Made by a program: the position numbers and the translations under genes
IMG/VR virus record: IMGVR_UViG_3300005753_000163
Span: 1 to 42,470 of that record
Strand: one strand, 5' to 3'
Length of the DNA: 42,470 nucleotides
Origin: a virus
Notes under the pieces: model-generated
What the model saw: only the letters and a program-made list of their open reading frames with translations
Databases searched by the model: none
What the model was told of the DNA's origin: nothing
Shown: in pieces, positions 1 through 42,470 of the stretch
Numbering within the stretch: the first letter of the stretch is position 1
Layout: every line of letters begins with the position of its first letter

Positions 1-2
1 AA

Positions 3-49
3 TGGGGTGGCTAAGGGGACTCGAACCCCCGACGACTGGAATCACAATC
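3..49 (-). tRNA. 3' fragment of tRNA-His; prophage attachment-site repeat
   Basis: Read on the minus strand, these 47 bases hold the 3' side of the anticodon arm with a GTG anticodon loop, the variable loop, a T-arm (GGGGG-TTCGAGT-CCCCT), the acceptor 3' strand and an encoded CCA end. They match the 3' part of bacterial tRNA-His closely. The 5' half (D-arm and 5' acceptor strand) is absent and the sequence turns AT-rich after base 49. A 3' tRNA fragment of this kind is what integration into a tRNA gene leaves at the distal end of an element. The orientation predicts the element extends rightward and that an intact tRNA-His gene marks its other end. Confidence 0.85.
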
Positions 50-157
50 TAGTAAATATACGGTACAATTCAATAAGTTACATTGATATTTCCTAATAAA
101 ATACAATTAATATTATCAAATAAATCAAATACTTAGCTGCATGGGTTAGGAAAGTAT

Positions 158-874
158 TTGCCATTTTTAGCCCGGTGTCAACATATGCAGAAACCCGATA
201 TAAACACCACGAACCACATCGAGACTATCCCCCTGGATTCCACGCTGTATCCTGAGAGCCTCAGGCAGATTAATAACCCACCGGCAACACTTTATGCGCG
301 CGGCAACCTGGACCTGCTGAAACACACCCCTGGCGTGTCTATCGTCGGTACACGCACCGCCACACCAAACGGCCTGATTATCACTGAACGAATTACCCGG
401 TATGTCGTTGACCTGGGAGCTATCGTGGTCAGCGGCCTGGCCCTGGGAATTGATGCCAGAGCACATGAAGCCTGCCTGGCCGCCGGCGGAAAAACCATCG
501 CCGTTCTCGCGCATGGTTTGCACATGGCACAGCCCCAGCAGAATGCTACCCTGGCACAACGCATTTTAGATAACGGCGGTTTGTGGGTCTCGGAGCACCC
601 ACCTGGGGCGCCCGTCAGCCGAAACCATTTTGCACCACGGAACAGAATACAGGTCGGATTATCGGCCTGCTCAATTGTCGTAGAGGCAACCGTAAATAGC
701 GGCACCACGACGCACGCGAGGTTCTGCGTACAAGAAAAACACCCTCTCTATGCCGTTATACCTGCCCCCGGCAATCCCCTGCGACTCAATTCAGCAGGGC
801 CACGAATGATGGTTGATGCAATGGGGGCAATACCTCTGTGCTCGCGTGAAGATTACGAGAAAATCAGTATTTAG
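158..874 (+). CDS. dprA: DprA/Smf-family DNA-processing protein (short form)
   Basis: The protein of about 238 residues is recognised as DprA by its Rossmann core: VGTRTATPNG near residue 65, VVSGLALGIDARAH near 90-103, WVSEHPPG near 145, APRNRIQVGLS near 160, and EATVNSGTTTHA near 175. DprA binds single-stranded DNA and loads RecA in transformation; DprA-like proteins also occur in mobile elements. The C-terminal winged helix of full-length DprA is missing, and the N-terminal SAM-like part is short. A TTG start at 158 has an AGGAAAG ribosome site just upstream; ATG 185 is the alternative. It lies next to the attachment repeat, the usual place for cargo genes. Its role here (cargo, defence or recombination) is inferred only. 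Confidence 0.85.
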   Translation: MPFLARCQHMQKPDINTTNHIETIPLDSTLYPESLRQINNPPATLYARGNLDLLKHTPGVSIVGTRTATPNGLIITERITRYVVDLGAIVVSGLALGIDARAHEACLAAGGKTIAVLAHGLHMAQPQQNATLAQRILDNGGLWVSEHPPGAPVSRNHFAPRNRIQVGLSACSIVVEATVNSGTTTHARFCVQEKHPLYAVIPAPGNPLRLNSAGPRMMVDAMGAIPLCSREDYEKISI

Positions 875-1202
875 CCCCCGCCGGGTCAGTCCCTATTCAT
901 CTGATTTTTTATTCCTCCACCCCAAAACAACGTGTAGCACGAGGATGCACAACGTAATTTGCGCAACCAGTAACGATAAATTTTGTATTATTGATTTCAA
1001 TTTTATATTTCCTATTTGTAATTATATTTATTGTCAATCCGCCTCCACATTCGGTGAACAGCGGACATCAATATTTGCCACACTTTTTTTACGGACTGTT
1101 ATTTCGGTAAATACATCGGTCTCTATATAATATTTATGCAAAGTGTGTTTTTACTCGAAATTTTATTTGCGCCAAATAAGCAAAAATAAATGAAAATAGC
1201 GT
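875..1202. other. AT-rich intergenic region
   Basis: About 330 bases follow the dprA-like stop with no convincing gene. The plus-strand reading frame that crosses here begins inside dprA and has no recognisable protein features. A TATAAT hexamer at 1126-1131 has no good -35 partner. I see no tRNA, clear terminator or repeat. Confidence 0.5.
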
Positions 1203-1231
1203 TTGACTGTACCCGATTATTGGGGTATATT
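1203..1231 (+). promoter_or_regulatory. Sigma-70 type promoter for the 1.3-kb gene block
   Basis: TTGACT (1203-1208) and TATATT (1226-1231) are separated by 17 bases, a near-consensus housekeeping promoter. Transcription would start about 55 bases before the ATG at 1293. The leader holds a small CCCGG/CCGGG hairpin around 1258-1274 just ahead of the GGAGA ribosome site, which could modulate translation. Confidence 0.7.
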
Positions 1232-1292
1232 TGAACCATGAACTGAGCAGTACCGACCCGGCGGTTTCCGGGGATGAAACGGAGAAATTCAA

Positions 1293-1616
1293 ATGAAAAT
1301 GATCAACGAACCAGCTAACACTGACTACCTGTTTATATGTACTCAAAAATACGATCTGACATCAGGTTCCTGTATTTGTGCTCGGGTGCGTATGGGTGGT
1401 ACGTATCAAACCTATAATTTTTTAAACCAACCGGAAAATTCTTCGCACTATATATATGAAACACTGGATCAGTCTCGGCCGTATGGAATTGGTTTTGATT
1501 ACGATAAAATAGCACAGCGTATTAATGAATTAGTATCTAAAACAAACATGCCTATTCGTTTTTCCGACAGCATGATGGATCATCGTGAAAATTTGGAGGG
1601 ATTACTAAATGACTGA
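1293..1616 (+). CDS. Hypothetical protein (107 aa)
   Basis: I do not recognise this protein. It is soluble, with no membrane segment or signal peptide and no clear motif. The start is supported by GGAGA eight bases upstream and by the promoter at 1203-1231. A second in-frame ATG lies two codons later. It overlaps the next gene by 8 bases, suggesting translational coupling and a short operon with the 108-aa protein. AT-rich codons and lack of family suggest cargo rather than core phage function. Confidence 0.65.
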   Translation: MKMINEPANTDYLFICTQKYDLTSGSCICARVRMGGTYQTYNFLNQPENSSHYIYETLDQSRPYGIGFDYDKIAQRINELVSKTNMPIRFSDSMMDHRENLEGLLND

Positions 1617-1935
1617 TTATCATGATTTTAAACATAAAATAGTCTGGGCCAAATCATGGGACTGTGAGGATGGGGTTGTGGGTTTCGTAGAATTATCGTG
1701 GCCAGGTTCAATGCAGATAGTTACGGGTAAAAATTATAACGACTATAAAACGATATGCGACACACGGGGTGCAGTAGCCAGATTGGCTACCGATGACGAA
1801 ATTCGTGAATTTAAGAGCCGCGTAATGAATCAAACATCTGATGGGACGATGGAAATGTTCTCGGCGGGTAATGCGTTAATGAATTTGTTGTCTGAGTGTG
1901 AAAACGCCGCCGATGCAGAATATGTTAATGAATAA
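1609..1935 (+). CDS. Hypothetical protein (108 aa)
   Basis: This is an unrecognised, Trp-rich, acidic soluble protein. Its start overlaps the end of the preceding gene, with a GGAGG site (in AATTTGGAGGGATTAC) about nine bases upstream, so the two are probably co-translated. No catalytic or binding motif is visible. A perfect hairpin lies 10 bases after its stop, consistent with this being the last gene of a two-gene unit. Confidence 0.65.
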   Translation: MTDYHDFKHKIVWAKSWDCEDGVVGFVELSWPGSMQIVTGKNYNDYKTICDTRGAVARLATDDEIREFKSRVMNQTSDGTMEMFSAGNALMNLLSECENAADAEYVNE

Positions 1936-2095
1936 TCTAAAAGAAAAGGGCCGGTTTACCGGCCCTTTCACCCCTAGCAATAGCCAGTTACAGGGCTGGC
2001 GCGCTGGCAGAGAACATAAAAATTTCAGACGAATTGAGGAGAGAGAATTACTCGCATTTATCGATGGGCTGATTGAATGGCGAGATAACCAATGA
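1928..2095 (+). CDS. Small hypothetical protein (55 aa; start uncertain)
   Basis: An open frame ends at 2095 in an ATGA overlap with the next gene. The ATG at 1928 overlaps the previous stop; GTG 1898, ATG 1913 and ATG 1922 are also in frame. No good ribosome site is visible at any of them. The C-terminal part (QLQGWRAGRE, then LLAFIDGLIEWRDN) has the spacing of a short helical protein with a GWxAG motif, faintly like ribosome modulation factor, but I cannot assign it. The hairpin at 1945-1968 lies inside its first codons, which raises doubt about how it is expressed. Confidence 0.4.
   Translation: MNNLKEKGRFTGPFTPSNSQLQGWRAGREHKNFRRIEERELLAFIDGLIEWRDNQ
1945..1968 (+). terminator. Perfect 10-bp hairpin, terminator-like
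   Basis: AAAGGGCCGG (1945-1954), a TTTA loop (1955-1958) and CCGGCCCTTT (1959-1968) form a perfect, GC-rich stem. This is the shape of a Rho-independent terminator although the T-tract after the stem is only TTT followed by C. It lies 10 bases after the stop at 1935. It could end the two-gene unit or attenuate expression of the downstream small genes. Confidence 0.5.
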
Positions 2096-2370
2096 CCTAC
2101 CGCAGCTACCTGCGCTGGAGCGGACAACGGGCCAGTGATAACACGGCGACCGATGACGCGAAGATCGCCGTTACCCATTTACGTGAGCTCGTCGTCGCAT
2201 ATAAAGGCAAGCCCTGTGCCGCTGTGTTGTCGGCGGACAATAAACAGCGGCAGTATATACAACTAGACAATGTGAGTGACTGGCAAAATTGCAAAACATG
2301 CCACTATCGAGGACCGTTTATTGATGACGGCGAGGCGTGCCCTAATTGTATAGTGAGTACTAAACTATAA
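2092..2370 (+). CDS. Small zinc-ribbon-like hypothetical protein (92 aa)
   Basis: The C-terminal third carries CKTC near residue 68 and CPNC near residue 84, a typical two-knuckle zinc ribbon with about 12 residues between knuckles. Such modules are common in small phage proteins and bind nucleic acid or protein. The rest is unrecognised. Translation is probably coupled to the preceding frame by an ATGA overlap. Confidence 0.6.
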   Translation: MTYRSYLRWSGQRASDNTATDDAKIAVTHLRELVVAYKGKPCAAVLSADNKQRQYIQLDNVSDWQNCKTCHYRGPFIDDGEACPNCIVSTKL

Positions 2371-2622
2371 ATGAACATCGTAAAATACTATTTTGAGTTA
2401 CAAAAACCACTCAGCAATGCCGAGGCTGGGCGGCAATTTAACCAGAAACATGGTACTAAATATAAGTCGCAGGATTTCAACGATTTTAAAAACGGACGAG
2501 CATCGACGCCGAAACGTGTTATTCGAGCAATGCAGTCCGAGGTAATCGATCAGGCGCTAAAAGACTGTAAAGGAAACGGTAAAAAATTGCTGGAGATGAT
2601 TATGCCTGTGGAGAGAGACTAA
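2371..2622 (+). CDS. Hypothetical basic protein, possible DNA-binding (83 aa)
   Basis: The gene begins immediately after the previous stop. The middle section (NAEAGRQFNQKHG, then DFNDFKNGRAS) reads like a small helix-turn-helix or fold that senses a target by two helices, and the protein is Lys/Arg-rich. I cannot name a family. It is followed two bases later by a membrane protein gene whose ribosome site lies inside its last codons. Confidence 0.5.
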   Translation: MNIVKYYFELQKPLSNAEAGRQFNQKHGTKYKSQDFNDFKNGRASTPKRVIRAMQSEVIDQALKDCKGNGKKLLEMIMPVERD

Positions 2623-2623
2623 T

Positions 2624-3193
2624 ATGGATATTTCGTTATCTATTGTAGCTATAATGGTGTCAATTGGAGCGTTTACTTTATCATTTTTCAGTATGAAGGC
2701 GAACGAAAAAAATAACATATATAATCATGAACCTGAGCTTGTTGATAGTCTTGATATAGACGTTGGCACTGATATAACGACATTTACCAAAGAGATAAGC
2801 AACAACGGAAAAGGTGTAGCTTACTTCCATAAGATTCAATTATTTGTTGACAAAAATCCGTATAGCGGAACTATAAAGGAATTTTTAGAAAATCTACTTG
2901 TTGGTATTGATGTAATAAGCATATCCTCTCGGAAACTTGCTAATAACTACGCTGTATCACCAACTCAAACGATAGTAATGGGGAAGTTAGTAATATCTAC
3001 AAAAGATTACGAAAAAGTACAGTCATTGATAGACGGCAGTATAATGGACATTCGTATTTGTTATGAAAACAAGTATAGCGGAGAAATTAAAGTGTGGTCC
3101 ACTGATGAAAAACTAAGAGATTATGATGACCATAACCACCCTGCACCAACTGATTGTCAGTCGGCGAAAACCTCAACTCATCCGCCAGCATAA
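2624..3193 (+). CDS. Membrane-anchored hypothetical protein (189 aa)
   Basis: Residues 4-25 form one hydrophobic segment (AIMVSIGAFTLSFF), followed by a predicted soluble domain of about 160 residues with regular beta-strand spacing. The arrangement suggests a single-pass inner-membrane anchor. The GGAGAGAG ribosome site is well placed. The gene is AT-rich compared with the structural genes. The last 20 residues (Asp/His/Pro-rich) look unlike the rest. No family is recognised; a role in exclusion or defence would be pure inference from position. Confidence 0.6.
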   Translation: MDISLSIVAIMVSIGAFTLSFFSMKANEKNNIYNHEPELVDSLDIDVGTDITTFTKEISNNGKGVAYFHKIQLFVDKNPYSGTIKEFLENLLVGIDVISISSRKLANNYAVSPTQTIVMGKLVISTKDYEKVQSLIDGSIMDIRICYENKYSGEIKVWSTDEKLRDYDDHNHPAPTDCQSAKTSTHPPA

Positions 3194-3374
3194 AATTCTT
3201 GCCGTTGTATTTAATTATCGGATAGACCTCGGTCAGATAAACTTCGTTTTTCTGTTCACACGACCCAAAATACGCCTTAAAATTCAGAAATAACACCTTG
3301 ACAATTAGGACCATCGGCCCTAATATTAACCATACGCCAGGCACACCGCCACGGCAGCAAAACTGGAAAAAACC

Positions 3375-3824
3375 ATGACTAAAAATGCTGAAGATCAAAT
3401 CATTTCCCAGGCCCTGACCATTCTTGAGGGCCGCCTGAGGCAGTACGGCCCAGTACTCAACAGCCCTACTACCGTCCGTAATTACGCCACGCTGGCCCTT
3501 GCTGGGCTTGACCACGAGGTTTTCGGGGTATTTTTCCTGAACACCAGATTGGCACTAATTGAGTTTAATCAAATGTTCCGTGGCACCATCCACGGCGCCA
3601 GTGTCTACCCCCGCGAAGTTGCCAAACGTGCCCTGGAAGTCAACGCCAAAGCGGTTATTTTCACACACAATCACCCATCCGGCGAAGCAGATCCCAGCGA
3701 AGCAGATCGTGTATTAACCAAACAACTGAAGAAAGTGCTCGCGCTTTTTGAAATTAACGTACTTGATCACTTGGTCATCGGATACAAGGAACAATTTAGT
3801 TTTGCGGAAAACGGGCTGCTGTAG
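3375..3824 (+). CDS. radC: RadC/JAB-domain protein (short)
   Basis: The 149-residue protein carries the MPN+/JAB metal site: THNHPSG near residues 96-102 followed by a downstream acidic residue (SEAD). It aligns with the C-terminal catalytic half of RadC and YeeS-type proteins. Full RadC is about 220 aa with an N-terminal helix-hairpin-helix, absent here. RadC-like proteins are frequent in mobile elements; no repair function is firmly established. A GGAAAAAA ribosome site precedes the ATG. The 180-base gap before it contains no gene. Confidence 0.85.
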   Translation: MTKNAEDQIISQALTILEGRLRQYGPVLNSPTTVRNYATLALAGLDHEVFGVFFLNTRLALIEFNQMFRGTIHGASVYPREVAKRALEVNAKAVIFTHNHPSGEADPSEADRVLTKQLKKVLALFEINVLDHLVIGYKEQFSFAENGLL

Positions 3825-3851
3825 CAGCCCCTCCCCACTGAGGACGCACAT

Positions 3852-4202
3852 ATGTCTGAAAAAATAGTTAATTATGAATACACACGGCAGGATATCGATC
3901 TGCGCAGTTCAACGCTGCGCACGTTTGATAACAATTGGGAGACACCGACACCTGATGAGATTCGGCGCGTTATTGAGTACGCTGGCCACGCAACTGATCC
4001 AGGGAAAAAGAAATTGACCGGCAGCGAAGCCGGGCTAATCATCGGGGTAAATGAGCGGACGGTACGACGGTACACGGCGCCTGTTGATGCGAAAAACTAC
4101 CGCGAAATGCCATATTCCGCCTGGCGTTTGCTGTTGCAATATGCCGGATTGGTTGATCCACAGATTGCGAAAACTCTAACAGAGGCAGCCGAAACCCATT
4201 GA
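3852..4202 (+). CDS. Helix-turn-helix DNA-binding protein (116 aa)
   Basis: Residues 55-75 (LTGSEAGLIIGVNERTVRRY) are a clear helix-turn-helix, followed by a conserved-looking helical segment (MPYSAWRLLLQYAGLV). Small regulators with this layout occur in phages and integrative elements. A GAGGA ribosome site is placed eight bases before the ATG. It follows the radC-like gene by 27 bases, so the two may be co-transcribed. Its target is unknown. Confidence 0.65.
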   Translation: MSEKIVNYEYTRQDIDLRSSTLRTFDNNWETPTPDEIRRVIEYAGHATDPGKKKLTGSEAGLIIGVNERTVRRYTAPVDAKNYREMPYSAWRLLLQYAGLVDPQIAKTLTEAAETH

Positions 4203-4314
4203 TTTTAAATATATTTCTATGGTGATATTCTCAGTCTAAAACGAAAATCACAAAGGTGGTGGCTTATCTGGCCATTGCTGTTTTGTGCTGTAGTGATGGA
4301 CGGAGAGGAAGATC

Positions 4315-4509
4315 ATGGAAATAAATGTAGACAAAGACTTGGAACTTGTAGCCCAGCTTGGAGCGCGCTATCGGCCGACAAACTGGATTGGGATAATTAA
4401 TTCAATATTGTTGATCATCATTATTATCTGGGTTCACTCAATAGAAAAAATACAAGTCGAGCGAGCGACGGTTTTTAAAAAAGTTGAAGCGCAGATCATT
4501 AGAAAATAA
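4315..4509 (+). CDS. Small single-pass membrane protein (64 aa)
   Basis: One strongly hydrophobic segment (residues 25-42: IGIINSILLIIIIIWVHS) is flanked by charged ends. The ribosome site GGAGAGGAAG is strong and seven bases from the ATG. The 112-base upstream gap contains a possible weak promoter (TTGATT at 4199, TGATAT at 4223). It is the last plus-strand gene before the convergent late operon. A lysis-accessory role is possible but unsupported. Confidence 0.55.
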   Translation: MEINVDKDLELVAQLGARYRPTNWIGIINSILLIIIIIWVHSIEKIQVERATVFKKVEAQIIRK

Positions 4510-4520
4510 CAACGATGTAC

Positions 4521-4555
4521 CCGGTGTTGCCGATGGGTTGACAACGCCGGTTTTG
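4521..4555. terminator. Terminator between convergent genes
   Basis: CCGGTGTTG (4521-4529) pairs with CAACGCCGG (4542-4550) across a 12-base loop and is followed by TTTTG on the plus strand. It sits in the 50-base gap between a plus-strand stop (4509) and a minus-strand stop (4560). It probably ends the plus-strand transcript; the minus side lacks a strong U-tract. Confidence 0.6.
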
Positions 4556-4559
4556 TATT

Positions 4560-4727
4560 TCACTCGTTTCTATTTGCGAAATGTTCACCTACATTTCCTC
4601 CTGCATAACCGATTGCACATATTGTCATGACGTGCTCCCAGGTATCGGGAGGAATGACCGCGTTTATCAGTAGTGCCGTTGACATAATTATCATGCCGAT
4701 GAAAAACCAGAGTTTGCGGGATTTCAT
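4560..4727 (-). CDS. Small membrane protein, holin-like (55 aa)
   Basis: Two hydrophobic segments (LWFFIGMIIMSTALLIN and VMTICAIGYAGGN) around a short polar turn, and a charged C-terminus, give the look of a small holin or holin partner. The ATG at 4727 overlaps the preceding gene's TGA (ATGA); a longer version to 4766 exists but duplicates the neighbour's coding region. It is the last gene of the late operon, after the tail fibre, a usual site for lysis genes. No sequence family is recognised, so the holin call rests on topology and position. Confidence 0.5.
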   Translation of the reverse strand: MKSRKLWFFIGMIIMSTALLINAVIPPDTWEHVMTICAIGYAGGNVGEHFANRNE

Positions 4728-4966
4728 GAGTGCCACCATACAACAGGCGAATTCTCGACAATCCATTTCCCGAACAACGCCAGTAGCCCAACTAATGCAG
4801 TTGCCACCGCTCCTACGAGAGAAAGCCTAAAGCGCTGCCACAAAGCTTGTCTGCGCTCACTTTTTGCAATCATCTCCTGGATGAAATCATGGTGGTCTTC
4901 ATGCTGCTTGATTCCTCTTTCGTCAAGCGCTTCACTGACGGCGGCTTTGATTTGTTCTGGTGTCAT
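4724..4966 (-). CDS. Small membrane protein, holin/spanin-like (80 aa)
   Basis: The N-terminal 45 residues are charged and helical (EALDERGIKQHEDHHDFI), followed by RRQALWQRFR and one hydrophobic segment (residues 49-70, LVGAVATALVGLLALFG). This layout is common among phage proteins encoded right after tail genes and often annotated as membrane or holin-associated. It is translationally coupled to the 55-aa membrane protein. No peptidoglycan hydrolase lies beside them; the endolysin is at 41.7 kb on the other strand. Confidence 0.5.
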   Translation of the reverse strand: MTPEQIKAAVSEALDERGIKQHEDHHDFIQEMIAKSERRQALWQRFRLSLVGAVATALVGLLALFGKWIVENSPVVWWHS

Positions 4967-4976
4967 GTTTTATATC

Positions 4977-6755
4977 CTATTCGATGGTTAACGTTCTTAA
5001 TACTCCAACAAATGAATTTACATAATCACCAACCGCAACAAATGTTCCTTGCCCATAAGCAACACCGTGCAAGTTGTGAAATTTAAGAGGATTAAATCTT
5101 TTTCGCCATTCAATCCCATCAATTGAAGTTAATATGTATGCTGCATTACCACTGGCCTCATTACCTACCGCAACAAATATTTCGTTTTCATAAATTATGT
5201 CAAAAAGAGTTGAGGGGTGTGGATTCGCTCTTTCAGTCCATGTGATTCCGTCCGGTGAAGTGATAATGTAGGCGTCGATTGTATCAATAGCAGTTCCTAC
5301 AGCAACAAATAATCCATTACCATAAGTTACGCCATATAAATATTCACTTTTTGGATTCGCTCTTTCAGTCCATGTAATCCCGTCCGGTGACGTGATAATG
5401 TAGGCGTCTGTTACGTCCGGCCATCCGACAGCAACAAATAGACCGTTGCCATAAGTGATACCCGATAAATTTACTGCTTTAGGATTCGCTCTTTTAGTCC
5501 ATGTAATGCCATCTGTTGAGGTGACAATGTAGGCGTCTATTGTGTCGTTCTTACCTACAGCAACAAATAGACCGTTGCCATAAGTAATTCCAAGCAAGTC
5601 TAGACTGCTTGGATTCGCTCTTTCAGTCCATGTAATCCCGTCCGGTGACGTGATAATGTAGGCGTCTGTTACGTCCGGCCATCCGACAGCAACAAATAGA
5701 CCGTTGCCATAAGTGATATCCAATAAGCCTAATGCTTGTGGGGTAGTTATATTTTTCCAAAAATGACCGCATGTTGTACTGATTTGCATAACACCGCCTA
5801 CTCCATCAAGTGCGCCAACCACCACAAATATATCAGAACCATTATGAGCAATTGCCAAAAGATCGGTACCGGATGTATTTGGAGGCTCAGCCAGAGTCCA
5901 GTTTGATAAGGCTAAATCGTTTTTATTTGCCAAGACAGGATTCAACAACACTAAGCTAGCTGAATCATATAAAAATTTTGCAATCATCCCAGCACGTAAG
6001 GCGCCAGCATAAGGATGGCTGGTATCCAGCATCTTTACGATTTCCGTACCAGGACCAAAGCCAACTGTGCATGCTCCTGTGTTATTTATATGGATTTGCA
6101 CCTCATACACCCTGCCAGACTCCAAATAATTCACACCGATATCTGCGACGTAGGCGGCACCTGTTCCCGTAGTTTTTGCTGGCAAACAAGTAATTTTATC
6201 CACCTGTAAAGTGCCAGTAACTTTTCCACCGGTACGTCTCACATAATCAGGAGAGCTTGGGCGTTCGTTATCGATATCCGCATCTACAATTTCCGTTTGA
6301 TTGACAACCAAGCTAACTCGGCATATCGGATAATGGTTTTCTGCATATGCTGGTGGGACAGGGGTCGTAGCCTCAGTTCCCTTTAACACGACTATGGAAT
6401 TTGTGTTGTAGTCAATGGCTATTCTGTCAATACGTGGGTCTGTTGTTGGCGCGCCAATTGCCGGAGAAGCTGAAATTGGAAAGTTGACATACTTACTTCC
6501 ATCCCACATACGTCCAGCATCTACTATTACTCCCATCAACGGAGGCGTTAATTCATGCGGTGAAAACTGGTTTAGCTCAACATCAAAATAGTTAACCCAT
6601 TTTGCAGTTAGGTTGAATAGCCAGTTCAGGAACTGAAAAGCCGGTCGCTCTTTGTAAGTCAACCCGTTGTTTTTCTTCGTTAGCGGCGGCTCACTGACTG
6701 CAAGCGGATCATCACTCGGTACCCACTCAAGTTTTTTGTTTGGTTTAGTTGCCAT
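4977..6755 (-). CDS. Tail fibre/receptor-binding protein with beta-propeller-like repeats (592 aa)
   Basis: The N-terminal ~200 residues resemble phage tail-fibre attachment regions (NGLTYKERPAFQFLNWLF). Residues ~300-592 consist of about seven repeats of ~43 residues with the core YGNGLFVAVG ... TSPDGITW, the last incomplete. The S-x-D-G-x-x-W motif resembles Asp-box/BNR repeats of sialidase-like propellers, so a seven-bladed propeller is a reasonable inference. Such heads bind surface glycans. Repeat DNA is nearly identical in places. It overlaps the upstream tail protein by 11 bases and is followed by the holin-like genes. Confidence 0.8.
   Translation of the reverse strand: MATKPNKKLEWVPSDDPLAVSEPPLTKKNNGLTYKERPAFQFLNWLFNLTAKWVNYFDVELNQFSPHELTPPLMGVIVDAGRMWDGSKYVNFPISASPAIGAPTTDPRIDRIAIDYNTNSIVVLKGTEATTPVPPAYAENHYPICRVSLVVNQTEIVDADIDNERPSSPDYVRRTGGKVTGTLQVDKITCLPAKTTGTGAAYVADIGVNYLESGRVYEVQIHINNTGACTVGFGPGTEIVKMLDTSHPYAGALRAGMIAKFLYDSASLVLLNPVLANKNDLALSNWTLAEPPNTSGTDLLAIAHNGSDIFVVVGALDGVGGVMQISTTCGHFWKNITTPQALGLLDITYGNGLFVAVGWPDVTDAYIITSPDGITWTERANPSSLDLLGITYGNGLFVAVGKNDTIDAYIVTSTDGITWTKRANPKAVNLSGITYGNGLFVAVGWPDVTDAYIITSPDGITWTERANPKSEYLYGVTYGNGLFVAVGTAIDTIDAYIITSPDGITWTERANPHPSTLFDIIYENEIFVAVGNEASGNAAYILTSIDGIEWRKRFNPLKFHNLHGVAYGQGTFVAVGDYVNSFVGVLRTLTIE
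5351..5718 (-). repeat. Two identical 110-bp copies within tandem 129-bp units of the tail fibre
   Basis: Bases 5351-5460 and 5609-5718 are identical over 110 bp and lie 258 bp (two 129-bp units) apart. The intermediate unit and the flanking units are similar but diverged. Unit length is a multiple of three, so gain or loss of units keeps the frame. Confidence 0.95.
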
Positions 6756-7893
6756 TGAAAATCCTCGTTACTTGTGTACTGTTTGTTTCAACGTATGGGC
6801 CTGGGTAGATCCCCTTTCGGAGTTGGGCACCCCATACGTATAGATAGTCTCCGGCCAATGGTGCATCTAGCAAATCGAACCGACAAATTATTGACGTTGA
6901 TATAACACCGGGAGGTGCTGCAATGGTTAACTCATACCTTACTGGAATCGTCGTTAGGGTTATAGGGACGCTTATTATCATTCCGTCTGTAGTATATTGG
7001 TTTCCATACAAAAACAAACTCGCTCCAGTAGGCTGATCTGAATCCGTCCACAACCAAAATGACTCGGTAAATGTATTTCCTTTTGATATCGGAGCAGCAA
7101 TATTTTGCACAACATACGGATCAGCAGTCCCATTTGTGACTATTTTGTCCGCCGTTAATGTTCCATCAGGCGATATTGCTGCATTAGGTTCAACAGTGAC
7201 TTGAATCTTGCCCCACGAAGGCTTGCTAAAATCACTTGAATGCTTTGCTAGATTTCTGATTGAAAATGGATAGCCAAACGCTCTTGATATTGCCCCGCCT
7301 TCAGTCAGTATTTCATCACCTAAACCGTGCAGCGGATCGATAGGGCCGTTACCATCTACATCTGTTTCTGACTTATCGGATAGTGATAAATAGTCAGTTG
7401 CGGTGGCGTATGTTAAATATAATCCGACACCGCCAGCTTTCACGTTTTTCATTGCTGCTCGTACCTGTTCATCTGCGAACGCATCAACTGGATCAGTGTC
7501 TGTATGTGCAGTCAATAACGCGGTGGCAGGGTACATTTCCTGATAGAAAATTGAGGCAGGTGTAGTAAGCAGGCTGAATACTTCGATCAAATGTTCAACC
7601 TCACCACTTTTTCCCAACTCCGACGTACCCGAGTACAACCTGGTACGATACGCGCTGTTAGTTTCACCAACTATACGTTTAATGTTGAGAACTGTTCCCG
7701 CATTATCCAACTGTTTTCCCTTGGCAGTAGAAAGTGCCCGCTTATCCAGTAGATCAATTAGAATATTTTCAACGTCTTGATTGCGAGACGCGGTAATATC
7801 GATCAGCGCCTGTAAATTCAGCGCACCATCAAAATGCCGGGGTAAACGACGTTTCGCGCGCACCGCATGGTCGGTAATTTTGCTGATGGTCAT
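6745..7893 (-). CDS. Baseplate/tail fibre-connector protein (382 aa)
   Basis: The N-terminal ~170 residues resemble the DUF2612-type phage baseplate proteins encoded after baseplate J (FDGALNLQALIDITASRNQDVENIL, shortened here to the recognisable LQALIDI stretch). The C-terminal ~180 residues look like a jelly-roll carbohydrate-binding module (FSKPSWGKIQVTVEPNA, LYVWGAQLRKG), a layout of sugar-binding modules on phage tail proteins. It overlaps the J gene by 4 bases and the fibre gene by 11. It probably links the fibre to the baseplate wedge and may add glycan binding. Confidence 0.65.
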   Translation of the reverse strand: MTISKITDHAVRAKRRLPRHFDGALNLQALIDITASRNQDVENILIDLLDKRALSTAKGKQLDNAGTVLNIKRIVGETNSAYRTRLYSGTSELGKSGEVEHLIEVFSLLTTPASIFYQEMYPATALLTAHTDTDPVDAFADEQVRAAMKNVKAGGVGLYLTYATATDYLSLSDKSETDVDGNGPIDPLHGLGDEILTEGGAISRAFGYPFSIRNLAKHSSDFSKPSWGKIQVTVEPNAAISPDGTLTADKIVTNGTADPYVVQNIAAPISKGNTFTESFWLWTDSDQPTGASLFLYGNQYTTDGMIISVPITLTTIPVRYELTIAAPPGVISTSIICRFDLLDAPLAGDYLYVWGAQLRKGIYPGPYVETNSTQVTRIFNGN

Positions 7894-9257
7894 AACAGGG
7901 TAATCGTGATGCGTGCTGAATCGAAATCTGCAATTTGTGTAGCGGGAATAACGATATTGTCATCCAGAGTCGGATTTGCTGTGGTGCCAATCCTCACCGC
8001 CACATCAAGAATACCGGGCACATCTTTAAATGACGAAATTAGATAGGGATAGACAATGACATCCTCTCCAATCGTGAGGCCGGTGCCGTAGTCCAGTATG
8101 CGGGTTTCGACATCCGCGATCCCGGGGAAATCGGCATTAACGGTTAGATCCAGTTCCAAAAAGAGATTAACCGGGGTTGGCCGAGAAAATTTGCTGGTAT
8201 GCGCGATCCCTTGGGAATCCATAACGGCGCCACTGATGAGCCCGACAACCTTGATGCCAGCCGCTTTTTTGTTCCATGCGGCATAAAGAATGTCCGTATC
8301 TAGCCCACCAATAACCAAACATTCAATACTGTGCGGGGGTCTGCCTTCCGAATCATATGCAGATGTATCATTTTCAAACACGGTCGCCGCTGTGACATTG
8401 GGGAGCTGCAACAGCGCGCCACGGATTGCTTCAAGCCGTGCCGCGCCCAATCCCTTTAATGCCTCAACGCGTCTGATCCGAAACTCTGCATCCTTTTCCA
8501 GCGCCTGCCCTTTGAGTGCATCGTCCTGATTCTCAACGCGGCTCAGGCCCGAGACATTGTTAACGATCTGATTCAATGTTCCCGCCAATGCTGTGATGGG
8601 TCCAGTTTCGACAGACTCGGCGTTAACGGCGGTTGCCGGGTCAGCGGTGATGGTTCCGGTGGCCGGTGTGGCCGGTGTGCCAATAATGGTATAGGTAAAT
8701 GTATCAACCGTGGGGACCACCTCTACTGTTTGGAGTCCATTATATTCTGGCTGGATGGCATTATTGATAAACACACGGCGCCCCACAGTAAGACCATGCG
8801 CCGTGGCAGTAGCAGTGACAACATTTCCTGAAAACGTCAGTGATGCCACGGATAAATTACTGCCGGACAACGTGACCGCCGCCAATGTTGTAAATTGATC
8901 GCCTGCATCTTGAACAGCAAACAACGTACCGACAGGGATCGCCGTGCTGTTTGTTCCTGCCAAGTACACTGTAACAGTGGATGGCCTAGCGGCATTACGG
9001 GTGATAGCAGTGTATTCCCCGACCCGGTCCAGCGATACATCGTTAGCGCTGTCTGGGTATTGGCTGTTGTAAACAGCCTCGGCCAGCTCCCACAAAGACG
9101 ATTCCCGATCCGCCATGATCCCAATCAATTTACCGAACTTGGAATCAGTGGAAGTTTTAATACCGCCCCCGAATGTTTGCCGGAACAATGTATCCAATTC
9201 TGCCTGAATATCATCGAGCCGTTTCGGCATAAATCCGGATGAGCTGAGTCCAAACAT
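7890..9257 (-). CDS. Baseplate J-like protein (455 aa)
   Basis: The protein has the baseplate J layout: N-terminal LDTLFRQTFG and SLWELAEAVYNSQYPDSA, conserved central LKGLGAARLEAIRGAL, and a C-terminal ...NIVIPATQIADFDSARITI strand region. Baseplate J proteins form the wedges of contractile tails. Residues ~145-210 contain an inserted beta-sandwich-like module with TAHGLTVG and DTFTYTI, also seen in the sheath protein. The ATG overlaps the stop of the gp25-like gene by one base. Confidence 0.9.
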   Translation of the reverse strand: MFGLSSSGFMPKRLDDIQAELDTLFRQTFGGGIKTSTDSKFGKLIGIMADRESSLWELAEAVYNSQYPDSANDVSLDRVGEYTAITRNAARPSTVTVYLAGTNSTAIPVGTLFAVQDAGDQFTTLAAVTLSGSNLSVASLTFSGNVVTATATAHGLTVGRRVFINNAIQPEYNGLQTVEVVPTVDTFTYTIIGTPATPATGTITADPATAVNAESVETGPITALAGTLNQIVNNVSGLSRVENQDDALKGQALEKDAEFRIRRVEALKGLGAARLEAIRGALLQLPNVTAATVFENDTSAYDSEGRPPHSIECLVIGGLDTDILYAAWNKKAAGIKVVGLISGAVMDSQGIAHTSKFSRPTPVNLFLELDLTVNADFPGIADVETRILDYGTGLTIGEDVIVYPYLISSFKDVPGILDVAVRIGTTANPTLDDNIVIPATQIADFDSARITITLL

Positions 9258-9592
9258 TATATAACCACCTGATCGACCACCGGGCCGTCGGCGCCGATGA
9301 ATTCATAAGAAAGTGATAATTTTCTGTCCACAAACGACGCCTCAAATTTGGTAAATTCACCGTCTTCACTTTTCAAAATCTCTTTTTTTATAATGGCTGA
9401 CACCACGTTAATTCTATAATTTTTTATGAGGATGTCATTCCGATAGTCTGGACCAAACAAGAGATCAAGGAACCACTCGCCCCGAAAAGTCAGCAGACGG
9501 TCGCGGATACGCTGTGCGGTCTCATTTGCGCCATCGACCATCACCAGATCGCCCTTTTCGATTGTAATATCATTGTAATATTGTAAATCCAT
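9257..9592 (-). CDS. gp25-like baseplate wedge protein (111 aa)
   Basis: Size, position directly before baseplate J, and the motifs GANETAQRIRDRLLTFRGEWFLD and YRNDIL match small gp25/DUF2634-type wedge proteins (the motif is cited in part: RIRDRLLTFRGEW). These trigger or nucleate sheath assembly at the baseplate. Its stop and start overlap its neighbours by one base each, so translation is coupled. Confidence 0.8.
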   Translation of the reverse strand: MDLQYYNDITIEKGDLVMVDGANETAQRIRDRLLTFRGEWFLDLLFGPDYRNDILIKNYRINVVSAIIKKEILKSEDGEFTKFEASFVDRKLSLSYEFIGADGPVVDQVVI

Positions 9593-10287
9593 CAGACTTT
9601 TATCTTTGCCAGGCTGGTTATTGTTGAATCCACTTGTGTTCTTATATTATCGACGCTGGTCTTAATAGTTGCAAAATTAGTTACATTGAGTGGAACGCTC
9701 GTTGTCACGCCCTGCGAATCGGTATGCTGTATCAACTGTATATTTGCCAGAGCTTGTGACATCTGTTCGCAAAGGGCTCTCAAACCGCTAAATGCATCGC
9801 TTGCGAGCTGCAAAACTTCCTCGGTGCCATTTCCGATGGTGATTTTTGTACCTGGACTGACCACAATTTCCAATGCACCCGGGTTTTTCGTCATCCACGA
9901 TTTGACTTCTGGGTACCCACCAGGAATAGCAAACGCGTCGCTGATATCGTGCATGCGGGTATCCAAGGTGTCGCGCTCGGCACCATCTCCCGCCACCCAG
10001 TTTTCTATTGACCGGTCAGCAAAAACCAGCAATACGATGTCACCAATAGTGACAGGTAGTTTTATCAATGCAGAACTGGTCCGAGGGTGAACCACGGGGA
10101 CACGGCTGATGTCCGGTAAACTGTCGAGTTTGGTACGACGGTAGAATTTCCGTTTGATTTTTGGCTGTACGGATGCCAGGTGCGTGTTTTCGTCATATTT
10201 AGTGATTTTCCCCGGCAGACAGACCCACATATCTCGGATCTGTTCATCCGCAATGTCTTGGATAAGATGATACAGACTATTAGCCAC
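9592..10287 (-). CDS. Baseplate spike/puncturing protein, Gp138-type (231 aa)
   Basis: An OB-fold-like N-terminal domain (MWVCLPGKITKYDE, VQPKIKRKF, GDIVLLVF) followed by a beta-rich region with SPGTKITIGNG and a helical C-terminus is typical of Gp138-type tail spikes. The chosen GTG start at 10287 overlaps the previous stop by 8 bases and has AAGGA eight bases upstream; an in-frame ATG at 10359 would create a long overlap. It would form the membrane-piercing tip of the tail. Confidence 0.75.
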   Translation of the reverse strand: MANSLYHLIQDIADEQIRDMWVCLPGKITKYDENTHLASVQPKIKRKFYRRTKLDSLPDISRVPVVHPRTSSALIKLPVTIGDIVLLVFADRSIENWVAGDGAERDTLDTRMHDISDAFAIPGGYPEVKSWMTKNPGALEIVVSPGTKITIGNGTEEVLQLASDAFSGLRALCEQMSQALANIQLIQHTDSQGVTTSVPLNVTNFATIKTSVDNIRTQVDSTITSLAKIKV

Positions 10288-11185
10288 CGTAATTTCCTTC
10301 GTTGACCCCAACATAGGCGCCCTCAATCTCGGTGTACCATTCGTCTGAGTGCGTATCACCGATGTGTTTCAATCCTGTCACATAATATTCGCTCCTGTAA
10401 TCGTTCTGATTCTGTAATGTTTCGTTAATAGTTTCGGATTCTACAAAAACGCGCTGCAATATTTTTACCGTTGGACGCAATAGAGACTGAAATTCGACGC
10501 CCGTGATCGTCACTTTCGGGCTCCCGATCAGTCCATTTTTTATGCTGAACGTGTTACTGTCGTTTGCAGTAGTGGAATCTCGCGGGTAATCCAACGCGTA
10601 AACCAATCCCTGGTTATCGTCCTCAATCATAAGGCCAAGTCGATATCTGTCCAGAAAAACAGCAGCCGCCTTCGTTGATAGGTTGGATGCCGAATAACTG
10701 AGCACCGTTTCTGATGTTAATTTTTTAAATGCTTCAGATGTAAACCGGAAGATCAGCCCAAGCGGTGCAAGCAGTTCATCCACAATTTGTTTCGCGCTCG
10801 TTTTCAAAGCATAACTAACGGTTGATGCACTGCGCTTTACCCTCCCTATCCCAGTAAACAACTCTATGTCCGTGATCCAGTCTGGCCCCACACGTTGATT
10901 AGTTGCGGTGTAAATGTCTCCGCTGATTAATTGCCGAAGTTCGCCCTGATATCCTGCTGCCAAGTGGCAGGTGATAACGGGCTCTTGCATAATCGTCTTT
11001 TTATGCACTACGCGAGCCAGAGCATGGCGGGATGAAGGATTGAGATTGTAGATCCGAATCAGCGCGTGGTTCATTTGCGACCCGTCTGATTTTTCAACCT
11101 CAAACGAGATGCGAAGTTTTTCAACGGGGGGAATCTTAATACCTGAGAAATTAATCCTGATTTTACGTTCAAATAACATTGTCAT
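10280..11185 (-). CDS. Baseplate hub protein (301 aa)
   Basis: Placement between the baseplate plug and spike genes, length near 300 aa, and beta-rich sequence with an opening RKIRINFSG and ...ALIRIYNLNPSSR are typical of gp27-like/hub proteins of small myophages. These hubs join the tube to the spike. It overlaps the plug gene by 4 bases and the spike gene by 8. Confidence 0.75.
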   Translation of the reverse strand: MTMLFERKIRINFSGIKIPPVEKLRISFEVEKSDGSQMNHALIRIYNLNPSSRHALARVVHKKTIMQEPVITCHLAAGYQGELRQLISGDIYTATNQRVGPDWITDIELFTGIGRVKRSASTVSYALKTSAKQIVDELLAPLGLIFRFTSEAFKKLTSETVLSYSASNLSTKAAAVFLDRYRLGLMIEDDNQGLVYALDYPRDSTTANDSNTFSIKNGLIGSPKVTITGVEFQSLLRPTVKILQRVFVESETINETLQNQNDYRSEYYVTGLKHIGDTHSDEWYTEIEGAYVGVNEGNYGG

Positions 11186-11490
11186 CCCTCATACTGAAGC
11201 AAGACAGTGGTACCGAAATTGGAATCATCCGGATCGCGATATGTGCCAGTTATATCAGTGACAGATAATATGCCCACCGGTATATCACGCGCATAAAACT
11301 GTGCCAACAAATCAGATGAGTGTACGATTTTGATACCCAACAACACCGCCTCATCTTCTCGGTACAGCGACATATACCAATGCGAATCACGTGCGTTGTA
11401 GTGCATGCTGAACTCGTACACGGTGCCAGACAGTTCAACTGACATCCTGTAGGCGTCGGTGACAGAGCGAACGGGGATGGTGTATTTCAC
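11182..11490 (-). CDS. Baseplate plug-like protein (102 aa)
   Basis: The 102-aa protein (YEFSMHYNARDSHWYMSLY) matches the small baseplate plug proteins (DUF6983/Pam3 gp18 type) that lie between Dit-like and hub proteins in minimal contractile tails. ATGA overlaps on both sides indicate coupled translation. Confidence 0.75.
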   Translation of the reverse strand: MKYTIPVRSVTDAYRMSVELSGTVYEFSMHYNARDSHWYMSLYREDEAVLLGIKIVHSSDLLAQFYARDIPVGILSVTDITGTYRDPDDSNFGTTVLLQYEG

Positions 11491-12014
11491 GCTGGCACCT
11501 TCTGCACGTAACCGGTATTCTTGCTGGGTTGTGCTGTGTGCTGTACATTTTTTGCGATCCGATCTCGATTGGTTTTTGCGTCACCACCAACAATCAGCAA
11601 TTCCACCATAACGGCATCGAATCGGATCGAGAACCCATCTTTACTTGTTCTCGGAAACGATAGCGACTCAAATATCATATTTTCATAGTTAGAAAGTCCG
11701 GTATAAACAGAAAAAGGGATTTTTTTATTCTGCATGTCAACCAGCTTCTGAAATGCTTCTCTTGACCGACTGGCACGGTCGCTGCGGCTAACAAGATCAA
11801 CAAAATCCAAATATTTTAACGAGGTATCGCTGACCCGACCTTCAATTTGCAAAACGGTAGGCAGCAATACCGTGTGGTCGGTATATTGTGTCCCATCCTC
11901 AACTGGGTTGCGTGTAACGTCTGAATCAAAAATATGTTCCTCAGACAGAACCGCATCAATCTCGATGTCACCGATTGAGGATAAAAGGACAAATGAGGGG
12001 CCAAAACCGGACAT
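11487..12014 (-). CDS. Dit-like baseplate protein (175 aa)
   Basis: The sequence (IDAVLSEEHIFDSDVTRNPVED, cited here as the core SEEHIFDSDVTRNPVE) and its position after the tape measure gene match Dit-like proteins, which initiate baseplate assembly at the tail tip. Such proteins begin with a beta-rich domain binding the tube end. Its ATG overlaps the tape-measure stop. Confidence 0.75.
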   Translation of the reverse strand: MSGFGPSFVLLSSIGDIEIDAVLSEEHIFDSDVTRNPVEDGTQYTDHTVLLPTVLQIEGRVSDTSLKYLDFVDLVSRSDRASRSREAFQKLVDMQNKKIPFSVYTGLSNYENMIFESLSFPRTSKDGFSIRFDAVMVELLIVGGDAKTNRDRIAKNVQHTAQPSKNTGYVQKVPA

Positions 12015-13183
12015 TATTCGGTGTTCTCGGTTTTTGTCGCTTCGCCACGGGCCGTTTTAATCGCCTCGTCGAGAACTTTTTTCATCTGCTGTTTTACCGC
12101 AACCCCTGCAGCGCGGGGATCGCTTGTTTTTACTTCAATTTTTACGTTATTGTTAATTGTGACAGGAGGCAGACCTCTCTCAGCACGCCGCTCATTCCGC
12201 GATCTCAGCATCCCTTCTGGTGTAAATCGATCGCCAAACAACGGATTTCCACCTTTTGTTGGGTTTGTGAAAAACTTGCTCGCCTCGTCAATTGTCCCCC
12301 CGACTATTTTAAATGATTCAGAGTTTGCAATCGCGCCACGCCCCGAAAAATAATTTTTAGTCCATTCAGAAATTCCTGTTTTTCCCGCATCCTTGAGGTC
12401 TTTCCCTACTACATTAAGCACCGTATTCAGCCCTTCCGTGAACGGTGCCGATGTTTCTTTAAGATTCTCTGCTGTGTTCTCAACGGCATTTTGTGTGCGG
12501 CGTTTAAGTAGTTCGGCCTCAAAAACGGAAGGATCTAAGTTTCTCACATTGCTGCGCTGTTTCGATTGTTGCTCTTTCAGAATATCCAGAAAGAAATTTT
12601 GTCTCTTCCCGCGACCTAATGCCCCGCCTGGATCACCTGGGTCGGTCCTCTCAAGAATAAAATCTATTTGTTTCTGCCGCTGTAGATCAATATCACCAAG
12701 ACCAAGAAAAGCATTAGGTGACCGCTCTGTTATTCCCTCGGACAATTTTTTGAATTCTTCTTCTACGGTTCTCCCTGTTACTGTTGCCTGCAATGCAGCC
12801 GACTCAAGTAGCTTGGAGAAAGTTTTAATAGCTTTACTTCCAGTTCCAAAATCGCGAAAGAATTTTGCACCCAAAACATTAAACGACTTCTCACGAAGAA
12901 TCCCGCCCGCCCCATCACGCGCCTTTTCCAATTTCTCACGCACGACATCAAGCTGCCCAGATATTTTTGAAAAATCAGTCCCAGCAAAGCGTTTTAAGTC
13001 TTCCTCTGCCTGTTTTGCTGTTTTCCCTATACCAAGAAACGCCTTTGCACTCACTGTTACACCAAACAACGCGGCAAGCTTAAGTGCATTGCTTTTCATC
13101 CCAGACACAGATTTGTTGTAATCTTTAACCCCTTTCTTGTCAACTTCAAATCCAAATCGGGTAATGAGTTCTCGTAGCACCAT
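12014..13183 (-). CDS. Tail tape measure protein (389 aa, short)
   Basis: It opens with LRELITRFGFEVDKKGVKDYN, seen in many tape-measure N-termini (key part RFGFEVDKKGV), is largely helical and basic, and lies directly after the tail chaperone genes. Length sets tail length, so 389 residues imply a short tail, well under the ~800-aa proteins of lambda- or P2-sized tails. Its ATG overlaps the stop of the frameshift extension (TAATG). Confidence 0.8.
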   Translation of the reverse strand: MVLRELITRFGFEVDKKGVKDYNKSVSGMKSNALKLAALFGVTVSAKAFLGIGKTAKQAEEDLKRFAGTDFSKISGQLDVVREKLEKARDGAGGILREKSFNVLGAKFFRDFGTGSKAIKTFSKLLESAALQATVTGRTVEEEFKKLSEGITERSPNAFLGLGDIDLQRQKQIDFILERTDPGDPGGALGRGKRQNFFLDILKEQQSKQRSNVRNLDPSVFEAELLKRRTQNAVENTAENLKETSAPFTEGLNTVLNVVGKDLKDAGKTGISEWTKNYFSGRGAIANSESFKIVGGTIDEASKFFTNPTKGGNPLFGDRFTPEGMLRSRNERRAERGLPPVTINNNVKIEVKTSDPRAAGVAVKQQMKKVLDEAIKTARGEATKTENTE

Positions 13184-13365
13184 TATTGTGGCACCTCTAT
13201 TTCGTCTATTTCGATATTCAAGGCAATCAAATCTACCAGAGAGGTCAAGCCCTGGGCTTCATGAAAAGAAAGAAAACGCAGCATGACGGGCCGCATAATC
13301 AGGGGGTGGATTCGGTCTGGCTGTTTTGGTTGAAAAACAATCCCACGATAAGTGGTGAAAGTGTT
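13183..13365 (-). CDS. -1 frameshift extension of the tail assembly chaperone (about 60 aa)
   Basis: The -1 frame relative to the chaperone is open from just upstream of an eight-A run to a TAA that overlaps the tape-measure ATG. Read through the shift, it adds about 60 residues after Lys-Lys, ending ...LVDLIALNIEIDEIEVPQ. The pattern RPVMLRFL...SLVDLIALN resembles the RPV...LxDLxxLN ending of chaperone extensions in other phages. An ATG at 13296 could also start a separate 37-aa protein. The fused product would be about 186 aa. Confidence 0.75.
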   Translation of the reverse strand, partial: NTFTTYRGIVFQPKQPDRIHPLIMRPVMLRFLSFHEAQGLTSLVDLIALNIEIDEIEVPQ

Positions 13366-13742
13366 TTTTTTACCAGTTCACCGAATTTGTTATGCAGATA
13401 AATCGCCTCCAGCAATTCAAACAAACCCGTATAGTTAGCAGAAAAATGACTATCGAACTCATCGTCACCGAAAGGATCGGGCCTGATAACACTATCTAAA
13501 ATCAACTTTTTGATAAATTGTGGCGTGCCTTTCACATCGGTTGCATCAAGAATACCAGCCACCAATTTTGCGACATTGATTTGCGTATCGGATACGTTAA
13601 GCACAAATTCATCGCTGAATCCAGCGGATGCCCCCTGCAGTATTTTGCCCGTCGCAATCATGACCTCCAAACCAGACATGGCTGGCAACTGCTGGATGGT
13701 GTATTTCTGCTCTCCGATGACAATATTTTTTTGCTCAAGCAT
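13299..13742 (-). CDS. Tail assembly chaperone, G-like (147 aa)
   Basis: The gene lies between the tube protein and the tape measure, the invariant place of tail assembly chaperones. The protein is helical, with IGEQKYTIQQLPAMSGLEVM near the start. The ATG at 13742 overlaps the tube protein stop in TAATG; a longer start at 13790 is unlikely. Translation either stops at TGA 13299-13301 (147 aa) or shifts at the A8 run to give the longer G-T form. Confidence 0.8.
   Translation of the reverse strand: MLEQKNIVIGEQKYTIQQLPAMSGLEVMIATGKILQGASAGFSDEFVLNVSDTQINVAKLVAGILDATDVKGTPQFIKKLILDSVIRPDPFGDDEFDSHFSANYTGLFELLEAIYLHNKFGELVKKTLSPLIVGLFFNQNSQTESTP
13364..13371 (-). promoter_or_regulatory. Ribosomal frameshift slippery site (A8)
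   Basis: On the minus strand eight consecutive A follow GGT. In the chaperone frame it is read GTA AAA AAA ACA, giving the canonical heptamer A-AAA-AAA for tandem -1 slippage. The -1 frame has a TGA immediately upstream and then remains open to 13183, as expected of a true frameshift cassette. Downstream stimulatory structure was not resolved by eye. Confidence 0.7.
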
Positions 13743-14167
13743 TATGATCCACCAATGAATGATTGCAGATTTGAAGTGCGGATCTTCCACTCAATGGTCG
13801 CAACGCCTCGCAAATACGTGATGTCGGGAACTTTACGCGCCCATGCCTGTGCGGCAACATAGAGATCGTTACCGGAATTATTCTTCACGACGCACGGCAA
13901 TACTCCAGCTCCGGTGGCCTCATCAATCTTAACCTGAGTCGATAAAAACAAGTTTGATTTGCTGCTTTGCAATAGATAGACCGTTATCGTTCCGCGTTTG
14001 TCGTTCGTCGCATACCGAGTCACCTCACCATCGCAACCAACTTCATCGTCAAAGGCATCAGTTTCACGAGATATTTGTACCTTGTTATCGCCAAATCCGG
14101 AAATGATGTGTGCGCCGAAAATAATGTCGATATCCTTCGTGTTCAGTGTTGCAATTAAATCAGCCAT
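13742..14167 (-). CDS. Tail tube protein (DUF3277-type, 141 aa)
   Basis: The protein directly follows the sheath gene and has the size and beta-rich pattern of the DUF3277/KPP10-type structural protein (FGAHIISGFGDNKVQISRE, with core ISGFGDNKVQISR). This is the inner tube of the contractile tail. The gene starts 2 bases after the sheath stop. Confidence 0.8.
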   Translation of the reverse strand: MADLIATLNTKDIDIIFGAHIISGFGDNKVQISRETDAFDDEVGCDGEVTRYATNDKRGTITVYLLQSSKSNLFLSTQVKIDEATGAGVLPCVVKNNSGNDLYVAAQAWARKVPDITYLRGVATIEWKIRTSNLQSFIGGS

Positions 14168-14168
14168 T

Positions 14169-15455
14169 TCACACCTTCGCGTTTAGAGTAATGGACAGTG
14201 AATGAGCAGCACCCGCTATTTGGCATTCAACAGTGATACCAGAAACGTGTCGGGCGACTCTGTCAGCCTGAAGCTGGCTTGCCACTTTTGGGATAAATAT
14301 CCGGTAAATATCACCCGATCCATCTTGCAACGGGCCAAGCAGATCTTGTCGCGCACCACGATCCAATATCTGCGCGATATCGCCGTGGAAAATAGTCATA
14401 CCGGGATCGGTGTAGGGTATTTTCGGGGCTATAGCGATTCTTAATACAATTGCCTCGCTCAGCCTCGCAGTAAGCCAATCAATGCCACGTTGGATATCAA
14501 TGAACCGGCCTGACGACATTACCCCTTTGTGCGTGAAACCAACACCGGCAAGTGTTGTGTATAAGTTTGCATTTTTCCCGAGTGCATTCGCTTCTTCGGA
14601 CGGGGTGAGTATGTCCCGTGGAATGGGTACAGCCCCGCTTAATTCCTTCGCATACCACGTCTCTGATCCTGGCTCACTAGGCAACATCAACCCAGCCCAC
14701 GCAGCCTCTGGGAACGTGTACCGAGCGAAATAATTGACTGTAACCGCGCCAGCTTCATCAGCAGCAGTGGTTACGACAGTAAATGTATCGGGATCAGGTA
14801 CTGTGGCAACGATGTTGTTACCGTCAATGCTGGCCCCGGTGGAGGCTGAGAATGTCACCGGATCGTTAACCCGCAGACCGTGCGCAACCATGGCGATGGT
14901 GGCAACACCTCCAGTAACTGTGTAACTCACGCCAGATGCGTCAACGCCTGCCTGGTGATGCCATAGGTACCCGGCATTGTCATAATTCAACGCCTTCATG
15001 GCCGAGGCAACATCCGTGGTTGCCGTGCTAATTACGTCCGCATCCTCGCTGCACCCGATAAATGCCTTATTATCTTTTGTGGCGATCCATGCAGCGATCT
15101 CAAGAATATCCGCCTTCGCCTTGCTTATCGCAACAGGCATATACCAATCAGAATCAAATGCATCAATGGTATCGAGCGCCGTGGTAATGCTCGCGTCCCC
15201 CGGGTCCATTCGCCCTATTTTTATTTTCGTCGGGGCGCGCTTCTGAGAAAATATTGCGGCTGCCGCTTTGTAAATTTTCGAGGTACCTACAAAGTCTGCT
15301 GCTACTGCTGCAATGTTCGGATAAGACCGGATCCGCTCTGGGAAAACGGTGGCAGCGAATTGGTCAAACACCATCGGTGTTCCGAATCCAACCTGTGTGA
15401 TCTGCGTGTCACCAACATTTACCGTGACTCTGATGACATCTGCTATTTCTGTCAT
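14169..15455 (-). CDS. Tail sheath protein (DUF3383-type, 428 aa)
   Basis: Length, position after the connector genes and motifs (VNVGDTQITQVGFGTP near the start, ...LTARLSEAIVLRI near residue 320, IAGAAHSLSITLN at the C-terminus) fit DUF3383 sheath proteins of small myophages. Residues ~185-250 hold an extra beta module with VAHGLRVNDPVTF and PDTFTVV, an Ig-like insertion probably on the outer surface of the sheath. Confidence 0.85.
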   Translation of the reverse strand: MTEIADVIRVTVNVGDTQITQVGFGTPMVFDQFAATVFPERIRSYPNIAAVAADFVGTSKIYKAAAAIFSQKRAPTKIKIGRMDPGDASITTALDTIDAFDSDWYMPVAISKAKADILEIAAWIATKDNKAFIGCSEDADVISTATTDVASAMKALNYDNAGYLWHHQAGVDASGVSYTVTGGVATIAMVAHGLRVNDPVTFSASTGASIDGNNIVATVPDPDTFTVVTTAADEAGAVTVNYFARYTFPEAAWAGLMLPSEPGSETWYAKELSGAVPIPRDILTPSEEANALGKNANLYTTLAGVGFTHKGVMSSGRFIDIQRGIDWLTARLSEAIVLRIAIAPKIPYTDPGMTIFHGDIAQILDRGARQDLLGPLQDGSGDIYRIFIPKVASQLQADRVARHVSGITVECQIAGAAHSLSITLNAKV

Positions 15456-15463
15456 GACTGTAC

Positions 15464-16039
15464 CTATTCGTTAATGATTAAATTGCCGTTGCTCTCGGTT
15501 GGTACCTGGACAGTTTCGACCCAGTCACCCGAACTGCCTGCGCCATCATCAAATATTTCACCGGTGTAGAGGAACTTCAAATCTGCCTGTGCCCGAGATT
15601 CCCACCGTTCGCCAAGCTGCTCAGCTAGATCATTAACTGATGTGTGGCTGATATAGGCCATATTCGCGGCTCTGAAAATATCCTGCACCTGCATGGTTTC
15701 CAGCGATAACACAGCGTAGTTCAGCCGGTCAACCGCGTTCATTTGGCCCTGCGCCGTAGACGTATCCGTGTATATTTCAGCCTGTATTGTCATTTGACGA
15801 GGGCCGTAGTAGGTGCGCTGTACCACCTGATTCGTGGGTTCGAAATCCTGTACCACGCCATCAAATCCAAATCGTATCCCATCAGAAATAACCAATATCG
15901 AGCCGTAGGGTTTGCTCGGTCGGTACTCCGACTGATTTTTAAAAGTGACATCACCCATGCCAGCACCTGAGTACGTCTGCAACCAGGTGATCAGCGCCTG
16001 TCGTATCGCGTCGTAATCTGTTTTTATAATCAAGGACAT
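15464..16039 (-). CDS. Neck/tail terminator protein (191 aa)
   Basis: It is located between the head-tail connector genes and the sheath. The motifs LITWLQTYSG near the start and a central QMTIQAEIYTD stretch match neck or tail terminator proteins (LIC_12616-type) that cap the tail and join it to the head. The ATG overlaps the previous stop by one base. Confidence 0.65.
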   Translation of the reverse strand: MSLIIKTDYDAIRQALITWLQTYSGAGMGDVTFKNQSEYRPSKPYGSILVISDGIRFGFDGVVQDFEPTNQVVQRTYYGPRQMTIQAEIYTDTSTAQGQMNAVDRLNYAVLSLETMQVQDIFRAANMAYISHTSVNDLAEQLGERWESRAQADLKFLYTGEIFDDGAGSSGDWVETVQVPTESNGNLIINE

Positions 16040-16365
16040 CAGTCGGTGACATTCGACGCTTGCACTTTCCAGAACGGACCTTCCGGCCAGTATTCACGGC
16101 GTTGTACAGTTACAGCGATGCCTCCCATGTCGATCTTGTCTTTCACCTTCAATTCGATCTCACTCCAACCCACATACCACTCCAAGGTGTTTTGCCCTTC
16201 TGGTACGTTGCGCAACTCCTTGGGCGACATGGGCTGGAAATGGACCTCAGTGTTTATCACGGTATCCGGCGCGCGTGTTCGGTAGCCATCTACCGTGGTC
16301 GTCACACCCGGGCGATATACCGTCACCGGAACCGCATATTCCGCAATGAGATCAGTCAGTGCCAT
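16039..16365 (-). CDS. Head-tail joining protein (108 aa)
   Basis: A small beta-rich protein (PVTVYRPGVTTTVDGYRTRAP, cited in core VYRPGVTTTVDGYR; EWYVGWSEIEL) in the connector block between DUF4054 and the terminator gene. It is likely a head-closure or collar component. It overlaps the preceding gene by 14 bases. Confidence 0.55.
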   Translation of the reverse strand: MALTDLIAEYAVPVTVYRPGVTTTVDGYRTRAPDTVINTEVHFQPMSPKELRNVPEGQNTLEWYVGWSEIELKVKDKIDMGGIAVTVQRREYWPEGPFWKVQASNVTD

Positions 16366-16939
16366 CCGTATCCGTCCGATTAACTATCTCGTAGCGAATA
16401 GATCCGCTCAGGTGTCCTGTGTTTACCAGCGGGTTATCGCTGCCTTTTTTGCGTATCGTACTTGGCGCATTCGGTGGATCACGCAGCGTTATGATTGTGC
16501 GTTTGATGTCACCCTCAATCAGTTGTCCAATGCGTTCCAGGGCGTCGTATTTTTCAATGCGGCCATCGACCATTTGCCCTGACAACGATTTTGCCGCATC
16601 AAAATATTTTTCTTCGTTTTCATCAACCGTAGAACGAATGAACGGGCGTGGTGGAATAGTGATAACGTGTGGCTTGGTTTCACCCAGCACCATGTACCCC
16701 GAGCCCTTCTTGAGAAAGCTAACTTTCCCTTTTTTTGCGTGTTCTGCGGTGCGATATCCATACGGTGTACCGCCCGGGTGATTGATGGTGGCACCGTATT
16801 CATTCGCAGCAGCAATAATCAGCAGTTTTTCGTCTTCATCTGATTGAACACCGATGTCAACGAACGTGGCTTTATCACGAAACTGGCGCAACGTGCGTTC
16901 CATTCCCTTGTCAATGTCTTTTATTCGAGTCAGGACCAT
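16352..16939 (-). CDS. Virion morphogenesis/tail completion protein (195 aa)
   Basis: The central region (ANEYGATINHPGGTPYG, later PPRPFIRSTVDEN) is the signature of HK97-gp10/S-type morphogenesis proteins that complete the tail or join tail to head. The ATG overlaps the upstream TAA. The C-terminal DPPNAPSTIRKKGSDNPLVNTG is also typical (key part KGSDNPLVNTG). Confidence 0.75.
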   Translation of the reverse strand: MVLTRIKDIDKGMERTLRQFRDKATFVDIGVQSDEDEKLLIIAAANEYGATINHPGGTPYGYRTAEHAKKGKVSFLKKGSGYMVLGETKPHVITIPPRPFIRSTVDENEEKYFDAAKSLSGQMVDGRIEKYDALERIGQLIEGDIKRTIITLRDPPNAPSTIRKKGSDNPLVNTGHLSGSIRYEIVNRTDTDGTD

Positions 16940-17304
16940 TAGATCACCATTACCGCAACAGTGACACGATTCTGTATTTCGAGAAACATCAGCCCGTATT
17001 GCGTCGATGCAATTACAGAAGTTTGATTTAAGTAGGGCAACGTATAAGACCGCGCGATTCCGCCGATGGATTCAGAAGACAGCGGGCCACGCCCGCCTGA
17101 GTTCTGTTTAGCCAAACTGAGAAAATGCGCCATCAAATAGCGCTGTGCTGTTTCCGTGTGCTTTCCAAAACGCTGCACTGACACAAGATTTTCCACCGTT
17201 TCCTTGCTCGCCACATAAACTGGATCGGTATCAGTCACGCCTTGAATAAATTTGTCGCCCTGCGCAATGCTCTGAATGCTAACTAATTTCGTTAGGAACG
17301 CCAT
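16939..17304 (-). CDS. Head-tail adaptor (DUF4054-type, 121 aa)
   Basis: A 121-aa helical protein two genes after the major capsid gene, with a typical closing segment (NQTSVIASTQYGLMFLEI) and the internal AQRYLMAHFLSL. This fits the DUF4054 adaptor that bridges portal and neck. It stops in a TAATG overlap with the morphogenesis gene. Confidence 0.7.
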   Translation of the reverse strand: MAFLTKLVSIQSIAQGDKFIQGVTDTDPVYVASKETVENLVSVQRFGKHTETAQRYLMAHFLSLAKQNSGGRGPLSSESIGGIARSYTLPYLNQTSVIASTQYGLMFLEIQNRVTVAVMVI

Positions 17305-17310
17305 CCGCCA

Positions 17311-17760
17311 TTACTCAACTTCGTCCTGATCGTCGTCTTCACCTGATGCAAGTAATTCAACTTGGGCTTCAAACGCTTTCATGACGGACGGACGGCCATT
17401 GCCTCCTTTTGTTTCCTGCTCGACAAATTGATCTAGAACAGCGTTATTAAATGTCTCACCGATCACTTGCTTGGCATCCGCCGCCGATAACTCAGTGATA
17501 TCGATTCCTGTCACAGAATCTCCATTATCGTCTTCCTTTACCACGATTGACTTATTGTCTTCAATCACACGAATGTCATTTGTTTCGTCCTTGAAATACT
17601 TGAACCCGTCTGATGTTTCACATAGACAATCGTAATCTGCCTGCGTGATAGGATTTTGACCAGGGACCAGGCGTATATTTTTTGCAGTTCTGCCGCCATT
17701 TTTTTCGATGTACATTGAAAACGTCTGCTCGCGGGCCCCGTTGTAAACAAGAATTGGCAT
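17311..17760 (-). CDS. Hypothetical head-region protein (149 aa)
   Basis: An acidic protein with a Gly/Asp-rich C-terminus (ASGEDDDQDEVE) lies between the major capsid and adaptor genes. No family is recognised. Position suggests a head accessory or chaperone-like role. Its upstream 60-base gap carries no clear promoter. Confidence 0.6.
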   Translation of the reverse strand: MPILVYNGAREQTFSMYIEKNGGRTAKNIRLVPGQNPITQADYDCLCETSDGFKYFKDETNDIRVIEDNKSIVVKEDDNGDSVTGIDITELSAADAKQVIGETFNNAVLDQFVEQETKGGNGRPSVMKAFEAQVELLASGEDDDQDEVE

Positions 17761-17823
17761 TATTTCTCCCCTCAGTAATATTTAACTGTTCAATTCAGCC
17801 AGTATATGTTCAACGATATCGTT

Positions 17824-18819
17824 TTAGATGCCGTATCCAAAGCGACATGCTAATGGATAACGAATGACTACCCCGGCAATTTCGGATTCAACGTTAATTA
17901 CAAAGCGCAGGTTGCGTGGTTGTGGTGGTAAAAGACGCATTTCCATTGGGATACGCAACTGAATAACTTCAGGATCTTTTTCATACAACATCATTGCATC
18001 AGTTCCACCTGGGCCTGCTCCTGCCATCTCCTTTACGGCTTCGACATTGCTGATCCCAAATCCATTTTGAGGATCGAGTATCCACTTCAATATCGTCATG
18101 GTAGGAACAGTTGGACTAATAGGTGTATTTGCAAGATACCGATATTTCTTTATCGGTAACAACAAGTCAGTCCCTTCATGCACCTGATTGGTGCTAACTT
18201 GAATATTGGTTTGAAGATTTGAAATATCTTCAACCACCTCTGGTGGAGTTTTATCAACGCCCCAAACTTTAGAAAAACCACCGGCGGCAGCAGGCTGTAC
18301 TTCTTCCTGCGGAATATTTGGATGATTTAGAAACCCAACAATTCCATGATCAGCATCCCCAGTCCAGGCAATTTTGTTTTCTTGTTCATGGATAGACCGT
18401 TGCGCAGACTTCCCTTTCATTGCATCGAGCGGTACGCTAGCAAACTGAGCATTACGCAATTCTTGCGTCGAGTAACCAAAGCTGGTACCACATACATGGA
18501 CTTTTATACTGAACCGTTCACCAAATACATCAGAGCTAGGCAAATCATCTGAGGGATTGGCGATGATCTTCGCCATTCCAACTTTTGAATACATGTAGTA
18601 GGTAATGTTGGCAGTTCCTTCGCCTTCATTACTGACAGGCATCAATCGGCGGTATTTGAGAGGGCGCAGTTTAACCTCATAGAAACGCCCTTCCACATAC
18701 TCTAGTTGACGTTCGAGAAACGCCGATTCACCTGCATCCAGGCGCTGACCTTTATCGTCAATAACAAGACCGCTATTGGCAATGGTATTCAGTGCGTCTT
18801 GTACAAACTGAGTTATCAT
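17824..18819 (-). CDS. Major capsid protein (DUF2184-type, 331 aa)
   Basis: The protein matches DUF2184 capsid proteins in length, opening (LEYVEGRFYEVKLRPLKYRRLMPVSNE, core EGRFYEVKLRPLKYRRL) and position after the cement protein. It has an HK97-like fold in characterised relatives. A well-expressed structural gene is expected. It follows the decoration gene by 26 bases. Confidence 0.85.
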   Translation of the reverse strand: MITQFVQDALNTIANSGLVIDDKGQRLDAGESAFLERQLEYVEGRFYEVKLRPLKYRRLMPVSNEGEGTANITYYMYSKVGMAKIIANPSDDLPSSDVFGERFSIKVHVCGTSFGYSTQELRNAQFASVPLDAMKGKSAQRSIHEQENKIAWTGDADHGIVGFLNHPNIPQEEVQPAAAGGFSKVWGVDKTPPEVVEDISNLQTNIQVSTNQVHEGTDLLLPIKKYRYLANTPISPTVPTMTILKWILDPQNGFGISNVEAVKEMAGAGPGGTDAMMLYEKDPEVIQLRIPMEMRLLPPQPRNLRFVINVESEIAGVVIRYPLACRFGYGI

Positions 18820-18845
18820 TAATAAATCCTCTTATTGCTTAACGA

Positions 18846-19622
18846 TTAAGGCAGGTTGATTTCGATCGTAGCCAACTGGCCGACCGTAGTTGTGGTGGTT
18901 AACCATCGGACATTTGACAGTTGATCGGCCCTGTTGGAATCTGCATCAATGCGGAAACGGCCAGGGACATCCACCACGCCGTTTGCGGTATGGCGTGCAA
19001 AAACAGAATCGGTTATTGCGGACACAATTTGCTCTGGTATTACCCATATCCGACCTTTACGCATCATTGGTACCGTTTCGCCATCCTCATACTGTGCGAG
19101 ACCGGATGCGTTTAAACGGGATTTGTGTTTCATGACTGAAACGCCACCAAATAAAAAACCTGTTGCAGTTGGAATAACCGCTTTGCCGGGTCCAATTTCT
19201 GCCATACAACGACCAAACGGGATCGGGCTCGCCGTAACGTTTGCTGTGGTTTTCGCCAGAGACAAATTAGCGTCAGCCTCCGCGATCGTAAATGGAATAC
19301 CCGGGTTATCTGCTGTAGCGACAATGTTGGGTGATGCGCCGCTGAATGTAACAACACCCGCCAGATAACTAATTGATTGGGCCGCAGCCAGCAAACCGGC
19401 TTGTATCAGCGCAACAGTGGTGCCCACACCAGATGTAAATGTCACGGTTAACCCGTTAACGGTGAAAGAGTAGGCCGTACTGTCAACAGCGGTATCAACA
19501 GTAACCGCATCAACTTGCGCAACATTCGCACCCATTGCGCGGCTGGTAATATCAGAAAACCCAGAATCAGCAAGTCCGCCTTCAACAGATTGGACAAGAT
19601 AATCGACATAACTTGTTTGCAT
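18846..19622 (-). CDS. Capsid decoration/structural cement protein (258 aa)
   Basis: It lies between the protease/scaffold and capsid genes. The N-terminus TSYVDYLVQSVEGGLADS and the later GRCMAEIGPGKAVIP motif resemble phage structural cement proteins. Residues ~38-130 form an added beta-rich insertion (FTVNGLTVTFTSG, NPGIPFTIAEA). The protein probably binds capsomer junctions. Confidence 0.65.
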   Translation of the reverse strand: MQTSYVDYLVQSVEGGLADSGFSDITSRAMGANVAQVDAVTVDTAVDSTAYSFTVNGLTVTFTSGVGTTVALIQAGLLAAAQSISYLAGVVTFSGASPNIVATADNPGIPFTIAEADANLSLAKTTANVTASPIPFGRCMAEIGPGKAVIPTATGFLFGGVSVMKHKSRLNASGLAQYEDGETVPMMRKGRIWVIPEQIVSAITDSVFARHTANGVVDVPGRFRIDADSNRADQLSNVRWLTTTTTVGQLATIEINLP

Positions 19623-19648
19623 CGTTTTTTCCTCGTGTTGGTACTGGT

Positions 19649-20866
19649 CTACGCTGCGGCGCCTGTTTTTTCGTGTAGGTTATGCACTGAGTCCAGATAT
19701 TTTTGACGTGGTGTTTTTTCATCCTCGTCAAGTTTGGTTTTTGTTGGATCAGTATTGATATTGTCCTTGGTCATGACTTTCCGGAGTGTTGCCAGTGACT
19801 CCAGCCCCTTGTCGTCCTGCTTTATCCGGTCAACCACAGACTCGTAACGCCCATCGATATAGTCTTCCGATTTTTCATCCATCCGACAATCTGGGTTGGA
19901 TTTCTGAACAATGGCCTTTTTAATTCCAGCATTGTCCAATTTTGCATAGTTTTCGACACCGACATGATCGGCAACACCGCACAAGTCAGCGCGTTCACGT
20001 GTGAGAGCGTCCAGGCGTTCTGGAGCAATAGCCTGTGTGGCCCGCTCTTCAAGTTCATCGTTCTTTCCCTGCAACTTGTCAACCTCGGATTCCAGTGCTT
20101 TGATGACTTCCACGGCTGAATCAAGGTGCTCATAGGCAACCCGGATCTCCGGCTCACCTTCTTTTGAAACTTCAATGGCGGCCGCATCCAGGTTAAAGCG
20201 ACCGGTTTTTACTGCATTTCGTTTGATCTTGATCGTCATAGTGCTGGTCTCCTGCGTGCGATCGGTTCGTTTTGTTTTGTCGATGGGTAAATTTAACTGG
20301 TTGTCACCAACCTCGAAATCAATGTCCTCGGATACCGCGTCATCGGCATCGAGGTAAATTCGTGCTTTCGGCCCAGCGCGGCCTTTTGGTACCAGCGCGA
20401 TATGGTTGTATTTTATGTTTTTTTGTACGTAGTCGTATCGCTCGCCGTTGTATGTGCCCTCTTCGGCGTAGGTATCGCAGCGGTAACCGCATGACAGTTC
20501 TGACTTTTCGCCCTTCGTGATCGAGTTAATAGCAGACTCGTCCGTGATAATCAAAGAAACTTGCACATGGTCGCCTTCAGCACGATCCGCTTTCTCTTTG
20601 TTCCAGCCAACAATGAGGTATTTTGTATTTTTTGCAGTGAGACTGCCTGACTGCGGGTGATTGTTGCTGATTGGCCGGTGCTTTAGCGTTTCCAATGAAT
20701 CCGCTTTGAAGACTTCATTTGGGTGCCGTAGCTCACGGGTTACCGAGCCATCCTTGTTTCGATATACAAAAATGCCAGCGCGTGTCGCAAATGCGTCAAC
20801 ATTCAGGTAGCCGTTTTGATCTAAGCGGTGCGATCCTATCTCGGATCTGTCTATTCGCAGTGTCAT
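19649..20866 (-). CDS. DUF2213 prohead protease/scaffold protein (405 aa)
   Basis: The N-terminal half (GYLNVDAFATRAGIFVYRN, HPNEVFKADSLETLKHRPISN, cited by core VFKADSLETL) is the DUF2213 protease-like domain with the SELSCGY segment near residue 125. The C-terminal half is a charged helical scaffold (ALESEVDKLQGKNDELEERA) with a cluster of acidic residues. The ATG at 20866 (MTLRIDRSEIG) fits the family start, although the ribosome site is poor; a TTG at 20902 would add 12 residues. Confidence 0.8.
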   Translation of the reverse strand: MTLRIDRSEIGSHRLDQNGYLNVDAFATRAGIFVYRNKDGSVTRELRHPNEVFKADSLETLKHRPISNNHPQSGSLTAKNTKYLIVGWNKEKADRAEGDHVQVSLIITDESAINSITKGEKSELSCGYRCDTYAEEGTYNGERYDYVQKNIKYNHIALVPKGRAGPKARIYLDADDAVSEDIDFEVGDNQLNLPIDKTKRTDRTQETSTMTIKIKRNAVKTGRFNLDAAAIEVSKEGEPEIRVAYEHLDSAVEVIKALESEVDKLQGKNDELEERATQAIAPERLDALTRERADLCGVADHVGVENYAKLDNAGIKKAIVQKSNPDCRMDEKSEDYIDGRYESVVDRIKQDDKGLESLATLRKVMTKDNINTDPTKTKLDEDEKTPRQKYLDSVHNLHEKTGAAA

Positions 20867-20911
20867 GATGTAATAGATACAGCCCGGCAAAGCGAAAGTC
20901 AAAATTATTTT

Positions 20912-21724
20912 TCAGATTAAATCATCCACAACGGGGAGAGCGAGACAACGACATTGAATATCTTGGCCTGGGTGATTTCGTTCACCGGCGCGTTTCCCAG
21001 TTGAAACAGTGACCGGGGGCTCGTCCCAGTTAAACTGCTCGCCATCCAGATGCGCATGCGACGATCGAACCCGCCCATCTTTGCTTGTCATCCACACGTA
21101 GCTCTTAATTCCGGCGTTTACTTGCCTCAATTCGGTTAAACGCCCATTGAATTTGCTTACCTGGTCGCGGGCAATAACCTTCGCCCTACCCTCAGATACG
21201 CCGAATTGTTCCACGATATTCGCGCGCATTTGCGGGGGCGATAATTTTCGCTTTGAATCTTGGTAGACCATCTGCTCCACAGTTGTCAAATAATCTTCCG
21301 GTATGGTCGTAATAAGCGATGCATTTTCATTTACAAAAAGCTTAACCTCGGGCTTCAACCACGGCTCGGCCTGCACGGGGTCCACGCCGAGTACTGTCCT
21401 CATTGTTGCGTTGTGGTGCCTAGACTGTGATTTATTGACGCGCTGCGCAGCGCGGCCAGCAGTGCGCTTAGCGTCGTCTTTGTTCACGACCTGCTTGTAC
21501 CGGCTGCGAATGTTTTTCACAGCATCGTCAATCAGATCTGATTCGTCATCAGTGCGGATACTGATTTTGTTGGCCACAGGTTCCAACACAGGGAACAAGA
21601 TTTGCCGGACCAGTACTTGAATGGGCTTCAACAGCAGATTAATATCCGCTGCATACCCCTGTTCCAGCAGCAGCAGACTAGGCGGCTTTGGGAGTCGCAC
21701 CCTGCGACGTTTAACCAGGGTCAT
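20912..21724 (-). CDS. MuF/SPP1 gp7-like head morphogenesis protein (270 aa)
   Basis: The C-terminal part (ARDQVSKFNGRLTELRQ, MTSKDGRVRSSHAHLDG, HPGQDIQCRCLALPV) is the hallmark of phage Mu gpF-type minor head proteins. The basic N-terminus (KRRRVRLPKPP) is common. The ATG at 21724 lies inside the end of the portal gene and avoids a longer overlap. The protein is thought to be carried in the capsid near the portal. Confidence 0.85.
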   Translation of the reverse strand: MTLVKRRRVRLPKPPSLLLLEQGYAADINLLLKPIQVLVRQILFPVLEPVANKISIRTDDESDLIDDAVKNIRSRYKQVVNKDDAKRTAGRAAQRVNKSQSRHHNATMRTVLGVDPVQAEPWLKPEVKLFVNENASLITTIPEDYLTTVEQMVYQDSKRKLSPPQMRANIVEQFGVSEGRAKVIARDQVSKFNGRLTELRQVNAGIKSYVWMTSKDGRVRSSHAHLDGEQFNWDEPPVTVSTGKRAGERNHPGQDIQCRCLALPVVDDLI

Positions 21725-23144
21725 TGTTTTTGTCTTCAGGATCGGGGGGCTCATTGCCTAGTGCCGGCTCTTCCGGCTCTTCCGGATTTTTTGGTTCGCC
21801 CGCTTCTATATCTTGTTTTGATAATTCCTTCAGGTATTTTTCCCTACGCGGCACGTCAATCACCATGTCCATCACGTTGACGCCATCCCCGCCAAAACGG
21901 GAAATGGCCACTTCCTCGGGTTCAACAACCTGATTGCGGATGTAGATTTCGTCGCCCTCTGCTGTGGTTTTCCGAACAGTCGCTTCATCAACCTCAGACA
22001 ACCGCCACAACGATTTGAATGTGAAATCAACCTCACCGGGTTTGATACCAAACGGCTCACCCACAACATCGACAATACGCCGAAGTTTTGGCCTCAAATT
22101 ATTTTCCTGGTAGGCACCAATATTGTCGTAGTGGACGCGCAGGTCGTTAGATCCGGCATCACCGCCCAGAATGCCAGATTGGTTATGAAATAGTCGGGCC
22201 TTTGGGATATTGACCGCCGCTGACACCACATCCACGAAATAATAAAGCAGGTCATTTAAGCCAGTGACCGGCGTTCCCATTTTGTCGAATTCTTCATCTT
22301 CCCCGAATATGCCAATGTTATGCACCGACATCGCGTAGGCGAGCATCGACAGCCGGTTGACAACCTTCGCTTCTCCTTCATCGTTGGATAGCAGTTCCGC
22401 AAGGTTGGATATTTTCATTTTCTTGGTGACGAAATCTTCCAGCACGGCAGATCCGGACTGGTTTCCTACGCCAAACTGGCGCATTGCCTCGTATGCATTT
22501 TGTAGCACGGATTCAGACCAACCGAAATTCCGCAGGCGGTCCACAATGGGCAAATAGTTACCTTCAAACCGGATCAATCGACTTTCGTGAACCAATGAGG
22601 TAATCGACCCCCGTAACTGTAGTCGGTGGATCAGGTAGGTTTCGGGAATGCCGTAGCGCATATCCAATGGATCTTCGTAATACGTCTGCGGGAACGCCAG
22701 CCATCGATCGGTCACCTCCAGAAACTCAACAGATCGGACATTTCCCAATGGCAGAAACATTTCCTGCCCGTCAAATGCGCCCAGCGCCATCAGGCTGCCG
22801 CCGTACAATCTGGACAGTATGATCGCCTCTTCGGTTTTTTCCCGCACTTTGAGCCGTTCGCATTCGTCTTTTATTTTTTCGGCCTTGCTTGAATCCCCCT
22901 CATGGGTAAATGTGACCCACTCCCGGGTGGCGTCTTTGGCCGGCACTTCCACCACTCGCCTGGATAGCCAGTCGTCCGAATACAGTGCATCCAACTGTTT
23001 GCGGTCCAGTTTGTTGTCGTAGGTGTAGCGCGTCTGTGTGATCGGATCTGCGGATGTCCCGAATTTATTTCTCTCATTTATCCACCGATCAAGGCGGCGG
23101 CGCGTTACTGGCGCGCTGGATGTGGTGGTGGTGTTTTTGGTCAT
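21711..23144 (-). CDS. Portal protein (DUF1073-type, 477 aa)
   Basis: Motifs typical of the DUF1073 portal family are visible: DDWLSRRVVEVPAKDATREW (core SRRVVEVPAKDATREW), ILSRLYGGSLMALG, RLFHNQSGILGGDAGSND and the C-terminal Pro/Glu-rich tail. The gene follows terminase and overlaps it by 4 bases (ATGA). It forms the DNA gate in the capsid vertex. Some databases list this family with the Acb1 name, which should not be taken as evidence of anti-CBASS activity here. Confidence 0.85.
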   Translation of the reverse strand: MTKNTTTTSSAPVTRRRLDRWINERNKFGTSADPITQTRYTYDNKLDRKQLDALYSDDWLSRRVVEVPAKDATREWVTFTHEGDSSKAEKIKDECERLKVREKTEEAIILSRLYGGSLMALGAFDGQEMFLPLGNVRSVEFLEVTDRWLAFPQTYYEDPLDMRYGIPETYLIHRLQLRGSITSLVHESRLIRFEGNYLPIVDRLRNFGWSESVLQNAYEAMRQFGVGNQSGSAVLEDFVTKKMKISNLAELLSNDEGEAKVVNRLSMLAYAMSVHNIGIFGEDEEFDKMGTPVTGLNDLLYYFVDVVSAAVNIPKARLFHNQSGILGGDAGSNDLRVHYDNIGAYQENNLRPKLRRIVDVVGEPFGIKPGEVDFTFKSLWRLSEVDEATVRKTTAEGDEIYIRNQVVEPEEVAISRFGGDGVNVMDMVIDVPRREKYLKELSKQDIEAGEPKNPEEPEEPALGNEPPDPEDKNNDPG

Positions 23145-24529
23145 GGCCGCATACCTCGTTGTGACATCGTTTCTGTGGTGCTTGGTGGCTTCTCTGTCAG
23201 ATATTTGAAACCGCCCGAGGCCGAATCCACCGTGTCATCATGCACGTCAGGATTTGGAAATGCCTCATGCTCATCTAAAAATACTTTATTCCATTCCCCG
23301 CGTACAATTTTTATATTGCCTGCTTCCGCGTATGAGGCGTAGGGGTTGGCCCTAACCTCCTTGCTGCCAGTCGGCCGGTCAGGTTTGACCACAAAACCTT
23401 TCAGCAGCTTCACAAAATGTACCGTGGTGAATTTTCCCGAGGCGCCGCCTTCCTCTTCAACCATTATCACAATCTTTTTTCCATCTCGCGCCGCCGTGTT
23501 TTTAACGGCTGTATCTACCTTACCTGGCGTTTCTTGTACTCGTACCTGCTCAACAATCCATATCACATCGTCATAATCGATACCCATATCCGTACCCACG
23601 GTCCAGTCTGGGTCCTTACCTTTCTTCGGTATGGTGGCCGCGAAATCCCAATATCTGACCCGCTTCTTAAACCTGCGCGGATATTCATCCACAATTTCAA
23701 AAAATTCCTTCTTGAATTTAAGCCCACCTGATGCACGGATCTTCCAATTTCCGCCTAGAAGTCGTTTACGCTCTACACTGGAGAGTGCATACAGATTTGC
23801 TTTGTATCCCGGATCTGCCTCAGTTAACTTCTTGTTGTCATCTAGTTTTGACGGTATAAAAGTAACGCTTTTTGGCTCGATATCATCATCAATCTTCTTT
23901 GCTTCTTTTTTCGCCTCATCGTAAGTTCCAAACCATCTAATTTCATCATTAATGCGAATCATCCATCTAATTATTCCAGATCTTGCCTCTATCGCATCCC
24001 CTGTTTCCTGGTCAATCCACCATGAAATAAAAATTGCTACCCAGGAATCTGCATCTGGGTTTGTGGTTGCTCTAACATATGGTTTAACGCCACATAGTGA
24101 CCGATTTCTAGAAAGCATGTAGAAAAATTGATACTCAGAAAAATGCGTTAGTTCATCAAACCCAATTAATGGAATCTGAGCCCCCTGCCAATCAATAACC
24201 GTTGTATCGTGTTCCAAGTGACGAAACGCAACAGTACTACCGGAAGGAAACGTGTAATCATAATTACTTGCCCTGGGAGTAGCACCCATAGACGGGTAGA
24301 CCTTTTTCGAGGTGTCCCATAATCCGCCCTTGTTTGTTATTTGCGTTGAATTTTTTCTGAAAATAACGGCCCCATACTCTGCATTATCAATATGTCTAAG
24401 AGGCTCTAGTAGTAAACCATAAGTCTTCCCCCCACCTGCCGCGCCGCCGTAAATTACAATATCAGCGGACGATGATAGAAATGCCTCTTGTGGTCCAGGC
24501 TGTGGACGGAATTCAATGGCCTCGGTCAT
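23141..24529 (-). CDS. Terminase large subunit (462 aa)
   Basis: Walker A GGAAGGGKT is at residues 28-36, and a Walker B-like IGFDELTHF near 122-130. The C-terminal nuclease region carries YWDFAATIPKKGKDPDWTVGTDMG (core RYWDFAAT and VGTDMG) and a final DDTVDSASG. The protein powers DNA packaging and cuts concatemers. It overlaps the small subunit by 4 bases and the portal gene by 4, so the three are coupled. Confidence 0.9.
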   Translation of the reverse strand: MTEAIEFRPQPGPQEAFLSSSADIVIYGGAAGGGKTYGLLLEPLRHIDNAEYGAVIFRKNSTQITNKGGLWDTSKKVYPSMGATPRASNYDYTFPSGSTVAFRHLEHDTTVIDWQGAQIPLIGFDELTHFSEYQFFYMLSRNRSLCGVKPYVRATTNPDADSWVAIFISWWIDQETGDAIEARSGIIRWMIRINDEIRWFGTYDEAKKEAKKIDDDIEPKSVTFIPSKLDDNKKLTEADPGYKANLYALSSVERKRLLGGNWKIRASGGLKFKKEFFEIVDEYPRRFKKRVRYWDFAATIPKKGKDPDWTVGTDMGIDYDDVIWIVEQVRVQETPGKVDTAVKNTAARDGKKIVIMVEEEGGASGKFTTVHFVKLLKGFVVKPDRPTGSKEVRANPYASYAEAGNIKIVRGEWNKVFLDEHEAFPNPDVHDDTVDSASGGFKYLTEKPPSTTETMSQRGMRP

Positions 24530-25101
24530 CTGTTATTTTCAGGGATATAGGCCACAACCCGGATCGGCTCATCTTCTGAGCCTTTAAGTTTCAGATCTTT
24601 TTTATCGACCAACCCGAGATCGCGGGAAATAACGTTTGGATTTAGTAAATCTGCGGCTGCACCTGTGAATTTCTGGTCATAGATAATATCTTCGATATGT
24701 TTCGTGATGTCGGTAAAACCATCTCTTCCCCGATATTCAATCCAGGTCGAATGGTGAATATTGATAAAATGGCACAGTCCGCGAATTGTCATAGGGCGCA
24801 TTTTAGAAACTTCCCCCCGAACAATATCCCCTTGAAATGAAAATATTTTTTCTTCTTTCAGCGGGTTCGACTCTACCCATTCAAAATACTGAATACAGGC
24901 GTCCCACAGTTGCGCAGAGTTTTTGAATATGAGTTTTCGCCCGTGATAGGTTCGTTCTTTCCAGAACTGGTTCCCCATCGGGGCGCCGCATTTTCCTTTC
25001 TTGGGACCCGAACGCTTGCTGCTCGGCGTAGACCGGCGCGTGGCTTTCTTCTTGGCCTTTTTCTTGGCTTTCTTCTTGCTGGTGGTCTTTTTCTTGCTCA
25101 T
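24526..25101 (-). CDS. Terminase small subunit (191 aa) with Lys-rich N-terminus
   Basis: The body (NQFWKERTYHGRKLIF, MTIRGLCHFINIH, GRDGFTDITKHIEDIIYDQK) matches phage small terminase/DNA-packaging proteins of the P22 gp3-like type. The first ~30 residues are nearly all Lys/Ser/Ala (KKKTTSKKKAKKKAKKKATRR, cited by key residues), a histone-tail-like extension that would bind DNA non-specifically. The ~145-base gap before it has a direct TTATGGG repeat but no confident promoter or cos site. Confidence 0.75.
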   Translation of the reverse strand: MSKKKTTSKKKAKKKAKKKATRRSTPSSKRSGPKKGKCGAPMGNQFWKERTYHGRKLIFKNSAQLWDACIQYFEWVESNPLKEEKIFSFQGDIVRGEVSKMRPMTIRGLCHFINIHHSTWIEYRGRDGFTDITKHIEDIIYDQKFTGAAADLLNPNVISRDLGLVDKKDLKLKGSEDEPIRVVAYIPENNR

Positions 25102-25244
25102 GGCGGCTCAACCTGTAATCCCATAACCCCATAATGTGGGCTGGAGTGTAAAATGAATCGTATATTTTCAGTGACAATGTATTACCAACATAGACGATTG
25201 CCGGTACATGTAGCAAAGAAAGTTGAATGTAGGACATGTGTGCG

Positions 25245-25595
25245 CTATAAATCTTCCCTCCCAAATTCATCCATAAAATCACCTATCGTCTCTTTTATCT
25301 CTTTACTGTCACCCCATGTTCGTACAATACCGTGAGATATCATATTTAGATGTATGTTTAATGCTGTTATAATAATCTCCTTTTTTCTTAACGCCCGCCT
25401 TTTTGGAATCTTATAATTTTGATCAACAATAATCCAATGTCGTATTTTAGGATTGTTAAATTCATGCGTAATCTCTCTAGCTATTTTTTTTGCTACCGCC
25501 ACAGACATTGGTGGCAGATTCACGTAAAATTCTCTATGGTTGTTTCCATCAACCTCCACAATTATATATTTTTTTAATCCTCGCTCAATTTCCAT
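25245..25595 (-). CDS. Hypothetical protein (116 aa)
   Basis: An AT-rich gene upstream of terminase with a good AGGTGA ribosome site. The protein is basic and lacks a signal or membrane segment; a conserved-looking VYVNLPPMSVAVAKKIAREI-type helix is absent from any family I know (visible as FYVNLPPMSVAVAKKIA). Function unknown. Confidence 0.55.
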   Translation of the reverse strand: MEIERGLKKYIIVEVDGNNHREFYVNLPPMSVAVAKKIAREITHEFNNPKIRHWIIVDQNYKIPKRRALRKKEIIITALNIHLNMISHGIVRTWGDSKEIKETIGDFMDEFGREDL

Positions 25596-25623
25596 TTTTC
25601 ACCTCTATTTATTAAATACCCTT

Positions 25624-25695
25624 TCAATCGTCTTCACCAAAGTTTTTTGGGTCATATCCAGATGGTTTTGGTATATCACTCCTATCTGCTGTCAT
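25624..25695 (-). CDS. Possible tiny ORF (23 aa)
   Basis: An ATG overlapping the end of the upstream gene opens a 23-codon frame ending at 25624-25626 (ends FGEDD). No independent ribosome site is visible. It fills an otherwise empty stretch between two genes, but I cannot tell it from chance. Confidence 0.2.
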   Translation of the reverse strand: MTADRSDIPKPSGYDPKNFGEDD

Positions 25696-25873
25696 TGTTA
25701 CCCACATCCATCCATGCGTAGGATTTTTCAACACCCCAATCATCAGGCAGAACGGCATACTTCGTCGCCTCAGCGTCCATATTGCTGATATTCAACTTGT
25801 CTTGGTCGCTCAAAATAATCATCATCGGCGTGCTGTCATCGTCATAGAACTCGTTTCCTATTTTGATTTTCAT
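25682..25873 (-). CDS. Small phage protein translated from an internal start (63 aa)
   Basis: ATG at 25873 is preceded by AGAGGA six bases upstream, a better ribosome site than that of the outer frame. The 63-residue product (MKIKIGNEFYD) corresponds to the full length of a small phage protein family of unknown function. It probably represents the functional unit of this locus. Confidence 0.55.
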   Translation of the reverse strand: MKIKIGNEFYDDDSTPMMIILSDQDKLNISNMDAEATKYAVLPDDWGVEKSYAWMDVGNNDSR

Positions 25874-26041
25874 GCTATTTCCTCTTTTTACAAAAATGCC
25901 CTCTCGATCTGCTTCCCTATTACAGAAATGTGGTACCTTCTCTATCGGTTTTTCAAGAAGTGACGCCACACATGCTCTAAAACAATCACCGTACATTCCA
26001 TTGTCCGGGTTATGGATAATTGTTTGCTTCACCGGTTTCAC
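25682..26041 (-). CDS. Fused small phage protein (119 aa)
   Basis: Residues 1-56 (MKPVKQTIIHN, then GDCFRACVASLLE and KVPHF) match the start of a recognisable phage family of longer proteins beginning NxxGDCFRxCIASLL. Residues 57-119 (MKIKIGNEFYDDDS, IILSDQDKLNISNM) match an independent small phage protein family that normally starts at this Met. The two are joined in one frame, so the first appears truncated by deletion and read into the second. The internal Met has its own ribosome site. Confidence 0.6.
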   Translation of the reverse strand: MKPVKQTIIHNPDNGMYGDCFRACVASLLEKPIEKVPHFCNREADREGIFVKRGNSMKIKIGNEFYDDDSTPMMIILSDQDKLNISNMDAEATKYAVLPDDWGVEKSYAWMDVGNNDSR

Positions 26042-26043
26042 GC

Positions 26044-26589
26044 TTACACCTCCGCGACTTTCTTTCTAATAACCGCTTCGCTATACATTTCTTTCAGCAG
26101 TTTTCTACATTCAGTTTTCGTGGTAATGACTATTGGTGCCCTACCCTTCCAGGTGGCAAATGTTTCTGTTTCCGCCTTCGTGAGTTTCTGCGCGCTCATG
26201 GGCTGCTCTGAATCTTTGATTTCAACACGTTGATCGATTCCGAGATAACCCACGATGCCGTCCAGGCAACCCGGGATCTGGTGGGTGTGCTGGAATGACG
26301 CGCCCAAGGCACGAATGTACTCAACAAGTTCCGGTTGATTTCTATCTATCCGTGCTGCATATCTTCTGCCCATTTGTTTTTTTCTCGCTAAACATTCTGC
26401 TAATGAAAATTTATGGCTATCGGTATCAAACGTCACAATTCCACACTTTCTCATGTGCTCAAGCTTTTTCTGAATCACAGGGACCGGGTACCGTAAACAC
26501 TGTCCCCGCTGATGGATTTCCGTGGCGGTCGTGGGCTCGTTGATGCCTCGCATCACTGTGATAATCTGAGTCACTGCGGTTTGGTCCAT
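26044..26589 (-). CDS. VRR-NUC-like nuclease with winged-helix N-terminus (181 aa)
   Basis: Residues 1-75 resemble a winged helix (TATEIHQRG, VIQKKLEHMRKCGIV). Residues 75-181 (ARIDRNQPELVEYIRALG, GCLDGIVGYLG, RVEIKDSEQP) follow the VRR-NUC/PD-(D/E)xK pattern with the catalytic D in LDGIVG and E-x-K in VEIK. Related phage enzymes are Holliday-junction or structure-specific nucleases acting in late DNA processing. It directly precedes the C5 methyltransferase in coding order downstream. Confidence 0.75.
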   Translation of the reverse strand: MDQTAVTQIITVMRGINEPTTATEIHQRGQCLRYPVPVIQKKLEHMRKCGIVTFDTDSHKFSLAECLARKKQMGRRYAARIDRNQPELVEYIRALGASFQHTHQIPGCLDGIVGYLGIDQRVEIKDSEQPMSAQKLTKAETETFATWKGRAPIVITTKTECRKLLKEMYSEAVIRKKVAEV

Positions 26590-27702
26590 TTAACTACCGG
26601 TTAAAATGCGCCATGCTGTTGCAACCACTGCTGGTACCTGCCCATTTCCAAGGGATTTAAGTTTGTCCACCCGATGGGCCACAACATCAACTCCTCTACA
26701 AATGAAGGGTTCAGATGTAATTTCCCGATATCCGTTCCCCTGAATTGGTTTCTCCCTCCCCATTCGTCCAGTCTCCCCACTTGATGATGAGTGCATGCCG
26801 ATGGAGTTGGTAGCATGCTTCTGGCTAATACCGTTTCCAGGTTTGGATTTTTCGCTTGTGCGGTTTTCTCCGTAATTGCCGCTGACATTGCCTGATTCGA
26901 TCTTGGAGTTGGCAATAGTTCCCGTTTTAAATGTTCTTCCAACCTCACACCTCTTTTTGATTTGTGTGCCCTGGCTTCCAGTCTGCGGGTTGAAGTTCCT
27001 TTGTAATCCGTTCTTGTGGGCGTCGGTACCATTTTGTGGAATACATGCGTTGCCAATTGCTCTTGTGAACCATTCTCCTTTCTCGTTTTTGTTCTGATCG
27101 CTCCGCTGTCGTGCGCTGATGGAGTTGGCAACAATCCAGATCCGCTTCCTTCTGTGTTGAGATCCGACATCGTCAGCTCCCAGCACACACCATTTTGCAT
27201 CAAACCCACTTTCGGCCAAGTCTCCAAGTACTCGCCCGAAATAGGAAGGGAAACAGGTTTTAAACGCAATGCGCCGAAACCATCCCGGATTTTTTGGTAT
27301 AAGCCTGACAAGCCATCGTTGAACAGGGTTAAGCAAGCCTGGGACGTTCTCCAGCAATGCGTACTTTGGTCGTACTCGGCGAATGACATCGATGGTTTCT
27401 GTCCACATATTTCTTTCGTCGTTTTCACCTGCCTGTTTTCCCGCAATGGAGAACGGCTGGCATGGGAATCCTGCGGTAATAATATCAACCAATCCCTGAT
27501 AACTTTCGGCGTACCCGTCACTGATGAATGTTTTGATATCGCCGAATATTGGAGCGTGATCGAGGATTCCATCTTCGATCCGTTGCCTGATAACTCGTTG
27601 ACAGTAATCATCGTATTCAACATATCCAACATGTGTAAAACCTAATAGTTTTGTTCCCAACAAACCACCACCCGCGCCACTGAACAGACTAAGCTCCCTC
27701 AT
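26590..27702 (-). CDS. dcm: DNA cytosine-5 methyltransferase (370 aa)
   Basis: Motif I LFSGAGGGL is at residues 6-14, the catalytic GFPCQPFS with Cys81 at 78-85, motif VI ENV at 118-120, motif VIII QHRRKRIW near 195, and the C-terminal SLGNGQVPAVVATAW of motif X. The enzyme methylates cytosine at C5. The start at 27702 overlaps the HTH gene stop (ATGA); an in-frame upstream Met is less likely. No cognate endonuclease is seen, so it probably protects phage DNA. A second frame runs through almost the whole gene. Confidence 0.9.
   Translation of the reverse strand: MRELSLFSGAGGGLLGTKLLGFTHVGYVEYDDYCQRVIRQRIEDGILDHAPIFGDIKTFISDGYAESYQGLVDIITAGFPCQPFSIAGKQAGENDERNMWTETIDVIRRVRPKYALLENVPGLLNPVQRWLVRLIPKNPGWFRRIAFKTCFPSYFGRVLGDLAESGFDAKWCVLGADDVGSQHRRKRIWIVANSISARQRSDQNKNEKGEWFTRAIGNACIPQNGTDAHKNGLQRNFNPQTGSQGTQIKKRCEVGRTFKTGTIANSKIESGNVSGNYGENRTSEKSKPGNGISQKHATNSIGMHSSSSGETGRMGREKPIQGNGYREITSEPFICRGVDVVAHRVDKLKSLGNGQVPAVVATAWRILTGS
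26601..27632 (-). CDS. Overprinted reading frame inside the C5 methyltransferase (343 aa)
   Basis: A 343-codon frame is open through most of dcm. Its translation has the ordered motifs CWRTSQACL (93-101), ETWPKVGLMQNG (137-148), four LPTP-like repeats (168, 202, 240, 274), and a closing LNPSFVEELMLWPIGWTNL. Proteins with this pattern are often predicted within phage dcm loci. Part follows from dcm codon conservation (ENV pairs with WRTSQ). The VPTP repeat at 202 matches no dcm motif. Whether it is translated is unknown. Confidence 0.35.
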   Translation of the reverse strand: MLDMLNTMITVNELSGNGSKMESSITLQYSAISKHSSVTGTPKVIRDWLILLPQDSHASRSPLRENRQVKTTKEICGQKPSMSFAEYDQSTHCWRTSQACLTLFNDGLSGLYQKIRDGFGALRLKPVSLPISGEYLETWPKVGLMQNGVCWELTMSDLNTEGSGSGLLPTPSAHDSGAIRTKTRKENGSQEQLATHVFHKMVPTPTRTDYKGTSTRRLEARAHKSKRGVRLEEHLKRELLPTPRSNQAMSAAITEKTAQAKNPNLETVLARSMLPTPSACTHHQVGRLDEWGGRNQFRGTDIGKLHLNPSFVEELMLWPIGWTNLNPLEMGRYQQWLQQHGAF

Positions 27703-27890
27703 ATCCGCGTTCGATGCGTCGCAATATCGCGTGCAGTTGAGATCCCGCATTCAAATTTTGCGGCGAGCTTTCTATAACCCACCCCGTGCTCATCGTGCAG
27801 TTCACGCATTAACACCACATCCTGGTTGCTAAGTTTTGTTCTTGGATGCTGCTCACCGTAGCGACGGCCTTTTTTTATATAGTTGCTCAT
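27699..27890 (-). CDS. Small helix-turn-helix protein (63 aa)
   Basis: The second half (LSNQDVVLMRELHDEHGVGYRKLAAKFECGISTARDI) has a resolvase-like helix-turn-helix with core YRKLAAKFECGISTARDI. Its ATG overlaps the upstream stop in ATGA and it is coupled to dcm. It may recognise DNA for the methyltransferase or regulate it. Confidence 0.55.
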   Translation of the reverse strand: MSNYIKKGRRYGEQHPRTKLSNQDVVLMRELHDEHGVGYRKLAAKFECGISTARDIATHRTRI

Positions 27891-28231
27891 TTGGTTGCAC
27901 CCCGCTCATTGGCACTCATCGTGCGCCACGCTTCAAGCTTCGCCTGCGCGGCAACGAGCAGAAATTTGTGCTTTTCTTCTTCCTCTACCGAGATTTTTAT
28001 CGCACTCAATATATCCAAATAATCTTGATGTGCGTACGCGTAAGATTCTCTAGTTTTATCTGTAACTCTTTCGCCTGGGCTTGAAGGGCAGTCTCGTTGC
28101 AGCATCGCTTTTTTACTTTTTCTGAACTGGTCGAAATACACACGCTCCGATTTCGCTTTTGCGTAAACGCTAGCTGCATCCCGTATATAATCTAAACACC
28201 GAATAGCTTCCTCATCTGTGATCGTATACAT
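27887..28231 (-). CDS. Hypothetical helical protein (114 aa)
   Basis: A helical, charged protein (YIRDAASVYAKAKSERVY; C-terminal AQAKLEAWRTMSANERGATK) resembling small phage proteins found near replication genes. ATG 28231 is placed nine bases after AGGAG and directly after the upstream stop; ATG 28240 and ATG 28258 are less well placed. Function unknown. Confidence 0.55.
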   Translation of the reverse strand: MYTITDEEAIRCLDYIRDAASVYAKAKSERVYFDQFRKSKKAMLQRDCPSSPGERVTDKTRESYAYAHQDYLDILSAIKISVEEEEKHKFLLVAAQAKLEAWRTMSANERGATK

Positions 28232-28232
28232 A

Positions 28233-29012
28233 TTACTCATCTCCTTTTTCGCTGTCATTAATGATGTTTTCTATTTGTTTCAGTCCTGAAATAGATGATT
28301 TAATAATGATTTTTAGATCACTTGGGATGTTTCTTTTTATCTCGTTTAGTTTTTCTCTCACCTGCCAAGTAGACGGAAGGTTATTTTTGTCGAGTCCAAT
28401 ATCTGATATCGTGTCTCTTATAAATCCCAGTCTATCTATCTTCTGCTCTAGCGTTTTATTAAGCGATTCTACTTCGAATATTTTCTTATCCATCTCTTCC
28501 TTAAGAGATCTTGAGACAGACCGCCCCAGCGCAACATTAATCTTTTTTTGTTTAACCCAATCCGCCCAGAATTTTTCTTTACTCTTTGGTTCATATTCTG
28601 CATCCACCCTCACCCTAGACATTAGTATGTAACGGTAGAGGTCTTCAGGTATGGTAACGTCCTCGTGTTTTGCTTTCCGCTTTATGAATAAACGGGATCC
28701 CGTCTTACTAACCCACATCAAACCAGCCCTTTCCGGTAATTCTTCTGGCTGTATTAACCCGTGAGGACAAACGAAATAAAATTGATTACAGTAATCTAGA
28801 TATCCTCGCCACTTTTCATCCCGTAAAAAATCAGATCTGGAAACCTTCACCTCATAACCTATTGTCAATGGGTGCCTCCATGATTTTTTCATTACCCACG
28901 CATCAAGGCGGAGGTGAGCACAATCATGTGTCGGCCCGTTTTTGCACTCTCTAACAAACACATCATCCCTATGCTTAACAGACAGTAATTTCACTATCTC
29001 ATTAGCGTTCAA
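28233..29012 (-). CDS. MmcB-like DNA repair/nuclease-fold protein (259 aa)
   Basis: The N-terminal 120 residues (RLDAWVMKKSW, GYEVKVSRSDFLRD) match MmcB-family or PD-(D/E)xK proteins with D..E.K geometry. MmcB is an SOS-induced alpha-proteobacterial repair protein. The C-terminal ~120 residues are Lys/Glu-rich coiled coil. Its TTG start overlaps the TGA of the adenine methyltransferase. It may trim or protect phage DNA; the assignment is to fold and family. Confidence 0.65.
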   Translation of the reverse strand: MNANEIVKLLSVKHRDDVFVRECKNGPTHDCAHLRLDAWVMKKSWRHPLTIGYEVKVSRSDFLRDEKWRGYLDYCNQFYFVCPHGLIQPEELPERAGLMWVSKTGSRLFIKRKAKHEDVTIPEDLYRYILMSRVRVDAEYEPKSKEKFWADWVKQKKINVALGRSVSRSLKEEMDKKIFEVESLNKTLEQKIDRLGFIRDTISDIGLDKNNLPSTWQVREKLNEIKRNIPSDLKIIIKSSISGLKQIENIINDSEKGDE

Positions 29013-29773
29013 AACAACTTACCTTGTGAATGCGCGTAGCTGATCCGTTCGCATGCCGCATCAAAATACTTGGGATCTTTCTCAATACCGATAAAGTTTC
29101 TATCGTGGTTTGCGCACGCCACGCCTGTAGTTCCGCCGCCCATGAATGGATCTAGAACAATCTCGTCCTCATCTGAAAATAGTGTCACCAACTCATTCAT
29201 GAGCCGGATCGGTTTTTGTGTTGGGTGGAATTTTGGGTGATTACTGTCCCGGTTTGGGATGATAAATACGCCGCGCTTCCCGCCACCATTCCACGTAGAC
29301 CGCCCTCCCACGCACCAGCTCGCCACAACGCTCTCATAACCCATACCCGGGCGATCACCAGTGAACTGCGGCGCGCCGTCAGGTTTCACCCACACCATTG
29401 AACGTTTGTATTTAGCCCCGGCAGTCTGGTGTGAGTCTCGCCAAAGGGCTACCGCTTCCGCCTGGCAGAACGTTAACAACCATCCCGAGCACGCCCGGAC
29501 CATTTCTTTCGAGACATCATCACGTAGTTGGTTTGTGAGCCTATCGAAGTCAAGTGCGCCATATTCAAGCGTCCTAGCACCACTGATCTGTTTACCACGC
29601 AACCGCCTACCATTTGTGTGCGCTTCCTGCTCGTAGGGTGGATCGGTGATGACTGCATGCACCGATTTATCTTCCAGCGTCGGCAGGATGTCCATGCAAT
29701 CGCCGCAATAGAGTAATGCATTTCCGATTTTTACCGGCTCCAGCGTCACGATGTAATCTGATTCAAGCATTCT
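29009..29773 (-). CDS. N6-adenine/N4-cytosine DNA methyltransferase (254 aa)
   Basis: DPPY is at residues 43-46 (ITDPPYEQE), HPTQKP near 195, and the SAM-binding DPFMGGGTTGVA near 218. DPPY before FxGGGT is the beta-class order of amino-methyltransferases. The target base cannot be told from this alone. ATG 29773 has a GGTGG site and overlaps the upstream stop. It is a second orphan methyltransferase of the phage. Confidence 0.85.
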   Translation of the reverse strand, partial: RMLESDYIVTLEPVKIGNALLYCGDCMDILPTLEDKSVHAVITDPPYEQEAHTNGRRLRGKQISGARTLEYGALDFDRLTNQLRDDVSKEMVRACSGWLLTFCQAEAVALWRDSHQTAGAKYKRSMVWVKPDGAPQFTGDRPGMGYESVVASWCVGGRSTWNGGGKRGVFIIPNRDSNHPKFHPTQKPIRLMNELVTLFSDEDEIVLDPFMGGGTTGVACANHDRNFIGIEKDPKYFDAACERISYAHSQGKLF

Positions 29774-30032
29774 TCCACCCATATTTTTTTCGAACCGCTG
29801 TGCGTAGCGCTGTGCGTTTGATTGATATCGGATCTTCCTTGTACAGCCTGTCGAAAAGATACGCTGCCGGATTCTCTCCGGGGCTTTCCGAGTAATCCCC
29901 GCCGTTGGCAGCGTATTGCCTGAACATTTTACACAACAATAAATTATCCCTGCACTGTTTTTTGTTGTTGCATTTACCACAGGGAGAGACGCCGACAAAA
30001 CCTGGCGCAGATGGTGGTCGGTTGTATTTCAC
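29763..30032 (-). CDS. Small Cys-rich phage protein (89 aa)
   Basis: Residues 18-35 contain CGKCNNKKQCRDNLLLC, a four-Cys cluster suggestive of a zinc site. It overlaps the methyltransferase start by 11 bases and the replication gene by 4. The rest (NGGDYSESPGENPAAYLFDRLYKED) is typical of small phage accessory proteins. Function unknown. Confidence 0.55.
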   Translation of the reverse strand: MKYNRPPSAPGFVGVSPCGKCNNKKQCRDNLLLCKMFRQYAANGGDYSESPGENPAAYLFDRLYKEDPISIKRTALRTAVRKKYGWKNA

Positions 30033-30529
30033 GTTAAACCTCCGTCACTATTTGGTTTTCGTTTAACATTTAACTTTTCACGCATCGCGGCGATCCCTGA
30101 TGTAGCAGATTGTTTTCGGCGCGCCTTATCCTTGTCGTTTTCAAGCAGATGTTCCGGTCTTTTTTCCTGCCGATAACACTCCGGCACGTAATCGAGTCCG
30201 AAACCGTTTTTCATTTTCCCAAGGCACGTTTTCCTGAATTCGGGCAGTGACGGAGGCCAATCGCCATCCCAGGCGCTGAGTCCGATTTTTATTTGATCGC
30301 CAGTCACTCCCGTCAGCCCGTCAGCCCATTCGCTCACTGCGATTTCCTCGATCCCGGTCATAGCAGATGTCCACTTGTGCCCGTACCGTGATTGCATTCG
30401 TTTGAAAATCGCAGCAACCCAGACACTAGAAACTCTCCCCTCCCGCGATTGCCGCGGCTGCGATTTCGTCGAGTTTGTCTGAATGTCGCTGTGCGCTGCC
30501 CCGGTTATCGTGTTGATTTGTTTTGCCAT
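30029..30529 (-). CDS. Replication protein P-like / helicase loader (166 aa)
   Basis: The segment VWVAAIFKRMQSRYGHKW ... WADGLTGVTGDQIKIGLSAW ... WPPSLPEFRKTCLG (spaced) is the phage lambda P-like helicase-loader pattern. It overlaps the preceding initiator gene by 104 bases in a different frame. An AGGA ribosome site is seven bases before the ATG. Together they probably recruit host DnaB to the phage origin. Confidence 0.7.
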   Translation of the reverse strand: MAKQINTITGAAHSDIQTNSTKSQPRQSREGRVSSVWVAAIFKRMQSRYGHKWTSAMTGIEEIAVSEWADGLTGVTGDQIKIGLSAWDGDWPPSLPEFRKTCLGKMKNGFGLDYVPECYRQEKRPEHLLENDKDKARRKQSATSGIAAMREKLNVKRKPNSDGGLT

Positions 30530-31256
30530 GTAACGGTCCTTGGTCTTGCACTCTCGTCAGCCAGCTGGCGACGAATCGTGAAATTCCCCTTTTCGTTTTT
30601 CGCTTAGTGGGATTGGATTGGCACCACGCAAGCATGTTTCGTAGCTGCTGTGGTACGTCCACCGATGGGAACAACGCGGCCCACTCTCGCACCTGGTCGT
30701 TCGTTACGGGGTATTTCTCCCCGGTGTTCAGCAGGAGGTCGATAAATTTGTCCGGTGGTTTTTTTGGGCTTTGCGGTGGAGGATCTGTCTCTGTCTCTGT
30801 CTCTGTCTCTGTCTTACAGAGAGGCCCTGTTACACTTTTCGTTTCAACCGTTACGCCAGCCGTTACATCACCGTTACAATTCTTCTTTTGTAACGTTACA
30901 TCACCGTCACAATTTTTTTTCTTCTTATTTTTCCTATGCTTACGCACACGGTCATTTGAGTCGTCAGATTTAAATTGCCGCTTGTCCCATGACACTATTC
31001 GCAGGTTTCCACTTTCAAGTTCTTCAATCAACCCCCTGGATTCGAGCTCTTTTAGGTCCTCTTCGGCATTATTCTTCCGCATCACCCAGTTACTGTTTTC
31101 GTATGTAACGTTACACTCACCGTTACGGTAACGGTCGTCTTCGCATTTCTTGGCGTTACATAGTAGCTCCACCCAGACGCGAAATGCAGAGTCCGTCAGC
31201 GTTCCTATTTTTGGATCGTCCGGCAGATCAGAATATAGTCGGAGCCATTTAGCCAT
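30426..31256 (-). CDS. Replisome-organizer-like protein (276 aa)
   Basis: The N-terminal domain (WLRLYSDLPDDPKIGTLTDSAFRVWVELL, core DPKIGTLTDSAFRVWVELL) is the winged-helix of phage replication organizers. A Lys/Asn linker and a Thr-Glu repeat from a hexanucleotide tract follow, then a C-terminal domain (LRNMLAWCQSNPTKRKTKRGISRFVASWL, cited by key residues). It overlaps the 102-aa upstream gene by 8 bases. It probably binds the origin and recruits the P-like loader. Confidence 0.7.
   Translation of the reverse strand: MAKWLRLYSDLPDDPKIGTLTDSAFRVWVELLCNAKKCEDDRYRNGECNVTYENSNWVMRKNNAEEDLKELESRGLIEELESGNLRIVSWDKRQFKSDDSNDRVRKHRKNKKKKNCDGDVTLQKKNCNGDVTAGVTVETKSVTGPLCKTETETETETDPPPQSPKKPPDKFIDLLLNTGEKYPVTNDQVREWAALFPSVDVPQQLRNMLAWCQSNPTKRKTKRGISRFVASWLTRVQDQGPLHGKTNQHDNRGSAQRHSDKLDEIAAAAIAGGESF
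30785..30814 (-). repeat. Five-copy hexanucleotide microsatellite (CTGTCT)5
   Basis: Five perfect CTGTCT units lie inside the organizer gene, where they encode a Thr-Glu run in a flexible linker. A six-base unit is frame-neutral, so copy-number changes alter only linker length. Confidence 0.95.
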
Positions 31257-31557
31257 GGTTTTCTTCTCCTATTTCACGGCGGACCGAGGAGGATCTGGGT
31301 ACATGTCTGGTCGTATCTCGTGGCGCCCAACCCGGTCGCCCGTCGTCAATCCGCTCAATCACATCGGCCAGCGTGAGTTTGAAACGACATTCACGGGCGC
31401 ACTTGTGCAGCGCATTGATGACCTGCTGGAACGGGTGCTGCTCAAGCTCAAGCGCCATCATCTTCACCGCTGATGTCGAAAGCGAGCAGCCGATGACCTC
31501 GACCGCCGTCGTGATGGTTTTCACCAAAACTTCGTCTTCAGTTTCCGGTTGTTTCAT
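31249..31557 (-). CDS. Phage replication-associated protein (102 aa)
   Basis: The pattern MALELEQHPFQQVINALHKCARECRFKLTLADVIERI (core INALHKCARECRFKLTLADVI) matches small proteins encoded beside phage replication initiators. Its ATG overlaps the stop of the DUF1376-like gene (ATGA) and it overlaps the organizer by 8. Mechanism unknown. Confidence 0.6.
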   Translation of the reverse strand: MKQPETEDEVLVKTITTAVEVIGCSLSTSAVKMMALELEQHPFQQVINALHKCARECRFKLTLADVIERIDDGRPGWAPRDTTRHVPRSSSVRREIGEENHG

Positions 31558-32243
31558 TTCTCCTCCCGCTCCTCTCGCATTTCGCGGATCACCTGCTCTG
31601 CCACATCGACGTTATGCGATGTTCGCTCAGCCTGTTGCGCACCGATGTTCGTCACCGGGCGATTGGTTGCCCACTGAGTGCGCAGTGATTCTGCGTCGGT
31701 TAGCAACCCATCCACAGCATGGCCCTTTTGCACGTACCAGCGGTTATCGTGCGTCAGGTAGAATCTGGCGATGTGTGGCGCTTCCTCTCTGCCAACTCGC
31801 TCGATGAATTTTTTCAACTGCCCGCTGACCTTCTGGTTTCGCACCGGCTCAGTTCCGTAGCGAGCAAAGTACCCGGCTGAATACGCCTCCCAGACCTCAG
31901 CGGTCTCGGCTGGTGGTTTTATTTTTTTTGCAGGTGATTTATTTTCATCAAGCTGACCTGCGATTTTTTCCAGCAGTTCGGTTTGTGCTGGTGGCGGTTT
32001 TTTTTCGTCAGGGTTTTGATCTTCGGGGTTTTCAGGTGACTGTGGTTGTGAATGTGATTGTGGCTGTGAATGTAGTTGTGACTGTGACTGTGTATGCAAT
32101 TGCACTGCATTTGCAGGTAGTTTGCACCCCGTTTTGTAGTAGCTACCCATCAGCAAAAGATATGCACCATGCTCTGCAAGCGACAGATGATCCGTTTTCG
32201 CCGTGTAGTCGGAAAAGTAAAATGGGAACCAGGGCTTAGCCAC
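31554..32243 (-). CDS. DUF1376/YdaU-like replication protein with shortened N-domain (229 aa)
   Basis: Residues 1-46 (WFPFYFSDYTAKTDHLSLAEHGAYLLL, core SLAEHGAYLLLM) match the start of DUF1376 proteins. The usual rest of that domain is missing and replaced by a Gln/Ser/His-rich linker (QSQSQLHSQPQSHSQPQ) encoded by degenerate CA-rich repeats. The C-terminal ~100 residues (VWEAYSAGYFARYGTEPVRN, FYLTHDNRWYV) match the conserved tail of these replication proteins. A GTG start with GGGGAG is used. An internal deletion is likely. Confidence 0.65.
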   Translation of the reverse strand: MAKPWFPFYFSDYTAKTDHLSLAEHGAYLLLMGSYYKTGCKLPANAVQLHTQSQSQLHSQPQSHSQPQSPENPEDQNPDEKKPPPAQTELLEKIAGQLDENKSPAKKIKPPAETAEVWEAYSAGYFARYGTEPVRNQKVSGQLKKFIERVGREEAPHIARFYLTHDNRWYVQKGHAVDGLLTDAESLRTQWATNRPVTNIGAQQAERTSHNVDVAEQVIREMREEREEK

Positions 32244-32247
32244 CGAA

Positions 32248-32538
32248 CTACTCCCCTTCCATCGCGTTCACGCCATCTTTTAAAAAGACCAGCATGGCGT
32301 TGTATTTCTTCTTTGGAATGCACACGGTATCGTTGGCCACCGCCTTCAATCCAAACGCCCCGAGGAACGCCTCAATGCTATCAAGCGGCACACCGGCGCC
32401 CTGGCTGGAAAAGTATTTGCCCACCGCGCTTCCGGTCAGCGGGCGCTTCAGTAGCGGCCCCATCCGTTTGGCTATCGCGTCATTATCGAGATCCTGCTCT
32501 GCCCTGATGTGCAGGATCGTGCTGCTCAATGAGCACAT
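32248..32538 (-). CDS. CII-like transcriptional activator (96 aa)
   Basis: The second gene of the rightward lytic unit, with a HTH-like LLKRPLTGSAVGKYFS and the length of lambda CII (97 aa). The call rests on position and size; there is no strong sequence match. The ATG at 32538 gives the CII-like length; an upstream frame to 32592 is less likely. Its start follows the decamer repeat array by 25 bases. Confidence 0.5.
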   Translation of the reverse strand: MCSLSSTILHIRAEQDLDNDAIAKRMGPLLKRPLTGSAVGKYFSSQGAGVPLDSIEAFLGAFGLKAVANDTVCIPKKKYNAMLVFLKDGVNAMEGE

Positions 32539-32562
32539 AGTGTATTGTCCTGTATGGGTTGT

Positions 32563-32672
32563 CGGAACAGATGTGAATGGCTCGGAACACATCGGAATGC
32601 ATAGGAACGGCCATGAGCGGCACGGAACACCGATCCTCGTCTCAGAAAATCATCAGAATTTAGGGAATGCAT
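32563..32672 (-). repeat. Phased decamer GGAA array upstream of the cII-like gene
   Basis: Plus-strand GGAA occurs at 32564, 32584, 32594, 32604, 32624 and 32664, all offset by exact multiples of ten. Two further near-matches (GAA at 32575 and 32645) keep the phase. The loose consensus is cGGAAcgcat. It lies in the 305-base non-coding gap between cro-like and cII-like genes. In the transcript it reads as TTCC every ten bases. Role unknown: iterons, a repressor/activator array, or an RNA element. Confidence 0.75.
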
Positions 32673-32843
32673 CGGCGCGCCTAGGTGGTTAAATTTGTCG
32701 AAACGTTGACAACAGGAACAGACAGTCATGAACCATCTGACATTGAATAGAAAACCTGCCACTCAGTGCATAGCAGGCGGTGAGCCCAATATATGCTGGG
32801 GCCCGAATATGGCAGTAGACGGATTTATGGATACGTGGAAATT

Positions 32844-33074
32844 TCACGCGGATTTACTGAAAACATCGGGGCGAAGCTCGTATCGTGAAACACAAGATAT
32901 TTTTTCTACGGTTAAGACAAATTTGGGCGGAACACCCTTATATGGCCATTTTTGAATCCGCCAATACGCTTGATCTGACGTCATCCCAGGAAAATCCTTG
33001 ATGAGTTCATCAGCCAATTGCCTATAGCCACCAGCGTTACGGATCGCTCGTTTAGTCGCTTCTTTTATGCCCAT
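32844..33074 (-). CDS. Cro/YdaS-like repressor (76 aa)
   Basis: The 76-aa protein (AIRNAGGYRQLADELIKDFPGM, WRIQKWPYKGVPPKFVLTVEKI, ending RYELRPDVF; cited by short cores) is a typical YdaS/Cro-type helix-turn-helix that begins phage lytic transcripts. It is divergent from cI across a 117-base region containing three operators. It would switch off repressor synthesis during lytic growth. Confidence 0.75.
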   Translation of the reverse strand: MGIKEATKRAIRNAGGYRQLADELIKDFPGMTSDQAYWRIQKWPYKGVPPKFVLTVEKISCVSRYELRPDVFSKSA

Positions 33075-33080
33075 ATTGGG

Positions 33081-33109
33081 ATATTAGGCATTTAATTCCT
33101 ATTTTGCAA
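33081..33109 (-). promoter_or_regulatory. PR-like promoter
   Basis: On the minus strand TTGCAA (33109-33104) and TAATAT (33086-33081) are 17 bases apart. The spacer contains the operator ATTTAATTC at 33090-33098. This promoter would start cro and the whole lytic unit. Confidence 0.65.
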
Positions 33110-33142
33110 GAATTTAATTCCTTTGTGCTGCATTTAATTCAT
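33089..33142. promoter_or_regulatory. Three-part OR-like operator
   Basis: ATTTAATTC occurs at 33090, 33112 and 33132, with flanks CCT, CCT and AT. Centre spacings are 22 and 20 bases, two turns of DNA, so the sites face the same side. The arrangement parallels lambda OR with three repressor sites. Confidence 0.7.
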
Positions 33143-33151
33143 ATGCAATAT
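33123..33151 (+). promoter_or_regulatory. PRM-like promoter
   Basis: TTGTGC (33123-33128) and CAATAT (33146-33151) are 17 bases apart on the plus strand, a weak promoter overlapping the third operator. Activation by repressor bound beside it would fit a weak -35. Confidence 0.4.
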
Positions 33152-33191
33152 CACAAAATTGGGTTAACACTAGAATTCGGGGGTAAAAGTC

Positions 33192-33686
33192 GTGGACCTT
33201 GACACACTGGCCAAGAGGCTAAAATACGCGAGGGATTTGAAGGGATTAACCCAAGAAGAATTAGCGCAAATGGCAAAAACTACCCAGGATGTCATTACGA
33301 AAATAGAACAGGGAAAAACCAAACAACCTAGGAGCATTGAACAAATAGCTAAAGTTTTAAATAAATCCGCAGCTTGGCTTCTATTCGGGATGGAAGATTC
33401 ACATAAAGTAATTGATTTAGAAGAAGAGAGGAAATTAGAAAATAAGGTGCCTACCGAATCAAAAATTGAATCTTTAGCCAGAGAAAAAGCCATAGAGTTC
33501 GCTGATAAATATGAGCGCCATCTAAACGTGACGTTTGAGCCTGCCGAAAAAATGGCACTATTTGACATGATGACGGAACGATATAGGCGACTATTGTCTG
33601 AAGGCCAAGTGGTTCCGGTTGATAAAGGGATGGATGCTGAAGTGATTGAGTTTTCAAAAATCCAAAGGATTAGAGCAAAAAAATAA
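33192..33686 (+). CDS. CI-like repressor without S24 peptidase domain (164 aa)
   Basis: The N-terminal XRE domain (LAKRLKYARDLKGLTQEELAQMA, ending WLLFGMED; cited by core LTQEELAQMA) is a typical repressor HTH. The C-terminal half is helical and charged (FADKYERHLNVTF, FDMMTERYRRLLS) with no Ser-Lys dyad or A-G/C-G cleavage site as in lambda CI. Release from lysogeny thus probably uses an antirepressor or another protein rather than RecA-driven self-cleavage. It starts at GTG with a weak GGGGG site. Confidence 0.75.
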   Translation: MDLDTLAKRLKYARDLKGLTQEELAQMAKTTQDVITKIEQGKTKQPRSIEQIAKVLNKSAAWLLFGMEDSHKVIDLEEERKLENKVPTESKIESLAREKAIEFADKYERHLNVTFEPAEKMALFDMMTERYRRLLSEGQVVPVDKGMDAEVIEFSKIQRIRAKK

Positions 33687-33719
33687 GCACAGTGATTGAT
33701 GTTACCAGGAGGTGATCAC

Positions 33720-33929
33720 ATGGAAATATTTGACGAAGAAACACGGAAATTCCTGAAAGAATTGGAAGATAAATATCATCCACCTACGGATGACGCAGCA
33801 ATAACAAAACGAAATCGATTGCCATACTTTGAGATTACCACACTACGAAAATCTCTATTCGTGGCATTGGCGATGCTTCTTGGTATTGTGGTAGTGCTTC
33901 AGCAGTCCTATATAACCACGCTAACTTGA
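33720..33929 (+). CDS. Small membrane protein of the immunity region (69 aa)
   Basis: One C-terminal hydrophobic segment (LFVALAMLLGIVVVLQQS) follows a charged 40-residue N-terminus. The ribosome site GGAGGTGA is strong and six bases before the ATG. It is directly downstream of cI and therefore probably made in the lysogen. Confidence 0.6.
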   Translation: MEIFDEETRKFLKELEDKYHPPTDDAAITKRNRLPYFEITTLRKSLFVALAMLLGIVVVLQQSYITTLT

Positions 33930-34040
33930 TGCGGTGCATAAAGTTTTCCCTGTAGGATTTGATCTCTACTCTCCCTTGCAAGATCTTCCTAATGTCAAAC
34001 TACAGAAAACAAAAATTGCGCACTGGGAGGTTATTCCGCT

Positions 34041-34211
34041 ATGAGAATTGCAAGCATTATTAACGGTAAGCTGGTAATTAATACAGAGCCACAAGTAAAA
34101 CAGGTGCGCATTGATGTTGATGTCAGTGATGATGACTCTGCCGCGAAACTCCAAGAATTATTGGATAATATACAGGATGATGATAAATCGCCACCATCTG
34201 TTAGTAGTTAA
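34041..34211 (+). CDS. Small acidic hypothetical protein (56 aa)
   Basis: An ATG preceded by GGGAGG about ten bases upstream opens a 56-codon frame (MRIASIINGKLVIN...; C-terminus Asp/Ser-rich). It lies between cI and the membrane protein genes. No family is recognised. It is likely expressed in the lysogen. Confidence 0.55.
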   Translation: MRIASIINGKLVINTEPQVKQVRIDVDVSDDDSAAKLQELLDNIQDDDKSPPSVSS

Positions 34212-34220
34212 GGGCTAACC

Positions 34221-34514
34221 ATGAAACACTCGCTTATATCAATTGTTATATTATGTGCCTCATGTGCATTATTGGCATCTATAGTTGCGATGCCAATAGT
34301 TTTCATGGGTGAGCCACTAACAGGATTTACTTTTTCTTTAGTATTTATTGCAATGTGGTTTATGTTGTGGCCAATCATACATATAGGATATTCACCAAGA
34401 TCGCATGGGGGAGCAAAGTTTGCTTGGATTATGCTCACCATCTTCTTTTCATGGATAGCATATCTTATATTTCTGATCGCTACTCAAGAAAGACAACCTG
34501 CAGGAAGTACATAA
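34221..34514 (+). CDS. Three-segment membrane protein, superinfection-immunity-like (97 aa)
   Basis: Three hydrophobic segments are seen at about residues 5-25, 32-54 and 66-84 (ending KFAWIMLTIFFSWIAYLIFLIATQ; core WIMLTIFFSWIAYL). This has the topology and closing motif of small superinfection-exclusion membrane proteins. Its last base overlaps the next gene's ATG. A role in blocking superinfection is inferred. Confidence 0.55.
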   Translation: MKHSLISIVILCASCALLASIVAMPIVFMGEPLTGFTFSLVFIAMWFMLWPIIHIGYSPRSHGGAKFAWIMLTIFFSWIAYLIFLIATQERQPAGST

Positions 34515-34903
34515 TGAATCTACGTTATGTTTCGCTGATTTTTATAGGCTTTATGTCTATTTCTGCGCATGCTAATGGGCAAACGTTTAAAAACGAACCA
34601 GACGGCTTTCGAGGTATTAAGTGGGGAGATTCTATAGATAAGTTTAAAGATAATCTTACCTCTCAATTAAGACATAAAGATGGGTCTGTATCATATGAGA
34701 TATACAATGATAATATGAAAATAGGTACTGCAAAATTAAGGGCGGTAACCTATTTTTTCTTTGATAAAACATTTATAGGGTCCAGGATACTTATCACAAG
34801 AGATCAAAAAGACAAACTTACAGCAGCATTGAAAAACAAATTTGGCAAACCTTCGGCAGTTGACAATAGGGAAATATATGTTTGGGGAGGAAAAAAACAA
34901 TAA
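34514..34903 (+). CDS. Exported protein (129 aa, signal peptide)
   Basis: The N-terminus is a Sec signal (LRYVSLIFIGFMSISAHA, cleavage after AHA), then a mature domain with GFRGIKWGDSIDKFKD, a motif common in periplasmic proteins. Start 34514 overlaps the upstream stop in TAATG. A position between repressor and TA genes suggests a lysogen-expressed surface or periplasmic factor. Its molecular role is unknown. Confidence 0.6.
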   Translation: MNLRYVSLIFIGFMSISAHANGQTFKNEPDGFRGIKWGDSIDKFKDNLTSQLRHKDGSVSYEIYNDNMKIGTAKLRAVTYFFFDKTFIGSRILITRDQKDKLTAALKNKFGKPSAVDNREIYVWGGKKQ

Positions 34904-35013
34904 TTTTATTTTTGTGTGAAAATGATATTTGCTCACTGAATATATCAGATGTAAAAATGGTTGGTAAAATGAACGAACAGGACGATTTATAAAAAATAGA
35001 AATTACAATTATA

Positions 35014-35304
35014 TTACTGGGATATAGGTCTAACAGTCAATTGCAATCCAAATGCTTTCAGGATGGATTCAAGGCTGGATAAACGCGGATTCCCTTTATT
35101 TGACAGAGAGGTATAAAGGGATTCGCGGCTGAGTTTTGTTTCTCTGGATAGAGCCGTCATACCGCCAGTTACATCAGCAACATTTCTCAACGCTGTAAGT
35201 AGCGCAACAGGGTCGCCGTCTTCCATCGCCGCCTCGATGTAGGCCGAAATATCATCAGGTGTATTCAGATAGTCCGTTGTTTTGTATGGTGTTGATTTAA
35301 TCAT
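35014..35304 (-). CDS. higA: HigA-like antitoxin (96 aa)
   Basis: The sequence YLNTPDDISAYIEAAMEDGDP, GGMTALSRETKLSRESLYTSLSNKGNPRL (core LSRETKLSRESLYTSLS) is the HTH antitoxin of HigBA-type addiction modules. Start 35304 overlaps the toxin stop by 8 bases, typical of coupled TA pairs. It would bind its toxin and the operator palindrome. Confidence 0.85.
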   Translation of the reverse strand: MIKSTPYKTTDYLNTPDDISAYIEAAMEDGDPVALLTALRNVADVTGGMTALSRETKLSRESLYTSLSNKGNPRLSSLESILKAFGLQLTVRPISQ

Positions 35305-35608
35305 TGTAATCTCTCCAAAATTTCTTTGCCTTCTCGATGTCTGCTTGCTGCGTGGCTTTATTACCACCACACAGCAGTAATACAACTGTGTTGCCGTCCA
35401 TGCCGTAGTAAACGCGGTAACCCTTCCCTGTATCTATCCTTAGCTCGCTCACGCCGTCACCGATGGCTTTATGGTCACCAAAATTACCCAGCATGATCCT
35501 GTCTAAACGCACTATTATTTTTGCCTTTGCTCGTGCATCCCGCAGCTCTTCCATCCAATTTTCAAACGGTGTTATTCCGTTGCCTGTGGTGTATTTCCGT
35601 ATTTCCAT
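35297..35608 (-). CDS. higB: HigB-like RelE/ParE-family toxin (103 aa)
   Basis: The protein (NWMEELRDARAKAKIIVRLDRIMLGN, RIDTGKGYRVYYG, KKFWRDY; core RAKAKIIVRLDRIMLGN) is of the Gp49/HigB toxin family, ribosome-dependent mRNA interferases. Toxin-first gene order is typical for HigBA. It has its own promoter at 35615-35643. It may stabilise the prophage or act in phage exclusion. Confidence 0.85.
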   Translation of the reverse strand: MEIRKYTTGNGITPFENWMEELRDARAKAKIIVRLDRIMLGNFGDHKAIGDGVSELRIDTGKGYRVYYGMDGNTVVLLLCGGNKATQQADIEKAKKFWRDYND

Positions 35609-35614
35609 AAAATG

Positions 35615-35643
35615 AATGTAATATATATATTACGTACTGTCAA
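35615..35643 (-). promoter_or_regulatory. TA promoter with 16-bp palindrome
   Basis: On the minus strand TTGACA (35643-35638) and TACATT (35620-35615) are 17 bases apart. A perfect palindrome GTAATATATATATTAC (35618-35633) overlaps the -10 and spacer, a likely autoregulatory operator. Confidence 0.7.
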
Positions 35644-35721
35644 CTATATCTTACACCTCGACGTACGGAACTCTCTGGCTTAAGAGGAATATTTTCTTGA
35701 AATTACACGCATTGACGCCTT

Positions 35722-35764
35722 AGGAATTTTATTCCTTGACGTATAGGAATTTAATTCCTATACT
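35722..35764 (+). promoter_or_regulatory. OL/PL-like promoter with two full operators
   Basis: AGGAATTTTATTCCT (35722-35736) and TATAGGAATTTAATTCCTATA (35742-35762) are palindromes sharing the ATTTAATTC core with the cI-cro operators. TTGACG (35736-35741) and TATACT (35759-35764), 17 bases apart, form the promoter, with the second operator inside its spacer. Repressor binding here would silence the rightmost operon. Confidence 0.75.
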
Positions 35765-35793
35765 TTTATCAACGCTCAACCAAGGACCACAGG

Positions 35794-36042
35794 ATGCTAA
35801 CCATACTCGCAGCAGGGTTTTTATACATGGACATAGGGATATCGGCCCATATGGGGCGCACCGACATCTACTCAGTTCAGGAGGATGTACCGGTCACATG
35901 GCAGAGCCCGCTGGTCAGCTTCGAACTGGGCTACCAATACAAGGCCACTTCAATTTACCTGCGGCACACATCCTCGATGACTGACAGCCGCGATATTGGG
36001 CTGAATGAGGTGGGCATCAAATACAGGGCATTCCAATGGTAG
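35794..36042 (+). CDS. Small outer-membrane-like protein (82 aa)
   Basis: First gene of the PL-like unit. Alternating hydrophobic strands (FELGYQYKATSIYLRHTSS, GLNEVGIKYRAFQW; core LGYQYKATSIYLRHTS) and a C-terminal aromatic residue are features of outer-membrane beta strands, and the family is seen in other phages. The N-terminal hydrophobic stretch could be a signal. It may alter the cell surface during infection; function is not known. Confidence 0.5.
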   Translation: MLTILAAGFLYMDIGISAHMGRTDIYSVQEDVPVTWQSPLVSFELGYQYKATSIYLRHTSSMTDSRDIGLNEVGIKYRAFQW

Positions 36043-36305
36043 CAGAACAACGACTCATGATATTCAAATCATTATTGCTAACCACTCTACTGGTGACCGC
36101 TGTGGGCCTCGAAAACAAAATTTATATAGACACCGCGAAAATGACATTTCGAGACGTGGTGACGACGGTAGACGGTACCCGGTACTGCGTGTGTAAAAAC
36201 TGCCGGACGCCGATTAAATTGCCGCACGGGATGCCAGAGCCGCACCCGTTGGGATCGCTGTGCTCACGGCAATGCGAAATCGACAACGCGAAACATTACG
36301 GATAG
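36036..36305 (+). CDS. Cys-rich small protein with N-terminal hydrophobic segment (89 aa)
   Basis: An N-terminal signal or anchor segment (IFKSLLLTTLLVTAV) is followed by CVCKNC and, 25 residues later, CSRQC, a zinc-knuckle arrangement. Its ATG overlaps the upstream stop; 36057 is an alternative start. A metal-binding exported or anchored protein is plausible; function unknown. Confidence 0.5.
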   Translation: MVAEQRLMIFKSLLLTTLLVTAVGLENKIYIDTAKMTFRDVVTTVDGTRYCVCKNCRTPIKLPHGMPEPHPLGSLCSRQCEIDNAKHYG

Positions 36306-36314
36306 GAGAACGAC

Positions 36315-36593
36315 ATGGGACAGGATGAATTAATAGAGACGTTGTGCCGGGAGTGGAAAACGCAATGTGGACTTTCAGATAAACACCACGACGCGGGAAA
36401 TATTCGCTGTTCAAGCGTTTGTGAAATCAGTTTTGGTGCATGGATAGAGGGATATAAAGACGCAGTGCGCGCAATGGGATATTTCGAATTATCTAGTGAC
36501 CTATTTGACCTGCAGCAACTCTGGTCATACCGAGCAAATATAAATTTGGCTCGATCAATTAAAAAACACACACAACAGGGAGAAAAAACATGA
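36315..36593 (+). CDS. Hypothetical protein (92 aa)
   Basis: A soluble 92-residue protein with a good AGGAG site before the ATG. The sequence has four Cys but no paired knuckles, and no family that I know. Overlaps the next gene by 4 bases (ATGA). Confidence 0.55.
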   Translation: MGQDELIETLCREWKTQCGLSDKHHDAGNIRCSSVCEISFGAWIEGYKDAVRAMGYFELSSDLFDLQQLWSYRANINLARSIKKHTQQGEKT

Positions 36594-36856
36594 TTGATTG
36601 GAAGTCGATATCGAAAGCCGATCTGGATCTCGCTCTGGAGTGCGCCTTAAGAGCGCACGGATTGTTTCCTGAGACATCTATTAACGTCTACTGGATGGAC
36701 ATTTCAGCGGCTCACATCAACAGTCCGTTGAGATTGCGCGATCTGCTTGAATCCGATGAATTTAATTTCATCCATGACGTTCTTGGGATTAATAAACACA
36801 TCAACAGAAAAACCGGGAGAATGAACGACTGTTTCTTCCCGCGTTACTCGGCATAG
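36590..36856 (+). CDS. DUF6874-like phage protein (88 aa)
   Basis: The pattern [61 protein letters not shown] (core [12 protein letters not shown]) matches a small, widespread phage protein family. The gene is in an ATGA overlap with the preceding one. The function of the family is unknown. Confidence 0.6.
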
Positions 36857-36867
36857 GGAGAAAAAAC

Positions 36868-37059
36868 ATGAGCGGATTAATTTTTACACGCAGACCAGGT
36901 GAAAGTTTTCGAGTCGGCGACGACATCATTATCACTGTGCTGGATGTAAAAGGCAGACAAGTGCGTATCCATATTGATGCACCACGGGAATTGCCGGTAC
37001 ATCGGGAGGAGATTTACCAGCGGATTCAGGAGGAAAAGAAAAATGACACAGACAACTGA
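36868..37059 (+). CDS. csrA: CsrA-family RNA-binding regulator (63 aa)
   Basis: The protein has the conserved CsrA layout: [13 protein letters not shown] near residues 8-20, [30 protein letters not shown] (cited by [18 protein letters not shown]), including the RNA-binding Arg of VHREEI. CsrA controls mRNA translation and stability of host genes. A phage-borne copy may reset host regulation or serve phage mRNA. A GGAGAAAA site precedes the ATG. Confidence 0.9.
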
Positions 37060-37228
37060 TTTTACACGTGACACGGGTAAACGTGTACCACGCGTGCAGT
37101 ACTGGCACCACGTCTGCGACGGTGTCGGGATGATGACGATGATTAGTGGGTTCAAATGCGGTGCGTGTGGTAAAGACGAAAAAGGGAAGGTTCATGAAAC
37201 ATTGCCGAAGGGAGAACGATATGAATGA
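37043..37228 (+). CDS. Small zinc-ribbon protein (61 aa)
   Basis: Residues around [21 protein letters not shown] give a CxxxV...CGAC pattern of a one-knuckle zinc site. The ATG at 37043 has GGAGG eight bases upstream and overlaps csrA by 17 bases. Unknown function. Confidence 0.55.
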
Positions 37229-37994
37229 GATAGCCACCAAAAAAACATTTTCATTAACGCCAACCTCATTGGATGAGGCAATGAAATTTGCAGACATGAT
37301 CGCAAAGAGCGACATCTGCCCGAAAGATTTTAAGGGAAACGCTGGCAACGTTCTGGTCGCGGTTCAAATGGGCGGTGAAATCGGTTTACAGCCCATACAG
37401 GCAATTCAAAACATCGCGGTTATTAATGGCCGCCCGTCAATATGGGGTGATGCACTGCCAGCGCTGGCAAGAACGCACCCTCATTTTGAATACATGACGG
37501 AAACGTTTGATGACGGGATGATGGTAGCTACGTGCAGAATCAAGCGCAAAAGAGAGCCTGAGCAAATCAGAACATTCAGTCAGGCAGACGCAAAATTGGC
37601 TAATTTATGGGGGAAAGGAGGACCGTGGACAAACTATCCAAAACGCATGCTCGCCATGCGCGCACGTGGGTGGGCAATCCGTGATGTATTTCCAGACGCA
37701 CTAAAGGGCCTCCAGGTAGCAGAAGAGATCATAGACTATGCACCTGAAAAAGAAATGGGAGATGTCCAACGTGTCGATAAACAACAAGCAGATAAACCAG
37801 AGCAAACAGTGCTGCCTCTATATCAAGCAGATCAATTTGCTGCCAATTATCCAGCATGGAAATATTTCATAGACAGCAACAAAAAAACTCCAACCGAAAT
37901 CATCAACACCATCGAGACGAAATACACGCTCACTGATGCGCAGAAGAACAAAATTAACGGTAAACAGGAAGGCTCCAGCAATGCAAATTCATAA
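37221..37994 (+). CDS. RecT-like single-strand annealing protein (257 aa)
   Basis: The core (AVQMGGEIGLQPIQAIQNIAVINGRPSIWGDALPAL; key part GLQPIQAIQNIAVINGRPSIWGD) is the RecT/Bet family signature. RecT proteins anneal complementary DNA strands in phage recombination together with an exonuclease, here the next gene. The start overlaps the previous stop. C-terminal ~60 residues are variable. Confidence 0.85.
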   Translation: MNEIATKKTFSLTPTSLDEAMKFADMIAKSDICPKDFKGNAGNVLVAVQMGGEIGLQPIQAIQNIAVINGRPSIWGDALPALARTHPHFEYMTETFDDGMMVATCRIKRKREPEQIRTFSQADAKLANLWGKGGPWTNYPKRMLAMRARGWAIRDVFPDALKGLQVAEEIIDYAPEKEMGDVQRVDKQQADKPEQTVLPLYQADQFAANYPAWKYFIDSNKKTPTEIINTIETKYTLTDAQKNKINGKQEGSSNANS

Positions 37995-39687
37995 TGTAAT
38001 CCAAGGAACGCCAGAATGGCAAGAATTGCGCGCCAAACATCACACAGCGTCAGAAGCGCCGGTAATGATGACTGCATCAAAACACATGCGCCGTGACGAA
38101 TTGTTGGCAATGAAAAAACTGGGAATCGAGCGCGATGTGTCAGAGTACACGCAGAAATTCCTGTTTGATAAAGGACACGAAGCAGAAAACGCGATCCGTC
38201 CACATATCGAAAAACTGATCGGCGAGGAACTGTACCCAGCTACGGGAACAAATGAGATTGGCAACTTGCATCTATTGGCCTCGTTTGACGGTATCACCAT
38301 GCTTCAGACCATGACGTTTGAACACAAAATGTGGAATGAAGAGCTTGTGGAAATGGTGCGCAATAAAAATTTGTCTGAACAATACACATGGCAACTCGAT
38401 CAGCTGTTAGTTGTCAGTGGGGCAAAAGAAGCAATTTTTGTAGTGTCAGATGGAACGCCAGACAAAATGGTTTATCTGTGGTACAGGACGAACGACGAGA
38501 AAGTGGCGCGTCTACTTAATGGTTGGCGACAATTTAATACCGATCTGGAAATCTATGAGCACATCGTCGATGCGCCAAAGTCAGCAGGAAAGGCTATCAT
38601 GGCACTGCCTACGTTGAACGTTTCTATTATTGGAAAAGTTGAAAACTCCAACCTATCCGTATACGAAAAAAATGCTATTGAGTTTATCGATAACATTAAT
38701 ACCGATCTGCAAACAGACGATGATTTTGCAGATGCGGAAAAAACAGTGAAGTTTTGTGGAGAGGCAGAAAGCCAGCTTGAAATTGTGAAGAAACAAGCGC
38801 TTTCGCAAACAGCAGACATTGAAGCCCTTTTTGCCACTGTAGATAACCTAAAGGAACAAATGCGCGATAAGCGGCTCACGTTGGAAAGACTGATCAAGTC
38901 ACAAAAAGAATCACTAAAAAATGAGATTGTAACCACGGCGTCAGAAGAATTCCGCGTCTACATGGACCAGTTGAGATCTATCCTTGATGGCGAGTACATG
39001 CCGGATATTCCGGCCGATTTCAAGGCGGCGATAAAAGGCAAGCGCACAATTACGACGCTTCGCAGTGCAGCTAATGACGAACTGGCCAGGGCAAAACTTA
39101 AAGCAAACGAAGTGGCTGACATAATTCGCACGAATAGAAAGTCACTCGTAGAAATGGCCGCCGAATACATGTTTCTGTTTAACGATATCAACACTATTGT
39201 GGAAAAGGACAATCCAGACTTTGTATTGCTCGTTAATGATCGTATAGCCAAGCGCAAACTGGAAGAAGAAAAGCGCCTTAAAGCAGAGCGTGAACGCATA
39301 CGAGAAGAAGAAGCGCAACGTGCCGCAGAGGAAACACGGATAGCGGATAAGAAAAAACAGGCCGAACTAGAATGCCTGCAAAAAGAAGAAAAATCCAAGA
39401 CTGCACAAGCACTTCCAGTCCAGAACTCAGGTTCCAATGCGAAACCGAAACGGCGGTATCCTATTGACGCGCACATCGGACCATCACCCAGACACGACCC
39501 ACTCCAACCCATTCATATGGAAGCGCCAGACACAACAAATTCTCGTCCTGCTGACATTGACATCATCCAGGTATTGGCACTTCATTACATAGTGCATGAA
39601 TCAATGGTTATTAGCTGGCTATTGCAGATGGATCTTAATCAAACAACAACATTAACCATGGAAGAATTTGGACCCAGCACGATCTAG
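37981..39687 (+). CDS. YqaJ-type recombinase exonuclease fused to coiled-coil region (568 aa)
   Basis: The N-terminal ~190 residues (TPEWQELRAKHHTASEAP, SFDGITML, FEHKMWNE) match YqaJ/lambda-exonuclease proteins with D and E-x-K. The middle and C-terminal ~350 residues are helical/coiled (Lys/Glu-rich near 440-490) and longer than a typical exonuclease. The ATG at 37981 overlaps the RecT end. It partners RecT in double-strand break-mediated recombination. Confidence 0.8.
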   Translation: MQIHNVIQGTPEWQELRAKHHTASEAPVMMTASKHMRRDELLAMKKLGIERDVSEYTQKFLFDKGHEAENAIRPHIEKLIGEELYPATGTNEIGNLHLLASFDGITMLQTMTFEHKMWNEELVEMVRNKNLSEQYTWQLDQLLVVSGAKEAIFVVSDGTPDKMVYLWYRTNDEKVARLLNGWRQFNTDLEIYEHIVDAPKSAGKAIMALPTLNVSIIGKVENSNLSVYEKNAIEFIDNINTDLQTDDDFADAEKTVKFCGEAESQLEIVKKQALSQTADIEALFATVDNLKEQMRDKRLTLERLIKSQKESLKNEIVTTASEEFRVYMDQLRSILDGEYMPDIPADFKAAIKGKRTITTLRSAANDELARAKLKANEVADIIRTNRKSLVEMAAEYMFLFNDINTIVEKDNPDFVLLVNDRIAKRKLEEEKRLKAERERIREEEAQRAAEETRIADKKKQAELECLQKEEKSKTAQALPVQNSGSNAKPKRRYPIDAHIGPSPRHDPLQPIHMEAPDTTNSRPADIDIIQVLALHYIVHESMVISWLLQMDLNQTTTLTMEEFGPSTI

Positions 39688-39723
39688 CAAGAATTAAAAC
39701 GAAACAGACTAACGGAGAAAAAT

Positions 39724-40287
39724 ATGCCTGACCACATCATTATATTTGATACAGAAACAACCGGCCTCCCTGTGTGGAAAGAGCCATCAGACAGCGACAT
39801 ACAACCGCATTTAGTTCAGCTCGCTGCGTTACTAGTCAACACGGGAACCCGGGCAATCGCGCAGAGCATGGATGTCATTATCAAGCCTGATGGATGGACT
39901 ATTCCGCAGGAAACAACTGACATACACGGGACCACAAACGAGCACGCTATGGATGTTGGTATCTCTGAGAAAACTGCGTTGTTAATGTTTCTTGAATTAT
40001 GGGGTGGTCGAACTCGAGTTGCCCACAATACGACATTCGATAACCGAATGATTCGAATCGGGACAAAGCGGTATTTCAACGAACAAGTGATCAGCAATTG
40101 GAAAGAAGGTGAGTACGAATGCACGATGAGACTATCGAAAGCAATTATGAGTGGCAAGCAGCCAAAGCTAGAAGAAGCATATATGCATTTCATGGGTAAA
40201 GAAATTCAGGATGCACATACGGCGATGGGTGATGCAAAAGCTTGCATGGATATTTACTTTGCGATCCAAGAAACAATTCCACTCTAA
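39724..40287 (+). CDS. DnaQ-like 3'-5' exonuclease (187 aa)
   Basis: DEDDh motifs are visible: FDTETTGLP at 8-16, the middle HNTTFDNRM near 100, and HTAMGDAKAC near 162. The enzyme could remove 3' tails in replication or recombination. An ACGGAGAA site precedes the ATG. It follows the recombination genes in the same unit. Confidence 0.85.
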   Translation: MPDHIIIFDTETTGLPVWKEPSDSDIQPHLVQLAALLVNTGTRAIAQSMDVIIKPDGWTIPQETTDIHGTTNEHAMDVGISEKTALLMFLELWGGRTRVAHNTTFDNRMIRIGTKRYFNEQVISNWKEGEYECTMRLSKAIMSGKQPKLEEAYMHFMGKEIQDAHTAMGDAKACMDIYFAIQETIPL

Positions 40288-40293
40288 CAACAA

Positions 40294-40521
40294 ATGGACG
40301 CCCTCACCCACATAAAACAAGTTGCCAAACGGGAGAAAAAACATACTGACGGTGCGACAGATGACTGGAGAAAACGGGTAACAGACTACCACAGTGGTGT
40401 GATAGATGACGACAGGGTGACATGTGTTGAATGTGGTAGATGGTTTGGTCGTTGTCGTGAAAAATTAGGTTGCGCTGAACATTTGAAGCGGCGTTGCATA
40501 CGATATATAGGAAAAGCATGA
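40294..40521 (+). CDS. Small Cys/His-rich protein (75 aa)
   Basis: The C-terminal half holds CVECGRWFGRCREKLGCAEHLKRRCIRY, with Cys and His pairs spaced as in a zinc finger. No clear family. The stop overlaps the next ATG (ATGA). Confidence 0.5.
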   Translation: MDALTHIKQVAKREKKHTDGATDDWRKRVTDYHSGVIDDDRVTCVECGRWFGRCREKLGCAEHLKRRCIRYIGKA

Positions 40522-40691
40522 CTATAAAAATATTACATCGTGCCACGCCGCCACCAGACTGGAATATAGGCCACCGCATTAACTGGGCCGGTGAAGTGCT
40601 CGAACTGGCAGAGATAGACGGCAACCAATATACATGGATTGATGTGCCCAAAACAACAAACGTACCGGGGAAACAACATGAGAACAGCTAG
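40518..40691 (+). CDS. Small hypothetical protein (57 aa)
   Basis: An ATG overlapping the preceding stop opens a 57-codon frame (TIKILHRATPPPDWNIGHRI). No family recognised; part of the dense string of small plus-strand genes. Confidence 0.5.
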   Translation: MTIKILHRATPPPDWNIGHRINWAGEVLELAEIDGNQYTWIDVPKTTNVPGKQHENS

Positions 40692-40899
40692 ATCTATTTG
40701 TAATGAAACATACAAAATAGTCAGCTCCGTGTGTTGCCATGTAAAAACGCTGGACGGCATGGTTTTGGCTGACGATTCCATAGAAACATATTTGTGTTCT
40801 ATTCGCCGGATATTGGCTGATTTGGAGCTCGCACAGGAACGAGTCAAGGATTTAAAGAAAATGCATAGCTCACCATCTACATTACGACTGGTTAAATAA
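40678..40899 (+). CDS. Small helical hypothetical protein (73 aa)
   Basis: A GGGG site precedes the ATG, which overlaps the previous gene by 14 bases. The predicted protein is helical and amphipathic in its C-terminal half (RILADLELAQERVKDLKK). Function unknown. Confidence 0.5.
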   Translation: MRTARSICNETYKIVSSVCCHVKTLDGMVLADDSIETYLCSIRRILADLELAQERVKDLKKMHSSPSTLRLVK

Positions 40900-40901
40900 A
40901 A

Positions 40902-41015
40902 ATGGCACGACATAAATTTGATGGAATTGCAACTGTGATAATACTGCTAATTATCATCGCGGTGATTATAGAGGTTGCGCAGGCGTTGGTTCATGTTATG
41001 GGGTGGAAATCATAA
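40902..41015 (+). CDS. Tiny membrane protein (37 aa)
   Basis: A 37-codon frame with one strongly hydrophobic segment (IATVIILLIIIAVIIEV) starts right after the upstream stop and ends in a TAATG with the next tiny frame. Tiny single-pass proteins are common in phages. No family or function known. Confidence 0.4.
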   Translation: MARHKFDGIATVIILLIIIAVIIEVAQALVHVMGWKS

Positions 41016-41059
41016 TGACTGAAGCATACCCGCCGCACCGGCTGAAAGGTCGGCACTAA
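41015..41059 (+). CDS. Possible tiny ORF (14 aa)
   Basis: An ATG overlapping the TAA of the tiny membrane protein opens a 14-codon frame (MTEAYPPHRLKGRH). It could be a leader or chance. No evidence beyond the overlap. Confidence 0.2.
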   Translation: MTEAYPPHRLKGRH

Positions 41060-41077
41060 TTAACTAATAGGTGGTAT

Positions 41078-41272
41078 ATGACAAAGACAAAATCAGAACT
41101 GGCTGTAGTTCATGTTTTACAGAAGATAAAAGAAAATCCGCGAGTCGCATACCACTTTTGTCCGGCGACAGAGTCGTACAGGATATTAACTGAATCATAT
41201 GCCGAATCAGAAGGGATTGATGTTGATGGGTTCCGTGCCGATTTTATAAAACAATTGACGTTTAAAGAATAA
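41078..41272 (+). CDS. Small hypothetical protein (64 aa)
   Basis: A good AGGTGG site is seven bases before the ATG. The protein is soluble and charged with no recognised motif. It lies directly before the broken ASCH-like gene. Confidence 0.5.
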   Translation: MTKTKSELAVVHVLQKIKENPRVAYHFCPATESYRILTESYAESEGIDVDGFRADFIKQLTFKE

Positions 41273-41274
41273 CT

Positions 41275-41514
41275 ATGAGAAATATGAGTTTTTCAATGAC
41301 CATTGAGCCGTTCAAAAATAGAACTAAAGCAGTCACACGCCGAGTTGGATGGTGACGTCTCAAGTCTGGTGATGTAAAGAAGGGCGAAAAGATGGCGCGT
41401 CTCGGTCGTATACGTGTCATAAGCGTGAATTCAGAGCCGTTGAACGCTATCACAGAGGAGGATATACCTCTTGATGTTCCGCGCTTTATTCGAGAATTAA
41501 ACGAGGGCAATTAA
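41275..41514 (+). pseudogene. ASCH-like phage protein interrupted by in-frame TGA
   Basis: One frame reads MSFSMTIEPFKNRTKAVTRRVGW, then TGA at 41353-41355, then RLKSGD ... KKGEKMARLGRIRVISVNSEPL to TAA. The two halves resemble the RTKxVTRRxGW-W-xLKPGD and KKGEKxxRLGxIRVxSV parts of small ASCH-domain phage proteins, with TGG replaced by TGA. The C-terminal end is shortened. It is probably a decaying gene. A 40-residue product could still start at ATG 41392. Confidence 0.65.
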
Positions 41515-41516
41515 TT

Positions 41517-41639
41517 ATGAGTCAAGACCATTTTGTAGTAGCACTAAAAATATTCGCTGTAATACTCGCGGTGGTTTGTGTCGTAATGGTTGCGCGGGAA
41601 TTGTTTTTAGACGGTCAAAATTTAGCTGCGCCAGTGTGA
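41517..41639 (+). CDS. Tiny membrane protein (40 aa)
   Basis: A 40-codon frame after the broken ASCH gene contains one hydrophobic segment (VVALKIFAVILAVVCVVMVA). It lies 48 bases before the endolysin and could be a lysis partner such as a small holin, but size and topology are also consistent with an unrelated peptide. Confidence 0.4.
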   Translation: MSQDHFVVALKIFAVILAVVCVVMVARELFLDGQNLAAPV

Positions 41640-41686
41640 GTTTAATATTCAAATTGGTACGGGATAAATAAATAGGACAATGTAGC

Positions 41687-42226
41687 ATGAACCAGACAGA
41701 GATAGACGACATGCTGGATATCATTCTGAAACACGAGGGCGGTTTCGTTAATGATCCTTTGGATCGTGGCGGTGCGACTAATTTTGGTGTCACACAGAAA
41801 ACCTATTCGGGTTGGATGGGCCGACAAGCGACGGTGGCCGAAGTGCGCAGCATGGACATCGAGACCGCCAAGGAAATCTACAAATCTAACTACTACTATG
41901 CTCCGCGCATCAACGCCTTTGCAGAAAGAGTACAGCCGTTGGCGTTTGATTGTGCCGTGAATCACGGTCCGCGCCAGGCAATAAAGTTTGTGCAAACGGT
42001 TTGCAATCTGGCTGGTTTCGATGCTGGCCGTGTCGATGGCGCTAATGGTCCACGCACTCAGATGGCGGCGGCCGAAGCATATAAAAGTATGGGGAGTTAT
42101 TTTATCAATGCCCTTGCCGATGAACGCATTGATTTTTACCATCGCATCGTTGCCAGAAATCCAACACAACAGCGTTTTCTAAAAGGCTGGTTAAAGCGGG
42201 CCGAATCATTCAAGGTGAAAATATGA
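41687..42226 (+). CDS. GH108 family endolysin/lysozyme (179 aa)
   Basis: The start HEGGFVNDPLDRGGATNFGVT (catalytic Glu17 in EGG; core EGGFVNDPLDRGGATNFG) is the GH108 signature, followed by the usual C-terminal peptidoglycan-binding region. It cuts peptidoglycan glycan strands at lysis. No signal peptide or SAR domain is seen, so a holin should be needed. It is on the plus strand far from the late-end holin-like genes. Confidence 0.9.
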   Translation: MNQTEIDDMLDIILKHEGGFVNDPLDRGGATNFGVTQKTYSGWMGRQATVAEVRSMDIETAKEIYKSNYYYAPRINAFAERVQPLAFDCAVNHGPRQAIKFVQTVCNLAGFDAGRVDGANGPRTQMAAAEAYKSMGSYFINALADERIDFYHRIVARNPTQQRFLKGWLKRAESFKVKI

Positions 42227-42470
42227 ACGTTATTAGTTCGAGTTACGGTAACGACTCTGTCGCCCTCATCCAATGGGCACATGAGAGTATGTTACCTGAT
42301 GTTACAGTTGTTTATTGTGATACCGGGTGGGCTGCACCTGGCTGGGATGTTCGTGTTACTCAGGGTGAGGCGCTGGCCAAACGTTATGGTTTTAGTACCC
42401 TTCAAATCAAAAGCATGGGTATGGCAGAGCTGGTCCGAAGCGGGAAATGGTGGCCCTCAAACCAGCGTCA
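42223..42470 (+). CDS. PAPS reductase-like/PP-loop protein, cut at window end
   Basis: The first 82 codons (MNVISSSYGNDSVALIQWAHE..., VVYCDTGWAAPGWD) match the phosphoadenosine phosphosulfate reductase-like phage family with a PP-loop (SxGxDS, here SYGNDS). Phage versions may modify DNA or metabolites; the function of this one is not established. The ATG overlaps the endolysin stop. The 3' part is outside the window. Confidence 0.75.
   Translation, partial: MNVISSSYGNDSVALIQWAHESMLPDVTVVYCDTGWAAPGWDVRVTQGEALAKRYGFSTLQIKSMGMAELVRSGKWWPSNQR

Follow-up and report, generated by a model that had tools for sequence, protein, structure and literature searches.

A predicted mirror-image lambda-type immunity switch, with a cro gene placed for leaderless translation, in an IMG/VR virus and its relatives

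The immunity region described here is very probably a mirror-image version of the lambda-type OR/OL switch, in which a repressor encoded at 33192-33686 acts on five 17-bp operators. The DNA analyzed, hereafter the window, is a stretch of 42,470 nucleotides (IMG/VR record IMGVR_UViG_3300005753_000163, positions 1 to 42,470). It shows the arrangement expected of lambda-type control: cI and cro are divergent with operators lying between them, and another promoter, carrying these operators too, drives the second early arm. A first-pass annotation had proposed lambda-like two-arm control, and this proposal is well supported, as the two arms share one promoter and operator geometry and the design recurs with different operators in 21 relatives. 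The switch is a further computationally well-supported lambda-type two-arm case, of a kind of control that is already known, and its operator and repressor are without a close match in the collections searched. Less expected is that cro is positioned for leaderless translation, a feature that is of specialist interest and may matter more than the switch.

The repressor gene (33192-33686, plus strand) has a GTG start and encodes 164 amino acids with an HTH_3 N-terminal domain (Pfam HTH_3, E=1.5e-13, and PHROG repressor families). Divergent from it lies cro (32844-33074, minus strand, ATG at 33074-33072), encoding a 76-residue protein of the YdaS family (Pfam YdaS, E=6e-9). The second gene of the PR operon (32251-32535, minus strand), whose start codon choice is uncertain, has weak PHROG matches to CII-like regulators and is 49% identical over 94 amino acids to the gene at the same position in the related locus L037; a DUF1376 gene (YdaU-type, Pfam) and replication genes follow. 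The PL operon (35794-40287, plus strand) contains small open reading frames, a CsrA homolog (36868-37059), RecT (37221-37994, 62% identical to the L037 RecT), a YqaJ-type exonuclease (37984-39687) and an RNase T-type exonuclease (39724-40287). Between the arms are four small plus-strand reading frames (33720-34903, with starts at 33720, 34041, 34221 and 34514), some of them membrane-like or secreted, which gave no useful family matches in Pfam or PHROG; they are at most candidates for the immunity genes first proposed to lie between the arms. They are followed on the minus strand by a type II toxin-antitoxin pair consisting of an HI1420-type antitoxin (35014-35304; Pfam dnstrm_HI1420, E=3e-19; phrog_4268, E=7e-27) and a Gp49/RelE-like toxin (35297-35608; Pfam Gp49, E=1e-7; phrog_3445 toxin, E=8e-36). 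The positions first assigned to cI, cro and the toxin-antitoxin pair were correct, and the pair does lie between the arms.

The 9-mer ATTTAATTC has exact copies at 33090, 33112, 33132 and 35749 and a copy with one mismatch at 35726. By count alone it is unremarkable, with 24 matches at one mismatch or fewer in the window against about 21 expected. Because the bare 9-mer is this common, the evidence lies in the complete sites and in the way they cluster. When 32.6-36.1 kb was searched for repeats without bias, a single family emerged, made up of exactly five 18-mers (33085, 33107, 33127, 35721 and 35744), which upholds the triple motif reported between cI and cro. When a symmetric matrix trained solely on the three cI-cro sites was used to score all 17-mers of the window, the site at 35744 ranked first (24.0 bits) and that at 35721 fifth (17.9 bits), while the top unrelated site reached 13.5 bits; Markov-shuffled windows contained on average 0.03 sites scoring at least as high as the weaker right-hand site at 35721. 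The spacings of 22, 20 and 23 bp agree with the two helical turns noted earlier. Of the two full palindromes described at 35722-35762, one stands, a perfect 23-bp palindrome at 35741-35763 (11/11 pairs), while that at 35718-35740 is imperfect with only 6/11 pairs, although its core, AGGAAT-TTT-ATTCCT, is symmetric. An exact search of IMG/VR with the 17-bp operator found matches in 18 contigs.

Both early promoters were assigned by consensus alone. PR (33081-33109, minus strand) has a -35 element TTGCAA (33109-33104), a 17-bp spacer and a -10 element TAATAT (33086-33081). PL (35736-35764, plus strand) has TTGACG (35736-35741), a 17-bp spacer and TATACT (35759-35764), in agreement with the near-consensus promoter previously placed at the 35.7-kb palindromes; the PR -35 element is weaker than that of PL. 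The two cassettes superimpose in register, each with its -35 and -10 elements 17 bp apart, an operator in the spacer and a second operator 22-23 bp upstream. Putative operator OR1 (33085-33101) lies inside the PR spacer and OR2 (33107-33123) overlaps the PR -35 element on its upstream side, while OL1 (35744-35760), the core of the perfect palindrome, fills the PL spacer and OL2 (35721-35737) lies directly upstream of the PL -35 element and overlaps it. Judged by position, such sites would be well suited to occlude both promoters. OR3 (33127-33143), on the cI side, is the weakest of the five; it is imperfect, mostly one half-site, and is placed where a weak PRM would sit, and no promoter for cI could be recognized there with confidence by consensus.

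The 35.7-kb sites could instead be an antitoxin operator of the adjoining toxin-antitoxin operon, with the likeness to OR a matter of AT-richness. Antitoxins often bind palindromes, the start codon of the toxin-antitoxin operon lies about 110 bp from OL2, and that operon has a promoter-like site of its own nearby (TTGACA-17-TACATT, minus strand, 35643-35615). That site, however, overlaps a separate palindrome, GTAATATATATATTAC, apart from the phage operators, and it is OR, not this palindrome, that the OL sites resemble. PL is directed away from the toxin-antitoxin pair, and the match between OR and OL is kept in relatives, among them L037, in which tblastn found no relative of the pair. We therefore consider this explanation extremely improbable.

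In the two-arm reading, both the repressor and Cro are predicted to bind the five sites. Repressor at OR1 and OR2 and at OL1 and OL2 would cover spacer and -35 element, blocking both early promoters and keeping the prophage silent. On failure of the repressor, PR would yield Cro, the CII-like protein and the replication proteins, PL would express the CsrA/RecT/exonuclease operon, and Cro would compete with the repressor for the same operators. The position of OR3 on the cI side would most likely let Cro, and high levels of repressor, switch off cI transcription. The operators might also be real but belong to a circuit run by Cro alone or by a host regulator, without CI repression of PL; the binding protein is a prediction and the repressor has no close relatives, none being found in IMG/VR, and named phages giving only distant HTH or 434-type matches. 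This we hold to be very unlikely, as cI, an HTH_3 gene divergent from cro, occupies the canonical position, and as both the CI-like and the Cro-like proteins of CP-933P act on both arms (PMC8630535). Genome matches to the repressor were mostly confined to the HTH, and L020 was set aside as unlike a phage switch. An AlphaFold model of the repressor from its single sequence was poor (mean pLDDT 54) and unusable.

Pfam and PHROG searches detected neither an S24 peptidase nor a recognizable oligomerization domain in the 164-residue repressor, and RecA-driven self-cleavage is thus not supported. In the window, matches to the LexA-box pattern CTGT-N8-ACAG were no more frequent than chance, so that there is no evidence for an SOS-controlled antirepressor. 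An S24 domain was found in the repressor of L039, and GDSM-type motifs were seen by eye in the repressors of several other relatives.

INPHARED contained no DNA-level relatives of the immunity region, and since DNA relatives and close repressor relatives were lacking, about 90 related viral loci were gathered through RecT and searched for inverted repeats upstream of recT that would reveal twin arms. The final set consists of 22 phages, the window and 21 RecT-related IMG/VR phages, all 21 of which have the twin PR/PL design with phage-specific operators. The arms lie, for example, at 4349-4394 and 5789-5834 in L037 and at 2855-2895 and 5590-5630 in L040, and L076, L092 and L118 are further examples with different operators. 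In 43 of the 44 arms, the internal repeat is best at a shift of 22-26 bp, corresponding to two operators per arm. Within one phage both arms match, while the operators differ between phages, so something keeps the arms alike; this supports the conclusion that one regulator serves both arms and is the strongest computational evidence for it. Inward-facing promoter pairs, scored as a control, reached 24 in one case, and pairs scoring below about 20 in the promoter-pair test rest on the inverted-repeat search or on inspection (L044, L088 and L105). L039, the locus with the S24 repressor, had no convincing twin arms, and an inverted pair in L055 was judged unrelated and left out of the count. L041, at a contig edge, seems to be a further case (TAGAAT, 8 nt, ATG) and was also left out. 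Such near-identical operator cassettes at both early promoters offer a simple way to read operators from uncultured phage genomes.

It had been suggested that distance and phasing would permit repressor looping, and a loop joining the arms as in lambda and needed for tight control would be an addition to the two-arm reading. The layout is lambda-like in having two or three operators per arm and arms 0.5-2.7 kb apart. However, these distances show no helical phase across the 22 phages (Rayleigh p 0.26-0.54), phase over the 2.6 kb of the window is uninformative, and its repressor has no recognized domain through which to oligomerize. A repressor loop between the arms is not supported, and we regard it as rather doubtful.

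The start codon of cro lies 5-10 nt past the end of the PR -10 element in all 22 phages (6-8 nt in 20 of them), is ATG in 21, and is preceded by a Shine-Dalgarno sequence in none. At a random position in these loci, such a start would be found 5-10 nt downstream in 3.5% of cases. In the window, 6 nt without a Shine-Dalgarno sequence separate the -10 element from the ATG, and transcription from PR would be expected to begin on that ATG or no more than 1-2 nt from it. With this spacing and no Shine-Dalgarno sequence in 22 phages, the cro mRNA should be leaderless, and the window and its 21 relatives seem to translate cro from an mRNA without a leader. The phages represent 15 Cro clusters at 50% identity and were selected by RecT and twin promoters, not by the distance from -10 to start, although this distance was noticed before the final set was fixed. 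At the PL arms of the same phages, the first genes mostly begin 20-146 nt past the -10 element, many with a GGAG-type Shine-Dalgarno sequence. Among named YdaS-type records, read as outgroups, the distance to cro is 26-35 nt in the enteric examples Rac, Klebsiella phage ST13-OXA48phi12.4, PHB10, SEN34, Fraca and CharmingMan and 6 nt in Paraburkholderia phage IPK, with no clear cro promoter found in a few others. Short and long distances thus appear to separate groups of phages.

We judge it probable, on the strength of these gene starts, that a broad set of temperate phages makes Cro from leaderless mRNA by design. If so, Cro translation would track how well the cell can initiate on leaderless mRNAs (70S ribosomes, initiation-factor balance and stress), and the lytic decision would be tied to the translation state of the cell. 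That cro is not leaderless, with transcription truly beginning farther upstream or translation beginning at a later codon, is a reading that promoters called from consensus allow, and we consider it unlikely. Each phage carries a second copy of this promoter at PL, and none of the 22 starts has a Shine-Dalgarno sequence. In the window, the cro frame is closed by a stop codon 12 nt ahead of the ATG, and the first methionine after the start comes at residue 31, within the HTH. In lambda, the leaderless mRNA is that of cI and not of cro. Within open-licence PubMed Central papers, the only measured leaderless cro mRNA found elsewhere was that of PY54, where the immB cro mRNA starts at the AUG by RACE (PMC4488713). 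PY54 resembles the window in this start, measured in the one and predicted in the other, but differs in having a single Cro operator, in that Cro self-repression is not shown, and in its different proteins.

The Cro proteins end in Ala-Ala in 14 of the 22 phages (L040, L076, L081, L082, L088, L092, L093, L094, L097, L099, L101, L104, L105 and L119), compared to 42 of the 385 other reading frames that these loci contain (Fisher p 2.5e-8, which is optimistic because related phages are not independent). The Ala codons vary, and the ending is possibly an ssrA-like degradation signal giving a short-lived Cro. The Cro of the window ends in SKSA.

The switch is closest to those of the Rac and CP-933P prophages and belongs to the Rac/CP-933P (YdaS) family of immunity regions, with a short HTH repressor facing a YdaS Cro, after which come CII/YdaT-type and DUF1376 genes, the CII-like gene being assigned by weak PHROG matches. 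In CP-933P of Escherichia coli O157:H7 (PaaR2/YdaS/YdaT), a short CI analogue and YdaS acting as Cro bind intergenic operators by EMSA and footprinting, and PL933P carries operators similar to those of PR933P and is repressed by both proteins (PMC8630535). This design, backed by footprints, RACE and reporters, is a proven example of two-arm control (PMC8630535). The window shares with it the short CI analogue, the YdaS-type Cro, the CII analogue, toxin-antitoxin genes in the immunity region and PL operators equal to those of PR. In CP-933P, however, the toxin-antitoxin genes are inside the repressor operon, whereas the pair in the window is separate and on the opposite strand, and the leaderless mRNA is that of the repressor by RACE (PMC8630535), while in the window it is cro that is predicted to be leaderless. 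Rac of E. coli K-12 has the same gene order around the switch (racR-ydaS-ydaT-ydaU / recE), an operator in the PR spacer (TTGACA-18-TAATAT) and operator arms that are inverted and separated by about 600 bp, but its ydaS starts 26 nt past the -10 element with a Shine-Dalgarno sequence, and its repressor and Cro cannot be aligned with those of the window beyond a few residues. Lambda has a three-operator OR, operators in the PR and PL spacers, divergent cI and cro and recombination genes driven by PL, and the window has all of these. It differs from lambda in its mirror orientation, its unrelated operators, a repressor without an S24 domain, and the detection of two OL sites where lambda has three, and no N gene was recognized in the window.

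Several minor features of the early operons and the window end were also seen. Several PL leaders (e.g., L040, L093, L094 and L101) contain, just past the predicted PL start, short inverted repeats rich in GC (GCCCC...GGGGC, CCAGC...GCTGG); these could be antitermination or stability elements. The PL leader of the window has two GGA motifs adjoining the first start codon. A CsrA homolog is also present in the PL operon of L037 (L037:7569-7775), where an early-operon reading frame (L037:6859-7542) is made of at least eight direct repeats of 66 nt (22 amino acids). The left end of the window (1-874), in which ARAGORN found no complete tRNA, resembles a partial tRNA gene, the 3' half (on the minus strand, apparently for His), and is perhaps an attachment site; a DprA-family gene comes after this partial tRNA.
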